NCBI GenBank assembly: GCA_017623605.1
Contig: JAGAOR010000040.1
Span: forward strand, 1-51,642
Direction of reading: 5' to 3'
Length of the DNA: 51,642 bases
Source: Clostridia bacterium
Lineage (GTDB): Bacteria; Bacillota; Clostridia; Christensenellales; Borkfalkiaceae
Shown here: positions 1 through 51,642 of the stretch, one piece after another
Position numbering within the stretch: position 1 is the first letter of the stretch
How the letters are laid out: the number at the start of each line of letters is the position of its first letter
The notes under the pieces: generated by a model
Told to the model about the DNA's origin: nothing
Databases searched by the model: none
What the model saw: the letters and a program-made list of their open reading frames with translations, nothing else
Program-made: the position numbers and the translations under genes

Positions 1-17
1 AACGGAGGACATTAGAA

Positions 18-482
18 ATGAAAACTAATGACAATAAAATTTTATCACATTCAGTTTGGAATTGCAAGTATCATATCGTATTTGCGCCAAAATATCGTAG
101 AAAAATATTTTACGAATCGCACAGGAAAGAGATAATGAATATACTCAAAGATCTGAGCCAATGGAAAGGAATAGAAATAATAGAAGGGGAAATGGCGGTG
201 GATCACGTACACCTTTTGCTTTCTATACCACCGAAAATGAGTGTTTCAGGTGTTATGGGATACCTGAAAGGAAAGAGTAGTTTGATAATATACCAAAAAT
301 TTGGGACGGCAAAGTTTCAATATCGATGTAGAGAATTTTGGTGTCGAGGCTACTATGTAGACACGACAGGCAAGAATACTCAGGTAATCAAGGAATACAT
401 ACAAAATCAGTTAAAAAAGGATAAAGAAAATATGCAGTTAGCGATTGATTATCCTGAGGACCCTTTCAAGGGTAGCAAGTAA
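18..482 (+). mobile_element. tnpA: IS200/IS605-family TnpA (Y1 HUH transposase)
   Basis: This is a 154-residue single-strand DNA transposase of the Y1 HUH type, which cuts and rejoins hairpin-marked ends of a 'peel and paste' element. The HUH metal motif is His63-Val-His65 in the segment VDHVHLLLSIP, and the nucleophilic tyrosine is Tyr127 in IKEYIQNQ, with Gln131 one helix turn later. The length is normal for the family and the frame is intact, so the enzyme looks functional. The start is fixed by a GGAGGA ribosome site at 4-9. No TnpB follows, so this is the IS200-like, transposase-only form. The left end lies outside the window. The right end is probably the hairpin region at 510-590. Confidence 0.95.
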
Positions 483-509
483 CATACGCAAAGACTGGCA
501 GGTCGTCCT

Positions 510-593
510 ATGTGAGCGTGGCTCACGGACTAGTAGACTAGGGCTTTGCCCGAAAATGAAGAACCCCTAGTTTTACTAGGGGGTTACTTTTTT
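510..593 (+). terminator. IS200-type right-end hairpins and terminator
   Basis: Downstream of tnpA a GGGC-TTT-GCCC mini-hairpin (about 541-551) is followed by a stem at 564-582: CCCCTAGT, loop TTT, ACTAGGGG. A T-rich run follows (588-593). Right-end hairpins of this shape are typical of IS200-like elements, where TnpA recognises them. With its T-run this one can also stop transcription leaving the IS. The exact cleavage site cannot be fixed without an empty-site comparison. Confidence 0.7.
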
Positions 594-616
594 TATTTTT
601 ACAAGGAGAATATCTT

Positions 617-1090
617 ATGAAGTACTGCGCAAAATGTGGAACGCCAATGTCAGATGATACCGTGTTGTGTCCACAATGTCACCCCGAAACCAACAGCCAA
701 CAACCACAAAATTCAAATCAAACAAATCCTCAAAATACCTCTCGTAAAACTAATTCACTTGTCTTAACCAATGTCGTTATCAGCATATTGACATTAATCG
801 CAACCATTGGCATGCATCTTATTTCACCTACAATCAACGATTCAGCAAACAATAACGATAACCCGAATTCAAGCAGCAACGTTTTCAACTCTACTTGTCC
901 AGCAGATGAATATGGCAACCATAATTGGTCAACAGCAAATTGTACAGAACCTGCTCAATGTTATAAATGCGATGCATATAGAGATGATAAATTAGATGAA
1001 CATAGTTTTGATACTAACGATGACGGTTTATGCTCTTGTTGGTATTGCGGAATGTTATACGATGTTTATATAAAATCAATAGAAAAATAA
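617..1090 (+). CDS. zinc-ribbon membrane protein, hypothetical
   Basis: A 157-residue protein of unknown role. It opens with a small zinc ribbon (Cys4, Cys7, Cys18, Cys21; MKYCAKCGTPM), followed by an Asn/Gln/Ser-rich linker. A single hydrophobic segment lies at about residues 48-70, and the C-terminal domain has further cysteine pairs (CYKC, CSCWYC) that could form a second metal site. The start is set by an AAGGAG site at 602-607. It is AT-rich (AAT, AAA, ATA codons) compared with the housekeeping genes further right, and it lies just downstream of an IS200 element. It is probably co-transcribed with the next zinc-ribbon gene. I see no specific function beyond membrane-anchored metal binding. 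Confidence 0.8.
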   Translation: MKYCAKCGTPMSDDTVLCPQCHPETNSQQPQNSNQTNPQNTSRKTNSLVLTNVVISILTLIATIGMHLISPTINDSANNNDNPNSSSNVFNSTCPADEYGNHNWSTANCTEPAQCYKCDAYRDDKLDEHSFDTNDDGLCSCWYCGMLYDVYIKSIEK

Positions 1091-1109
1091 TTTTCAAGGA
1101 GCATTTCAA

Positions 1110-1751
1110 ATGAAATTTTGCACTAAATGTGGGACACAACTCCATGATGATGACATTTTTTGTACTAAATGTGGTTACAAAGCGCCGCAATTTGAACCTC
1201 AAACAAAAATAGCTAATCCATTGAACAATAACGAAATAAACAACATAAATTCTGAATCTGCTAACACTACAAACAATAGTAAAACGCTCATTTTTAAAAA
1301 GATATTTTCAACCCATAAAATAGTTATTACAATAACTGCTGTGATTTTGTGTGTAGTTATAATCGGAATTGTATCTCCCTTTTCCAACGCTGCTTCAATA
1401 GAAAAAAATATAAACAAACTTTTAAAAAACGACTTGAACACTTCGATTGAAATTATAAAACTATACCATAATGAAGAAAAACATGGATGTTTTGTAGAAT
1501 TCCAAACTCGCTCATATACCGATAAGGCTGCCATCAATCTCAATACTGAAATAATAGAATATGAGAGTGAATTTGATTATTGGACTGCAAAAGCAGAAGA
1601 ACTTAGAAATCAAAAGCCAATCAATCAAACTGAATTACATAAATATAATCAAAAAATAATAAATTCCTTCTATGCGGAATGGAGTTTTTCTATAACCGTC
1701 TTTGAAGCTAATGGCAGACCAAAAGATAGCGATTGGGAAAGAATAAAATAA
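1110..1751 (+). CDS. zinc-ribbon membrane protein, hypothetical
   Basis: A 213-residue protein that shares the N-terminal plan of its upstream neighbour: a zinc ribbon with Cys4, Cys7, Cys18 and Cys21, an Asn-rich linker, then one transmembrane segment at about residues 73-95. Beyond the membrane is a domain of about 115 residues without cysteine clusters, containing charged helical stretches. It starts 19 bases after the previous gene with a CAAGGAG site, so the two probably form an operon. The shared ribbon suggests related proteins with exchanged outer domains. Composition is AT-rich, as in the genes either side. No specific function recognised. Confidence 0.8.
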   Translation: MKFCTKCGTQLHDDDIFCTKCGYKAPQFEPQTKIANPLNNNEINNINSESANTTNNSKTLIFKKIFSTHKIVITITAVILCVVIIGIVSPFSNAASIEKNINKLLKNDLNTSIEIIKLYHNEEKHGCFVEFQTRSYTDKAAINLNTEIIEYESEFDYWTAKAEELRNQKPINQTELHKYNQKIINSFYAEWSFSITVFEANGRPKDSDWERIK

Positions 1752-1788
1752 ACTAAAATAATTTATATACGCTTTTAGGAGAAATAAA

Positions 1789-2055
1789 ATGAATACAAGA
1801 AAACATCTTAATATACTTGACACCTTAACAACCGTCCTTTTAGCTTTTAGCCTTGTAGGAGCTATCGTATGCTTTTTCGCAATGATTGCTGATGAAGGTT
1901 CAACACCGTTTTTAGTTTGTGCAATTTTGTCTTTAAGCCTTTATTTTAGTAAGGTATTTTTAAACGTAATTATAGATTTCTATGACACAATAATTACTAA
2001 AAATAAAACATTAAACACACCTAATATAGATTTTATAAATTCACAAGAACAATAG
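1789..2055 (+). CDS. small two-helix membrane protein, hypothetical
   Basis: An 88-residue protein with two predicted membrane helices (about residues 13-34 and 40-62) and a polar tail with several Asn and Lys residues. It follows the zinc-ribbon genes in the same direction after 37 bases and has an AGGAG site at 1777-1781. It is AT-rich like them. I do not recognise the family. Position and composition suggest it belongs to the same accessory cassette. Confidence 0.6.
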   Translation: MNTRKHLNILDTLTTVLLAFSLVGAIVCFFAMIADEGSTPFLVCAILSLSLYFSKVFLNVIIDFYDTIITKNKTLNTPNIDFINSQEQ

Positions 2056-2064
2056 CATGAACAA

Positions 2065-2093
2065 TTGACAGAAAATTCAAAATATGTTATAAT
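2065..2093 (+). promoter_or_regulatory. perfect sigma-A promoter for the micro-peptide unit
   Basis: TTGACA at 2065-2070 and TATAAT at 2088-2093 are separated by exactly 17 bases, and a TG one base before the -10 makes it an extended -10 promoter. This is a full consensus match. It sits just after the stop of the small membrane protein, and the predicted start of transcription is near 2100. Confidence 0.9.
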
Positions 2094-2168
2094 ACCGCTT
2101 GTTCTCATATTATTTTCCCTTTTAATGTTAATTACTTGAATGTATTACACAATTAGGAGGTGAGCGGT

Positions 2169-2225
2169 ATGACTAAAACTAAAACAGTCAAGGTTACGGT
2201 CAAAATCCGTATCCGTCGCAGATAA
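2169..2225 (+). CDS. 18-residue basic micro-peptide
   Basis: An open frame encoding MTKTKTVKVTVKIRIRRR. It has eight Lys/Arg and no acidic residue, and polar and hydrophobic residues alternate, as in an amphipathic beta strand. It is preceded by AGGAGGTGA at 2155-2163, a nine-base match to the 16S anti-Shine-Dalgarno region, five bases from the ATG. It is framed by a consensus promoter (2065-2093) and an intrinsic terminator (2237-2264), so it is a complete minimal transcription unit. The family is not recognised. It could be a small toxin or antimicrobial-like peptide, or a leader whose RNA is the functional part. Translation is inferred from signals only. Confidence 0.55.
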   Translation: MTKTKTVKVTVKIRIRRR

Positions 2226-2236
2226 TATGTGACCCT

Positions 2237-2264
2237 AAGAGAGTGCTGCGGGCACTCTCTTTTG
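2237..2264 (+). terminator. terminator after micro-peptide
   Basis: A perfect nine-base stem AGAGAGTGC (2238-2246) and GCACTCTCT (2252-2260) encloses loop TGCGG and is followed by TTT. It begins 12 bases after the peptide's stop codon and closes the unit. Confidence 0.85.
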
Positions 2265-2392
2265 TATTAGTGCTAGATTTTAGAATATTTATATTTTTGA
2301 ATTTGTCTGTAAATAGTTGCCAATTTGATTAATAACTACTTGAGAAATTAGTTAAAATCTACTTTACGAATTGAAGTTTTATATACGAATAC
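2265..2392. other. AT-rich spacer without a recognised feature
   Basis: This stretch between the micro-peptide terminator and the next promoter is very AT-rich. The only structure noticed is a weak inverted repeat TAACTA...TAGTTA around 2333-2354. No gene or RNA was recognised. Confidence 0.5.
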
Positions 2393-2421
2393 TTGACAAA
2401 CATACAAAACTATATTATAAT
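2393..2421 (+). promoter_or_regulatory. sigma-A promoter of nfeD-SPFH-GT2 operon
   Basis: TTGACA at 2393-2398, a 17-base spacer, and TATAAT at 2416-2421: a full consensus match. The predicted leader before the ATG at 2457 is about 28 bases. Confidence 0.9.
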
Positions 2422-2456
2422 GAATATATAATATTAAGAGAGGTTTGTAAAGGATT

Positions 2457-2912
2457 ATGATGTGGTTATGGTTTGGGCTGACGGTAGGTCTTTTGTTTGT
2501 CGAGATCGCTACCACCGAATTGGTCGCGGTGTGGTTTGCTGTCGCGGCGCTGATATTAGGCATTATCGCGGCGTTTGTTCCGTCGCTTAGCGTAGTATGG
2601 CAAGTTGCCATTTTTGCGGCGTTGTCGGTAGCGTTGGTGCTTGCCACGCGTCCGCTCGTTAAAAAATTGATGAAGCGCAATAAAAACCGAGAAACGAATT
2701 TGGATTTAGTGCTCAATCATACGGCGGTGGTCGTGGAGACGATATGTAACGATATGGAAAAAGGCGCGGTAAAAATCAACGGTTTAATTTGGAACGCGCG
2801 CTCGGAAAACGGCGAGAACATAGAAAAAGACGATTTGGTAACCGTGAAAGCAATACGCGGAAATAAAGCGATCGTAGTAAAAAATGAAAAAGTGGAGGAG
2901 AAAACGAAATGA
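2457..2912 (+). CDS. NfeD-family membrane protein
   Basis: A 151-residue short-form NfeD protein, which typically partners an SPFH/flotillin protein in membrane-domain organisation. Three hydrophobic segments span about residues 2-20, 25-44 and 48-66. A basic stretch (KKLMKRNKN) follows, then a C-terminal OB-like beta domain at about 82-145, as in the family. ATG codons stand at 2457 and 2460 and either could be used; the ribosome site is weak. The stop overlaps the next start as ATGA, so translation is coupled with the SPFH gene, the usual arrangement for this pair. Confidence 0.88.
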   Translation: MMWLWFGLTVGLLFVEIATTELVAVWFAVAALILGIIAAFVPSLSVVWQVAIFAALSVALVLATRPLVKKLMKRNKNRETNLDLVLNHTAVVVETICNDMEKGAVKINGLIWNARSENGENIEKDDLVTVKAIRGNKAIVVKNEKVEEKTK

Positions 2913-3829
2913 TGCCAGGAATTATAGCGATAGTAGTAGCAGTGTTGATCATACTTATATTGATTGTTTCAGGGATTAAAGTCGTACCCCAAGCGAAAGC
3001 GTACGTCGTAGAGCGGTTGGGAGCATATCACGAGACGTGGCAAACGGGTATACATTTTCGTATCCCGATCGTAGAAAGGATCTCAAAAGTCGTTTCCCTG
3101 AAAGAACAGGTGGTAGACTTTGCTCCACAGCCCGTGATCACGAAAGATAACGTAACAATGCAGATTGATACGGTCGTATTCTATCAGATTACGGACGCGA
3201 AATTGTACGCATACGGTGTAGAATCGCCGATTATGGCGATCGAAAATTTAACGGCAACCACGCTTCGTAATATTATCGGTGAAATGGAGCTGGATCACAC
3301 ACTCACATCGCGCGATACGATCAATGCAAAAATTCGTTCCATTTTGGACGAAGCAACCGATCCTTGGGGCATTAAGATCAACCGTGTGGAATTGAAAAAT
3401 ATCAAGCCACCTTCTGAAATTCAAGACGCTATGGAAAAACAGATGAAAGCGGAACGCCAACGCCGTGAAGCGATTCTTCGAGCAGAAGGTGAAAAGGCAA
3501 GTAATATTCTTGTGGCGGAGGGTAAAAAGGAAAGTCAGATCTTGGAAGCCGAAGCACAGAAACAAGCAGCCATTTTACAAGCGGAAGCGGAAAAGCAAGC
3601 GGCGATTTTAAAAGCAGAAGCAGAAAAGGAAGCAATCTTGCGTGTAAACGAGGCGCAAGCTGAATCTATTCGCTTAATCAACGAAGCAAAACCGCACGAG
3701 GCGTATTTGTTGTTGAAGAAATTGGAAGCTATGGAAAAAATGGCAGACGGTCAAGCGACTAAGATCGTTATTCCAAGTGAACTTCAAGGCATCGTTGGGC
3801 TTGTCAATACGATCAAAGAAGCAAAATAA
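2909..3829 (+). CDS. SPFH/band-7 (stomatin-like) membrane protein
   Basis: A 306-residue SPFH protein of the stomatin/paraslipin type. A membrane anchor lies at residues 5-25 and the band-7 domain at about 28-185, with the typical segments ERLGAYHETWQTG and ISKVVSLKEQVVDF. A long Ala/Glu/Lys helix follows. From residue 189 it shows five near-identical 11-residue units (pattern IL-x-AEAEKQAA), a hendecad coiled coil that would drive oligomerisation. It is predicted to form rings at the membrane with the upstream NfeD protein, with which it overlaps by four bases. The start has a GGAGG site. Its substrate or client is unknown. Confidence 0.93.
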   Translation: MMPGIIAIVVAVLIILILIVSGIKVVPQAKAYVVERLGAYHETWQTGIHFRIPIVERISKVVSLKEQVVDFAPQPVITKDNVTMQIDTVVFYQITDAKLYAYGVESPIMAIENLTATTLRNIIGEMELDHTLTSRDTINAKIRSILDEATDPWGIKINRVELKNIKPPSEIQDAMEKQMKAERQRREAILRAEGEKASNILVAEGKKESQILEAEAQKQAAILQAEAEKQAAILKAEAEKEAILRVNEAQAESIRLINEAKPHEAYLLLKKLEAMEKMADGQATKIVIPSELQGIVGLVNTIKEAK

Positions 3830-3841
3830 AGGTAGAAATTT

Positions 3842-4771
3842 ATGTCAAAATATTCTATCGTCGTACCCGCGTATAACGAAGAAGCGACGTTGCGTTTATT
3901 TTACGAAGCCACCGTGCCCGCGTTCGAAACGTTAAACGAAGAATTTGAAATTATTTTCGTGAACGACGGCAGCACGGATCGTACGCAAGAAATTTTAGCG
4001 GAGCTCGCAAAGCAGGACGCGCGTGTAAAGGTGTGCCGTTTTTCCCGTAATTTCGGGCAACAAGCCGCGCTTCTTTGCGGTATGCAGCAGGCTTCGGGCG
4101 AAGCGGTGATTGCGATGGACGCCGATTTGCAGGATAGCCCCGAGACGGCACTTGCAATGATTGAAAAATGGAAAGAGGGCTACGAGGTCGTGCACGGCAA
4201 ACGTAGAACGCGCAAGGGCGAATCGGCGTTTAAAAAACGCACGGCAGACTTGTTTTATAGCCTCACGCGTAAAATCACGGGCTTAAATATTCCTTCCAAC
4301 GTAGGCGATTTCAAGCTCTATGATCGAAAGGTGGTGAACGCAATTCTCTCTATGGGCGAGCACGATCGGCTTCTTCGCACGCAAACGGCTTGGGTGGGGT
4401 TTAAGCAAACGTTCGTCGAATTTGATCGCCCCGAACGAATAGCGGGTAAATCCCATTATACGCTTAAAAAAATGACGAGGCTTGCCCAAAGCGGGATCTT
4501 GCCCAACACGGAAGCAGGGCTCACGTTCCCGATCAAGCTTGGACTTTTCTTTGGCTTTGCAAGCGTTGCGTGCTTGATCACGTTTATTGTTTTGACGTGT
4601 TTGGGGATAAGCTTTGGCGGTTTAACGGCGTGGCTGTTTCCGACGATAGGGCTTGTAAGCACAATCACGCTTATATGTCAAGGTATAGCGAATTTGCACA
4701 CGGCAATGATCTATCGAGAAGTGCAAAACCGCCCGAAATATATCATCGCAGAAACGCTTAATTTAGAATAA
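3842..4771 (+). CDS. family 2 glycosyltransferase, polyprenyl-phosphate type
   Basis: A 309-residue membrane-bound GT2 enzyme of the dolichol-phosphate-mannosyltransferase/GtrB class. It would move a sugar from a nucleotide donor to a lipid phosphate carrier on the cytoplasmic face. The nucleotide motif VNDGS is at 40-44 and the DXD-type metal site MDADLQD is around 92-98. Two C-terminal membrane helices lie at about 228-255 and 262-285, as in GtrB proteins. It is the last gene of the NfeD-SPFH operon, 12 bases after the SPFH stop, and is followed by a terminator. Donor and final acceptor cannot be read from the sequence. Confidence 0.9.
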   Translation: MSKYSIVVPAYNEEATLRLFYEATVPAFETLNEEFEIIFVNDGSTDRTQEILAELAKQDARVKVCRFSRNFGQQAALLCGMQQASGEAVIAMDADLQDSPETALAMIEKWKEGYEVVHGKRRTRKGESAFKKRTADLFYSLTRKITGLNIPSNVGDFKLYDRKVVNAILSMGEHDRLLRTQTAWVGFKQTFVEFDRPERIAGKSHYTLKKMTRLAQSGILPNTEAGLTFPIKLGLFFGFASVACLITFIVLTCLGISFGGLTAWLFPTIGLVSTITLICQGIANLHTAMIYREVQNRPKYIIAETLNLE

Positions 4772-4777
4772 AATAAA

Positions 4778-4805
4778 AGGCTATCCTCACGGATAGCTTT
4801 TTTTT
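4778..4805. terminator. terminator between GT2 gene and mnmG
   Basis: The stem GCTATCC (4780-4786) and GGATAGC (4791-4797) has loop TCAC and a run of eight T (4798-4805). The left flank is A-rich, so it could also act for the opposing mnmG transcript. Confidence 0.9.
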
Positions 4806-4859
4806 ACGATCATTGCGAACTACAAAGGGGTGCGGCAATCGCTTTCCTGATTTTTGTCG

Positions 4860-6737
4860 TTATTCTTTTATTGTTGCTAGCCACACCATAAGTACGGAAA
4901 TATCGGCGGGATTTACGCCCGAAATTCTGCCTGCTTGCCCCAAATTCAAAGGCTTAATGCGATCGAGTTTTTCCCGTGCTTCTAATCGTAAGCCGAGGAT
5001 AGAGGAATAATCGAGATCGGGCGGTAGCGCTTTGTCTTCCAGCCGTTTTGCCCGTTCAATCATTTCCAAATTTTGCTTTAAGTAGCCCTCGTATTTCACG
5101 GTGATTTCCGCCGTTTCTAAAACGTCCTTGGAATAATCGGAAAACACGTCAAATTCCGCCATAATTTCTTTCAGGGGGATTGAACGCTTGATCATATCGG
5201 CGTAGGAAACGCCGCCCGTCGGCTCGTCGTAGCCGAAACGCTTTAAAAGGGGCGAAGCTTGTTTTTGAGCCACCCGTGTACGCAACGAATCGAGTAAGTG
5301 CTCGTATTTTTCCTTGCGGGCAAGGTAGCGCGCGTAGCGTTCTTCGCTCACCAAACCGCACGCATATCCCTTTTCCGTCAAACGGAAATCGGCGTTGTCT
5401 TGTCGTAAACAAATGCGGTGTTCTGCGCGGGAGGTCATCATACGGTAAGGCTCGTCCGTACCTTTGGTAACGAGATCGTCGATCAAAACGCCGATATACG
5501 CCTCGTCGCGGCGCAAAATCAAAGGAGGAAGCCCGCGAAGCTTCAAGGAAGCGTTGAGCCCCGCCATAAGTCCCTGCGCGGCGGCTTCTTCGTAGCCGGA
5601 AGTACCGTTAATCTGCCCTGCGGTGTAAACGCCCTCGATCTTTTTAAATTCAAGCGTAGGCAAAATATCGAGCGTGTCAATGCAATCGTATTCGATTGCA
5701 TAACCGTAGCGCACGATGTCGGCGTTTTCCAGCCCCGCGACGGAGGAATACATCGCTCTTTGCACGTCGTGCGGCATAGAGGTAGAAAGCCCCTGCGCGT
5801 ACACTTCAAGGGTGTCCTCGCCCTCGGGTTCTAAAAAGATTTGGTGGCGTTCTTTGTCCTTAAAGCGCACGACTTTCGTTTCGATGGAAGGGCAATATCT
5901 TGGTCCTGTCGATAAAATCGTACCGTTGTAAAGCGGGGAACGATCGAGGTTTTCCAAAATCACCTCGTGCGTTTTGCCGTTGGTGTAGGTAAGATAGCAG
6001 GGCATTTTGCTGATCGGCGCGGTATCGTGCATAAAGGAGAACGGATAAATATCCGTATCGCCGTTTTGAATTTCGCATTTAGAATAATCAATCGTACGCC
6101 CGTCGAGGCGCGCAGGCGTGCCCGTCTTAAACCGCCGCACGGAAAAACCGAGCGCAACGAGACTGTCTGTCAGCTCGTTTGCAGGAGCGAACCCGTTTGG
6201 ACCGGACTTTTTCACAACCTGCCCCGTAATGGTTTCGCCGTTCAAATAAACGCCGGTGCAAAGGATCACGGCACGGCAGGAGATCACGCCGCCGTAATTG
6301 GTTTTCACCCCCGCGCATTTTCCGTTTTTGGTTAAAATTTCGGTGGCTTCCGCTTGAATAATACGTAAATTGGGCGTATTTTCCAGTACCCGCTTCATTT
6401 CACGGTGGTAGGCGTTTTTATCAGATTGCGCGCGAAGCGATTGTACTGCCGCACCCTTGCCGACGTTGAGCATACGGATTTGCAGGGCAGTTTTGTCGGC
6501 GACGATTCCCATTTCTCCGCCAAGCGCGTCGATTTCGCGGACGAGATGTCCCTTTGCCGTGCCGCCGATCGAGGGATTGCAAGGCAAAAAGGCAATACTA
6601 TCCAAATTAAGGGTTAAAAGGGCGGTGTTGATGCCCGTGCGTGCCAAAGCAAGCGCGGCTTCGCAGCCTGCGTGCCCCGCGCCTACGACGACCGCTTCCG
6701 CGGCGTATTCTAAAAATTCAAAAGAGCTCTTTTCCAT
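4860..6737 (-). CDS. mnmG: tRNA U34 carboxymethylaminomethyl modification enzyme MnmG
   Basis: The FAD-dependent subunit of the MnmE-MnmG complex, which modifies uridine 34 of wobble-position tRNAs. A Rossmann dinucleotide motif, VVVGAGHAGCEAAL, lies near the N-terminus. The family segments CNPSIGGTAKGHLVREIDALGG and GQINGTSGYEEAAAQGL are present, as is a C-terminal helical domain ending in GVNPADISVL. I chose the ATG at 6737 (625 residues, normal for MnmG). An in-frame GTG at 6773 would add 12 residues without a better ribosome site. It begins about 40 bases after dnaA on the same strand, so the two are probably co-transcribed. mnmE is not in the window. Confidence 0.95.
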   Translation of the reverse strand: MEKSSFEFLEYAAEAVVVGAGHAGCEAALALARTGINTALLTLNLDSIAFLPCNPSIGGTAKGHLVREIDALGGEMGIVADKTALQIRMLNVGKGAAVQSLRAQSDKNAYHREMKRVLENTPNLRIIQAEATEILTKNGKCAGVKTNYGGVISCRAVILCTGVYLNGETITGQVVKKSGPNGFAPANELTDSLVALGFSVRRFKTGTPARLDGRTIDYSKCEIQNGDTDIYPFSFMHDTAPISKMPCYLTYTNGKTHEVILENLDRSPLYNGTILSTGPRYCPSIETKVVRFKDKERHQIFLEPEGEDTLEVYAQGLSTSMPHDVQRAMYSSVAGLENADIVRYGYAIEYDCIDTLDILPTLEFKKIEGVYTAGQINGTSGYEEAAAQGLMAGLNASLKLRGLPPLILRRDEAYIGVLIDDLVTKGTDEPYRMMTSRAEHRICLRQDNADFRLTEKGYACGLVSEERYARYLARKEKYEHLLDSLRTRVAQKQASPLLKRFGYDEPTGGVSYADMIKRSIPLKEIMAEFDVFSDYSKDVLETAEITVKYEGYLKQNLEMIERAKRLEDKALPPDLDYSSILGLRLEAREKLDRIKPLNLGQAGRISGVNPADISVLMVWLATIKE

Positions 6738-6777
6738 AGATTTAACGAGAGAAAGGTGGAGTAGTGCGCCCACCTGC

Positions 6778-8115
6778 TTATTTTTTTAACACGATATTTT
6801 TAATATCGTCGATTTCCTTTGCAATGCGATCGTTGAGTTTTGCAAGCTTTTCCATTTTATCGCGTGCGTACATAATCGTAGTGTGATCGCGCCCACCGAG
6901 AATATTCCCGACGGAAACGAGGGGAAGAGAGAGCATTTCGCACATTAAATAGGCGCAAATTTGTCGTGCTTTCACGAGCTCGGCTTTTTTACCTTTGCCG
7001 ATTAAATCCTCGCGCTTTTGCTTAAAATAAGAGCAAACGGCGGCAATAATCTTTTCAGGCGTTACGTCCTCCTGTTCTTGGGGTTCGGCGATAGATTCGC
7101 TGAGTGCAAGCTTGGCAAGCGATAAAGAAATCGGTTCTTCGTGGAGCTTACTTGCGAACACGACTTTTGTAAGCCGCCCTTCGAGAGTACGCACGTCGTG
7201 TCCCGAATCGCGCGCCAAAAATTCCAAAACGTCGTCGGGGAGGGAGCATTTGCGATCGAGGGCTTTGCGTTTTAAGATCGCGATCTTCGTTTCCATCGTC
7301 GGGGGTTGAATATCCGCGATCATGCCCCCCTCAAAACGGGTACGCAAACGATCTTCGAGGGTTGCGATTTCCTTGGGTGGACGGTCGGAGGATAAAACGA
7401 TTTGCTTATTTTGTGCGGAGAGCTCGTTAAAGGTATGGAAAAATTCTTCCTGCACCTGCGTTTTATTTTTCAAAAATTGCACGTCGTCGATCATCAAAAC
7501 GTCTACGCTACGATAGCGAGCGCGGAAACGCGCCCCGCCGCCCTTTTGGGCAATGGAATCAATAAACTCGTTAAGGAAATTTTCACAAGTGGTATATAAA
7601 ACCTTGGTTTCGGGGGAGCGGGTTGCAAGATCGTTTGCGATCGCGTGCATAAGGTGCGTTTTTCCGAGCCCCGATTCCCCGTAGATAAAGAGTGGATTAA
7701 ACGATTCTCCGGGCGCTTCGGCAACCGACTTTGCGGCGGCGTAAACGAGCTTACTTCCAGGGCCAACGACGAAGGAATCGAAAGTAAAGGACTTATTGAT
7801 AGGCGAGGGTTGAAAATCGTCGAAATCCTGTTCGTCGAAATCAAGCGTATACACGTCGCTACCGTCTACGACCAAACGGAAATCGTTAAGACCGCAATCG
7901 CTTTTGATAATCGCGTCGCGCATTTTATCGGCGAACTTGTTCATAATCGAAGTCGCGTTAAGATCGGAGGAGCATTTTAAAACGATTTTGCGCCCCGAAA
8001 GATCAATGGGTTCTAAATCCTTGATCAAATGATTAAAAGAAATCGGCGGGATCAAATTTTGTGCCCGCTCGCTAATTTGTTTCCAAATAGACCGAAGTTG
8101 AGAATTTTCTGCCAT
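6778..8115 (-). CDS. dnaA: chromosomal replication initiator DnaA
   Basis: A 445-residue initiator ATPase that binds DnaA boxes and melts the origin. Domain I is at about 1-85, followed by a short acidic linker. The AAA+ core has Walker A GESGLGKT at 146-153 and Walker B MIDD around 208-211. Domain IV carries the DnaA signature GGRDHTT at 407-413. All regions are intact and the length is typical. The gene is transcribed leftwards, divergent from recF, with mnmG downstream. The usual dnaN partner is not adjacent. I saw no clear TTATCCACA box in the 140-base dnaA-recF gap. Confidence 0.98.
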   Translation of the reverse strand: MAENSQLRSIWKQISERAQNLIPPISFNHLIKDLEPIDLSGRKIVLKCSSDLNATSIMNKFADKMRDAIIKSDCGLNDFRLVVDGSDVYTLDFDEQDFDDFQPSPINKSFTFDSFVVGPGSKLVYAAAKSVAEAPGESFNPLFIYGESGLGKTHLMHAIANDLATRSPETKVLYTTCENFLNEFIDSIAQKGGGARFRARYRSVDVLMIDDVQFLKNKTQVQEEFFHTFNELSAQNKQIVLSSDRPPKEIATLEDRLRTRFEGGMIADIQPPTMETKIAILKRKALDRKCSLPDDVLEFLARDSGHDVRTLEGRLTKVVFASKLHEEPISLSLAKLALSESIAEPQEQEDVTPEKIIAAVCSYFKQKREDLIGKGKKAELVKARQICAYLMCEMLSLPLVSVGNILGGRDHTTIMYARDKMEKLAKLNDRIAKEIDDIKNIVLKK

Positions 8116-8255
8116 AACCCTTTTATCCCCTATGTAAATTATTTTTTTTCTCGAATGGCTCGTATTATCTTGAAATTTACAAAATTATTTGATATAATTA
8201 TACTACGAAACGCGCGGAAAAGAAAGCGATTTTGAGCAGATTTTGAGAAAGAATT
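8116..8255. promoter_or_regulatory. dnaA-recF divergent promoter region
   Basis: For recF, TTGAAA (8170-8175), a 17-base spacer and TATAAT (8193-8198) are seen. The same palindrome TATAATTATA (8193-8202) supplies a TATAAT on the minus strand for dnaA, although its -35 is poor. The region is AT-rich and could be part of an origin, but perfect DnaA boxes are not visible. The nearest match is TTATCCCCT, with two mismatches. Confidence 0.6.
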
Positions 8256-9341
8256 ATGCAAATTAAAAAATTATTCCTACAAAATTTCAGAAATTACCAA
8301 AACGAAACGTTCACCTTCAACGAGGGATTGAACGTACTTTTCGGTAAAAACGCGCAAGGCAAAACGAATTGCGCGGAGGCGGTGTTCTATCTTTGCACGG
8401 GCGCGTCGCTTCGGATTCGCCACGATAAGCAGCTTGTAAAAATGGGGGAAACGGGTGCAAAGATCACCGCGGAAGCGGAAAATCGGTATGGCAAAGTAAC
8501 GATTGAAGCGATCATCACGGAAACGGGCAGAGAAATTCGGGTAAACGGTAGTAAGATCCGTAAAAACGCCGAACTTATGGGGCACGTGAATAGCGTATTT
8601 TTCTCTCCGGGCGAGCTTCGATTGATTCAAGACGGACCAGATGAGCGCCGTCGCTTTATGAATATTTCCATTTCCCAAACCTCGCCTGCGTATTACACCG
8701 CGCTGCTTCGCTATAATAGAATTTTAGATCAACGCAACGCGCTTCTTAAAAACCCCGATTATTCGCTCGTTTTGGATACGCTTCCCGTATGGGACGAGCA
8801 GCTTTGCTTATACGCGGCGACGATCGTAAAAAAGCGCAGGGAATTTTTGGAAAAGCTCACGCCGTACGCCAAGGAAATGCACGCATATTTAACGGACGGG
8901 GTAGAGGAACTGGACGTGAAGCTGGATAAAACGTACGAAGGTGAGGAAGAGGAAATTGCAAAAACGCTCGCTCGTCGCCTTTCCAACGTTTACGAAAAGG
9001 ATATGCGGTTAGGTTTTACGACGGTCGGACCGCACCGCGACGATTTGGACGTAACCATTTCGGGAATCGACGCCAAGGCGTATGCCTCGCAGGGGCAAAC
9101 CCGCACCGCCGCGCTTGCGTTAAAGCTTGCGGAAGTACAAATTTTCAAAGATATTTCGGGGGAATATCCCGTTCTCATTTTAGACGACGTAATGAGCGAG
9201 CTTGATCTTCCGCGCAGAAAGAAATTGTTAAAGCGTATTTCGGGTATGCAAACGATTCTAACGTGCACGCACGCCGAGCGCGTACTCTACGGCGCTGAAT
9301 GTCGAAAAATCCATATTGAAAAAGGCAAAATCAAGGCATAA
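8256..9341 (+). CDS. recF: DNA recombination/repair ATPase RecF
   Basis: A 361-residue SMC-like ATPase that helps load RecA at single-strand gaps together with RecO and RecR. Walker A GKNAQGKT is at 30-37. The C-terminal half has the ABC-type signature region (ASQGQTRTAALALKLAE) and Walker B LILDDVMSELD. Length is normal. The ribosome site is weak (GAGAAAG). The gene starts a rightward unit diverging from dnaA. recO is present about 34 kb to the right. Confidence 0.97.
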   Translation: MQIKKLFLQNFRNYQNETFTFNEGLNVLFGKNAQGKTNCAEAVFYLCTGASLRIRHDKQLVKMGETGAKITAEAENRYGKVTIEAIITETGREIRVNGSKIRKNAELMGHVNSVFFSPGELRLIQDGPDERRRFMNISISQTSPAYYTALLRYNRILDQRNALLKNPDYSLVLDTLPVWDEQLCLYAATIVKKRREFLEKLTPYAKEMHAYLTDGVEELDVKLDKTYEGEEEEIAKTLARRLSNVYEKDMRLGFTTVGPHRDDLDVTISGIDAKAYASQGQTRTAALALKLAEVQIFKDISGEYPVLILDDVMSELDLPRRKKLLKRISGMQTILTCTHAERVLYGAECRKIHIEKGKIKA

Positions 9342-9427
9342 ACGCCTCTGATTGCACACATACTACAAGCATACCGTGTCCGCGACGAATACGATTAGGC
9401 TGCGTCAAGTTACATAAGAGGGCGAGT

Positions 9428-10225
9428 ATGCAAAACAAGACGAAAAAACACGCCGAAAGATCGGTAACGCTCCTTTTTGCGAGCGTTTTTTTCTTATTTT
9501 TCCCCTTTTTGGGGATAAAAAATGCAAAAGCGGAAACGAAGTGGGAAAAAATATCCTCGTACACGACCTATTTCAACGCCGAGGATAGGGGCAGGTGCGA
9601 GAATATCGCGATTGCGGCAAGGCTCATCAGCGGGGTAACCATTCAACCCTACGGCGAATTTTCGTTCAATCAAACGGTGGGTAGAAGAACGGAGGAGGCG
9701 GGCTTTCAGCAAGCGAAAATTATCGTAAACGGCGAATACGTTTTAGGCACGGGCGGCGGGGTTTGTCAGGTAAGCACCACGCTGTATAACGCCGCGCTCA
9801 AATCGGGATTAACGGTAACGGAATTTCACCCCCATTCCTTACAGGTGAGCTACGTGCCGCCCTCGCGTGATGCGATGGTTTCCACGCAAAGCGATCTGCG
9901 GCTTATCAATGCACATTCCTTCCCCGTGCGGCTCACCGCCGAAGTATTCAAGGGTGGGGTGCGGGTATATTTTTCAGGCAAAAAGGACGGCTGTCGCTAC
10001 GAGATCGTATCGCGCGTTTTATCGGAAACGCCGCCGCCCGCGCCCATTGTAAAGGAGGGGGAAAAGGAGGAAATTTTACGCTCGCCGAAAAACGGCGTCA
10101 AGAGCGAAGCGTATTTGGAACGCTATTTAGGCGATCGGCTGTTGTCGAGAAAACGCTTGCGGGAGGACGAATACCGTCCCGTTCAAGGAATAATCGTCAA
10201 AAAAATCGGGAATACGCCCGATTAA
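9428..10225 (+). CDS. secreted VanW-family protein
   Basis: A 265-residue exported protein. An N-terminal signal peptide or anchor spans about 14-34 and ends near NAKA. The VanW domain shows the family block GGGVCQVSTTLYNAAL, with an invariant-looking Cys, and TEFHPHSL. The C-terminal tail is charged and Lys-rich. VanW proteins occur in glycopeptide-resistance clusters and widely in clostridial chromosomes, but their biochemical role is unknown. There are no other resistance genes here, so this is probably a cell-envelope housekeeping paralogue. It begins 86 bases after recF. No clear promoter of its own was found. Confidence 0.88.
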   Translation: MQNKTKKHAERSVTLLFASVFFLFFPFLGIKNAKAETKWEKISSYTTYFNAEDRGRCENIAIAARLISGVTIQPYGEFSFNQTVGRRTEEAGFQQAKIIVNGEYVLGTGGGVCQVSTTLYNAALKSGLTVTEFHPHSLQVSYVPPSRDAMVSTQSDLRLINAHSFPVRLTAEVFKGGVRVYFSGKKDGCRYEIVSRVLSETPPPAPIVKEGEKEEILRSPKNGVKSEAYLERYLGDRLLSRKRLREDEYRPVQGIIVKKIGNTPD

Positions 10226-10239
10226 ATAGCGTTCAACGC

Positions 10240-10268
10240 TTGTCTTTTCAATGAAAAAATGCTATAAT
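10240..10268 (+). promoter_or_regulatory. sigma-A promoter of asnS
   Basis: TTGTCT (10240-10245), a 17-base spacer, and TATAAT (10263-10268). The leader to the ATG is only about 32 bases, too short for a T-box. Confidence 0.8.
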
Positions 10269-10306
10269 AAAAGGGAAGCATTTTATAAAGAAAAGGCAGG
10301 TCGATT

Positions 10307-11701
10307 ATGGAAAGACTTCAACTTAAACAACTTGGCACAAATCCCGAGGCGTACGCAGAAAAAGAAGTAACGGTAGCGGGGTGGGCAAGAACGATTCGCG
10401 ATTCGAAAGCGTTCGGCTTTATCGAGCTGAACGACGGTAGCTGTTTTAAGAGTACGCAGATCGTATTCGAGCGGGAAACGCTTGAAAACTACGACGAGAT
10501 TGCCAAAGGCAACGTCGGTATGTCGCTTGTGGTAAAGGGCAAAGTTATTTTAACGCCCGAGAACAAACAACCGTATGAAATCAAAGCGACGGAGATCAAG
10601 GTAGAGGGGGAATCTACCCCCGATTATCCCCTGCAAAAGAAACGCCATTCGGTGGAATTTTTGCGGGAGATTGCTTATTTAAGACCGAGAACGAATTTAT
10701 TCGGCGCAGCGTTTAGAATTCGTAGTGAAGCGGCGATCGCGGTGCATAAATTCTTCAACGATCGGGGCTTCGTTTACGTACACACGCCCATTATCACGGG
10801 TAGCGATTGCGAGGGTGCGGGAGCAATGTTCCAAGTAACGACGTTCGATTTAGACGAAGTGGCAAAGAGCGGAAAGAAAGTCGATTATAAAGACGATTTC
10901 TTCGGTAAGAAAGCGGCGCTCACGGTATCGGGGCAACTCAACGCGGAAACGTACGCTATGGCGTTTGGAAACGTGTACACGTTCGGACCGACTTTCCGCG
11001 CGGAACATTCAAACACGGCGCGCCACGCGGCGGAATTTTGGATGATCGAGCCGGAAATGGCGTTTTGCGATCTTGCGGGCGATATGGACGTAGCGGAGGC
11101 TATGGTGAAATATATCATTGACTACGTTTCCGAAACGTGTAAAGACGAGCTCGCGTTTTTAAACCAATTCGTAGATACGGGACTTTTGGAGCGTTTGAAA
11201 AACGTATCGGAGAACGCGTTCGTGCGGTTGACGTATACGGAAGCGATTGAAATTTTGAAGCAGAATGCGGATAAATTCGACGATAAAAATATTTTCTGGG
11301 GCAAGGATTTACAAAGTGAGCACGAACGCTTCTTAACCGAGCAGGTATATAAAAAGCCCGTGTTCCTCACCGATTACCCCAAGGAAATTAAGGCGTTTTA
11401 TATGAAACAGAATCCCGACGGAAAAACGGTGGCGGCGGCGGACTTACTCGTGCCGGGGATCGGGGAACTTGTTGGCGGCTCGCAAAGAGAGGAAGACTAC
11501 GACAAGCTGTATAATCGTATCAAAGAGCTTGGTATGAACCCCGAAGATTATTCGTGGTATCTTGCGCTCCGCAAATACGGCGGCACGACGCACAGCGGCT
11601 TCGGGCTTGGTTTTGAGCGTATGGTGATGTATTTAACGGGCATTTCGAACATTCGCGACGTTCTTCCCTATCCCAGAACGGTTAGCAATTTAGAGTATTG
11701 A
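10307..11701 (+). CDS. asnS: asparaginyl-tRNA synthetase
   Basis: A 464-residue class IIb synthetase that charges tRNA-Asn with asparagine. The N-terminal OB-fold anticodon domain is at about 15-105. Class II motif 2 is [21 protein letters not shown], and the motif 3 region is [15 protein letters not shown] followed by [10 protein letters not shown]. The NIRDV/YPR ending and overall length favour AsnRS over AspRS. It is monocistronic by its own promoter and is followed by plsX after 75 bases. Confidence 0.97.
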
Positions 11702-11776
11702 TTTCAAAACGTATCTATACGTCGCATTTTAACGTAAAGGAAATAAAGTTTCAATTCACCTAAAAGGAGAATATAT

Positions 11777-12829
11777 ATGACGAAAATCGTAATCGACGCT
11801 ATGGGCGGCGATTTCGCCCCCAAACAGCAGGTGGCAGGTAGCGTACTTGCCTTAAACAAGGACAAAGATTTATCCTTAATTTTGGTAGGCGACGAATCGC
11901 AAATTCAAGCAGAGCTTGCGGGGTATACGTATGATAAAAGCCGTTTGGAAATCGTACATACGACGGAAATCATCGGAATGGAAGAAATACCGACGAAAGC
12001 GGTAAAAACGAAAAAAGATTCCTCGCTCGTAGTGGCGTTTAAATTGCTGAAAGAGGGCAAGGCAGACGGGCTGGTATCGTCGGGCTCAACGGGCGCGGTA
12101 CTGACGGCAGGCGTACTCATTTTAGGGAGAATTAAAGGGGTTTCGCGTCCTGCACTTTGTCCCGCGATTCCCAACCATAGAGGAGCGGCTACGCTTCTTT
12201 GCGATTGTGGAGCGAATTTGGAATGTAAGAGCATAAACCTCGTACATTTTGCAATGATGGCATCTGCCTACGCGCAAACGGTGTTCGGGGTAGAGAATCC
12301 GAGAGTAGGGCTTTTAAACAACGGCACGGAAGATCATAAAGGACTTGTTTTGCAACAGGAAACGAACGAAATTTTAAAGAAGATCAGTTGCGTAAATTAC
12401 CAAGGCAACGCGGAAGCAAGAGATATTATGTACGGCGATATAGACGTTATGGTATCAGACGGTTTCACGGGCAACATTGCTATGAAAGCGGTGGAGGGTT
12501 GCGGAAAAGCGGTTTCGACGATTATGAAGCGGGAATTCAAACGCAATCTTTTCACGAAGCTTCGCGCGCTTCTTTGCGGTGATATTATCAAGAAAATCAA
12601 AAAAGGATTAGATTACGAAGCGGTTGGCGGCGCAACGTTTTTAGGCTTAACCAAAGCGGTGGTAAAAGGGCACGGCAATTCCAAGGCGTTCGGCTTTTCC
12701 GTTTGTATCGCGCAAGCGGCGCAAGCGGCGAGAGGCGGCTTAACGGAAAAAATCAAAACGATGATAGATAGCGTAGATATGGAAGCGATCGCGGCGCAAA
12801 CGGCGGCGGCGAAAGAGGGGAACGTATGA
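11777..12829 (+). CDS. plsX: phosphate acyltransferase PlsX
   Basis: A 350-residue enzyme that makes acyl-phosphate from acyl-ACP, the first step of phospholipid synthesis in most Bacillota. The diagnostic start IDAMGGDFAPKQ is present, as are the later segments SGSTGAVLTAG and VSDGFTGNIAMK. The ribosome site is AAAAGGAG. The stop overlaps the rnc start as ATGA. acpP, which usually lies between plsX and rnc, is missing, so the acyl carrier protein gene must be elsewhere. Confidence 0.97.
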   Translation: MTKIVIDAMGGDFAPKQQVAGSVLALNKDKDLSLILVGDESQIQAELAGYTYDKSRLEIVHTTEIIGMEEIPTKAVKTKKDSSLVVAFKLLKEGKADGLVSSGSTGAVLTAGVLILGRIKGVSRPALCPAIPNHRGAATLLCDCGANLECKSINLVHFAMMASAYAQTVFGVENPRVGLLNNGTEDHKGLVLQQETNEILKKISCVNYQGNAEARDIMYGDIDVMVSDGFTGNIAMKAVEGCGKAVSTIMKREFKRNLFTKLRALLCGDIIKKIKKGLDYEAVGGATFLGLTKAVVKGHGNSKAFGFSVCIAQAAQAARGGLTEKIKTMIDSVDMEAIAAQTAAAKEGNV

Positions 12830-13485
12830 GTTTCCCGTTTGCCGAGATCGAAAAAAGATTAGGCTACGTTTTTAAGAACAAAGCCTTGCTCGAAGAAGCG
12901 TTCACACATAAGACGTATTCCAATTCGTTCGGCGGCAAGCATAACGATCGGTTAGAATATTTAGGCGACGCAGTTTTGGAGCTTGTCGTAACCGAATGGC
13001 AGTATAAAAAAGACGAAAAAGCGACGGCGGGAAAAATGACTTCGCAACGTCAAAAGCTCGTATGTCAACCCGCGCTCGATTCTGCAATCGACGCGCTGGG
13101 CGTATACGGCTACTTGCGCTATAAAGGCACGGAATACAATTTGAAAGGCAAGCCGAAATCGAGCCTATTCGAAGCGATCGTCGCGGCGATTTATTTGGAC
13201 GGCGGGTATAATAGTGCCAAACGCTTTATCGTAAAGCACGGCAATATCCATATCGAGCCGCAAACGACGAACGCGATCGGGGAGCTGAAAGAATATTTAG
13301 AAAAGCGGGGAAAACCGCAAGCGACAAGCTCGTTTACCCGCACGGGTAAAGATAATGCACCCCATTTTTATTGCACGCTCAAAGCCATGGGCGAGGAAGC
13401 GGAGGGCGAGGGCAAGACGAAGAGAGAGGCGACCGCCACCGCCGCCGTAAGGCTGCTTTGGGAACTGAAAAAAAAGAATAAATAA
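12826..13485 (+). CDS. rnc: ribonuclease III
   Basis: A 219-residue double-strand RNA endonuclease that processes rRNA precursors and structured mRNAs. The RNase III signature NDRLEYLGDAVLELV carries the acidic metal ligands near residue 40. A second acidic cluster, SSLFEAIVAAIYLDGG, follows, and a double-stranded RNA-binding domain occupies about 150-217. It is translationally coupled to plsX by a four-base overlap and followed by smc after 32 AT-rich bases. Confidence 0.97.
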   Translation: MSFPFAEIEKRLGYVFKNKALLEEAFTHKTYSNSFGGKHNDRLEYLGDAVLELVVTEWQYKKDEKATAGKMTSQRQKLVCQPALDSAIDALGVYGYLRYKGTEYNLKGKPKSSLFEAIVAAIYLDGGYNSAKRFIVKHGNIHIEPQTTNAIGELKEYLEKRGKPQATSSFTRTGKDNAPHFYCTLKAMGEEAEGEGKTKREATATAAVRLLWELKKKNK

Positions 13486-13517
13486 TAAATAAAAAATAAT
13501 AAAAAAGGAGAATATTC

Positions 13518-16500
13518 GTGGACTTAAAAGAAATACAACTCGTCGGTTTCAAATCCTTTGCCGACAAAACGAAAATACGCTTCGAAGAGGGCGTAACGTG
13601 TATCGTAGGACCGAACGGATGCGGAAAGAGTAACGTAGCGGACGCGGTGCGTTGGGTACTTGGAGAAAAGAGTGCGAAAGCGCTTCGCGGATCGAGTATG
13701 CAAGACGTGATTTTCGGCGGTACGGTAACGCGTAATCCGCAATCGAGCTGTGAGGTTACGCTCGTGTTCGATAACGCGGACGGGAAATTTACGGAAATCA
13801 ACGAACCGCAGGTATCTATGACGCGCCGATTAGACCGAAAAGGGGATAGCAAGTATTTGATCAACGGGCAAGTGAGTCGTCAACGGGATCTCGTCGAGCT
13901 GTTCCATAAGATCGGTTTAGGCAAGGAGGGCTATTCGATCATCGGGCAAGGGCAGGTGGAGCAAATAATGAACGCTCGCCCCGAAAACCGCCGCGTTATT
14001 TTCGAAGAAGCGCTCGGGCTTATGATCTATAAAAACCGCAAGGAAGAGATCGAGCGGAAGATCGAGGATTCCAATTCCAACTTATTTATATATAGTCAGC
14101 GTATCGACGAGGCGTCGAGTAGACTTGGTAAAATGGGCAAGGAAGCGGAAAAGGCGCGCGAATATAACGAATATTCCAATTCCCTCAAATTGAACGAGGC
14201 GAATACGTATATCTACCGCTATGAAAACGCGGAAGAGGATAAGAGTAAATTTAAAAAGGATATTGCGGTAATTTCCGATAAAATAATCGAGCTGAACACA
14301 AACGTTGAGCTAATCAACCGCAAGATCGAGGAAAACCGCGATAAGATCAATCAAGCGGACGTTCGCCTTGTAGAGCTCAACGATAAGCGCGTGGAGCTGT
14401 CGGTGGGGAATGAAAGAAAGGACGGCGAATTAAAGCTGGTGCGCGAGAGAATGAGCACGTATCGTTCGCAGATCGAAGCGGCGCAGGAATTTTTAGCGGG
14501 CAGCAAAACGCGTATCGGCGAAATCGGCGACGAGATCGCGCGCACGAATAAGAAAAACGACGCGGACGCAAAGCGTATCGTGGAGCTTGAAACGCAAATC
14601 GAGCTTTTGAAGAGCGCGATTTTCGCGTTGGATAAAAAAATAGAAGTATTTGAAAAGCTTTCGGACGAGAACCGTCAAAGCCAGCTTTCCTCTGCCGACG
14701 ATCTTTCGGAATTAAAGAAAAACCTCGGCACGCTTTCGGCACGCTTGGAATCGACGAAAGAACGTATCAAAGAGCTGACGGAGGCTTTGCAAAAGACGAA
14801 AGACAGGAAAGAACGTTTGAGCGAAGAGCTTGCTTCCGTGCGGAAGGATTTAAAAAGCTTGCAATCGTTCACGTCCACGGGTATGCGCGATTTCGAAGAA
14901 AAACAGGAAGAAGCGCGCGAAATGCAAATGACGATCAACGATTTCAATCAAGAACTGTTCAACGCCAACGGTCAGATTGCGTCGCTTAAAGAAAACCTTG
15001 AAATGTATATCAGTTTAAAAAACCGTTTCGAGGGCTATAAAGAATCGGTACGCCGTCTGCTTTCGGTTGCAAAAACCAACCCGGACGTCAAGAAGCATTT
15101 AAACGGCGCGCTTGCGGACGTTGTTAGTACCGATCAACGGTATGAAACGGCAATCGAAACGGCGTTTGGCGGAGCAATGCAAAACATCGTAACGCCGACG
15201 GCAGACGACGCGCGGTATTTAATCGAATACTTAAAACGCTCCAACGGCGGTATCGTAACGTTCCTGCCCGTAGCGAGTATGCGTCCCCGCCCCGACACGC
15301 GGGAAATTAAAAGAGCGCTCGACGAGCGCGGCGCAATGGGGCTTGCGACGGAGCTTGTAAAATACGACGAATATTATTATAACGTCGTTTCCAATCTCTT
15401 AGGCAACACGCTCGTTTGCGACAATATTGCAAACGCCACGGCGATCGCGAAAAAATACGGAAATTTGTTCAAAATCGTAACGCTTGATGGCGACACGATC
15501 ACAACGGGCGGTTCCATGACGGGCGGTAGCCGAAGAAAGGACGCAGGCTCACTTCTTTCGGGCGAGCGTAAAATTCAAGAATGTAAGGATAATATCGCCA
15601 AGAAACAGAAATACATAGAGAAGCTGAAAACCGCGATTGCGGAAAGCGAGAAAGCGAAAGCGGCGGCGGAAGCGGCGGTGGACGAGCTCCGTGAGAAATA
15701 CCAAGGCGCAAACAGCGAGATTGCGGGGCTTACGGGACGGGAAACAGCGCTCACCCAGCAGATTGCGGAAACGGAGAGCGACGTAGAAACGTATACGCAA
15801 GCGCTTGAAGATTTACATTTAAAGCTTGCCGAGCTGCAATCGGAGGAGGCGAATTCCTCGCTTTCGGAGGAGCAGCTGGCGGCAAAACGTCGCGCGGCGG
15901 AAGAACAGATCGCAGGACAGCGCAAAAACTACGAAAGTTTCAAGGAAGAGCGGGAAGAAAAGAGTAACACGCTTCGCGCTGCGGAGATTGAGTATACGAC
16001 TTTGAAAGCGGCGATTGAAACGCAAACGGAAACGGTTGCGCGCTTAACGCAGGAAAAGGAAGAGCTCGTAAAGCGTATTTTAGACACCGAATACGAGCTG
16101 ACGGACACGCAAACGAAGCTCAAAGGTTTGGAATTGGAAGCGCAGGAAAAGGAGCTTACGGACGAAGAAAAGGCGGCGGTGCAAGTGATCGTAGACGAGA
16201 TCAACCGTTTAACGCAGGAGAAAGAAGCGGTAAATCAAAATCAGCTTACGCTCGAAGCGGAAAAGGAAAGCTTGCAAGAAACGCTTACCAAGCAATCGGA
16301 TAAGCGTTATAAATGCGAAATCGAGATCAGTAAGATCGACACGAATTTGGAAAATTTACGCACGAGGCTGGAAGAGGCGTACGAGCTCGACTATGAAAAA
16401 TGTCTGCCTCTTCGCGTAGAGAATTTCGACGTAAAGGAAGCGGCGGATCTGATCACGGCATTAAAGCGCAAAATCACGATGCTCGGACCTGTCAACCCCA

Positions 16501-17117
16501 ACGCCGTCGAGGAATACGAATACGAAAAAGAGCATTGCGACGAAATGATCACCCAGCGCGACGATTTACAAAAGGCGATTGGCGATTTGCAATCTGCGCT
16601 TGACGAAATTCGCGGCGAGATGCTTCGTATCTTCAACGAGGGCTTTGATCTGATCAACGAAAACTTCAAAACGACGTTCAAAGAACTGTTCGGTGGCGGC
16701 AAAGCGGAGCTCCAAATTGATTATGAAGAGGGACAAGATCCGCTCGCGGCGGGTGTAGAGATCGTAGCTTGTCCTCCGGGGAAAAAGCTCACGAAAATCT
16801 CGCTTCTTTCGGGCGGCGAGCGCGCGCTCACGGCGATTGCAATCCTGTTTGCGATCTTGAAATCCCGTCCTATGCCTTTCTGTATTTTGGACGAAATCGA
16901 AGCGGCACTCGACGACGCGAACGTGGATAGATTTGCTTCCTATTTAAAGAGGTTTGCGCTCGACACGCAGTTTATCGTCATCACGCATAGAAAACCGACG
17001 ATGAACCAAGCGGATTCGCTCTTTGGCGTAACGATGCAGGAAAAGGGCGTATCGAAAATCGTTTCGGTAAAACTCGCGGAAGTAGAAACAAAACTTGGCG
17101 CAGGAACAGTAGAATAA
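13518..17117 (+). CDS. smc: chromosome segregation protein SMC
   Basis: A 1199-residue condensin ATPase that organises and segregates the chromosome with ScpA and ScpB. Walker A GPNGCGKSN is near residue 32. Long coiled-coil arms flank a hinge (about 515-680) containing GGSMTGGS. The C-terminal head has the signature LLSGGERALTA and Walker B FCILDEIEAALDDAN. It starts with GTG at 13518 after an AAGGAG site. The order rnc-smc-ftsY is the conserved Bacillota arrangement. Full length, no disruption. Confidence 0.98.
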   Translation: MDLKEIQLVGFKSFADKTKIRFEEGVTCIVGPNGCGKSNVADAVRWVLGEKSAKALRGSSMQDVIFGGTVTRNPQSSCEVTLVFDNADGKFTEINEPQVSMTRRLDRKGDSKYLINGQVSRQRDLVELFHKIGLGKEGYSIIGQGQVEQIMNARPENRRVIFEEALGLMIYKNRKEEIERKIEDSNSNLFIYSQRIDEASSRLGKMGKEAEKAREYNEYSNSLKLNEANTYIYRYENAEEDKSKFKKDIAVISDKIIELNTNVELINRKIEENRDKINQADVRLVELNDKRVELSVGNERKDGELKLVRERMSTYRSQIEAAQEFLAGSKTRIGEIGDEIARTNKKNDADAKRIVELETQIELLKSAIFALDKKIEVFEKLSDENRQSQLSSADDLSELKKNLGTLSARLESTKERIKELTEALQKTKDRKERLSEELASVRKDLKSLQSFTSTGMRDFEEKQEEAREMQMTINDFNQELFNANGQIASLKENLEMYISLKNRFEGYKESVRRLLSVAKTNPDVKKHLNGALADVVSTDQRYETAIETAFGGAMQNIVTPTADDARYLIEYLKRSNGGIVTFLPVASMRPRPDTREIKRALDERGAMGLATELVKYDEYYYNVVSNLLGNTLVCDNIANATAIAKKYGNLFKIVTLDGDTITTGGSMTGGSRRKDAGSLLSGERKIQECKDNIAKKQKYIEKLKTAIAESEKAKAAAEAAVDELREKYQGANSEIAGLTGRETALTQQIAETESDVETYTQALEDLHLKLAELQSEEANSSLSEEQLAAKRRAAEEQIAGQRKNYESFKEEREEKSNTLRAAEIEYTTLKAAIETQTETVARLTQEKEELVKRILDTEYELTDTQTKLKGLELEAQEKELTDEEKAAVQVIVDEINRLTQEKEAVNQNQLTLEAEKESLQETLTKQSDKRYKCEIEISKIDTNLENLRTRLEEAYELDYEKCLPLRVENFDVKEAADLITALKRKITMLGPVNPNAVEEYEYEKEHCDEMITQRDDLQKAIGDLQSALDEIRGEMLRIFNEGFDLINENFKTTFKELFGGGKAELQIDYEEGQDPLAAGVEIVACPPGKKLTKISLLSGGERALTAIAILFAILKSRPMPFCILDEIEAALDDANVDRFASYLKRFALDTQFIVITHRKPTMNQADSLFGVTMQEKGVSKIVSVKLAEVETKLGAGTVE

Positions 17118-17254
17118 GCGAAGAAACCGCGGTACAATGCTTCGGCAGGCTTGCGTTTTCCCTTGCTCGTTTACCATTCGTAAACGTCCCGTCGGGAAAT
17201 CCGCGCCTTTCTTGCCTTGCTTGCGTCTTGCATCGCTTACAGGAGAAATAAGGA
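17118..17254 (+). other. smc-ftsY spacer
   Basis: A 137-base gap with no recognised gene. It contains a short palindrome GTTTAC-CATTC-GTAAAC (about 17170-17186) and a pyrimidine-rich stretch with repeated CTTG units before the AGGAG site of ftsY. I see no convincing promoter or terminator. Confidence 0.5.
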
Positions 17255-18151
17255 ATGGGCATATTTAGCAAACTTTTCGGCGCGCTCAAAAAGACGAAAG
17301 CAAGCCTTTCGGAAAAATTACGCGTACTCTTTTCCAAAAACAAGCTCGGCAACGAGTTTTATGAAGAATTAGAAGAAATTTTAATTTCCGCCGACGTTTC
17401 AGTAACGACGGCGGAAGAAATCGTGGAGCGGGTGAAATCGCAAGCGATCGCGGAAAAGCTCAAAGACGGCGACTACGTAACGAACGTTTTAAAAACCACG
17501 CTCATTCAGATGTTAGAAGAATCGGAGGTCGAGCCTCCCGCCTATCCTTGCGTGATTATGCTCGTTGGGGTAAACGGCGTGGGAAAAACGACGACGGTCG
17601 GAAAGCTCGCGCACCACTTTTTAAAGCAGGGCAAAACGGTAACGGTGGCGGCGGCGGACACGTTCCGAGCGGCAGCGAGTGAACAGCTCGCAATCTGGGC
17701 GGAACGCGCAAAGGTGCGTATTGTCAAGCACGAAGAGGGAAGCGATCCCTCGGCGGTGATATTTGATGCCGTAAGCTCGGTAAAAGCGAAAAAGACGGAC
17801 GTTTTGATTATCGACACGGCGGGAAGATTGCACGTGAAAGAGAATTTGATGAACGAGCTTCGGAAAATGGATCGGGTAGTAACGCGCGAATTTCCCGAAG
17901 CAGATTTCTTAAAACTCTTGGTGCTAGACGCCACGACGGGGCAAAACGCAGTAAGCCAAGCGCGTGTATTCGACGAAGCGGTGGAATTAGACGGTATCGT
18001 TTTAACGAAATTAGACGGCACGGCAAAGGGTGGGTTTGTGTTCTCGCTCTCGTCCGAGCTTTCTCTTCCCGTTTTGTTTGCAGGCGTGGGCGAGAAAATG
18101 GACGATCTCGAATATTTCAACTCCAAAGACTTCGTAGACGGAATATTGTAA
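17255..18151 (+). CDS. ftsY: signal recognition particle receptor FtsY
   Basis: A 298-residue SRP GTPase that receives ribosome-SRP complexes at the membrane. The helical N domain is at about 20-85. The G domain has P-loop GVNGVGKTT at 105-113, DTAGR, and TKLDGTAKGG near the C-terminus. The acidic A domain is nearly absent, as in compact Gram-positive FtsY. The ribosome site is AGGAGAAATAAGG. In most relatives ylxM-ffh follow; here trmD follows directly, so ffh lies elsewhere. Confidence 0.97.
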   Translation: MGIFSKLFGALKKTKASLSEKLRVLFSKNKLGNEFYEELEEILISADVSVTTAEEIVERVKSQAIAEKLKDGDYVTNVLKTTLIQMLEESEVEPPAYPCVIMLVGVNGVGKTTTVGKLAHHFLKQGKTVTVAAADTFRAAASEQLAIWAERAKVRIVKHEEGSDPSAVIFDAVSSVKAKKTDVLIIDTAGRLHVKENLMNELRKMDRVVTREFPEADFLKLLVLDATTGQNAVSQARVFDEAVELDGIVLTKLDGTAKGGFVFSLSSELSLPVLFAGVGEKMDDLEYFNSKDFVDGIL

Positions 18152-18172
18152 GCACATCATAGCGAAAATAGT

Positions 18173-18841
18173 ATGAAAATCGACATTTTAACGCTTTTTC
18201 CCGAAATGTTTTCGGCAATGCAAGAAAGCATTTTAGGCAGAGCACAAAAGGAAAATAAAATTCAAATAAACGTAGTAAACCTGCGCGATTACACGGAAGA
18301 TAAGCATTTAAAATGCGACGATTACCCGTTTGGCGGTGGTGCGGGAATGGTGATGATGCCCCAACCGATCGGAAGCGCGATCGAAGCGCTTGATCCCGAG
18401 CATAAAGCGCGGCGAATTTATATGTCGCCCAAGGGTGAAACGTTCAAGCAACAAAAGGTGTTCGAGCTTTTGGGCTACGAGCACTTGATTTTGCTTTGCG
18501 GACACTACGAGGGGGTAGATCAACGGGCGATTGATCTGTTTATCGACGAAGAAATTTCGATCGGGGATTACGTGCTCACGGGCGGGGAGCTTCCCGCTAT
18601 GGTGGTAACGGACGCCGTTTCGCGCTACGTAGACGGGGTGATTAGCGCATCGTCGCTCGTGGACGAAAGCTTTTCAGAAAACTTGCTTGAATATCCGCAG
18701 TATACCCGCCCGCAGGAATACCGCGGCATTGCCGTGCCCGAAATTTTACGAAGTGGGGATCACGGAAAAATTGATAAGTGGCGCAGAGAACAAGCGATTG
18801 CGCTGACGAAAAAACGCCGTCCCGATCTTTTAAATAAATAG
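18173..18841 (+). CDS. trmD: tRNA (guanine37-N1)-methyltransferase
   Basis: A 222-residue SPOUT-fold enzyme that methylates G37 next to the anticodon and prevents frameshifting. The trefoil-knot cofactor region reads LLCGHYEGVDQRAID and SIGDYVLTGGELPAM, followed by the catalytic Asp in VVTDAVSRYVDG. The C-terminal tail includes YTRPQEYRG, as in all TrmD. The start follows ftsY by 21 bases. The usual neighbours rpsP, rimM and rplS are absent on both sides. Confidence 0.97.
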   Translation: MKIDILTLFPEMFSAMQESILGRAQKENKIQINVVNLRDYTEDKHLKCDDYPFGGGAGMVMMPQPIGSAIEALDPEHKARRIYMSPKGETFKQQKVFELLGYEHLILLCGHYEGVDQRAIDLFIDEEISIGDYVLTGGELPAMVVTDAVSRYVDGVISASSLVDESFSENLLEYPQYTRPQEYRGIAVPEILRSGDHGKIDKWRREQAIALTKKRRPDLLNK

Positions 18842-18849
18842 GTGAAAAG

Positions 18850-19710
18850 ATGAAAAAAATACAATGGTTTCCGGGGCATATGACGCGTGCTATGCGGGAT
18901 ATGGAAGAGAAAAGGGGCTTGTGCGACGGGATTATTTGCGTGCTCGACGCCCGCGCGCCGATTGCCACGGTAAATAAAAACTTCAAGAAAATATTTGGCG
19001 AGAAGCCCGTTTTGTATCTTTTGAATAAAGCCGATTTGTCGGATGCGAATAGAACGGACGGCTTTTTGAAGCTGTTTGAAAGTAAGGGCAAATATTGTGT
19101 AAAATGCGATTGTACGAACCCGTCGTCGAAGCGTTTGATCTTGCAAAAATTGACGGAGATCACGGAAGAAAAACGCGTGCGTGCGGAAGCAAAGGGCTTA
19201 ACGAGAACCTTTCGGTTTATGGTCGCGGGGATTCCCAACACGGGGAAAAGCACGCTCGTGAATTTAATCAGCGGGCAAAAGCGCGCGAAAACGGGAGATA
19301 AAGCGGGGGTAACGCGGGACGTTCGCTGGCTTCGTTGCGGTGTTTTCGATCTTTTGGATACCCCGGGCACAATGCCTCCCTCCTTTGAAGATCAAGATCT
19401 TGCCAAGCATTTGGCGTATATCGGTAGTGTAAACGACGACATTTTGGATATGGACGATATCGCGTTAGAGCTTTTGGGCGAGCTTGCGGCAAATTATCCG
19501 CAATATCTAACGGAACGCTACGGCATTGAAGATTTTTCAGAAAATTTAAAAATGTACGAACAGCTTTGTAAGCGTAGGGGCTTTATTTTGCGCGGCGGCG
19601 AATTCGATTACGAGCGCGGCGCGAAAGCCTTGATCGACGATTTTAGAAAAGGTCGTATCGGCAAAATTACGCTCGAAAAACCCGCCGATTATAAAGATTT
19701 TGAATGGTAA
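18850..19710 (+). CDS. rbgA: ribosome biogenesis GTPase RbgA (YlqF)
   Basis: A 286-residue circularly permuted GTPase needed for late 50S assembly. The G4 motif NKAD at 59-62 precedes the P-loop GIPNTGKST (127-135) and DTPGTMPP, which is the permuted order typical of YlqF/YawG proteins. The N-terminus IQWFPGHMTRAMRDM matches the family. The C-terminal ribosome-binding domain is present (about 200-286). It starts nine bases after trmD and overlaps rnhB by seven bases. Confidence 0.96.
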   Translation: MKKIQWFPGHMTRAMRDMEEKRGLCDGIICVLDARAPIATVNKNFKKIFGEKPVLYLLNKADLSDANRTDGFLKLFESKGKYCVKCDCTNPSSKRLILQKLTEITEEKRVRAEAKGLTRTFRFMVAGIPNTGKSTLVNLISGQKRAKTGDKAGVTRDVRWLRCGVFDLLDTPGTMPPSFEDQDLAKHLAYIGSVNDDILDMDDIALELLGELAANYPQYLTERYGIEDFSENLKMYEQLCKRRGFILRGGEFDYERGAKALIDDFRKGRIGKITLEKPADYKDFEW

Positions 19711-20336
19711 AACCTATGAAAAAAAATTGGAACGCGGAAGAGAAATTATCATTTGAGCGCGCTTTGCAAAAAAAGGGCGTGAAATATATCGCGGGCGTAG
19801 ACGAAGTAGGCAGAGGACCGCTCGCAGGACCTGTCGTTTGCGCGGCGGTGATTATGCCGCTTGACGAAGCGGCAATTATCGAGGGCGTAGACGATAGTAA
19901 AAAACTCTCCGCGAAAAAACGCGAAGAGCTTTCGGAGAAGATTAAGGAAACGGCGCTTTGTTATTGCATTATAGAAATCGACGAAAAGACGATCGACGAG
20001 ATGAATATTTTGGAAGCGACCAAGCTTGGTATGAAAAAGGCGATCGAAACGCTTTCGATCACACCCGAAAAGGTACTCACCGACGGCAATATGACGATTG
20101 ACGTGGCGATCCCCCAACAAAGCGTGATCGGCGGCGACGCGCTTTCCTATTCGATCGGCGCGGCGAGTATTATCGCCAAAGTCTATCGGGACGCTTTAAT
20201 GGATAAATATGCTGAAACGTACCCGAATTACGCCTTTGAAAAGAACAAGGGCTACGGCACGGCGGCGCATATTCAAGGAATTAAGGAGCACGGCTTATGC
20301 CCCATTCACCGCAAGACGTTCACAAAAAAGTTTTAG
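19704..20336 (+). CDS. rnhB: ribonuclease HII
   Basis: A 210-residue enzyme that removes RNA from RNA-DNA hybrids and excises misincorporated ribonucleotides. The metal site motif is GVDEVGRGPLAGPVV near residue 33, followed by DDSKKLSAKKRE and LTDGN. Conserved AASIIAKVYRDALM and NKGYGTAAHI complete the active-site region. Two ATG codons are possible: 19704 (overlapping rbgA) and 19716. Neither has a strong ribosome site, and translational coupling favours the overlap. Confidence 0.95.
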   Translation: MVKPMKKNWNAEEKLSFERALQKKGVKYIAGVDEVGRGPLAGPVVCAAVIMPLDEAAIIEGVDDSKKLSAKKREELSEKIKETALCYCIIEIDEKTIDEMNILEATKLGMKKAIETLSITPEKVLTDGNMTIDVAIPQQSVIGGDALSYSIGAASIIAKVYRDALMDKYAETYPNYAFEKNKGYGTAAHIQGIKEHGLCPIHRKTFTKKF

Positions 20337-20656
20337 GAAGAAAGGGCGAAAAGCTCGTTGAGAAATATCTGATAGAGCGCGGCTGTAAGCTTTTAAAGCG
20401 TAATTTTCGCACGCCGTTTGGCGAAGCTGATCTCGTCGTGAAAGAAGGAGAAGAGATCGTGTTCGTGGAGGTAAAAGCGCGAACGAGCGACAAATTCGGC
20501 GCGCCCCGCGAGGCGGTGGGGCGGGAAAAACAAAAGAGATATTATAACATCGCGCAATACTACGGCGCGAAAGAGGGGAGAGAGCCCAACGCCCGCTTCG
20601 ACGTCGCGGAAGTGTACGAGGGCGGGCGCATTGAATATTATAAAAACGCCTTTTGA
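20297..20656 (+). CDS. YraN-family (UPF0102) nuclease-fold protein
   Basis: A 119-residue protein of the YraN family. It has the restriction-endonuclease-like pattern GEADLVV...EIVFVEVKARTS, where the acidic residues and Lys correspond to a PD-(D/E)XK site. The N-terminus LGRKGEKLVEKYLIERG is family-typical. It overlaps the end of rnhB by 40 bases, and the pair is conserved in many Bacillota. Its cellular substrate is unknown. It converges with sigE, with only 12 bases between stops. Confidence 0.9.
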   Translation: MPHSPQDVHKKVLGRKGEKLVEKYLIERGCKLLKRNFRTPFGEADLVVKEGEEIVFVEVKARTSDKFGAPREAVGREKQKRYYNIAQYYGAKEGREPNARFDVAEVYEGGRIEYYKNAF

Positions 20657-20668
20657 TCGAATACCTGC

Positions 20669-21394
20669 CTACTCCATTTTCGCAATTTCTTTTTTTAGAC
20701 GGAGAATAATCTTCTTTTCAAGGCGGGATATATAGCTTTGAGAAATGCCGAGAAGATCGGCAACGTCCTTTTGCGTCATTTCTTCGCCTCCGCCGAGTCC
20801 AAAACGTAAAAACATAATTTTTTGCTCTCGCTGTGAGAGCTTTTTTAACGCCTCTTTGAGCTGTTCCTTTTCTGCGTTCGATTCAATATCCCCGTACACG
20901 GTATCGGCGGAAGTGCCCAAAACGTCGGAAAGTAGTAGCTCGTTACCCTCAAAATCGGTGTTGAGCGGCTCGTCGAACGAGATTTCGCTTTTCAGCCGCG
21001 CCGTGCGCCGAAGATACATCAAAATTTCGTTCTCTATGCACCGTGAAGCGTAGGTTGCAAGCTTGATATTTTTATCGGGCTTAAAGGAATTGATCGCTTT
21101 GATCAGTCCGATCGTGCCAATGGAGATGAGATCGTCGTTTTCCACGCCCGTATTATCGAATTTTTTCGCTATGTAAACGACGAGCCGAAGATTGTGTTGA
21201 ATGAGTTGTGATTTAGCTTCGTCGCGCTCCTGTCCCTCCCGTTCTGTTAAAATGCGCAGGTTTTTTCCCTCTTCCTCGGGCGAAAGAGGGAGAGGCAACG
21301 CCTCGCCGCCACCGCAAACGTAATCGACCGTCGTTGTGGCGTCGATCAAATGGATTTTTTGCAGAAAAATCTGTAAAATTTCGGAAAACTTCAT
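20669..21394 (-). CDS. sigE: pro-sigma-E, mother-cell sporulation sigma factor
   Basis: A 241-residue sigma-70-family factor made as an inactive precursor and activated in the mother cell after asymmetric division. The N-terminal pro-sequence (about 1-27) leads into the diagnostic [15 protein letters not shown]. Region 2 includes [12 protein letters not shown] and [10 protein letters not shown], region 2.4 is [16 protein letters not shown], and region 4 has a helix-turn-helix ending [11 protein letters not shown]. The ribosome site AAAGGAG is well placed. It lies 25 bases downstream of spoIIGA, its processing protease. sigG, often next, is not present downstream; yraN converges instead. Confidence 0.97.
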
Positions 21395-21419
21395 AATGCT
21401 TGGCTCCTTTTGTTTTCAG

Positions 21420-22229
21420 TTAAAGTTCGTCAAATATATTCGCTTGTAAAAGCATTTTATATTCCCTCGATACGATATGCGCGCTTGGCGCAAAATATAC
21501 CCCTTTACGTAAAAAAACGCCTTGTTCGCCTTGAATTTCCAAATCCCCTTTGAAAAGGGGAAGCGTTTTTTCGCCGCCGAGGGTTTGAATGGTAATTTCT
21601 CCGTGCGGGGAGAAGAGCTCACTCTCCCAAAGCTCGAACGAAATTTCGGGGGAAAGGAAGCACACGGGCGCGCCGTTTGCGGTGGCTAAATTCCCGCTAT
21701 CTAAAAAACCTAAAATCGCTACACGCCTTTGCCCAAAAAGGATTGCGCAATCGTAGATATACCGAAAAACAGTTCGCTTCTTATAAATTTTTTTTGAAAA
21801 ACGGGCGATAAAAATCAAAAAAAGCATTGCAGAGCAAAGCACGAAAACGAAAGGCGTTTGTTCCATTTGATAACCACTCTCCGAGGCGGAAAAATGACCG
21901 TAGACGGCAAAGATCGCCCCTGCAAAGGAAAAGGAAAGCAAGAAGAATAAAGCGCAAGTCAACGCATACCTGCCTGCCTCTTTTTTGTTTTTTATACGCG
22001 GAAAAGCAAGTAGGCACAGCAAAAATCCGACGACGAATTTGAGTGAATATGCCCAAAAATAAGGAAGAGAAAGCAAGGGAAACACGAGTGCGAACGTCGC
22101 GCCAAGTAGCGAAGCGAAAAGCAGCTTTTTCCACTTAAAATCGACTTTTAAGGCGCGCAAGGCGAGGTATAAAAGCATACCGTCGATTAAGAAATTTTCA
22201 AGGAATGCGTATTCGATATATACCGTCAT
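21420..22229 (-). CDS. spoIIGA: sigma-E processing peptidase SpoIIGA
   Basis: A 269-residue membrane aspartic protease that cleaves pro-sigma-E when signalled by SpoIIR from the forespore. The N-terminal half has five hydrophobic segments (about 5-25, 35-52, 58-77, 88-110, 125-143). The C-terminal half is a soluble protease domain with the catalytic Asp177 in FLDSGN, as in the family. It is the first gene of the spoIIGA-sigE operon. The upstream region has an extended -10 promoter and candidate Spo0A boxes. Confidence 0.95.
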   Translation of the reverse strand: MTVYIEYAFLENFLIDGMLLYLALRALKVDFKWKKLLFASLLGATFALVFPLLSLPYFWAYSLKFVVGFLLCLLAFPRIKNKKEAGRYALTCALFFLLSFSFAGAIFAVYGHFSASESGYQMEQTPFVFVLCSAMLFLIFIARFSKKIYKKRTVFRYIYDCAILFGQRRVAILGFLDSGNLATANGAPVCFLSPEISFELWESELFSPHGEITIQTLGGEKTLPLFKGDLEIQGEQGVFLRKGVYFAPSAHIVSREYKMLLQANIFDEL

Positions 22230-22269
22230 AAAAATGCCTCAATTCCTTATCGCAAAAGGGATTGAGGCT

Positions 22270-22338
22270 ATTATAGCATAAAAATTCGCAAAAAATAAAA
22301 AGGGCTTTTGTCGCGCGCGCAATTTTTTTGTCGCAAAA
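22270..22338 (-). promoter_or_regulatory. spoIIGA-sigE promoter with candidate Spo0A boxes
   Basis: On the minus strand TGC-TATAAT (positions 22278-22270) is an extended -10 about 40 bases from the spoIIGA start, with a poor -35. Two TTTTGTCGC sequences lie upstream at 22306-22315 and 22326-22338, near -49 and -69. They resemble the 0A box TGTCGAA, with two mismatches and one respectively. The arrangement recalls the Spo0A-activated spoIIG promoter of Bacillus subtilis. This is inference. Confidence 0.5.
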
Positions 22339-22429
22339 CCTTATAAATAAAGGCGTTTAGCCGTTTATAAAAAAATTGAAAAAATTTAAAAATAAGCGTT
22401 TTGAAAGTCGCGCCCTATTTTTTAGCCTT

Positions 22430-22457
22430 GCTCCATTTTATGTTGGAGCGTTTTTTT
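22430..22457 (+). terminator. orphan intrinsic terminator
   Basis: The stem GCTCCA (22430-22435) and TGGAGC (22444-22449) is followed by G and seven T. No plus-strand gene precedes it after the divergent spoIIGA promoter, so it may end a short RNA or act as an attenuator for the next gene. Confidence 0.6.
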
Positions 22458-22518
22458 CATAGAATGAAAACTACGTTTTTCGCGCATACTTTATCAAAAA
22501 AGGGAGATGGGGAAACGT

Positions 22519-22875
22519 ATGTTAAACAAACGGGAAAGCGAAGTGATGAGCGCGATTTATTCCTTGTGCTATGAAAAGGGTATATGCTTAATTTCGCCCG
22601 ACGAGCTTTTAACGATGCTTCCCCCGCGGAAAAAATATAACGAAGAACAGATTGAAAAGATTTTATCCGAGCTCGCGCTCGATAATTATTTCGAGCTGCT
22701 TTCCTCTGAACGCAAGGGGGAGAAAACGTACGTCATTTCCTTGCGCGCTAACGGCTATGCGTTCAAGCGTTGCTCGGTGCAACAACGCCGCGATTTTGCC
22801 GTTAAGCTCGGTTGGGCGATTACCTCCGCCGTGATTGCCTTTCTCGTCGGTTGGGTGCTTAAATGGATATTTTAG
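22519..22875 (+). CDS. conserved hypothetical membrane-anchored protein
   Basis: A 118-residue protein with a helical, winged-helix-like N-terminal domain (about 1-90: RESEVMSAIYSLC, EEQIEKILSELALDNYFELL). A single C-terminal membrane helix spans about 96-115 and ends WVLKWIF. The tail anchor would leave the N-terminal domain in the cytoplasm. I prefer the ATG at 22519, six bases after GGGG, over the ATG at 22507, which overlaps the purine-rich ribosome site. No specific function is recognised. It sits between the sporulation operon and uvrB, which has its own promoter. Confidence 0.75.
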   Translation: MLNKRESEVMSAIYSLCYEKGICLISPDELLTMLPPRKKYNEEQIEKILSELALDNYFELLSSERKGEKTYVISLRANGYAFKRCSVQQRRDFAVKLGWAITSAVIAFLVGWVLKWIF

Positions 22876-22893
22876 AAAGTTCCTTTCAATTTG

Positions 22894-22922
22894 TTTACAT
22901 TTCCGTCGAAATATGCTATAAT
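22894..22922 (+). promoter_or_regulatory. sigma-A promoter of uvrBA
   Basis: TTTACA (22894-22899), a 17-base spacer, and TATAAT (22917-22922), with TG one base before the -10. No LexA-type GAACN4GTTC site was seen nearby. Confidence 0.8.
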
Positions 22923-22954
22923 TAAACATATGTTTGGTGAAAACGGAGAGAATA

Positions 22955-24916
<1,962 letters not shown>

Positions 24917-24927
24917 GGAATAAATTT

Positions 24928-27744
24928 ATGCAAGAAAATATAGTTATTAAGGGTGCAAAAGAAAACAACTTAAAAAATATCGACGTAACGATTCCCCGCA
25001 ACAAGCTGACGGTATTGACGGGGCTTTCGGGGAGCGGTAAATCGACGCTCGCGTTCGACACAATCTTTGCCGAGGGACAACGCCGATACGTGGAAAGCCT
25101 TTCTTCCTACGCCCGTCAATTTTTAGGACAAATGGAAAAGCCGGACGTGGAGAGTATTGACGGGCTTTCGCCCGCGATCTCGATTGATCAAAAAACTACC
25201 TCCCGCAACCCCCGCTCGACCGTGGGCACGGTTACGGAGGTATACGATTATTTCCGTTTACTTTTCGCGCGGATCGGTGTGCCGCATTGTCCGAAATGCG
25301 GGCGGGAAATACGCCGCCAAACGGTGGACGAAATTTGCGATAGAGTTATGGCTATGCCCGAGGGGAGTAAAATTCTTGTGAACGCGCCCGTCGTGCGTGG
25401 CAGAAAGGGGGAATATCAAAAGGAGCTTGCGGGGTATAAAAAGAGCGGCTTTGGCAGAGTGAAAATCGACGGTATCGTTTACGATCTACAAGAAGAAATC
25501 AAGCTCGAAAAGAATATCAAACACAATATATCCGTAGTGGTGGATAGGCTTGTGGTGAAGTCTACCGTTCAAAAACGATTAACGGACAGCCTTGAAACGG
25601 CGCTTAAACTTGCTTCGGGACTCGTCGTGATTGATTGCGAGGGGAAAGAGGATTTGTATTCTGTTAACTACGCTTGCCCAGATTGCGGGGTGTCGCTTGA
25701 AGAGATCGAACCGAGAATGTTCTCGTTCAACACCGTTTACGGTGCGTGTCCGACCTGTTCGGGTTTGGGCTTTAAGCAATTCGTAGATCCCGATCTGATT
25801 TGTCCCGATAAAGAAAAAACTCTGCGCGAGGGCGCAATGAGAGTTACGGGTTGGAATTTAGGCTCGAACACGATGGCGCTTATGGAGCTTTCCGCGCTCG
25901 CAAAGGCTTACGGCTTTTCGCTTGACGTACCCGTCAAGGATTTGCCCAAAGAGATTTACGACATTCTAATGTACGGTAGCGACGAGCGCGTGGATATGCA
26001 GTATCATACCCGTTCCTTTTCAGGTAGCTTTAAAAAGACGTGGGAGGGATACGTCAACAACTTGCAAAGACGTTACGCAACGTCCACTTCCGACGGCGTA
26101 AAGGCGGATATACAACGGCTTATGCGCAACGCCCCCTGCGACGCCTGCGGTGGAAAGCGTTTGAAAAAGGAAGCGTTGTCCGTGTACGTGGGAGGTAAAA
26201 ATATTTGGGAGGTTTGCGAATTGCCCGTCGATCGTCTTTGCGATTTTATGGACGAAGTGAAAGCGGGATTGACGCAGACGGAACACCTGATCGCAGACGC
26301 GATCATCAAGGAAATCAACAACCGCTTGGGCTTTTTACGGAACGTAGGGCTTGGGTATCTCACGCTCACCCGCACCGCGGTTACTCTTTCGGGCGGTGAA
26401 AGTCAGCGTATACGCCTTGCTACGCAGATCGGAAGCGCGCTTACGGGCGTTTTGTATATCCTCGACGAGCCGAGTATTGGGCTGCACCAACGAGATAACG
26501 AGAAACTGTTAAATTCCCTCAAAGGCTTGCGGGATTTGGGCAACACCCTGATCGTGGTCGAGCACGACGAGGATACGATGCGCGCCGCCGATTATATCGT
26601 GGATATAGGACCGAAAGCGGGGGTGCACGGTGGCGAAGTCGTGGCGTGCGGTACGCCCGAAGAAATTATGCGGGTTTCAGGCTCAATTACGGGCGATTAC
26701 CTCGCAGGGCGACGGAAGATTGACGTGCCCGCCGTTCGAGCCGAGCCTGACGGGAGGTGGCTTAAAATTTTCGGTTGCCGACAAAACAATTTAAAAAATA
26801 TCGACGTGGAAATACCCGCAGGCTTGATTACCACGGTTACGGGCGTTTCTGGAAGCGGTAAATCGAGCCTTGTCAATGAAATCGTATATCCCATTCTTGC
26901 AAACGAGCTCAACGGCGCAAAGCACGCGCTCGGTAAATACGATAAAATAGAGGGAATTGAGCATTTCGACAAGGTGATCGCGATCGATCAGTCCCCGATC
27001 GGACGAACGCCGAGAAGTAACCCCGCGACGTATACGGGCGTGTTCAACGCTATTCGCGATTTGTTTTCAATGACGCCCGACGCAAAAGAGCGAGGGTATA
27101 AGGCGGGACGGTTCTCGTTCAACGTTTCAGGCGGGCGTTGCGAGCATTGCTTTGGCGACGGGATTATCAAGATCGAAATGCATTTCCTGCCCGATATTTT
27201 CGTGCCCTGCGAAGTGTGCGGCGGGAAACGCTATAACCGTGAAACGCTGGAAGTGAAGTATAAAGGCAAGAGTATTGCCGACGTTTTGGATATGACGGTG
27301 GAAGAGGCGTGTGAATTTTTTGCGCCTGTACCCAATATTTATAACAAGATCAAAACACTCAATGAAGTAGGGCTTGGGTATATTAAGCTTGGGCAAAGCT
27401 CAACCACACTTTCGGGGGGAGAGGCGCAACGCGTGAAGCTTGCTACCGAGCTTGCAAAACGCTCCACGGGAAAAACGCTTTATATCCTCGACGAGCCAAC
27501 TACGGGCTTACACGCTTACGACGTGGATAAACTCATTAAAATTCTGCTCAAACTCCGTGAGGGCGGGAATACCGTGCTCGTGATTGAACACAACCTCGAC
27601 GTCATTAAAACCGCGGATTATATTATCGACCTCGGACCGGAGGGCGGTGGCGGCGGCGGAGAAATCGTCTGTGAGGGTGCGCCTGAAAAAGTCGCGAAGA
27701 ACCCGAAAAGCTATACGGGTAAATTCTTGAAAAAGGTTTTATAA
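24928..27744 (+). CDS. uvrA: excinuclease ABC subunit A
   Basis: A 938-residue damage-recognition ATPase with two ABC modules. The first Walker [14 protein letters not shown], is near residue 32, and the second, [13 protein letters not shown], is near 640. Signatures [12 protein letters not shown] and [12 protein letters not shown] and two LDEPs motifs are present. Zinc-finger cysteine pairs appear in [22 protein letters not shown] and [17 protein letters not shown]. Complete, with typical length. It ends just before the strong hairpin at 27759-27799. Confidence 0.98.
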
Positions 27745-27758
27745 AAGCATTTTATCAT

Positions 27759-27801
27759 AACGAACCGCCCCACCTGCACGGCAGGTGGGGCGGTTCGTTT
27801 A
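27759..27801. terminator. bidirectional terminator, perfect 19-bp stem
   Basis: A perfect 19-base-pair stem (27759-27777 with 27781-27799) with a three-base ACG loop, A-rich on the left and T-rich on the right. It separates convergent uvrA and veg, and its right arm touches the veg stop codon. Confidence 0.92.
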
Positions 27802-28038
27802 TAACGGCTTGATTTTTACGTTTCCACATAGCACGTCGGAATACGAATATGCCGTTTTCCCTAAAAAATCTTTGTCGTCGGGCTTCACGGTGAAAAGAGC
27901 AGGGTAGATCCCTGATAATACGCCCGAATAATTCAGGCTTTTGTTTCTGCCAAGGTTCACGCGCACCGCTACGCGACGCGCAGAACAACTTCTTACCATT
28001 TGTTTAACGTCTGCAATTTTTTTTGTCGGTTTAATCAT
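27799..28038 (-). CDS. veg: Veg-family protein
   Basis: A 79-residue protein of the Veg family, known in Bacillus as an abundant vegetative protein linked to biofilm-matrix gene control. Recognisable blocks are VKQMVRSCSARRVAVRVNLGRNKS, SGVLSGIYPALFTVK and YSYSDVLCG, matching the Veg pattern of a small beta-barrel. I start at the ATG at 28038. The reading frame is open further upstream, but no other start has support, and the ribosome site is weak here too. Its position next to the SPOCS gene and ispE matches the veg-ispE neighbourhood of other Bacillota. Confidence 0.82.
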   Translation of the reverse strand: MIKPTKKIADVKQMVRSCSARRVAVRVNLGRNKSLNYSGVLSGIYPALFTVKPDDKDFLGKTAYSYSDVLCGNVKIKPL

Positions 28039-28106
28039 AGAAAGAGTATGCGCTAAAAAGTTGGTTTTTATCCCTCTTTTTTCCAAATTTCCCAAAATTC
28101 CCTTTG

Positions 28107-28135
28107 TTCTATTCTCGATTCCACTTGCATACGAT
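28107..28135 (+). promoter_or_regulatory. candidate sigma-E/K promoter of the SPOCS gene
   Basis: TTCTATT (28107-28113), a 14-base spacer, and CATACGAT (28128-28135). The consensus for mother-cell sigma-E/K is KMATATT-N14-CATACANT. Five of seven -35 positions and six of the seven defined -10 positions match. Predicted transcription starts near 28143, 12 bases before the ribosome site. Confidence 0.5.
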
Positions 28136-28169
28136 AGAAAAACGATAAAACGTGAAAGGGAGTGCAAAA

Positions 28170-29657
28170 ATGTCAATCAAACCGCAATATGAAACCTACC
28201 GTTACACGGGCGAAGTTGCCCGCTTGCAAAGTCAATCCATCGTAGAATGTCGTCTGCCGGGGAGCGAGATCGGCAGTATTTTAGCCGTGCAGGCTTCCGC
28301 TGTGCCTACCGAATGTGTGTGCGCAGACGGCGAAGTCCGTTATAGCGGCAAGCTTACGCTTTGCGTTGTATACGAGGACGGAAACCGTAAAATTTGTCGC
28401 GCGGAACGGGGCGCGGAGTTTTTCCATAAGGCAGAAGGGCGCGACGTTTCGCCTGCCTGTTTTGCCAAAGCCGCGTTTTCCACCGACAACGTTTCCTATC
28501 GCCGCGAGGGTTCGGGGTTGTATATCTCCGTGATCGTGGGCGCAGATATATTCGTTTACGGTGGCAAACAAATCGAATACCTCGTTGGCGGTGAGGGCGT
28601 CGTGGCGAAAAAGGATACGATCACGCTTCGAAAAACCGTTTGCGTTTCGGGAGAAACCGAGGCGGAGGATGAATTTGAAACCGATTACGTAGGAGATATT
28701 TTATTGCACGGCGAAAATGCCGTGATAACCCGTGTGAGTGTGGGCGCAGGGCAGATTGATATGGAGGGCGAGCTTAATTTGCACGTGTGTGTTCTAAAAG
28801 AGGACGACACGGTGTGTTCCTACGAGCGGCTAATCCCCTTGCGCTTGCAAATCCCGTGCGAGGAAGCGTTTGGGCGGGTTACGGCAAGTGCGCGTGTGTG
28901 CGTGAAGTCCGCAACTCTTACTGCGGGCGTGGACGAGGAAAAGGGCAAGAGCAAAATCGTGTTTTCCTACGCGCTCGCCGCAGATTGCTTCTTGTATTCA
29001 GAAGACGAGCTTGCGATTGCTTCCGACGCGTTTTCTACGGAAGCGGAGCTTATCTTGAAAAAAGCAAACGACGAGGGCAGGTATTTAACGAAGCTTGTAA
29101 AATGCGTCGAACGTGTGAGCGGCGTTGCCGCGCTTTCGCCTACCGTGGAAGGGGAATACGCGTTGGCGGCGGCGGTGTTGCCGCGCGCAGAAATTACCTG
29201 TCGTAAAACGGAGAACGCATTTGAAGCGGAGGGAATTTTAAATGCAGAGGTACTATTGAGAGGCGCTGACGGCGGGCATAGAGCTTGTACCCTCTCCTTG
29301 CCCTTTGCTTTCCCGATCGACGTGCGCGCGGAATGCGTGGAGGCGGACTGTATTGTGTGTGGGCTCAACGTGCGTAGAAGTCGCGGCGGAGAAACGGAAG
29401 CGGAAGCCACGCTTAAAATTTGTTTGCGGGCGTATCAAAACGGCGAGTGGGCGTATCTCTCCGAAGCCGTCGAGGGCGAAGCTTTTGAGGAATCGGGTGC
29501 GGCAATCTCCATATTCGCGCTCCGCGCGGGGGAAGATCTTTGGCAAGTGGCAAAACGCCTTGCGCGCGATCCCGAAGAGTTGCAGAAAAGTAATCCCGAT
29601 CTTGCTTTTCCCGTAAAAGAGGGCGAAAGAATCTTCGTTTATCGGCAAATCAAGTAA
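28170..29657 (+). CDS. SPOCS (DUF3794) and LysM spore-coat-type protein
   Basis: A 495-residue protein built from repeated SPOCS-type beta domains, seen as recurring YTGEVARL, YSGKLTLCVVYE and MEGELNLHVCVL blocks. A single C-terminal LysM domain (about 446-494, LRAGEDLWQVAKRL...NPDL) follows. SPOCS proteins are found in spore-formers and are associated with spore coat or cortex assembly, and the LysM would bind peptidoglycan. No signal peptide is seen, consistent with a mother-cell cytoplasmic protein deposited on the forespore. The start at 28170 follows AAAGGGAG. A sigma-E/K-like promoter precedes it. Confidence 0.88.
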   Translation: MSIKPQYETYRYTGEVARLQSQSIVECRLPGSEIGSILAVQASAVPTECVCADGEVRYSGKLTLCVVYEDGNRKICRAERGAEFFHKAEGRDVSPACFAKAAFSTDNVSYRREGSGLYISVIVGADIFVYGGKQIEYLVGGEGVVAKKDTITLRKTVCVSGETEAEDEFETDYVGDILLHGENAVITRVSVGAGQIDMEGELNLHVCVLKEDDTVCSYERLIPLRLQIPCEEAFGRVTASARVCVKSATLTAGVDEEKGKSKIVFSYALAADCFLYSEDELAIASDAFSTEAELILKKANDEGRYLTKLVKCVERVSGVAALSPTVEGEYALAAAVLPRAEITCRKTENAFEAEGILNAEVLLRGADGGHRACTLSLPFAFPIDVRAECVEADCIVCGLNVRRSRGGETEAEATLKICLRAYQNGEWAYLSEAVEGEAFEESGAAISIFALRAGEDLWQVAKRLARDPEELQKSNPDLAFPVKEGERIFVYRQIK

Positions 29658-29684
29658 TTTTCACAAAAAACCTCTTTGAAAATA

Positions 29685-29753
29685 TTGTGTTTTTGCAAAA
29701 AATATGGTACAATTAAATTGGAAGAACCGACGCGGCGGGGTGATCCCCGCCGC
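29685..29753 (+). promoter_or_regulatory. ispE promoter and leader hairpin
   Basis: TTGTGT (29685-29690), a 17-base spacer and TACAAT (29708-29713) form a plausible sigma-A promoter. The leader then carries a perfect nine-base GC hairpin, GCGGCGGGG-TGAT-CCCCGCCGC (29732-29753). It has no T-run, so it is more likely an mRNA-stability element than a terminator. Confidence 0.6.
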
Positions 29754-29772
29754 TACTCGTATAGGAGAGAGA

Positions 29773-30708
29773 ATGAACACGGTCAAAATTAAGGCGTATG
29801 CAAAAATCAATCTCACGCTGGAAATCGTGGGGAGCAAGGGCGGTTTTCATTTGCTGGATTCCCTCGTGGCAAGCGTTGATCTGTTCGATTTGATCGTACT
29901 CAAAAAACGCAAGGACGGACTTTCTTCCATTACGATGCGCGGGTTGAATAGTGAAACGATTCCACCTGAAAAAAATAACGCCCTCAAAGCCGCCGAACTT
30001 TTTTCTCAAAAATTCGGCGTGAACGGCGCAGATATTACCGTGTATAAAAATATACCTATGGGCGCGGGACTTGGCGGCTCGTCGGCGGACGCGAGCGGGG
30101 TGTTGAACGGTATGGCAAGGCTTTACGGGATTACGGACGAAAGGGAGATCGACGCCCTTGCGGACGAGCTTGGAAGCGATACGAAATATATGCGAAAGGG
30201 CGGTTTTGCGCGTATGCGTGGCAGAGGCGATTGCGTTACGCCGCTTGCAATCGGGGGGACGCTGTATTTTCTTGCGTTATTGCCGCGAACGTCCGTGGAT
30301 ACGGGCGCGTGTTATAAAGAATACGACGCTTCTCCTACGAAAACGGACAAGGAAAACGCTACCGAGAAAGCGATTGAGGCTTTGGGGACGAAAACCTTGG
30401 GAGAGATGGGCAGGTATTTAACGAACGACCTTTTCCCGCCTGCTGCAAGGCTAAATAGCGAGGTGGAAAAAGCCTATGCGGAGGCTTTATCGTTTTCACC
30501 GCTTGGAGTGGTTATGACGGGATCGGGGAGCTGCGTGCTTGCCCTGTTTGAAACGCGAGAACTGTGCGAATGGGCAAAGAGCAGATATAAGGGCAAGTGC
30601 CGCGCGTTCGTTTTAAAAACGGTTTTGCCCGACGTGCAAGAAAAAAGAACTTGGAGAAATCCGTTCGTATTGAGCGCAGAGGAGCTTGAACGAGCGGAAG
30701 AAGAATAA
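29773..30708 (+). CDS. ispE: 4-diphosphocytidyl-2-C-methyl-D-erythritol kinase
   Basis: A 311-residue GHMP kinase of the MEP isoprenoid pathway. Its N-terminal AYAKINLTLEIVG carries the catalytic-type Lys11. The ATP loop PMGAGLGGSSADA is at 95-107, and the C-terminal GHMP motif is VVMTGSGSCVLALFE. I start at the ATG at 29773, preceded by GGAGAG. The open frame extends 23 codons further upstream, across the leader hairpin, without a ribosome site. Co-location with veg and a spore-coat gene is common in Bacillota. Confidence 0.95.
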   Translation: MNTVKIKAYAKINLTLEIVGSKGGFHLLDSLVASVDLFDLIVLKKRKDGLSSITMRGLNSETIPPEKNNALKAAELFSQKFGVNGADITVYKNIPMGAGLGGSSADASGVLNGMARLYGITDEREIDALADELGSDTKYMRKGGFARMRGRGDCVTPLAIGGTLYFLALLPRTSVDTGACYKEYDASPTKTDKENATEKAIEALGTKTLGEMGRYLTNDLFPPAARLNSEVEKAYAEALSFSPLGVVMTGSGSCVLALFETRELCEWAKSRYKGKCRAFVLKTVLPDVQEKRTWRNPFVLSAEELERAEEE

Positions 30709-30721
30709 AAGGGAGGCAGAT

Positions 30722-31693
30722 ATGGAAGAAAGAATAATAGACGACGAATACGGCAGAGGCGTACGCTTGAAAAAGACGAAAGAGGGCTACGTGGACGTAA
30801 CGGACGAGGAGCTGGAAAACGGCGAGGCGGAAGGGGAAGAAGCGGTGTTCGCGTTCCCTGCGTTTGATGCGGACGAGGACGATGAAGAGCTCGTGAGCTT
30901 AACGCCCGAACAGGCGGCGGAGCTTCGTAAGCAAAAGGAAGAAGCTGCGTTAAGGCGTAAAGCCGATTACGAGCGTTGTTGCAAAGAGGGCGACGAGCTT
31001 TTGAAAACGGGCAGCTTCCGCGCGGCGGAATTGAAATTTGAAAAGGCGCTCGCTCTTGACGAGGAGGCTACCGAAGCTTCTGTGGGATATTGGCGGGCGA
31101 AAACTTCCGATTTTGCAGAATCCGACGTGTTGATCGGGGAATACGTGGAGGCAGGGATCGAAAGCCTGGAATACGACCTTGGCTATAAAGCAGTGGAAGT
31201 CTTGAAGAAAGAATATAAAGAGATATTTGAAAAGCGGGTGAAAGAGCTTTCCGAAGAGGAAACACCGCTCGCGGAAACGGTAGAAGAAAAGCAATCGGCG
31301 CGGCGAGCCGTGCTGAAAGCGCGTTTGAAGCGTTCGACGATTGGCTTTATCACGGCTCTCGTTCCGACGGCGGCACTGATCGTGTTGACGATCGTATTCG
31401 GATTGAGTAATTTCACTACCCGCGAAAACACGTTCGTTTTACCCACCGTTTTATGCGGCGTTGGGTTCGTAATTTGCTTCATTGCGTTTATCGTGCTTGC
31501 AAATAAATGGATTAACGATTTGCGTATGCGCGCGGCGAACGAAAAACTGTCCTCAACCGAAGACGGCGCGCGACTCGTGGAGTTGCGCGAATATAAGGAA
31601 TTGTATCTTGCGCTTTTAGAGGGCGCGGAAAACGGCGTGGCGGTAGAAGTGGAAGAAATAGAAGAAATAGACGAAGCGGACGAAGAAAAATAA
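30722..31693 (+). CDS. TPR-like protein with two membrane helices, hypothetical
   Basis: A 323-residue protein of unknown function. An acidic N-terminus (about 1-65) is followed by a charged helical region with one tetratricopeptide-like unit (GDELLKTGSFRAAELKFEKALALDEEA, about 97-123). Two hydrophobic helices lie near 208-230 and 238-261, and the tail is helical and ends in an acidic run. The start at 30722 follows GGGAGG and is 13 bases after ispE, so the two are probably co-transcribed. A terminator follows. The topology places both charged ends in the cytoplasm. Family not recognised. Confidence 0.8.
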   Translation: MEERIIDDEYGRGVRLKKTKEGYVDVTDEELENGEAEGEEAVFAFPAFDADEDDEELVSLTPEQAAELRKQKEEAALRRKADYERCCKEGDELLKTGSFRAAELKFEKALALDEEATEASVGYWRAKTSDFAESDVLIGEYVEAGIESLEYDLGYKAVEVLKKEYKEIFEKRVKELSEEETPLAETVEEKQSARRAVLKARLKRSTIGFITALVPTAALIVLTIVFGLSNFTTRENTFVLPTVLCGVGFVICFIAFIVLANKWINDLRMRAANEKLSSTEDGARLVELREYKELYLALLEGAENGVAVEVEEIEEIDEADEEK

Positions 31694-31698
31694 GAAGG

Positions 31699-31720
31699 AA
31701 CGGGGCAAAACCCCGTTTTT
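31699..31720 (+). terminator. terminator after the TPR-like gene
   Basis: The stem AACGGGG (31699-31705) and CCCCGTT (31711-31717) has loop CAAAA and is followed by a T-run. Confidence 0.88.
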
Positions 31721-31733
31721 CATTTTCATTTTG

Positions 31734-31763
31734 TTGCGTTTTTTGCGCGTGTTGTGGTATAAT
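31734..31763 (+). promoter_or_regulatory. promoter of the ABC exporter operon (probably leaderless)
   Basis: TTGCGT (31734-31739), an 18-base spacer, and TATAAT (31758-31763) with TG one base before it (extended -10). The ATG of the first gene is at 31770, where transcription should begin. No ribosome site lies between. Confidence 0.7.
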
Positions 31764-31769
31764 GATGCT

Positions 31770-33524
31770 ATGAAAAAATTGTTGACGTATTTCAAACCTT
31801 ATAAATGGCAAAGTCTGCTCGGACCGCTGTTTAAGCTACTCGAAGCGACGTTCGAATTACTCGTACCTTTCGTGGTGGGGCTAATCGTCGATCGTGGGTT
31901 GGGTGAAGCAGTAAACGGCGGCTATCCTAACGCCGATTTCGGCTTTATTGCCTGGATGTGCGGTTTGCTTGCCGTGTTCGGGATTGTGGGGCTTTTCTTT
32001 TCCGTGATTGCGCAGTATTTCGCCGCGCGCACGGCAACGGGCGTTTCCGCGGGGATTCGCCGCGATTTGTTCAAAAAAATACAATCGCTTTCCTATCGCG
32101 ATATTGATAAAATGGGCGAGGCGACGATGCTTACCCGTATGACGGGGGATCTCGACCGCTTTCAATCGGGCGTCAATCTCGCGCTCCGTTTGTTTTTGCG
32201 TTCGCCCTTTATCGTGTTCGGTGCAATGTTCACGGCTTTTTTAATTGATCCGCAATCAATCGGTACGTTCGCGCTTACGATCGGCGTGCTTGCAATCGTC
32301 GTGTACGCGGTGATGTTTGCGTGTATGCCCCTTTATAAACGTACGCAAGAAAAACTGGACAAGGTGCTTTTGTCTACGCGGGAAAATTTAACGGGCGCGC
32401 GAGTGCTTCGCGCGTTCTGTCGCGAGGATCGCGAGCGAGAAGCATTTCATACGCGCAACGGCGATCTCACCGCAGGCAGAAAGTTCGTGGGGGCAATCGC
32501 CGCCATTACCAACCCGCTCACTTACGTGCTCGTCAATGGCGGGATTATATTATTACTATACACGGGCGCACTTCGCGTGGACGGCGGCGCGCTTTCGCAA
32601 GGCAGCGTGATCGCGCTTTATAATCTAATGGGGCAAATTTTGATTGAGCTTATCAAACTTGCGAATTTGATCGTAACCGTAACAAAAGCGGCGGCGTGTG
32701 GAGAGCGTATTCAAGCGGTACTCGATATGCAACCCTCCTTGGAGCTTGTATCGGGCGAGACGCGGGAAACGGGCGGCGCGTTCGTGCGCTTTGAAAACGT
32801 AAGCTTACAATATAACGCGGGCGCAGAGCCTGCGCTTGAAAATATCAATTTATCCGTGGAGAGAGGGCAAACGGTCGGGATTATCGGCGGTACGGGTTCG
32901 GGCAAGAGCTCGCTTGTGAATTTAATACCTCATTTTTACGACGTAAGCGGGGGGCAGGTATCCGTTGACGGACAAAACGTGCAGTCGGAAAGTCTGCAAA
33001 AATATCTGCGTGAAAAAATAGGCGTCGTGCCGCAAAAGGCGGTTTTATTCAAAGGCACGTTGCGTGAAAACTTGCTTTGGGGCAAGGCGGAGGCGACGGA
33101 GGACGAGCTTTGGGAGGCGTTGGAAAAGGCGCAAGCGGCAGAGTTCGTGCGTGAAAAGGGCGGGCTCGATTGCCCCGTGGCACAGGGCGGCAAGAATTTC
33201 TCCGGCGGGCAAAAGCAACGCTTGACGATCGCCCGCGCGCTTGTAAGAAAACCCGAAATTTTGATTTTGGACGATTCCTCTTCCGCGCTCGATTATGCAA
33301 CGGACGCCGCGCTTCGCAAAAATATCCGCGCGCTTTCCACGACGACGTTTATCGTGTCGCAACGCGCTTCTTCGGTGCGCGACGCAGATAAAATTTTAGT
33401 CCTTGACGACGGCAAGGCTGTGGGCGAGGGTACGCACGGTGAGCTTATGCGCTCGTGCGAAGTATACCGCGAAATTTATTTTTCACAATATGAAAACGAC
33501 GAAAAGGAGGGCGCGGCGATATGA
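31770..33524 (+). CDS. ABC exporter half-transporter, subunit 1
   Basis: A 584-residue type IV ABC half-transporter with six membrane helices (about 1-310) and a nucleotide-binding domain. Walker A GGTGSGKSS is near 372-380, the canonical signature FSGGQKQRLTIARAL near 476, and Walker B LILDDSSSALD near 498. The residue after Walker B is Asp instead of the catalytic Glu. This fits the non-catalytic half of a heterodimer such as Thermotoga TM287/288 or BmrCD. The only supported start is ATG 31770; the open frame upstream runs through the promoter. It overlaps subunit 2 by ATGA. Substrate unknown; multidrug or lipid-like efflux is common in the family. Confidence 0.93.
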   Translation: MKKLLTYFKPYKWQSLLGPLFKLLEATFELLVPFVVGLIVDRGLGEAVNGGYPNADFGFIAWMCGLLAVFGIVGLFFSVIAQYFAARTATGVSAGIRRDLFKKIQSLSYRDIDKMGEATMLTRMTGDLDRFQSGVNLALRLFLRSPFIVFGAMFTAFLIDPQSIGTFALTIGVLAIVVYAVMFACMPLYKRTQEKLDKVLLSTRENLTGARVLRAFCREDREREAFHTRNGDLTAGRKFVGAIAAITNPLTYVLVNGGIILLLYTGALRVDGGALSQGSVIALYNLMGQILIELIKLANLIVTVTKAAACGERIQAVLDMQPSLELVSGETRETGGAFVRFENVSLQYNAGAEPALENINLSVERGQTVGIIGGTGSGKSSLVNLIPHFYDVSGGQVSVDGQNVQSESLQKYLREKIGVVPQKAVLFKGTLRENLLWGKAEATEDELWEALEKAQAAEFVREKGGLDCPVAQGGKNFSGGQKQRLTIARALVRKPEILILDDSSSALDYATDAALRKNIRALSTTTFIVSQRASSVRDADKILVLDDGKAVGEGTHGELMRSCEVYREIYFSQYENDEKEGAAI

Positions 33525-35245
33525 AGAAAAAGACGACGCTTTCCCGTATACTTTCTTACGTAGGAAAATACCCCCTTTCGCTCGTAGGTTCGCTATTGTT
33601 CGCGCTTCTTTCGGTGGTGGGCACGCTGTTCGTGCCCGTGTTCCTCGGCGACGCGATTGATTGTATCGTGGCGGGAAACGTCGATTGGGTGGGGTTGAAA
33701 TTGCAATTTATCAAAACGGCGGTGGCGGCAGGCGTTGCGGCGGTGGGGCAATGGCTCACGAGTCTTTGTAATAACCGTATTTCGTGTAACGTGGTGCGTG
33801 ATTTACGCAAAGACGCGTTTGCGAAAATCGGCGCACTTCCGCTGGGATATATTGATACACACCCGCGCGGAGATATAGTCAGCCGCGTGGTTGCCGACGC
33901 CGATCAGTTTTCCGAGGGGTTATTGATGGGCTTCACGCAATTCTTCACGGGCGTTTTAACGATCGTCGGTACGTTGCTTTTTATGCTGTTTACGAACGTG
34001 AAAATCGCTCTTGCCGTGGTGCTGCTCACGCCCGCTTCCCTTTTAATCGCGCGGTTCGTGGCAACGCATACGCATAAGTTTTTCGTAGAGCAAACGGAGG
34101 CGCGAGGCGAGCAGATGGCGTTTGCGGAGGAGGCGATCGCGGGTTTGAAAACGACGCAAGCGTTCGCGCGCGAAAAGGCAAACGAGGAAAAATTCGATCG
34201 TTTGAACGCGCGCCTGGAAAAGGCGTCGTTGAACGCTACGTTCTATTCCTCGCTCGTCAATCCCTCCACCCGCTTTATCAATAACCTCGTTTACGCCACC
34301 GTGGCTTTGATAGGGGCGTTCGACGTGGCAAACGGCATATTTACCGTGGGTGGACTTACGAAATTTTTGTCCTATTCTAATCAATATACCAAACCTTTCA
34401 ACGAGATTTCGGGCGTGATCACCGAGCTCAAAGGCGCGTTCGTTTGTGCGGCGCGTATCTTCGAGCTGATTGACGAAGCGGAAGAGCCGAGTGATCAGGG
34501 TTTGCCCTCGCTTGGACAAGCGAAAGGGAACGTAAGTTTACAAAACGTGTATTTTTCCTATACGCCCTCGCGCAAACTGATAGAAAACCTTTCCCTGTCC
34601 GTTTCCACGGGAAAACGGGTGGCGATCGTTGGGAAAACGGGTTCGGGCAAGACTACGCTTATCAATCTTTTGATGCGGTTTTACGACGTAGATAAGGGGC
34701 AGGTATGCGTTGACGGTAAAAACGTGCGAGAAATCACCCGCCGTTCACTTCGAGAAAACTACGGTATGGTTTTGCAGGAAACGTGGCTAAAAAACGGCAC
34801 GGTGCGGGAGAATATTAAGCTTGGAAAGCCGTCTGCTTCGGACGAGGAAATGATCGCGGCGGCAAAAGCGGCGCACGCGCACGGGTTTATTAAGCATATG
34901 GAAAAGGGCTACGATACCGTCCTTTCAGAAAACGGAACGATTTCCGAGGGACAAAGACAGCTTTTATGTATTGCGCGAATTATGCTCGCGTTGCCGCCTA
35001 TGCTTATTTTGGACGAGGCGACTTCTTCCATCGACACGCGCACGGAACGGAAAATTGGCGACGCGTTTGAATGGCTTATGCAGGGTAGAACAACGTTTAT
35101 CGTTGCGCACAGGCTTTCCACGATCCAAAACGCCGACGTGATTTTGGTTATGGAAAACGGGCGGGTTGTACAGCAAGGCACGCATACCGAGTTGTTGCAA
35201 AAGGGCGGGGCGTACGCCGAGCTTTATAACGGACAATTCGCGTAA
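33521..35245 (+). CDS. ABC exporter half-transporter, subunit 2
   Basis: A 574-residue partner of the upstream half-transporter. Six membrane helices lie at about 1-310. Walker A GKTGSGKTT is near 370-378, a degenerate signature ISEGQRQLLCIARIM near 475, and Walker B LILDEATSSID near 494 with the catalytic Glu present. In the heterodimer its weak SEGQ signature would face the Asp-type Walker B of subunit 1, leaving one degenerate and one active ATP site. It is translationally coupled through the four-base overlap. Substrate unknown. Confidence 0.93.
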   Translation: MKKKTTLSRILSYVGKYPLSLVGSLLFALLSVVGTLFVPVFLGDAIDCIVAGNVDWVGLKLQFIKTAVAAGVAAVGQWLTSLCNNRISCNVVRDLRKDAFAKIGALPLGYIDTHPRGDIVSRVVADADQFSEGLLMGFTQFFTGVLTIVGTLLFMLFTNVKIALAVVLLTPASLLIARFVATHTHKFFVEQTEARGEQMAFAEEAIAGLKTTQAFAREKANEEKFDRLNARLEKASLNATFYSSLVNPSTRFINNLVYATVALIGAFDVANGIFTVGGLTKFLSYSNQYTKPFNEISGVITELKGAFVCAARIFELIDEAEEPSDQGLPSLGQAKGNVSLQNVYFSYTPSRKLIENLSLSVSTGKRVAIVGKTGSGKTTLINLLMRFYDVDKGQVCVDGKNVREITRRSLRENYGMVLQETWLKNGTVRENIKLGKPSASDEEMIAAAKAAHAHGFIKHMEKGYDTVLSENGTISEGQRQLLCIARIMLALPPMLILDEATSSIDTRTERKIGDAFEWLMQGRTTFIVAHRLSTIQNADVILVMENGRVVQQGTHTELLQKGGAYAELYNGQFA

Positions 35246-35265
35246 AAGGATTAAGGAAACGAACG

Positions 35266-36870
35266 ATGAAAAAACAGAAATTAAGCGTGTATGAAAATGC
35301 GTTACAGCTTCTCGTCGTCGGGGCAGTAACGGGCGTGTTTGCTGGTGCAATCGTAACTCTTTACAATCTTTGCGCTAAACAGGGCGAAGCGATTTCGCGC
35401 GATTGTTACGCATTCGTGCGAGCGAATCCGGTTTGTATTCCCCTGCTTTTGCTCGTGATCGGCTTGGGTGCGTTTTTACTTTCGGTCGCGGTGTATTTCG
35501 TGCCTATGGTAAAGGGAAGCGGGATCCCGCAAACGGAGGGCGCAACGCGCGGCGTGTTGCACTTCAAATGGTATCGCGATGCGGCGGTGATGTTCGCCGC
35601 GAGTCTCGTGAGTATTTTTATGGGCTTATCGGCGGGTAGCGAAGGACCGAGTTTGCATATCGGCGCAGCGAGCGGAGAGGGCGTGGCACACCTACTCAAA
35701 CGCAACGAAATGATACGCCGTTATCAGGTTACGGGCGGGGCTTGTGCGGGACTTGCCGTGGCGTTTAACGCGCCGCTTACGGGGATGGCGTTTGCTTTTG
35801 AGGAAGCGCATAAACGCTTCACTCCCGAAGTGTTTATTTGCGCTTTTTCGTCCGTAATCTTTGCGTTGATCACCCGCGGGATTTTGTATAGCGCGTTACA
35901 GTTGACGACGGAAAGCTTTTTCACAAGTTACGTTTTTCCGCACGGCGCGGTTTCCGATTTTCGTTTTTATCTGTTTATCGTCCTTTCTGCCACCGTGTGC
36001 GGCGTGGTGGGCGTGTTGCTCTATAAAACGGTGTTTTTTATTCGTAGCGTGTTTGGGAAAATACACGCGAAAACGCCCTTTCAAACGACTTTTTTCCGAA
36101 TCTTGATTGCAGTTTTGATCGGCGGCGTGGCGGCGCTTATAACCGCAGAGATTATGGGTGGCGGGCACCACTTAATCGAGGGGTTGGGTACGCACGGCGG
36201 TACGAGCGGGATTGCCTTGGAAAGGACGCTTGGCTTATCGCTTGTAGGAACGCTGTTGCTCGTTTGCGCGCTTAAATTTCTGCTTACGGGCGTGAATATG
36301 GGCGCGGGAGTGCCTTGCGGGGCGTTTATTCCTATGCTTGCCGTGGGGGCTTGCATTGGAGCGTTGCTAAATCTCGCTTGGACGAGGCTGGGTATGGACG
36401 CGGCGTATTGTGATTTTCTCGTTATGGTATGTATGGCGGCGTTCTTTACGGCGATCGTGAAAGCACCGATCACGGGTATCGTTATGGTTTGCGAACTCAC
36501 GTGGAATTTTTCCGCGCTGTTGCCCGTTGTGATCGGCGTTTCGATCGGGTATTTTATCGGTGATCTTTCCAGAACGGACAGTATTTACGAAAAACTTTTG
36601 GAACTTTACGAAGAGGAAAGCGGCGTGCACGCGAACGCGGTGCGTACGATCTTTTCGTTTGCAATCGCGCGCGGCGCGATCGCAGAGAAGCGTGAAATAC
36701 GCGACGTGCTTTGGTCTTCGGGCGCAAGAGTTACTGAAATACTCCGCGGCGAGGAACGAATCGTGCCTGAGGGCGATACCGTGTTGCTTTGCGGCGACGT
36801 GCTAACGATTGAAGTAAAAACGAGCGAGCCGCAAAAGGTGAAGGACGAGCTAACGCACATTCTCGATTGA
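35266..36870 (+). CDS. ClC-family chloride transporter with RCK_C-type domain
   Basis: A 534-residue ClC protein. Anion-pathway motifs are GSGIPQTEG and GSEGPSLHIG; the Glu in the latter corresponds to the external gating glutamate. The segment AFAFEEAHKRF contains the position of the internal proton glutamate, so coupled H+/Cl- exchange is more likely than a passive channel. After about ten membrane helices, a C-terminal domain (about 455-534) resembles a TrkA/RCK C-terminal ligand-binding domain (VLWSSGARVTEI...EGDTVLLCGDVLTIE). It follows the ABC pair after 20 bases and precedes the sporulation promoter at 36872. Confidence 0.92.
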   Translation: MKKQKLSVYENALQLLVVGAVTGVFAGAIVTLYNLCAKQGEAISRDCYAFVRANPVCIPLLLLVIGLGAFLLSVAVYFVPMVKGSGIPQTEGATRGVLHFKWYRDAAVMFAASLVSIFMGLSAGSEGPSLHIGAASGEGVAHLLKRNEMIRRYQVTGGACAGLAVAFNAPLTGMAFAFEEAHKRFTPEVFICAFSSVIFALITRGILYSALQLTTESFFTSYVFPHGAVSDFRFYLFIVLSATVCGVVGVLLYKTVFFIRSVFGKIHAKTPFQTTFFRILIAVLIGGVAALITAEIMGGGHHLIEGLGTHGGTSGIALERTLGLSLVGTLLLVCALKFLLTGVNMGAGVPCGAFIPMLAVGACIGALLNLAWTRLGMDAAYCDFLVMVCMAAFFTAIVKAPITGIVMVCELTWNFSALLPVVIGVSIGYFIGDLSRTDSIYEKLLELYEEESGVHANAVRTIFSFAIARGAIAEKREIRDVLWSSGARVTEILRGEERIVPEGDTVLLCGDVLTIEVKTSEPQKVKDELTHILD

Positions 36871-36871
36871 C

Positions 36872-36900
36872 GAATATTCGTTTCCGCTCCCGCATATAGT
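36872..36900 (+). promoter_or_regulatory. sigma-E-type promoter of yqfCD
   Basis: GAATATT (36872-36878), a 14-base spacer, and CATATAGT (36893-36900). Against KMATATT-N14-CATACANT the -35 is perfect, the spacing exact, and one defined -10 base differs. Transcription would start near 36907, just ahead of the GGAGG of yqfC. Confidence 0.75.
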
Positions 36901-36918
36901 AACGCGTGGAGGTATGCG

Positions 36919-37185
36919 GTGAAGCTGTTGGACGAGATTTTTAAAAACGATACGCTCGCTTCGTTTGCAAGGTGTACGCTCATCGTTGGCGGCGGCGGAT
37001 ATTTCGAGGGTGTGAAAACGGTGGGCGATTTTACTCCTGAACGGATCGTGTTATATTTTTCAAAGGAAACGATCGTAATCGAGGGCGAAAATTTTTCCAT
37101 TGGGAAATATTGCGACGGCGATTTGCGTTTGCTTGGAAAAATCCGTTGTTGGCGGCTTGCAAGTGAGCCCTCCGAAGCGAGGTGA
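36919..37185 (+). CDS. yqfC: sporulation protein YqfC
   Basis: An 88-residue YabP/YqfC-family protein made in the mother cell under sigma-E in Bacillus. The family block is ERIVLYFSKETIVIEGENFSIGKYCDGDLRLLGKI. It starts with GTG at 36919, six bases after GGAGG (36908-36912); the nearby ATG at 36914 runs straight into a stop. It is followed directly by yqfD. A strong sigma-E-type promoter lies immediately upstream. Its exact role is not known, but the pair is a conserved sporulation marker. Confidence 0.92.
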   Translation: MKLLDEIFKNDTLASFARCTLIVGGGGYFEGVKTVGDFTPERIVLYFSKETIVIEGENFSIGKYCDGDLRLLGKIRCWRLASEPSEAR

Positions 37186-37190
37186 GGGTG

Positions 37191-38126
37191 ATGCGTTGGT
37201 GGAAAAATTTCGTAGGCGAGCACGAGAGAGTCCGTTATCAGATCGAGGGGATTATGCCCGAACGGGCGTTACTTCGGCTCAAACGAGCGCAAATTGCCGT
37301 GTATCACGTGAAAAAAACGCAAAAAAATCAAATACTTTTAAGCGTAAAGAAAAAAGATAGTGAAAAAGTTTTTGCAATTTTTCCAAATCCGTGCTATAAT
37401 AATAGTAACGGATATAGTGCGTACACGGCGAAAAGGTTGGGTACGGCGGGCGTTTGGCGACGATTGGAAAGCTTAAAAAGGCGAACGGGACTTATTATCG
37501 GCGGATTGCTTTTTTGTGCGTTGACTTTATACGCCGACGGTTTTATATTCGGCGTGCGTTTCGTGGGTACGGATATTTACGCGCGAGAAGCGATGATCGC
37601 GCTCGAAGAAAACGGGATTAAGCCGTTTTTCCGCTACGAAAGCGGAAGCGAGGATCTCGTTTGCGCGAAGCTTTTGAAGCAAAAGGGCGTGGAATTTTGC
37701 TCGGTGCAAAAGCGGGGCTTATACGCGATCGTAGAGGTCCAACTTTCTCCCTTTTTGGAATCCGCACCTGAAAAAGGGGATATGCGGGCTTTGCGTTCGG
37801 GTACGCTACTTTCGATTACAGCCCTGCGCGGTACACCCCAAAAGAAAGCGGGAGACAGCGTGCAGGCAGGCGAAACGCTCGTGGCGGGATATTTTCAAAC
37901 GCAAGACGGAGAGAAAACGGCAGTCGAGGTTATCGCGCGCGCAAGCATCGCGTGTGCGTACGAGAGGACTTTGCAGGCGGCGAGCGAGGAAGAGGCGTTT
38001 GCAACGGCGTATTTAGAGCTTGGTCTTTCCGAGCGGGACGAGATTACGCAAAAGTCGGTTGTGGAACAGGACGGCGGGTTTGCCGTGAGAATCGAATATA
38101 CGGCGATTCAAACGCTGAATTTTTAA
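37191..38126 (+). CDS. yqfD: sporulation protein YqfD
   Basis: A 311-residue YqfD/SpoIV-type protein of the mother cell. An N-terminal domain (about 1-85) precedes one membrane helix (about 100-118, TGLIIGGLLFCALTLYADGF). The large C-terminal domain, probably in the intermembrane space, contains NGIKPFF, GTLLSITALRG and QAGETLVAGYF. The ATG at 37191 follows AGGTGAGGG. A GTG at 37182 overlapping the yqfC stop is possible. Co-transcribed with yqfC; phoH follows after 17 bases. Confidence 0.92.
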   Translation: MRWWKNFVGEHERVRYQIEGIMPERALLRLKRAQIAVYHVKKTQKNQILLSVKKKDSEKVFAIFPNPCYNNSNGYSAYTAKRLGTAGVWRRLESLKRRTGLIIGGLLFCALTLYADGFIFGVRFVGTDIYAREAMIALEENGIKPFFRYESGSEDLVCAKLLKQKGVEFCSVQKRGLYAIVEVQLSPFLESAPEKGDMRALRSGTLLSITALRGTPQKKAGDSVQAGETLVAGYFQTQDGEKTAVEVIARASIACAYERTLQAASEEEAFATAYLELGLSERDEITQKSVVEQDGGFAVRIEYTAIQTLNF

Positions 38127-38143
38127 TTCTGATAAGGAGAGAT

Positions 38144-39136
38144 ATGGCGGAAAACGCGAAGATAACGGAAGTGGTCGATACGAAGTCGGTGGACAGGCTG
38201 GCGGGCTTACTTGGCAATTTCGACGAAAATTTGAATTTTCTTACGCGCGCGCTCGACGTGGGCGCGTACGTGGAGGGCGTAAAAATACGGCTCACGGGTG
38301 AGCGGGAGGCGGTGCGAATCGGTGTGAAAGCGTTGAACGCGCTGCTGAAAATGATTGACGCGGGAGAGGTGATCGACGAGGGACGGCTTCTTTACGTCGT
38401 CGAGCTTGCGCGTGAGGGAAAAGAGGAACAGATTGCAACGCTCGGCGAGGGCGTGGTCGCGATCACCGCACGCGGAAAGCAGATCAAGTGCAAAACCGTG
38501 GGACAAAAAGTGTACGTAGACGCGATTAAAAAGAACGCGGTAACGTTCGGGATCGGACCTGCGGGCACGGGAAAAACGTATCTTGCCGTGTGTATGGCGG
38601 TGGCGGCTTTCAAAAGCAAGCAGATTGAAAAGATCGTGCTTACGCGTCCTGCCGTGGAGGCGGGGGAAAAACTTGGGTTTTTGCCGGGTGATTTGCAAGA
38701 AAAGGTAGATCCCTATCTTCGTCCGCTTTACGACGCATTGCAGGAAATGCTGGGCTTGGAAACCTACGGAAAACTGATGGAGCGCGGTGCGATTGAAGTT
38801 GCGCCGCTTGCCTATATGCGTGGCAGAACCCTTTCAAACGCGTTTATTATTCTCGACGAAGCGCAAAACACTACCCGCGAGCAAATGAAAATGTTTTTAA
38901 CGCGTATGGGTGAGGGAAGTAAGACAGTCGTTACGGGCGATATAACACAGATTGATTTGGACGGCAAGGAAAGCGGTTTGGTGCACGCCGCGAAAATCCT
39001 TGGTGGCGTCGAGGGCATCGGCGTTTGCAAACTGACGGCAAAGGACGTCGTAAGACATCCGCTCGTAATGCGGATCGTGCGGGCGTATGAAAAGGCGGCG
39101 GAAGCCGATACGAGAGAAAAAGCACCAAAGGAGTGA
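38144..39136 (+). CDS. phoH: PhoH-like ATPase
   Basis: A 330-residue P-loop ATPase of the PhoH/YbeZ family, related to RNA helicases and linked to YbeY and RNA metabolism. Walker A GPAGTGKTYL starts at residue 138, Walker B region AFIILDEAQNTT follows, and SKTVVTGDITQIDL is also family-typical. The N-terminal KH-like region is at about 20-95. The start at 38144 follows AAGGAGAG; the frame is open for 64 more codons upstream, overlapping yqfD, which I exclude. The order phoH-pgpH-ybeY is conserved in Bacillota. Confidence 0.95.
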   Translation: MAENAKITEVVDTKSVDRLAGLLGNFDENLNFLTRALDVGAYVEGVKIRLTGEREAVRIGVKALNALLKMIDAGEVIDEGRLLYVVELAREGKEEQIATLGEGVVAITARGKQIKCKTVGQKVYVDAIKKNAVTFGIGPAGTGKTYLAVCMAVAAFKSKQIEKIVLTRPAVEAGEKLGFLPGDLQEKVDPYLRPLYDALQEMLGLETYGKLMERGAIEVAPLAYMRGRTLSNAFIILDEAQNTTREQMKMFLTRMGEGSKTVVTGDITQIDLDGKESGLVHAAKILGGVEGIGVCKLTAKDVVRHPLVMRIVRAYEKAAEADTREKAPKE

Positions 39137-39144
39137 AACCAAAG

Positions 39145-40662
39145 ATGACGACGAAAGAATTCGGTAGAACGTGGACGAGGCGGGAGGCGTTCAAAAGCTC
39201 GCTTTTATATTTAGTGCATTTCCTTGTCTACGTGGGAATTGCAGCGATCGTACTATTTATCGACAGGTGGTCGGATTTAGGTAACTTTTTAAGCCAAAAC
39301 GGCTCGAATTATCTGTACGCGATCTTCTGTACGTTTTTGATGTTCGTGATTACCTATCTCTATTTCTTTTTCGAGAACAGATCACTACTCGAAAGCGGAA
39401 AAAATATTGCGCTCGTGTTTATCGTACTCGATACGTATTTGATTTTTTCCTGTTTGATCGGGTATAAAATTGCAATCTACGCTCGCCCCGTTGCGCTCGT
39501 GGCTCTTCTGATTTTCGTTTTAATCGGGCGACGGGAAGCGATCTTTATGAACGTGATTTGCGCAATGCTTATCTTCATTATCGACACGTTTGCCGTACCT
39601 GAAGTAACAATGAATGAATGTTATTCCTCGCTCGTGATCTCCTTCTCGGCGGGTATGTTCGCGATCTTCCTTGCAAGCAAGGCGCGGACGAGATTAAGTA
39701 TCGTTAGGATCGGCTTGTTTATCGTGATCCCGATGGATCTCGTCATTTTTCTGTTGGAGCTCACGCAGTTTATCGCGCCCGCGGAAACGCTTGCGGTGGG
39801 AGAATCTATTTCGGGCTGGTCGGGCTTATTTACGCAAATGGGCTACGGCTTGTTCGGTGGCGTGATGTCCACCGTCATATTCCTTGCCGTTTTACCGATC
39901 TATGAATATTCGTTTAATTGTTTAACGGCGTTTCGGCTTCGGGAGCTTACGAGCTCGGACGCAAAGCTACTCAAAAAACTCAAAGAGGAAGCACCCGGCA
40001 CGTATAACCATTCTATGATGGTGGCGCAGCTTGCGGAAGCGAGCGCGGCGGCGATCGGGGAAAACGTAGATTACGCCAGAGCGGCGGCTCTCTATCACGA
40101 CGTAGGTAAATTGCATTATCCCGAACATTTCACGGAAAATCAAGGGGATTATAACCTGCACGACGAGCTCACGCCCGAGCTTTCCGCGGATATTATCCGT
40201 TCGCACGCAAAGGACGGTTATAATCTGATCCGCAATCAACGCTTACCTGATTTTTTTGCGGACGTTGCCATTCAGCACCACGGCACTATGCCCATTCGAT
40301 ATTTTTATGCAAAGGCTTTGAAGATGACGGACGGGGAGCTGAATATTGAAGACTTCTCGTATATGGGACCGAAACCGCAAACGAAGATTGCGGCGATCGT
40401 TATGATCGCCGACGCGTCGGAAGCGGCAGTGCGGGCGGCGGGCGCGCGCAAACCCGAGGAGGCGGAAAAGGCAATCCGCGCTGTGATTGAGGAGCGTATG
40501 GATTTGGAGCAGTTCTCCGAATGTGATATTACAATGGCAGATCTTACCAAAATCCGTCAAGCACTCGTCAACGCGCTTACGGGCGTATATCATCACCGTA
40601 TTAAATATCCGAGCATTAAATACCGCCGTACGGAAAACGGTACGAAAGGAGAAAACGAATGA
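39145..40662 (+). CDS. PgpH-like membrane HD phosphodiesterase, short form
   Basis: A 505-residue 7TM-HD protein; family members hydrolyse cyclic di-AMP. It has about seven or eight membrane helices (16-285). A C-terminal HD domain is marked by GTYNHSMMVAQLAE and ALYHDVGKLHYPEHF, which hold the HD metal ligands. The large extracellular 7TMR-HDED sensor, which makes Bacillus PgpH about 700 residues long, is absent: only a short loop follows the first helix. The ATG at 39145 follows AAAGGAG; a GTG at 39133 overlaps phoH. It overlaps ybeY by ATGA. Confidence 0.9.
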   Translation: MTTKEFGRTWTRREAFKSSLLYLVHFLVYVGIAAIVLFIDRWSDLGNFLSQNGSNYLYAIFCTFLMFVITYLYFFFENRSLLESGKNIALVFIVLDTYLIFSCLIGYKIAIYARPVALVALLIFVLIGRREAIFMNVICAMLIFIIDTFAVPEVTMNECYSSLVISFSAGMFAIFLASKARTRLSIVRIGLFIVIPMDLVIFLLELTQFIAPAETLAVGESISGWSGLFTQMGYGLFGGVMSTVIFLAVLPIYEYSFNCLTAFRLRELTSSDAKLLKKLKEEAPGTYNHSMMVAQLAEASAAAIGENVDYARAAALYHDVGKLHYPEHFTENQGDYNLHDELTPELSADIIRSHAKDGYNLIRNQRLPDFFADVAIQHHGTMPIRYFYAKALKMTDGELNIEDFSYMGPKPQTKIAAIVMIADASEAAVRAAGARKPEEAEKAIRAVIEERMDLEQFSECDITMADLTKIRQALVNALTGVYHHRIKYPSIKYRRTENGTKGENE

Positions 40663-41132
40663 GCGGGTTTATCATTGATTGCGACGAAGATTCGTTTGCG
40701 AACGCTCGTGCAATAGAAACTGCGCTTTCGGGGTTCGTGGAAACGGACGTGCCGCTTGCGATCGAAGTTTCGTTCGTGGGAGAAGAAGAAATTCAGCGGT
40801 TAAATAGAGAGCTTCGGGGCGTTGATAAAATCACGGACGTGTTGAGCTTTCCCGCTTTGGACTTGGAGCGCGGACAGGCAATTCAAAAAGCCGATTATCC
40901 CTTTGAAATCGACGAGGAAGGACGACTGCTACTTGGAAGCATTGCGATTTGTATAAAACGCGCGAGGGAGCAAGCGGAAGAATACGGTCATTCCTACGAA
41001 CGGGAATTGCATTATCTGCTCGTACACGGAATTATGCATTGCCTTGGCTACGATCATATGGAAGAAAACGAGAAAGCGCAAATGCGCGAAAAGGAAGAAA
41101 TTATTCTAAACAAGCTCGGTATCACGAGATAA
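40659..41132 (+). CDS. ybeY: endoribonuclease YbeY
   Basis: A 157-residue metal-dependent endoribonuclease in 16S rRNA maturation and ribosome quality control. The zinc motif HGIMHCLGYDH is near residues 124-134, and the conserved DVLSFPAL block is near 61. Coupled to the PgpH gene by a four-base overlap. In Bacillus, dgkA and cdd follow before era; here a deacetylase-like gene takes that place. Confidence 0.96.
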   Translation: MSGFIIDCDEDSFANARAIETALSGFVETDVPLAIEVSFVGEEEIQRLNRELRGVDKITDVLSFPALDLERGQAIQKADYPFEIDEEGRLLLGSIAICIKRAREQAEEYGHSYERELHYLLVHGIMHCLGYDHMEENEKAQMREKEEIILNKLGITR

Positions 41133-41144
41133 CAGGAGAATATT

Positions 41145-41978
41145 ATGAAATACAATTTTTTACGTTTCCCGAATTTTAAAAGAAAAGCGGTAACCCTTTC
41201 CTACGACGACGGCGTGGTTTTCGATCGAAAATTGATCGAGATTATGGACAAATACGGGCTGAAAGGCACGTTCAATATCAATAGTGGTCTGTTTGGTAAA
41301 GAACCCGGCGGGCGCAGAATGACGAGAGAGGAAGCCTACGAGCTTTATGCAAATTCTCCCCACGAAGTGGCGGTGCACGGATTTTGCCACCTTTCGCTTG
41401 CCGAAGTGGATCGGGGTATAGCGACTTACGACGTCATTGAAGATCGGAAAGAGCTGGAAGAGATGTTCGGGCGTGTAATAAAGGGTATGGCGTATGCGAA
41501 CGGTTCGGTGGACGATAAAGTCGTTGAAACGCTGAAAGCTTGCGGCATTTCCTATTCTCGCACGGTTGTGAGTACGGAAGCGTTCGCCATTCCCGAAGAT
41601 TGGCTTCGCTTGCCCGCGACCTGCCACCATAAAAATCCCCGCCTTATGGAGCTTGCCCAAAAGTTTGTGGAAACGGAGAACGACAAAAGATATACAAGAA
41701 ACAATCCTATGCTTTTCTATCTCTGGGGACACAGCTACGAATTTAACGACGACGATAATTGGGGGATTATCGAAGAATTTGCGCAGTATATCGGCGGTAG
41801 AGAGGATATTTGGTATGCAACGAACGGCGAGATTTACGAATACGTTCAAGCGTTCAACCGCTTACAATTTTCTGTAAACGGCAATCTTGTACATAATCCG
41901 AGCGCGATAGACGTGTATTTGTGTCATCGGGGCAAAAACGTACTCGTGCCCGCAGGGCAAACGGTACATACGAGATAA
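41145..41978 (+). CDS. polysaccharide deacetylase (NodB-like) family protein
   Basis: A 277-residue NodB-homology protein. Motif 1, TLSYDDG, holds Asp21-Asp22, and motif 2, VHGFCH, holds His78 and His82 of the metal triad. WGHSYEF (around 200) and the following helices resemble intracellular or uncharacterised clostridial members. No signal peptide or membrane anchor is visible, so it probably acts in the cytoplasm or on a soluble sugar. It lies between ybeY and era, with 12 and 18 base gaps, and must be co-transcribed with them. Substrate unknown; peptidoglycan GlcNAc deacetylation is less likely without export. Confidence 0.85.
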   Translation: MKYNFLRFPNFKRKAVTLSYDDGVVFDRKLIEIMDKYGLKGTFNINSGLFGKEPGGRRMTREEAYELYANSPHEVAVHGFCHLSLAEVDRGIATYDVIEDRKELEEMFGRVIKGMAYANGSVDDKVVETLKACGISYSRTVVSTEAFAIPEDWLRLPATCHHKNPRLMELAQKFVETENDKRYTRNNPMLFYLWGHSYEFNDDDNWGIIEEFAQYIGGREDIWYATNGEIYEYVQAFNRLQFSVNGNLVHNPSAIDVYLCHRGKNVLVPAGQTVHTR

Positions 41979-41996
41979 GGAGAAAAGAAAGGCGAT

Positions 41997-42890
41997 ATGA
42001 AAAGTGGCTACGTGGCGGTGATCGGCAGAGCGAACGCAGGAAAAAGTACTTTGATAAACGTGCTTGTTGGGGAAAAGGTTTCCATCGTTTCCCCCAAGCC
42101 CCAAACAACGCGCGATCGTATTTTGGGCGTTTTGACAGGCGAGGATTATCAGATTGTATTCGTGGACACGCCCGGCATTTATAAGGCGAGAAATGCGCTT
42201 ACCGATATGATGATGCGCACGACGGAAACGAGCGCGAAATCGGTTGATTATATCCTGTACGTGGTGGACGGGCACGAGGGCATTTCGGACGAGGATTTAT
42301 CCCTTATGAAAAAATATAAATCGCTTGGGATTCCTATGGCGATCGCGTATACGAAGATTGACATTATGCCCAAGGAAAATATTCCGCTTGATATGGCGAA
42401 ATTCTCCGATTCGGGGCTCGATTTAGACGTGTTCCCCGTATCCGCAAGAAAGGGTAGAAACGTGAAAAACCTCAAAACGTTTTTGATAGAGCAAATGCCC
42501 GAGGGAGAAAAGGTTTTCGAAGAAGACATCGTTTCGGATAAGAGCGAACGGTTTATGATTTCGGAAATTATGCGCGAAAAGATCTTGCTTAAATTCGACA
42601 AGGAAATTCCTCACGGTATTGCGATCGTAATCAATGAGTTTTTCAAAAACGACGGGGGCGTGTACGAGGTGAACCTTGATATTGTCTGCGAACGACAAAA
42701 CCATAAAGCCATTTTGATCGGCAAGCAAGGCAGGGCAATTAAAGAGGTTTCGTCCTTTGCTCGCCAAGATATGGAAAAATTCCTCGGCGCAAAAGTGTTT
42801 TTGACGACGTACGTAAAAGTGAAAGAGGATTGGCGCGATCGCCCGAATTTGCTTAAAGAATACGGCTATCAAGATTTGCAAGATAATTGA
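41997..42890 (+). CDS. era: ribosome assembly GTPase Era
   Basis: A 297-residue GTPase that binds the 3' end of 16S rRNA during 30S assembly. P-loop GRANAGKS at 10-17, PKPQTTRDRI in switch I, DTPGIYK, TKID, and a C-terminal KH domain (about 200-290, AIVIGKQGRAIKEV-like ALIGKQGRAIKE). Length is typical. The ribosome site is AAGGAGAAAAG. It is followed by the hairpin/heptad array and yqzL. Confidence 0.97.
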   Translation: MKSGYVAVIGRANAGKSTLINVLVGEKVSIVSPKPQTTRDRILGVLTGEDYQIVFVDTPGIYKARNALTDMMMRTTETSAKSVDYILYVVDGHEGISDEDLSLMKKYKSLGIPMAIAYTKIDIMPKENIPLDMAKFSDSGLDLDVFPVSARKGRNVKNLKTFLIEQMPEGEKVFEEDIVSDKSERFMISEIMREKILLKFDKEIPHGIAIVINEFFKNDGGVYEVNLDIVCERQNHKAILIGKQGRAIKEVSSFARQDMEKFLGAKVFLTTYVKVKEDWRDRPNLLKEYGYQDLQDN

Positions 42891-42900
42891 AAAGAGAAGA

Positions 42901-43035
42901 GTGAATTGCGCCAAGGCGCGTGAATTGCGTTGCGCGGCAACGCGTTATTGAATAATTCCACAACGCACGGCAAAGCCGTGCAATTCACGAAAACCGTCGG
43001 GTTTTTAATTCACGAACGCAAAGCGTTCAATTCAC
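42901..43035. repeat. 135-bp array of mini-hairpins separated by GTGAATT/AATTCAC heptads
   Basis: Five heptads, GTGAATT at 42901 and 42920 and AATTCAC at 42982, 43007 and 43029, alternate with perfect small hairpins. These are GCGCC-AA-GGCGC (42908-42919), GCGTTGC-GCG-GCAACGC (42927-42943), GCACGGC-AAA-GCCGTGC (42965-42981), AAAACC-GTCG-GGTTTT (42990-43005) and GAACGC-AAA-GCGTTC (43014-43028). The outer ends GTGAATTG and CAATTCAC are inverted repeats, as in a MITE or REP-type element. The fourth hairpin with its T-run could terminate era transcription. Confidence 0.85.
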
Positions 43036-43124
43036 CAAACGATCGTCCCTTTAACACAAGTGAGCGTTTTGTTTAAAACGCATAAAAATTTCTACCTGTC
43101 CCACACTATGTTTGGGGGTGGAAT

Positions 43125-43238
43125 ATGCGAGATAAGCGTGAAGAAAACGAAGCTGCGAGAATGGCTTGGAGAATGTTTGAAAAAACGGGTAGTGTGAGTT
43201 ATTATATGCTTTATCACGATCTAACGCGCAAAGGATAA
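43125..43238 (+). CDS. yqzL: YqzL-family micro-protein
   Basis: A 37-residue protein, not detected at usual length cut-offs. The segment MAWRMFEKTGSVSYYMLYHDL fits the YqzL pattern (W-x-[VM]-F-x-x-TG-x-x-x-x-Y-x-LY). The position between era and recO is exactly that of yqzL in Bacillus and many Clostridia. A G-rich ribosome site (GGGGGTGG, 43114-43121) precedes the ATG. The stop overlaps the AAGGAG of recO, suggesting coupled translation. Function unknown in the family. Confidence 0.8.
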   Translation: MRDKREENEAARMAWRMFEKTGSVSYYMLYHDLTRKG

Positions 43239-43249
43239 GGAGCAAACGA

Positions 43250-43975
43250 ATGGAAGTCAAAACGGACGCGGTAGTGTTGCAAACGTTGGATTATAAAGAC
43301 GACGATAAGCTTTTGACGTTGTTTTCGCCGACCTTGGGTAAAATCACGGCGGGAATACGCGGCGTGAAAAAGCCCAAAGCCAAGCTTGCGTTCGCCGCCC
43401 AGCCTTTTGCGCTGTGCGAATACGTTTTGGCGGAAAAGGCGGGTAGGTATACCGTTACGGCGGCGTATTTACACGAAAGCTTTTTCGATCTGCGAACGGA
43501 CGTGGAACGTTACTACGCCGCGTGCGCGGCGGCAGAGATCGTGCGCACGGTCGCCGTGGAAAACGAGCACTTCGAGGGATTGTTTATCGGCTTTATCGAA
43601 TGTCTGAAATCCCTTGTTTTGGCGGGCGAGGATACGGCGGAGGCAGTGGCGACCTTTATTTTAATTGCCTTGCGCGAGAGCGGGTATCCGCTCGATTTGT
43701 CCTATTTGGAAGAGTGTGGTGGGGACATAGGCGAGAAGATTTGGTTTGATTTTTCGGACGGACGGTTCACCTCGTTCGAACGCCTGCAAGCAGGGGAAAG
43801 GGCAAGCGTATCAACGTATCACATCTTGCGCAAATGCGCGGGATTGCGATTTGACGAGAACGCGGCTTTGGGTGGCAAAAAGCGCGCCCTGCGTCTACTT
43901 AAAGCATACCTGATCGAAAAGACGGAGGAGCGTTTCGACGGGCTGGGTGAACTGATAAGGCTCTACGAAGAATAA
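43250..43975 (+). CDS. recO: DNA repair protein RecO
   Basis: A 241-residue RecF-pathway mediator that binds single-strand DNA and helps RecA loading. The N-terminal OB-fold begins VKTDAVVLQTLDYKDDDKLLTLFSPTLGKI with GVKKPKAKL, as in all RecO. The C-terminal helical domain is present, but the four-cysteine zinc site is largely lost: a single Cys remains at YLEECGGDIGEK. Length is normal. The AAGGAG site overlaps the yqzL stop. Followed after 17 bases by the Mrr-type gene. Confidence 0.95.
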   Translation: MEVKTDAVVLQTLDYKDDDKLLTLFSPTLGKITAGIRGVKKPKAKLAFAAQPFALCEYVLAEKAGRYTVTAAYLHESFFDLRTDVERYYAACAAAEIVRTVAVENEHFEGLFIGFIECLKSLVLAGEDTAEAVATFILIALRESGYPLDLSYLEECGGDIGEKIWFDFSDGRFTSFERLQAGERASVSTYHILRKCAGLRFDENAALGGKKRALRLLKAYLIEKTEERFDGLGELIRLYEE

Positions 43976-43992
43976 AAGAAAAGGAACGGAAT

Positions 43993-45480
43993 ATGGAAAC
44001 GAAAAAAAGCGAAAGCAAGCCCGTTGTAACACGGGCAGAAAAAAGAGACGCGGTGAAAAATCTTATCCGCGAAATTTTGGCGAAAGGAAGCGTTAAAAGT
44101 AACGATCTGATCGACGAGGCGGCGCGCTTGTACGCGGAACGCTTCGGTGGTGAGGATACGGAAAATCCGAACGACGTAAAAGGGCGCGTGGGTTCGGTGC
44201 TCGACGTGATGAAAAAGGACGGCGACGTACAATTCGACGGGGGCGTGTACGAGATCACCGCGCCAAGCCAAGAAGAAAAGCCGCTCCCTAAAAAGCGCAA
44301 AACGGCGAAGAGGGAATCGCCTATAAGCGAGGAGGAAAAGCTTGTAAAAGCGAAACGCACGGCTTCAAAAAAGAAAGAAGAAAAGAAAGAGGAAAATGAC
44401 AAGCCGCTTCCCCCTGCGCCCTTGCAACCGATCGCGCCTACCGCGCCGACGACGCCTGAAATTGCGCCCGAACCGATTCCCGAGGACACCGTGAAAAACG
44501 AGGAAAAGCCTGCGCCCAAAAAACGGGGCAGAAAACCCCGCGCGGAAACAAAGACGGAAGAAGCAAAGTCGGAAACGGAAACGGAAGAAATAAAAGAGGC
44601 GACGGAGCAAGAAAACACTGAAGCGAAAAAAGAAGAGAAAGCAGAACCAAAGGCGGAAGAAAAAAAGGAAGAGAAAAAGGCGGAGATTTCGCCCAAGGGT
44701 ATGCTAATGGATATGAGCTTTTTGTTTGGGAATATAAAGCCCGTGGAAAAGCCGCAACCTAAACCCATAGAAAAAGCAGAAAAAGCCGAAAAGCCTGTGG
44801 AAATCAAGCAAGAAACGAAGCAAGAAGTAAAGCAAGAAAAGAAAGCGGAAGTCAAGAAAGTCGAACAAAAGAAAACGGAGATTAAAAAGTCTACGCAAAA
44901 AACCGTTTCGCGGGGCGCAAAAAAACCGCTCACGCCCGATGAGAAGTTGCAAGAAGCCTTTTTAAACAGATTGCACCGCCTCGGCGGGGAATATTTCGAA
45001 TATTATTCGGTGTATTTGTTGGAGAAATATTCCCGCAGAAACGGTAGAAGACTGGAAAGCTTAAAAATTACGGGTGGCGACCACGACGGCGGTATCGACG
45101 GCGAGATCGAGCTTACGGACAAACTCGGTTTCCGTGAAACGATCTACATACAGTCGAAAAATTGGGATCCTGACAAGGGCTCTGAAAAACTGTGGGTAGT
45201 GGGAGAAACGCTGTTGCAACAATTTATCGGCGCGTGCGTATGTAGACAAGCCAAGGACGGCAAACAGCATTGTCGAGGCATTTTTATCACGACGTCGCGT
45301 TTTACGCCCGAAGCAAAACGTATGCTCGACGACACTGCGGATAAATTCGTAGGCTACGACGGCGCGGAACTTTACGAAACGGCGAAAGAATGTGCGTTTG
45401 GGATCGTGAAGAAGAACGGCGAATGGGTACTCGACGAAGAGCTTTTATCAGGCACGAAAGCATTTTTCAATATGATATAA
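43993..45480 (+). CDS. Mrr-type restriction endonuclease with winged-helix N-terminus
   Basis: A 495-residue three-part protein. Residues about 15-92 form a winged-helix/HARE-like domain (AVKNLIREILAKGSVKSNDLIDEAARLY). Residues about 93-310 are a low-complexity Lys/Glu/Ala/Pro linker. Residues about 315-495 are an Mrr_cat domain with GGDHDGGIDG (Asp363-Asp369), IYIQSKNW (Gln387, Lys389) and GIFITTSRFTPEA, the family's active-site pattern. Mrr enzymes cut modified DNA. Its place directly behind recO is unusual and could mean a genome-maintenance role. The ribosome site is AAAGGAACGG. A terminator follows. Confidence 0.88.
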   Translation: METKKSESKPVVTRAEKRDAVKNLIREILAKGSVKSNDLIDEAARLYAERFGGEDTENPNDVKGRVGSVLDVMKKDGDVQFDGGVYEITAPSQEEKPLPKKRKTAKRESPISEEEKLVKAKRTASKKKEEKKEENDKPLPPAPLQPIAPTAPTTPEIAPEPIPEDTVKNEEKPAPKKRGRKPRAETKTEEAKSETETEEIKEATEQENTEAKKEEKAEPKAEEKKEEKKAEISPKGMLMDMSFLFGNIKPVEKPQPKPIEKAEKAEKPVEIKQETKQEVKQEKKAEVKKVEQKKTEIKKSTQKTVSRGAKKPLTPDEKLQEAFLNRLHRLGGEYFEYYSVYLLEKYSRRNGRRLESLKITGGDHDGGIDGEIELTDKLGFRETIYIQSKNWDPDKGSEKLWVVGETLLQQFIGACVCRQAKDGKQHCRGIFITTSRFTPEAKRMLDDTADKFVGYDGAELYETAKECAFGIVKKNGEWVLDEELLSGTKAFFNMI

Positions 45481-45498
45481 AAGATAAAAAACGAGAAA

Positions 45499-45537
45499 AA
45501 ATCGCTTGAAAAGAAAAACTTTTCGAGTGATTTTTTA
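45499..45537 (+). terminator. terminator after the Mrr-type gene
   Basis: A 15-pair stem with two G-U pairs (45499-45513 with 45519-45533), loop AAAAA, and a T-run. It ends the yqfC-to-Mrr gene run. Confidence 0.88.
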
Positions 45538-45565
45538 TTATATAAAAATATTTTCATAAAAACGC

Positions 45566-45595
45566 TTGACAAAGCTCAAAGATTGGGCGTATAAT
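45566..45595 (+). promoter_or_regulatory. sigma-A promoter of the SipW-type module
   Basis: TTGACA (45566-45571), an 18-base spacer, and TATAAT (45590-45595). A second TATAAT at 45604-45609 lacks a good -35. Confidence 0.85.
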
Positions 45596-45640
45596 AAAAA
45601 TACTATAATAGAAAATAGTAGTCCTTGGAGGTAAAAAAAT

Positions 45641-46411
45641 ATGAAGAAAATTGGCTTATGGATGGCGGCTTTAACGGCAGTAACGGTCGGCGGCGTGTAT
45701 GCAACGTGGAATTATGCAGAAAACAACAACATTGCAAAAGTAATCCAAGAAAAGTCGATCGCGCTTGCGCCTGCACATCAAAAAGGCGAAAGTGGTTCTT
45801 ATTCGGTGGTGACGAGTGATGATTTCGGTATGTGGATTGAATCTTCTGGTTCTATGAGTCCTACCGCTACGAATAAGCATAACCCTGTGTTTGTAATGTC
45901 GGGAAAAATCACGATTTATTTCACCGCTTCTGCTAATGCAAGTCAACAGATTCGCGAAAACGGTTTAACGACGAAATTTGATTTCAGTTTAAACCTTGGC
46001 GGCTCATCAGCTTGGACATGCGATCCCAACTTTGAAGACGACGATGACGCGACAAACGATACATATCAGTTTGTTCAAAGCGTGGTAGCTCACGAAACGA
46101 CGATTTACCCCGTAGGAACGACAGGTGACAATGTCGTTGCAACGTGGAAGCGGGAAAGCGCAGGCGTATTCTCTTACGTGATTGATACAAATGTAACTAG
46201 AACGGTAAATCCCGACAAGACGTATGTATTAGATATTCCTAGTGATCCTAGTGAGGGTGAGGCGAAGTATCAAGACGTGATCACGTTCGAGAACTTTACG
46301 TTGGATACGTACGCGAAATATGAATATTTCCGCGACGTTGCGCTCGATGGTAAAATGGTCGTACTCAGCATAAACGACACGACGGGTCAAGCGGAAGCGC
46401 AAAAGGCGTAA
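45641..46411 (+). CDS. putative surface protein A with SipW/TasA-type signal peptide
   Basis: A 256-residue predicted exported protein. A Lys-Lys start and hydrophobic core (about 4-20) end in GGVYATWNYAEN. In TasA the mature chain begins at Phe-Asn after WAA, and here the matching cleavage would be between Thr22 and Trp23. The remainder is Ser/Thr/Asp-rich with alternating beta-type segments (KITIYFTASANA, YVLDIPSD) and a negative cluster EDDDDATND that may bind calcium. No sorting signal or membrane tail is seen. GGAGG at 45627-45631 and a strong promoter suggest high expression. It is first in a unit with a SipW-like peptidase. Family otherwise not recognised. Confidence 0.75.
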   Translation: MKKIGLWMAALTAVTVGGVYATWNYAENNNIAKVIQEKSIALAPAHQKGESGSYSVVTSDDFGMWIESSGSMSPTATNKHNPVFVMSGKITIYFTASANASQQIRENGLTTKFDFSLNLGGSSAWTCDPNFEDDDDATNDTYQFVQSVVAHETTIYPVGTTGDNVVATWKRESAGVFSYVIDTNVTRTVNPDKTYVLDIPSDPSEGEAKYQDVITFENFTLDTYAKYEYFRDVALDGKMVVLSINDTTGQAEAQKA

Positions 46412-46459
46412 ACATACTTTAACGCGGGTGTTTTCCGAAAATAACTAAATACAAAGACG

Positions 46460-46492
46460 CTTTATCCCCATAATTCGTTTATGGGGATAAAG
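46460..46492 (+). promoter_or_regulatory. intercistronic hairpin in the SipW-type module
   Basis: A perfect 14-base stem CTTTATCCCCATAA (46460-46473) and TTATGGGGATAAAG (46479-46492) with loop TTCGT. No T-run follows, so it is more likely a partial terminator, processing site or stabiliser of the upstream message. Confidence 0.7.
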
Positions 46493-46512
46493 ACTTTCGA
46501 CGGAAAAGGAAT

Positions 46513-47418
46513 ATGACGCACGAAACGTATATACTCATTCTTTGCATTATCGTGTACGTGATGATGGCGAGTGTGTCGATTGCCGTAATTGTAGCATTGA
46601 CAAAAATGTCGCTCAAATTGATTCGGCACGGTGCAGAAGATGAGCAAATCATCAAAGAAAAACAGAAGACACGCAAAAAGAACGGAAACTTCTTCGATAT
46701 GTTGATTTCCGCGCTTTTTTGCGTTGTTTTTGCTTGTGCGTTTTTATTCTCTGCCTACGTAAACGTGAGTGGAAACGCATATTTCGACGATATACCCACG
46801 CTCAAAGTTGTAAACAGTCCGTCAATGTCGAAAAAACACGAAAAGAACGAGTATTTGTTTAAAAATAATCTCAACGATCAATTTGATACGTTCGACGTGG
46901 TGTTGACGTATAAAATCCCCGACGAATTCGATTTAAAGCTCTACGACGTTGTCGTATATGAGATGGAAGATATTTTGGTAATTCACCGTATCGTTGAAAT
47001 AGAAGAACCGAATGCTCAACACCCGAACGAGCGCTATTTTAGAACGCAAGGGGATAACGTGGAAACGGCAGACCGCTTCCCCGTGCACTATTCGCAAATG
47101 CGCGCCATTTATCGCGGTGAGAAAATCCCATTCGTGGGTAGTTTTATCAACTTTATGCAGTCGCCTGCGGGTTGGCTTTGTATGATCTTAATGCTTGCCG
47201 CAACGATTGCCACGCCGATTATTGATAAAAAGCTGGAAAAGGCAAGAGCGGAACGGTATGCTGTTCTTTGCAAGCAACGACAAAAACTTGCAGGACAAGC
47301 GCAACACCAACCGATTGTTGCCGCACCCGTGTGTTTATATCCCGTATATTACGATTCTGCAAAGGTTGCGTTTTCCGCTCCGCCTACGCCGAATGAGAAT
47401 AAGGGGGAAAGGAAATGA
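46513..47418 (+). CDS. SipW-like (ER-type) signal peptidase I
   Basis: A 301-residue S26B-family signal peptidase. Membrane helices are at about 6-30, 62-84 and 218-238. The catalytic Ser104 lies in VNSPSMSK, and the general base position is His158 in VIHRIVEIE, the histidine that marks archaeal/ER-type enzymes such as SipW instead of the usual bacterial Lys. Asp181 and Asp187 in QGDNVETAD complete the site. The gap of about 50 residues between the Ser and His motifs is longer than in SipW. The N-terminal extra helix and the basic cytoplasmic tail are additions. It probably processes the two flanking cargo proteins; the downstream one is coupled by ATGA overlap. Confidence 0.87.
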   Translation: MTHETYILILCIIVYVMMASVSIAVIVALTKMSLKLIRHGAEDEQIIKEKQKTRKKNGNFFDMLISALFCVVFACAFLFSAYVNVSGNAYFDDIPTLKVVNSPSMSKKHEKNEYLFKNNLNDQFDTFDVVLTYKIPDEFDLKLYDVVVYEMEDILVIHRIVEIEEPNAQHPNERYFRTQGDNVETADRFPVHYSQMRAIYRGEKIPFVGSFINFMQSPAGWLCMILMLAATIATPIIDKKLEKARAERYAVLCKQRQKLAGQAQHQPIVAAPVCLYPVYYDSAKVAFSAPPTPNENKGERK

Positions 47419-48398
47419 GATCGCTTTCTAAAATTACCCTTTGTTTAACGGCGTTTTTAATGGTCGGCACGATTGCAAGCGTTTCGGCAGCGTTTAATTA
47501 CGCGGCGTACGGCGCGGAAACGAGCGAAAAAGAGCTCACGTTTCAAGTTGCACTGTTTGATTGGGAGGGTTCGGAAGTTTTGCCCGATAACGTGCAGGGG
47601 GAAGATCACCAAACGCTTATCGATTTAATTTTAAACAGTGAAGCAGGCTTGAATACGTCTGGTTCCTATCTCAACCAACAAATTGACGATCGTAAAAGCA
47701 GTTTTTGGGGGTGGGATACGTATGGTAGTATGGACGTGTATGACGCCACGCAAATGGCGAGTATTTTCAAAACGGAAACGAGCGGGCTCACGTTTCTTTT
47801 AGAGTTTCCTAAAAATGATAAGAACACGCAATATTTATATACGACGAGCGTGGATCTTGGCGAATCGGGTTATCTTAGCGATCAAAAGAACAATATTCCG
47901 ACAGGTCGGAACGTATATGCCGTGTATCGCACGATTTTAAAGTGGAATTCGGAAACGGGTAAGTGGGAAGCGCAAAAATCGGAGCTTGGCTATGCGGAGT
48001 CCGCTTGGTACGATAATAATCTGCTCGGTTCTTGGGTGGCAAAATGTCCTTCGTTTGATCCCGACACGTGGCAGGCGGGTAAACAGGGCACGAGTTCAAG
48101 TAATTCCGTTTATACCTACGTGGGACAACATACTACGGCTTACGTGGACTCAATAACGGAAGTAGCGTGGTACGATTTAACGCCTAGCGAAGCAGGAACG
48201 CGCACGGTAAGCTCTTATAATCTTGATTGTACAATAAAAATTACCAACGCAAACGGAAAAACGGTGTACGCAACGAGTAATATAATCAAAGACGCGGACG
48301 GCAAAGATATGGTTTCCGTGTCTTGGAACGCTTCGGGAAATACGAAATATTATATTCAAATTTCAGGCGATACGTCTATGCGATTTACCGTTTCTTAA
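47415..48398 (+). CDS. putative surface protein B with SipW/TasA-type signal peptide
   Basis: A 327-residue predicted exported protein, translationally coupled to the signal peptidase (overlap ATGA). The N-terminus has a hydrophobic core (about 7-24) ending in SVSAAFNYAAYG. The SAA-Phe-Asn junction equals the TasA cleavage context, giving cleavage after Ala26. The mature part is rich in Ser, Thr, Tyr, Trp and Asn, with repeated beta-type segments, and ends YYIQISGDTSMRFTVS. No LPXTG or membrane tail. It shares only the leader region with protein A, so the two are different cargoes of one peptidase. Function unknown; fibre or matrix roles are plausible by analogy. Confidence 0.75.
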   Translation: MRSLSKITLCLTAFLMVGTIASVSAAFNYAAYGAETSEKELTFQVALFDWEGSEVLPDNVQGEDHQTLIDLILNSEAGLNTSGSYLNQQIDDRKSSFWGWDTYGSMDVYDATQMASIFKTETSGLTFLLEFPKNDKNTQYLYTTSVDLGESGYLSDQKNNIPTGRNVYAVYRTILKWNSETGKWEAQKSELGYAESAWYDNNLLGSWVAKCPSFDPDTWQAGKQGTSSSNSVYTYVGQHTTAYVDSITEVAWYDLTPSEAGTRTVSSYNLDCTIKITNANGKTVYATSNIIKDADGKDMVSVSWNASGNTKYYIQISGDTSMRFTVS

Positions 48399-48410
48399 AA
48401 ATTTATGAGA

Positions 48411-48446
48411 AGTAGGGCGTGCTCGGCAAGCGTGCCGTACTATTTT
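48411..48446 (+). terminator. probable terminator of the SipW-type module
   Basis: A 13-position stem with one mismatch (48411-48423 with 48429-48441) and loop CGGCA, followed by ATTTTG. Confidence 0.6.
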
Positions 48447-48508
48447 GCAAAAAAACAGAAAGATTTTTGTAAAGCACAAAAAAATTATAAAAAAAGCAGT
48501 TCAAAGAC

Positions 48509-48537
48509 TTGATATTTTATTTAATTTAGTATAAAAT
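48509..48537 (+). promoter_or_regulatory. probable promoter of ppdK
   Basis: TTGATA (48509-48514), a 17-base spacer, and TAAAAT (48532-48537). The leader to the ATG is about 110 bases and contains a small stem CCCCA...TGGGG (48573-48588). Confidence 0.55.
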
Positions 48538-48655
48538 AGAATAGCTGAAAACGATTTAAAATTACTTTCCGTCCCCAAAGCTATGGGGGTGGGGTGTCTT
48601 TTTGTGTTTGAGGCGTTTATACAAGGAAAAAATCAATTTGGAGGAAATAACAATT

Positions 48656-51301
48656 ATGGCAAAAAAATATTGCTATCTCTTTACCGAGGGTAACGCGAAA
48701 ATGCGCGAAATTCTCGGCGGCAAAGGCGCGAACCTTGCGGAAATGACGAATATCGGTCTGCCCGTCCCCCAAGGCTTCACCATTTCAACGGAAGCTTGTA
48801 CGCAGTATTATGAAGACGGCAAGCAAATCAATCCCGATATTCAAGCCGAGATTATGGAATATATCGAAAAGATGGAAAACATCTGCGGTATGAAATTCGG
48901 CGACAAGGAAAACCCCTTGCTCGTTTCCGTGCGTTCGGGTGCGCGCGCTTCTATGCCCGGTATGATGGATACGATTTTGAACCTTGGTTTGAACGAAGAA
49001 GTAGTCAACACGCTCGCAACCAAATCGGGCAACCCCCGTTGGGCTTGGGACTGCTATCGTCGTTTCATTCAAATGTTCTCTGACGTCGTTATGGAAGTAG
49101 GTAAGAAGTATTTTGAAAAGCTTATCGACGAAATGAAAGAAAAGAAAGGCGTAACCCAAGACGTAGAGCTTGACGCCGACGATTTGAAAGCACTTGCAAA
49201 TCAATTTAAGGCAGAATATAAAAAGCAACTCGGCAAGGATTTCCCTTCCGATCCCAAAGAACAGCTTTTCGAGGCTGTGAAAGCGGTGTTCCGTTCGTGG
49301 GACAACCCCCGTGCGAATATCTACCGTATGGATCACGATATTCCGTATAGCTGGGGTACGGCGGTAAACGTACAAATGATGGCGTTCGGTAATATGGGCG
49401 AAACGTCGGGCACGGGTGTTGCATTCACGCGTAATCCCGCGACGGGCGAAAAAGGACTTATGGGCGAATTCCTCACCAACGCCCAAGGCGAAGACGTGGT
49501 TGCGGGTGTGCGTACTCCGATGCCAATCGCGCAAATGAAAGAAGTATTCCCTGAAGTATACGAACAGTTCCTCAAAGTTTGCGATATTTTGGAAAATCAC
49601 TATCGCGATATGCAGGATATGGAGTTCACTATTCAAGATAGAAAGCTTTATATGCTTCAAACGCGTAACGGTAAGAGAACGGCGGCGGCGGCGATCAAGA
49701 TCGCTTGCGATTTGATTGACGAGGGTATGATCACCGAACAAGAGGCGCTTATGCAAATCGACGCCAAATCGCTCGATATGCTCTTGCACCCTCAATTCGA
49801 CGCAAAAGCACTTAAAGACGCGGATAAGAACAACGTGGTAGGTAAAGGTATTGCGGCTTCTCCCGGCGCGGCGGCAGGTAAGATCGTGTTCACGGCAGAG
49901 GATGCCGTAGTAGAGGGCAAGAAAGGCGAAAAGGTGATTCTCGTTCGCTTGGAAACCTCGCCCGAAGATATTGAGGGTATGAAATACGCGCAGGGTATCT
50001 TGACGGTACGCGGCGGTCAGACTTCGCACGCGGCGGTTGTTGCGCGCGGTATGGGTACGTGTTGCGTTTCGGGTTGTGGCGATATTAAAATGCACGAAGA
50101 AGAAAAATGGTTCGAACTCGCAGGAAAAATCTTCCGCGAGGGCGACGTGTTATCGCTCGACGGTTCGACGGGTACGATCTACGATTGCTCGATTAAAACC
50201 GTTCCCGCTGATCCTAACTCTGGCTATTTTGGACGTATTATGGAACTTGCGGATAAGTATAAGGCACTTGGCGTAAGAACGAATGCAGACACGCCCGCGG
50301 ACGCGAAACAGGCGGTTGCGTTCGGCGCACAGGGTATCGGTCTTTGCCGTACGGAGCATATGTTCTTCGATCCCGACAGAATTGGCGCGTTCCGTGAAAT
50401 GATCTGTTCGGACACGGTGGAAGAAAGAGAAGCGGCACTCGCGAAAATCGAGCCGATGCAACAAGCGGACTTCGAGGGCTTGTTCGAAGCACTCGGCGGG
50501 TATCCCGTAACGATCCGTTTCCTTGATCCCCCTCTGCACGAATTCGTTCCCACGGCGGAAGAGGATATTGCTGCGCTCGCCAAAGCGCAAAACAAGACGG
50601 TTGCACAGATTAAAGACATTATCGCAAGCTTACACGAATTCAACCCGATGATGGGACACAGAGGTTGCCGTTTGACGGTTACCTATCCCGAAATTGCGGT
50701 AATGCAGACGAAAGCGGTGATCAAAGCTGCAATCAACGTTACCAAGAAGCACCCCGATTGGAAACTTATTCCCGAGATCATGATCCCGCTCACGGGCGAA
50801 ACGAAAGAATTGAAGTTCGTGAAAGACATTGTCGTGAAAACGGCAGACGAAGTGATTGCGGCGGCAAAATCTGATCTCAAATACGAAGTGGGTACGATGA
50901 TCGAAATTCCCCGTGCGTGCTTGACGGCGGAAGAGATTGCAAAGGAAGCGGAATTCTTCTGCTTCGGTACGAACGATCTTACGCAAATGACGTTCGGCTT
51001 CTCGCGCGACGACGCTGGTAAATTCTTGCCTTCGTACTACGCAAACAAGATCTACGAATCCGATCCGTTTGCAAGACTTGACACGACGGGCGTCGGCAAG
51101 CTTATGGAAATGGCAGTTGCGGGCGGTAAAAAGGTTCGTCCCGAAATGCATTGCGGTATTTGCGGTGAACACGGTGGCGATCCTTCCTCGATCGAATTCT
51201 GCCACGAAATCGGCTTGACGTACGTTTCTTGCTCGCCTTATCGTGTACCCATTGCACGTCTTTCCGCAGCACAAGCGAACATCCGCAATCCTAGGTCCTA
51301 A
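48656..51301 (+). CDS. ppdK: pyruvate, phosphate dikinase
   Basis: An 881-residue enzyme that interconverts pyruvate, ATP and phosphate with PEP, AMP and diphosphate. It is common in anaerobic Clostridia, where it replaces or supports pyruvate kinase. The nucleotide-binding N-terminal domain includes LGGKGANLAEM. The phosphohistidine domain has GGQTSHAAVVARGMG with the catalytic His near residue 458. The PEP/pyruvate domain has CRTEHMFF, and MHCGICGEHGGD, with the catalytic Cys, is near 830-837. The start at 48656 follows GGAGG (48640-48644); the open frame extends 18 codons upstream without support. Monocistronic, followed by a terminator. Confidence 0.97.
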   Translation: MAKKYCYLFTEGNAKMREILGGKGANLAEMTNIGLPVPQGFTISTEACTQYYEDGKQINPDIQAEIMEYIEKMENICGMKFGDKENPLLVSVRSGARASMPGMMDTILNLGLNEEVVNTLATKSGNPRWAWDCYRRFIQMFSDVVMEVGKKYFEKLIDEMKEKKGVTQDVELDADDLKALANQFKAEYKKQLGKDFPSDPKEQLFEAVKAVFRSWDNPRANIYRMDHDIPYSWGTAVNVQMMAFGNMGETSGTGVAFTRNPATGEKGLMGEFLTNAQGEDVVAGVRTPMPIAQMKEVFPEVYEQFLKVCDILENHYRDMQDMEFTIQDRKLYMLQTRNGKRTAAAAIKIACDLIDEGMITEQEALMQIDAKSLDMLLHPQFDAKALKDADKNNVVGKGIAASPGAAAGKIVFTAEDAVVEGKKGEKVILVRLETSPEDIEGMKYAQGILTVRGGQTSHAAVVARGMGTCCVSGCGDIKMHEEEKWFELAGKIFREGDVLSLDGSTGTIYDCSIKTVPADPNSGYFGRIMELADKYKALGVRTNADTPADAKQAVAFGAQGIGLCRTEHMFFDPDRIGAFREMICSDTVEEREAALAKIEPMQQADFEGLFEALGGYPVTIRFLDPPLHEFVPTAEEDIAALAKAQNKTVAQIKDIIASLHEFNPMMGHRGCRLTVTYPEIAVMQTKAVIKAAINVTKKHPDWKLIPEIMIPLTGETKELKFVKDIVVKTADEVIAAAKSDLKYEVGTMIEIPRACLTAEEIAKEAEFFCFGTNDLTQMTFGFSRDDAGKFLPSYYANKIYESDPFARLDTTGVGKLMEMAVAGGKKVRPEMHCGICGEHGGDPSSIEFCHEIGLTYVSCSPYRVPIARLSAAQANIRNPRS

Positions 51302-51344
51302 ATCTTGGATTAAAATTTAGTAAAAACACCATATATTGTGTTTA

Positions 51345-51379
51345 TGAGCCTGCATCGAGAAGATGCAGGCTCAATTTTT
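51345..51379 (+). terminator. terminator of ppdK
   Basis: A perfect 11-base stem GAGCCTGCATC (51346-51356) and GATGCAGGCTC (51362-51372), loop GAGAA, followed by AATTTTT. Confidence 0.93.
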
Positions 51380-51447
51380 ACGTTTTTGGGGCGAAAAATA
51401 AGCCGAAAAATCGTCAAAAAAACTTTTATTCCACTTAAGTTGAACAC

Positions 51448-51476
51448 TTTACTTTTAATTTTTTGTGTGGTATAAT
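51448..51476 (+). promoter_or_regulatory. promoter of istA
   Basis: TTTACT (51448-51453), a 17-base spacer, and TATAAT (51471-51476), with TG one base before the -10. It probably lies inside the left end of the IS element, whose boundary is not certain. Confidence 0.65.
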
Positions 51477-51522
51477 ATACATAAATAGAAATTCAAGCAA
51501 AAAAGGATTGAAAAAGGCGAAA

Positions 51523-51642
51523 ATGACCAATTACAGAGCTATTTTACAGTATCATTATGCGGGAAACACGACGACGCAAATCGCTAAGCTTTGCGAATGT
51601 TCGCGTACAACCGTTTTGAAAACGATTAAAAGAGCGAAAGAA
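51523..51642 (+). mobile_element. istA: IS21-family transposase IstA, N-terminal part (cut by window edge)
   Basis: The first 40 codons of a protein opening MTNYRAILQYHYAGNT, followed by a helix-turn-helix, TQIAKLCECSRTTVLKTIKRA. This matches the N-terminal DNA-binding domain of IS21-type IstA. The rest, with the DDE catalytic core and the IstB helper, would lie beyond the window. An AT-rich segment and a promoter precede it, after the ppdK terminator. The IS boundary is probably near 51440, but no inverted repeat partner is visible here. A chromosomal HTH protein is a less likely alternative. Confidence 0.7.

Follow-up and report, generated by a model that had tools for sequence, protein, structure and literature searches.

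The window analysed here, a stretch of 51,642 nucleotides from a Clostridia bacterium, contains a locus of three genes, all on the forward strand: a secreted protein termed cargo A (45641-46411, 256 aa), an ER-type (Ser-His) signal peptidase (46513-47418, 301 aa), and a second secreted protein, cargo B (47415-48398, 327 aa), whose start overlaps the peptidase stop by 4 nt. Neither cargo has a known family. A sigma-70-type promoter with 12/12 consensus matches (TTGACA-18-TATAAT, 45566-45595) lies 45 nt 5' of cargo A, followed by a Shine-Dalgarno sequence, GGAGG, read off the sequence at 45627-45631. Cargo A has a leader of 21 aa (45641-45703) that ends in GGVYA, and cargo B one of 25 aa (47415-47489). 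A hairpin of 14 pairs with outer arms TATCCC/GGGATA occupies the gap between A and the peptidase gene (46460-46492), with 3 T within the next 8 nt. Three of the 22 B proteins, those of the window, L032 and L033, have an extra C-terminal domain (48087-48395 in the window), and a weak terminator-like hairpin read from the sequence follows the window's B gene (48416-48436). The parts listed in a preliminary description of this DNA (promoter, cargo A, hairpin, peptidase, coupled cargo B and probable terminator) are thus all found, the last in weak form. An Rfam search of 45400-48700 returned FuFi-1 alone (E 0.28, far under its gathering score).

Distribution and linkage of the module

The order A, peptidase, B is found at 21 loci: 13 in the genus of the window, seven elsewhere in the order and one in a named record. 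The genus count corresponds to 12 of 37 sampled genomes, the genome of the window having two loci, the second a paralogous module (G000:C11). The source of the named record is deer rectum. All 21 strong relatives of the peptidase are preceded by A and followed by B, the three genes having one orientation, so the neighbours are not there by chance. The preliminary description had named cargoes occurring mostly apart from a SipW-like gene as a refutation, and the opposite was found. Among 396 genomes there are 10 strong matches to cargo A; nine adjoin the peptidase, and one is truncated at a contig end. With our own choice of starts, the peptidase and B genes overlap in 10/21 modules, and B begins within 63 nt in nine more. 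Peptidase distances correlate with those of A (Mantel r 0.42, 0/2000 permutations) and of B (r 0.28, 11/2000).

In samples of 398 genomes of the phylum and 274 of the class, the peptidase profile at 1e-25 matched the window's own genome only. Spread of the module by plasmids or viruses was considered and rejected, since the peptidase has no match in plasmids and A1 and A2 have none in viral contigs.

The peptidase and the leader junctions

ER-type signal peptidases I are defined by a Ser-His instead of a Ser-Lys pair (PMC10269814; here and below, published systems are cited from the available portions of each paper). Ser104 and His158 are invariant in 21/21 module peptidases, the window's included, as are Asp181 and Asp187; the catalytic set read from the single sequence in the preliminary description therefore holds across the group. 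The enzyme has three membrane segments (aa 9-27, 63-81 and 219-237). The module peptidases fall into one group and have an additional membrane segment at the N-terminus. The window peptidase matches the SipW equivalog model NF046067 at 56.2 bits (E 3e-15), under the curated cut-off of 190 bits, and the model matches all 15 aligned module peptidases at E 0.01 or better. The match to TIGR02228 (archaeal/ER-type peptidase) is likewise below cut-off (42.9 against 51.85 bits). Two PDB sequences match at 0.01, both SEC11A, the better with E 0.008. The genome of the window (81% complete) also encodes one P-type peptidase above the cut-off of its model.

The leaders, most of them strongly hydrophobic, end in a conserved junction. 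In cargo A, V19, Y20, A21 and W23 are invariant in 15/15 members aligned with no pattern imposed; among the six members added later, one (L087) has F in place of W23. The junction V-Y-A↓[TA]-[WF]-x-[YF] was located by pattern in 21 of 22 A leaders and by eye in the other (L083). In cargo B, W or F occupies P2' in 22/22 leaders, a position at which the search pattern itself required one of the two. TasA has a similar junction, with Trp26 at P2 and Phe at P2', and the P-type enzyme LepB is hindered by aromatic residues at both positions (PMC10269814). The mature proteins begin with AFNDI in TasA and AFHDI in TapA (PMC10151520). Aligned on these N-termini, A would probably be cleaved as VYA↓TWNYAEN and B as VSA↓AFNYAAYG. 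The mature starts expected in the preliminary description, WNYAEN and FNYAAYG, thus probably lie one residue too far in.

Mature A and B begin with a nearly identical short peptide, [TA]-W-x-[YF]-A in most modules. Mean identity between A and its own B is 60% over mature residues 1-5, a value that arises partly from selection because the junctions were located by pattern, and 6-16% further in (21 modules). The pair of cargoes with near-identical mature N-termini that marks a tapA-sipW-tasA-type operon is thus present, with the leader and the first residues, x-[WF]-x-[YF], as all that A and B have in common. A co-variation between the N-termini of A and its own B appeared at first (2/5000) and was lost on swapping sister modules (5 better, 3 worse, 2 ties). 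A search for sortase-like strings in the last 60 residues of A and B proteins gave FPVTN in the A protein of L042 only.

The cargoes and their expression signals

Cargo A was aligned as 21 mature proteins, the window's included. Searches of A and B against Pfam and NCBIfam give no family above cut-off, and PDB sequence searches with A, B, the C-terminal domain of B and the N-terminal domain of type-2 B give nothing significant; the best, non-significant matches of A are the CfaE pilin (0.1-0.3), cohesin (0.4-0.8) and a chitinase (0.5). Both mature proteins are acidic and rich in beta-forming residues. Cargo B varies strongly in length (200-467 aa), with additional domains in some members. Distant homology between A and B was rejected, as hhalign gives 0.3-12% and the better cases align some 20-30 N-terminal residues. 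Membership of the camelysins was rejected as well at the sequence level: profile probabilities are <1% against camelysin-type cargoes of the same genus (the proteins used for this comparison in place of TasA itself), with positive controls at 95-98%. PF12389 (TasA/camelysin) matches neither cargo, and TIGR04088, a 34-position model of the SipW-cognate leader, finds only three C22 cargoes in the window's genome at E up to 10. Profiles and linkage together support the preliminary view of a self-contained SipW-type module with two unrelated cargoes, and the impression by eye that neither resembles TasA or camelysin is borne out at the profile level for camelysin-type cargoes.

Two expression signals recur across the modules. 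A promoter with 11 or 12 of 12 consensus matches lies within 300 nt upstream of A in 16/21 modules, as against 10/109 control upstream regions (Fisher p 6e-10). Where the gap between A and the peptidase gene is at least 25 nt, a hairpin with a z of -3 or below is found in 16/18 cases versus 8/23 controls (p 0.0006). The TATCCC...GGGATA form, a motif chosen post hoc from the hairpins, occurs nine times in 435,590 nt, seven of them in this gap; the four inner pairs lie outside what the motif requires and are conserved in 28/28 cells of those seven, with 3-4 pair types per position. We considered that the hairpin might differ from a terminator in lacking T-runs, and rejected this since the difference disappears under a uniform rule: T-runs follow 8/18 of these hairpins and 10/20 of those after B, or 12/18 and 15/20 if a tolerance of up to 2 nt is allowed. 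As T-runs are about as frequent as after B, some of the hairpins between A and the peptidase gene may simply terminate. The recurrence of the near-perfect promoter and the hairpin, described here for the first time, suggests that cargo A is made in excess, and from these two signals A would be the major cargo.

A candidate export unit and its alternatives

Comparison of the modules thus brings out a conserved unit with a Ser-His peptidase, a common junction, a promoter and a hairpin. We propose, with confidence evenly balanced for and against, that it is a three-gene export unit in which a dedicated peptidase cuts both cargoes, A is the bulk polymer subunit and B its starter or anchor. Cargo A would be driven by the strong housekeeping promoter, and the hairpin, as a leaky terminator or processing site, would lower expression downstream of it, giving bulk A and small amounts of peptidase and B. 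Both cargoes would be exported through Sec, with leader sites (small P1, aromatic P2' and usually P2) of a kind expected to resist the general P-type enzyme, and would be cut by the adjoining ER-type peptidase. A would then form the bulk of an extracellular polymer, with B as the minor starter or anchor; their common N-terminal peptide is likened to the AF[NH]DI start of TasA and TapA (PMC10151520). Several observations count against the export unit. The window's cargo B has Ser, not an aromatic residue, at P2; the gap after A is too short for a hairpin in 3/21 modules, and the fold is weak in L032 and L042; B starts 149 and 512 nt past the peptidase gene in L038 and L041; A-B distances show no significant correlation (r 0.12, 211/2000 permutations). 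A B-like cargo also lies inside the operon of a different ER-type peptidase (L155), and another has no peptidase within the 9 kb examined (L098); the locus of a third (L156) is cut by a contig start.

The proposed unit resembles the tapA-sipW-tasA operon of Bacillus subtilis (PMC10151520, PMC9674648), which likewise encodes a dedicated ER-type peptidase together with two secreted proteins; these begin alike once mature, and their cleavage sites have a small P1 and an aromatic P2'. A stop-to-start overlap of the peptidase gene with that of the minor cargo (B, on the proposed reading) is another common trait. The order at 21/21 loci, however, is A, peptidase, B, and in the window it is the gene after the peptidase that overlaps it. 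If A is the major cargo, as promoter and hairpin suggest, this departs from the minor cargo, peptidase, major cargo order of tapA-sipW-tasA; the preliminary description had already called the order unlike that operon. The module also differs in the extra membrane segment of its peptidase, in cargoes unrelated by profile to the camelysin type, and in a junction that is mostly [YF]A↓[TA]W-x-[YF] rather than WA↓AFND. The sipW-bsaABCRSD operon of Clostridium perfringens (PMC7395162) also pairs SipW with a secreted polymer protein and has a predicted terminator with readthrough 3' of the bulk cargo, a likeness at the level of gene layout; there, the peptidase gene comes first and a two-component regulator lies within the operon. 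Nine sister peptidase loci from the same taxonomic order (L089-L097) share, as checked in L089, the extra N-terminal membrane segment. They differ in their cargoes, with GFA[AST]W leaders in 8/9 (the ninth is contig-cut), and, in 6/9, in two additional genes with products of some 600 and 430 aa. Our literature search, with subscription papers mostly outside its reach, found no description of the cargo-peptidase-cargo arrangement.

The main rival to a polymer-forming unit is dedicated export without a polymer, which we consider a serious but lesser contender. Here A and B would be soluble or wall-bound surface proteins (adhesins or binding proteins) with no role in assembly or as starter, and the resistance of their leaders to the general peptidase would be the sole reason for having one in common. 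The unrelated mature domains, the variation of B in length and domains, as in binding proteins, and the lack of a significant match to any solved fibre protein among PDB sequences all fit this reading. The dedicated peptidase, the excess-type layout and the TasA/TapA-like common N-terminal peptide, by contrast, mirror the known SipW fibre systems (PMC10151520, PMC7395162).

It is improbable that the locus is an ordinary TasA-TapA-type operon whose cargoes are homologues diverged past sequence detection. Two cargoes, a TasA-like junction logic and the sub-threshold match of the peptidase to the SipW model would agree with it, but the profile comparison with camelysin-type cargoes and the absence of PF12389 and TIGR04088 matches in A and B do not. 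Nor does the canonical SipW/camelysin-type operon that the same genome has in addition, with a peptidase of its own (L133, G000:C22). Like the module, L133 has secreted cargoes encoded after an ER-type peptidase; unlike it, L133 has a two-segment peptidase, GGTFALFTS-kind leaders that match TIGR04088 (3/3 above cut-off), three PF12389 matches (two above cut-off), and cargoes without profile similarity to A or B. Retention of the leaders as membrane anchors, with the peptidase acting on another substrate, accords with their hydrophobicity and is very improbable given the 21/21 linkage and the invariant V-Y-A↓x-W-x-[YF] junction of A where TasA is cut.

If A and B do assemble into fibres, the proposed unit would possibly be a polymer route parallel to, yet distinct from, the TasA biofilm fibre system. 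A second, independent Gram-positive filament of donor-strand-like type, in which two non-TasA/TapA families combine a dedicated ER-type peptidase, an aromatic N-terminal peptide common to bulk subunit and starter, and hairpin-based subunit excess, is a more tentative and rather unlikely extension. The SipW-type export systems in the literature examined, as far as the cited excerpts go, are those of Bacillus and Clostridium perfringens, with fibre-forming cargoes. Here, an ER-type peptidase group travels with two cargo families that have no Pfam or NCBIfam match over cut-off and no significant PDB match. Because the junction is nearly all that A and B share, the module is well suited to comparing which substrate features such a peptidase recognizes, and in uncultured Clostridia-type bacteria it is a candidate source of a surface polymer.

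Organization and distribution of the module

The module comprises cargo A (45641-46411), an ER-type signal peptidase (46513-47418) and cargo B (47415-48398), all on the forward strand. The three frames, the promoter (TTGACA-18-TATAAT, 45566-45595), the hairpin in the gap between A and the peptidase gene (46460-46492), the catalytic set of four residues and the cargo B start, which overlaps the peptidase gene, all lie where a preliminary description had placed them. The upstream neighbor is an Mrr_cat-type endonuclease gene (43993-45480; PF04471, E 1e-11) with a long linker rich in Lys, Glu and Pro; in a second species, a gene similar to it by eye adjoins the module (locus L031, 2257-3873). What we take to be a pyruvate phosphate dikinase-like gene is a neighbor downstream in the window (48602-51301) and upstream in locus L038 (1522-4254). 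Presumed spoIIGA- and sigE-like genes lie upstream of the module in L083 and L036, and the L083 module stands immediately ahead of what is presumably a sigG-like gene.

At 1e-25, the peptidase matched only the window's own genome among samples of 398 from the phylum and 274 from the class; the module is thus confined to the order within the samples drawn, and is patchy inside it. A strong peptidase copy (E 1e-60 or better) is present in 13 of 61 genomes, the window's included (12 of 37 of the genus and one of 24 others of the order), absences being weak evidence because many genomes are incomplete. The window's genome has a second strong copy (47% identity in a protein search); a leader resembling that of A precedes it (41% over 34 residues), and a B relative follows it (40%). 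All 15 loci from this set and the named record L003 have the peptidase gene flanked by A on its upstream side and B on its downstream side, in the same orientation. A sample drawn from the order (396 genomes) yielded 18 peptidase matches at 1e-30, spread over 16 genomes. Nine of these reach 1e-100 or better (three counted before) and all nine have A and B; the nine weaker ones form a sister group with different cargoes. Both samples and L003 combined give 21 distinct modules, among which the B frame of L031 is cut by a contig end, the A start of L083 is unsure, and the B of L087 matches the B profile only at 1e-5.

Strong cargo A matches occur at ten places in nine genomes of the 396-genome sample; nine adjoin the peptidase and the tenth (contig G155:C118) runs into its contig end. 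Four weak matches are leaders of B-type genes, and another, in G405, was left out with its two stops. Outside modules, cargo B was found as a B-like protein inside another ER-type peptidase operon (L155), at L098 with no peptidase in the 9 kb covered there, and at L156, where it is cut at the contig start. With kinship left in, A distances and B distances each track peptidase distances (Mantel r 0.42, 0/2000, and r 0.28, 11/2000, respectively), and A and B distances do not correlate with each other (r 0.12, 211/2000). An apparent match of the A N-terminus to its own B (2/5000) was lost on swapping sister modules, with 5 better, 3 worse and 2 tied.

The signal peptidase and related loci

All 15 members first aligned have matches to both the SipW model and the archaeal-type peptidase model, the window's scoring under each cut-off. 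S104, H158, D181 and D187 are invariant in all 21 module peptidases, as are G40, D43 and I46 in the loop joining the first two membrane segments. A hydropathy scan places one membrane segment each near the N-end, just before the catalytic part and after it in all 21; the canonical SipW/camelysin-type peptidase of the same genome (L133) has two segments, and canonical L043 and L044 have three through two adjacent C-terminal ones. A quick 35-row tree puts all 21 on the same side of a single branch (SH-aLRT 98). Its outgroup includes some very long branches, and the motif filter through which rows were gathered recovered 8 of 9 sister loci and 6 of the 10 canonical or other loci it was tried on. 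Six module peptidases, 490-720 aa in total (L033, L035, L039, L085, L086 and L088), have a long C-terminal extension consisting of a ~110-aa domain in one to three copies; this domain is presumed to be on the cytosolic side, and no Pfam family exceeded its cut-off for it (L033 and L039).

The sister group (L089-L097) has another operon, in which cargoes with GFA[AST]W-type leaders accompany the peptidase; six of the nine loci also encode a membrane protein of ~600 aa and a protein of ~430 aa, which in L089 have weak AAA-like and DUF2357 matches, respectively. It looks like another nameless export system. L133 (G000:C22, 3029-9791, minus strand), the third locus of SipW type in the window's genome, encodes a two-segment peptidase and three camelysin-type cargoes of 220, 540 and 1044 aa. 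In L155 (2639-6509), the B-like cargo accompanies an ER-type peptidase built differently, with a long hydrophobic N-terminal part, and leaders are of the YA[AQ]VST type.

Leader junctions and mature cargoes

The mature N-termini of TasA and TapA are AFNDI and AFHDI (PMC10151520), so the matching cut (slash) is VYA/TWNYAEN in A and VSA/AFNYAAYG in B. The N-termini predicted earlier, WNYAEN and FNYAAYG, should therefore probably begin one residue sooner, as TWNYAEN and AFNYAAYG. The 22 A leaders come from the 21 modules plus the cut-off L099, and the counting pattern, [AS]-x-[WF]-x-[YFD], fits 21 of them. In each of these, P3-P1 is V-Y-A; P2' is W in 20 and F in one, and P4' is Y in 18 and F in three. 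The remaining one, L083, reads GGVYA/TWQY by eye, and the invariance of the A junction is seen pattern-free in an alignment of 15. The 22 B leaders (21 modules and L098) have W (19) or F (3) at P2', Y (18) or F (4) at P4', A (21) or S (1) at P1 and an aromatic P2 in 18, figures partly built in by the pattern itself. An aromatic P2' is absent from all 143 verified LepB substrates of E. coli, and LepB is hindered by the P2 tryptophan of TasA (PMC10269814). The window's genome has one P-type peptidase over its model's cut-off, so an enzyme dedicated to such leaders would make sense. Judged from sequence, both cargoes are very probably processed by the linked peptidase.

Neither cargo matched Pfam or NCBIfam over cut-off, nor significantly the PDB in a sequence search. 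Profile-profile comparison of A or B with camelysin-type cargoes of the same genus gave under 1%, against 95% and 98% for positive controls (two camelysin groups and two B groups); A against B gave 3-12%, with the alignment limited to ~20-30 N-terminal residues. Compared with three cytosolic stretches from the window, its mature A and B have more beta-forming and fewer helix-forming residues; the cargoes are generally acidic (median net charge A -15, B -16.5; n=22 each). B has two forms, one short and one with an extra N-terminal domain, sharing a core; three of 22 B proteins, including the window's, carry a further C-terminal domain.

Expression signals and the proposed system

In 16 of 21 modules the best promoter upstream of A scores 11 or 12 out of 12, versus 10 of 109 controls, which take in genes inside operons. 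B starts within the peptidase gene in 10 of 21 modules, within 63 nt after it in nine, and further off in L038 (149 nt) and L041 (512 nt). The A-peptidase gap is 25 nt or more in 18 of 21 modules, a fold with z at or below -3 being present in 16 of them (exceptions L032, -2.5, and L042, -1.8), versus 8 of 23 control same-strand gaps, some of which may be terminators (Fisher p 0.0006). The outer arms TATCCC/GGGATA, a motif chosen after the hairpins were seen, were counted nine times across 435,590 nt (42 sources): seven in this gap (window, L033, L034, L036, L037, L086 and L088) and two elsewhere (L048 and L083), with one observed in the window versus 0.01 expected. The shorter ATCCC/GGGAT occurs 28 times, mostly outside the gap. 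The next four pairs inward, which are not part of the motif, are kept in the seven gap hairpins (28/28), with 3-4 pair types per position. At least five T in the following eight are found after 8 of 18 A-peptidase hairpins versus 10 of 20 after-B hairpins under one rule (12/18 versus 15/20 with up to 2 nt slack); the window's hairpin has three.

As a terminator or processing site, the hairpin would favor A over the peptidase and B. Such a layout has parallels, although the order is reversed: a terminator with readthrough is predicted downstream of bsaA in C. perfringens (PMC7395162), and TapA and SipW are less abundant than TasA in B. subtilis (PMC10151520). It is reasonable, if somewhat short of an even bet, to infer that A is the bulk subunit of a putative polymer and B its starter or anchor; a new filament class is possible but less likely. 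By analogy, the module appears to work like a SipW system; it falls outside the SipW equivalog, the SipW-cognate leader and, by sequence only, the camelysin cargo family, and we therefore file it as a variant of dedicated-peptidase secretion.
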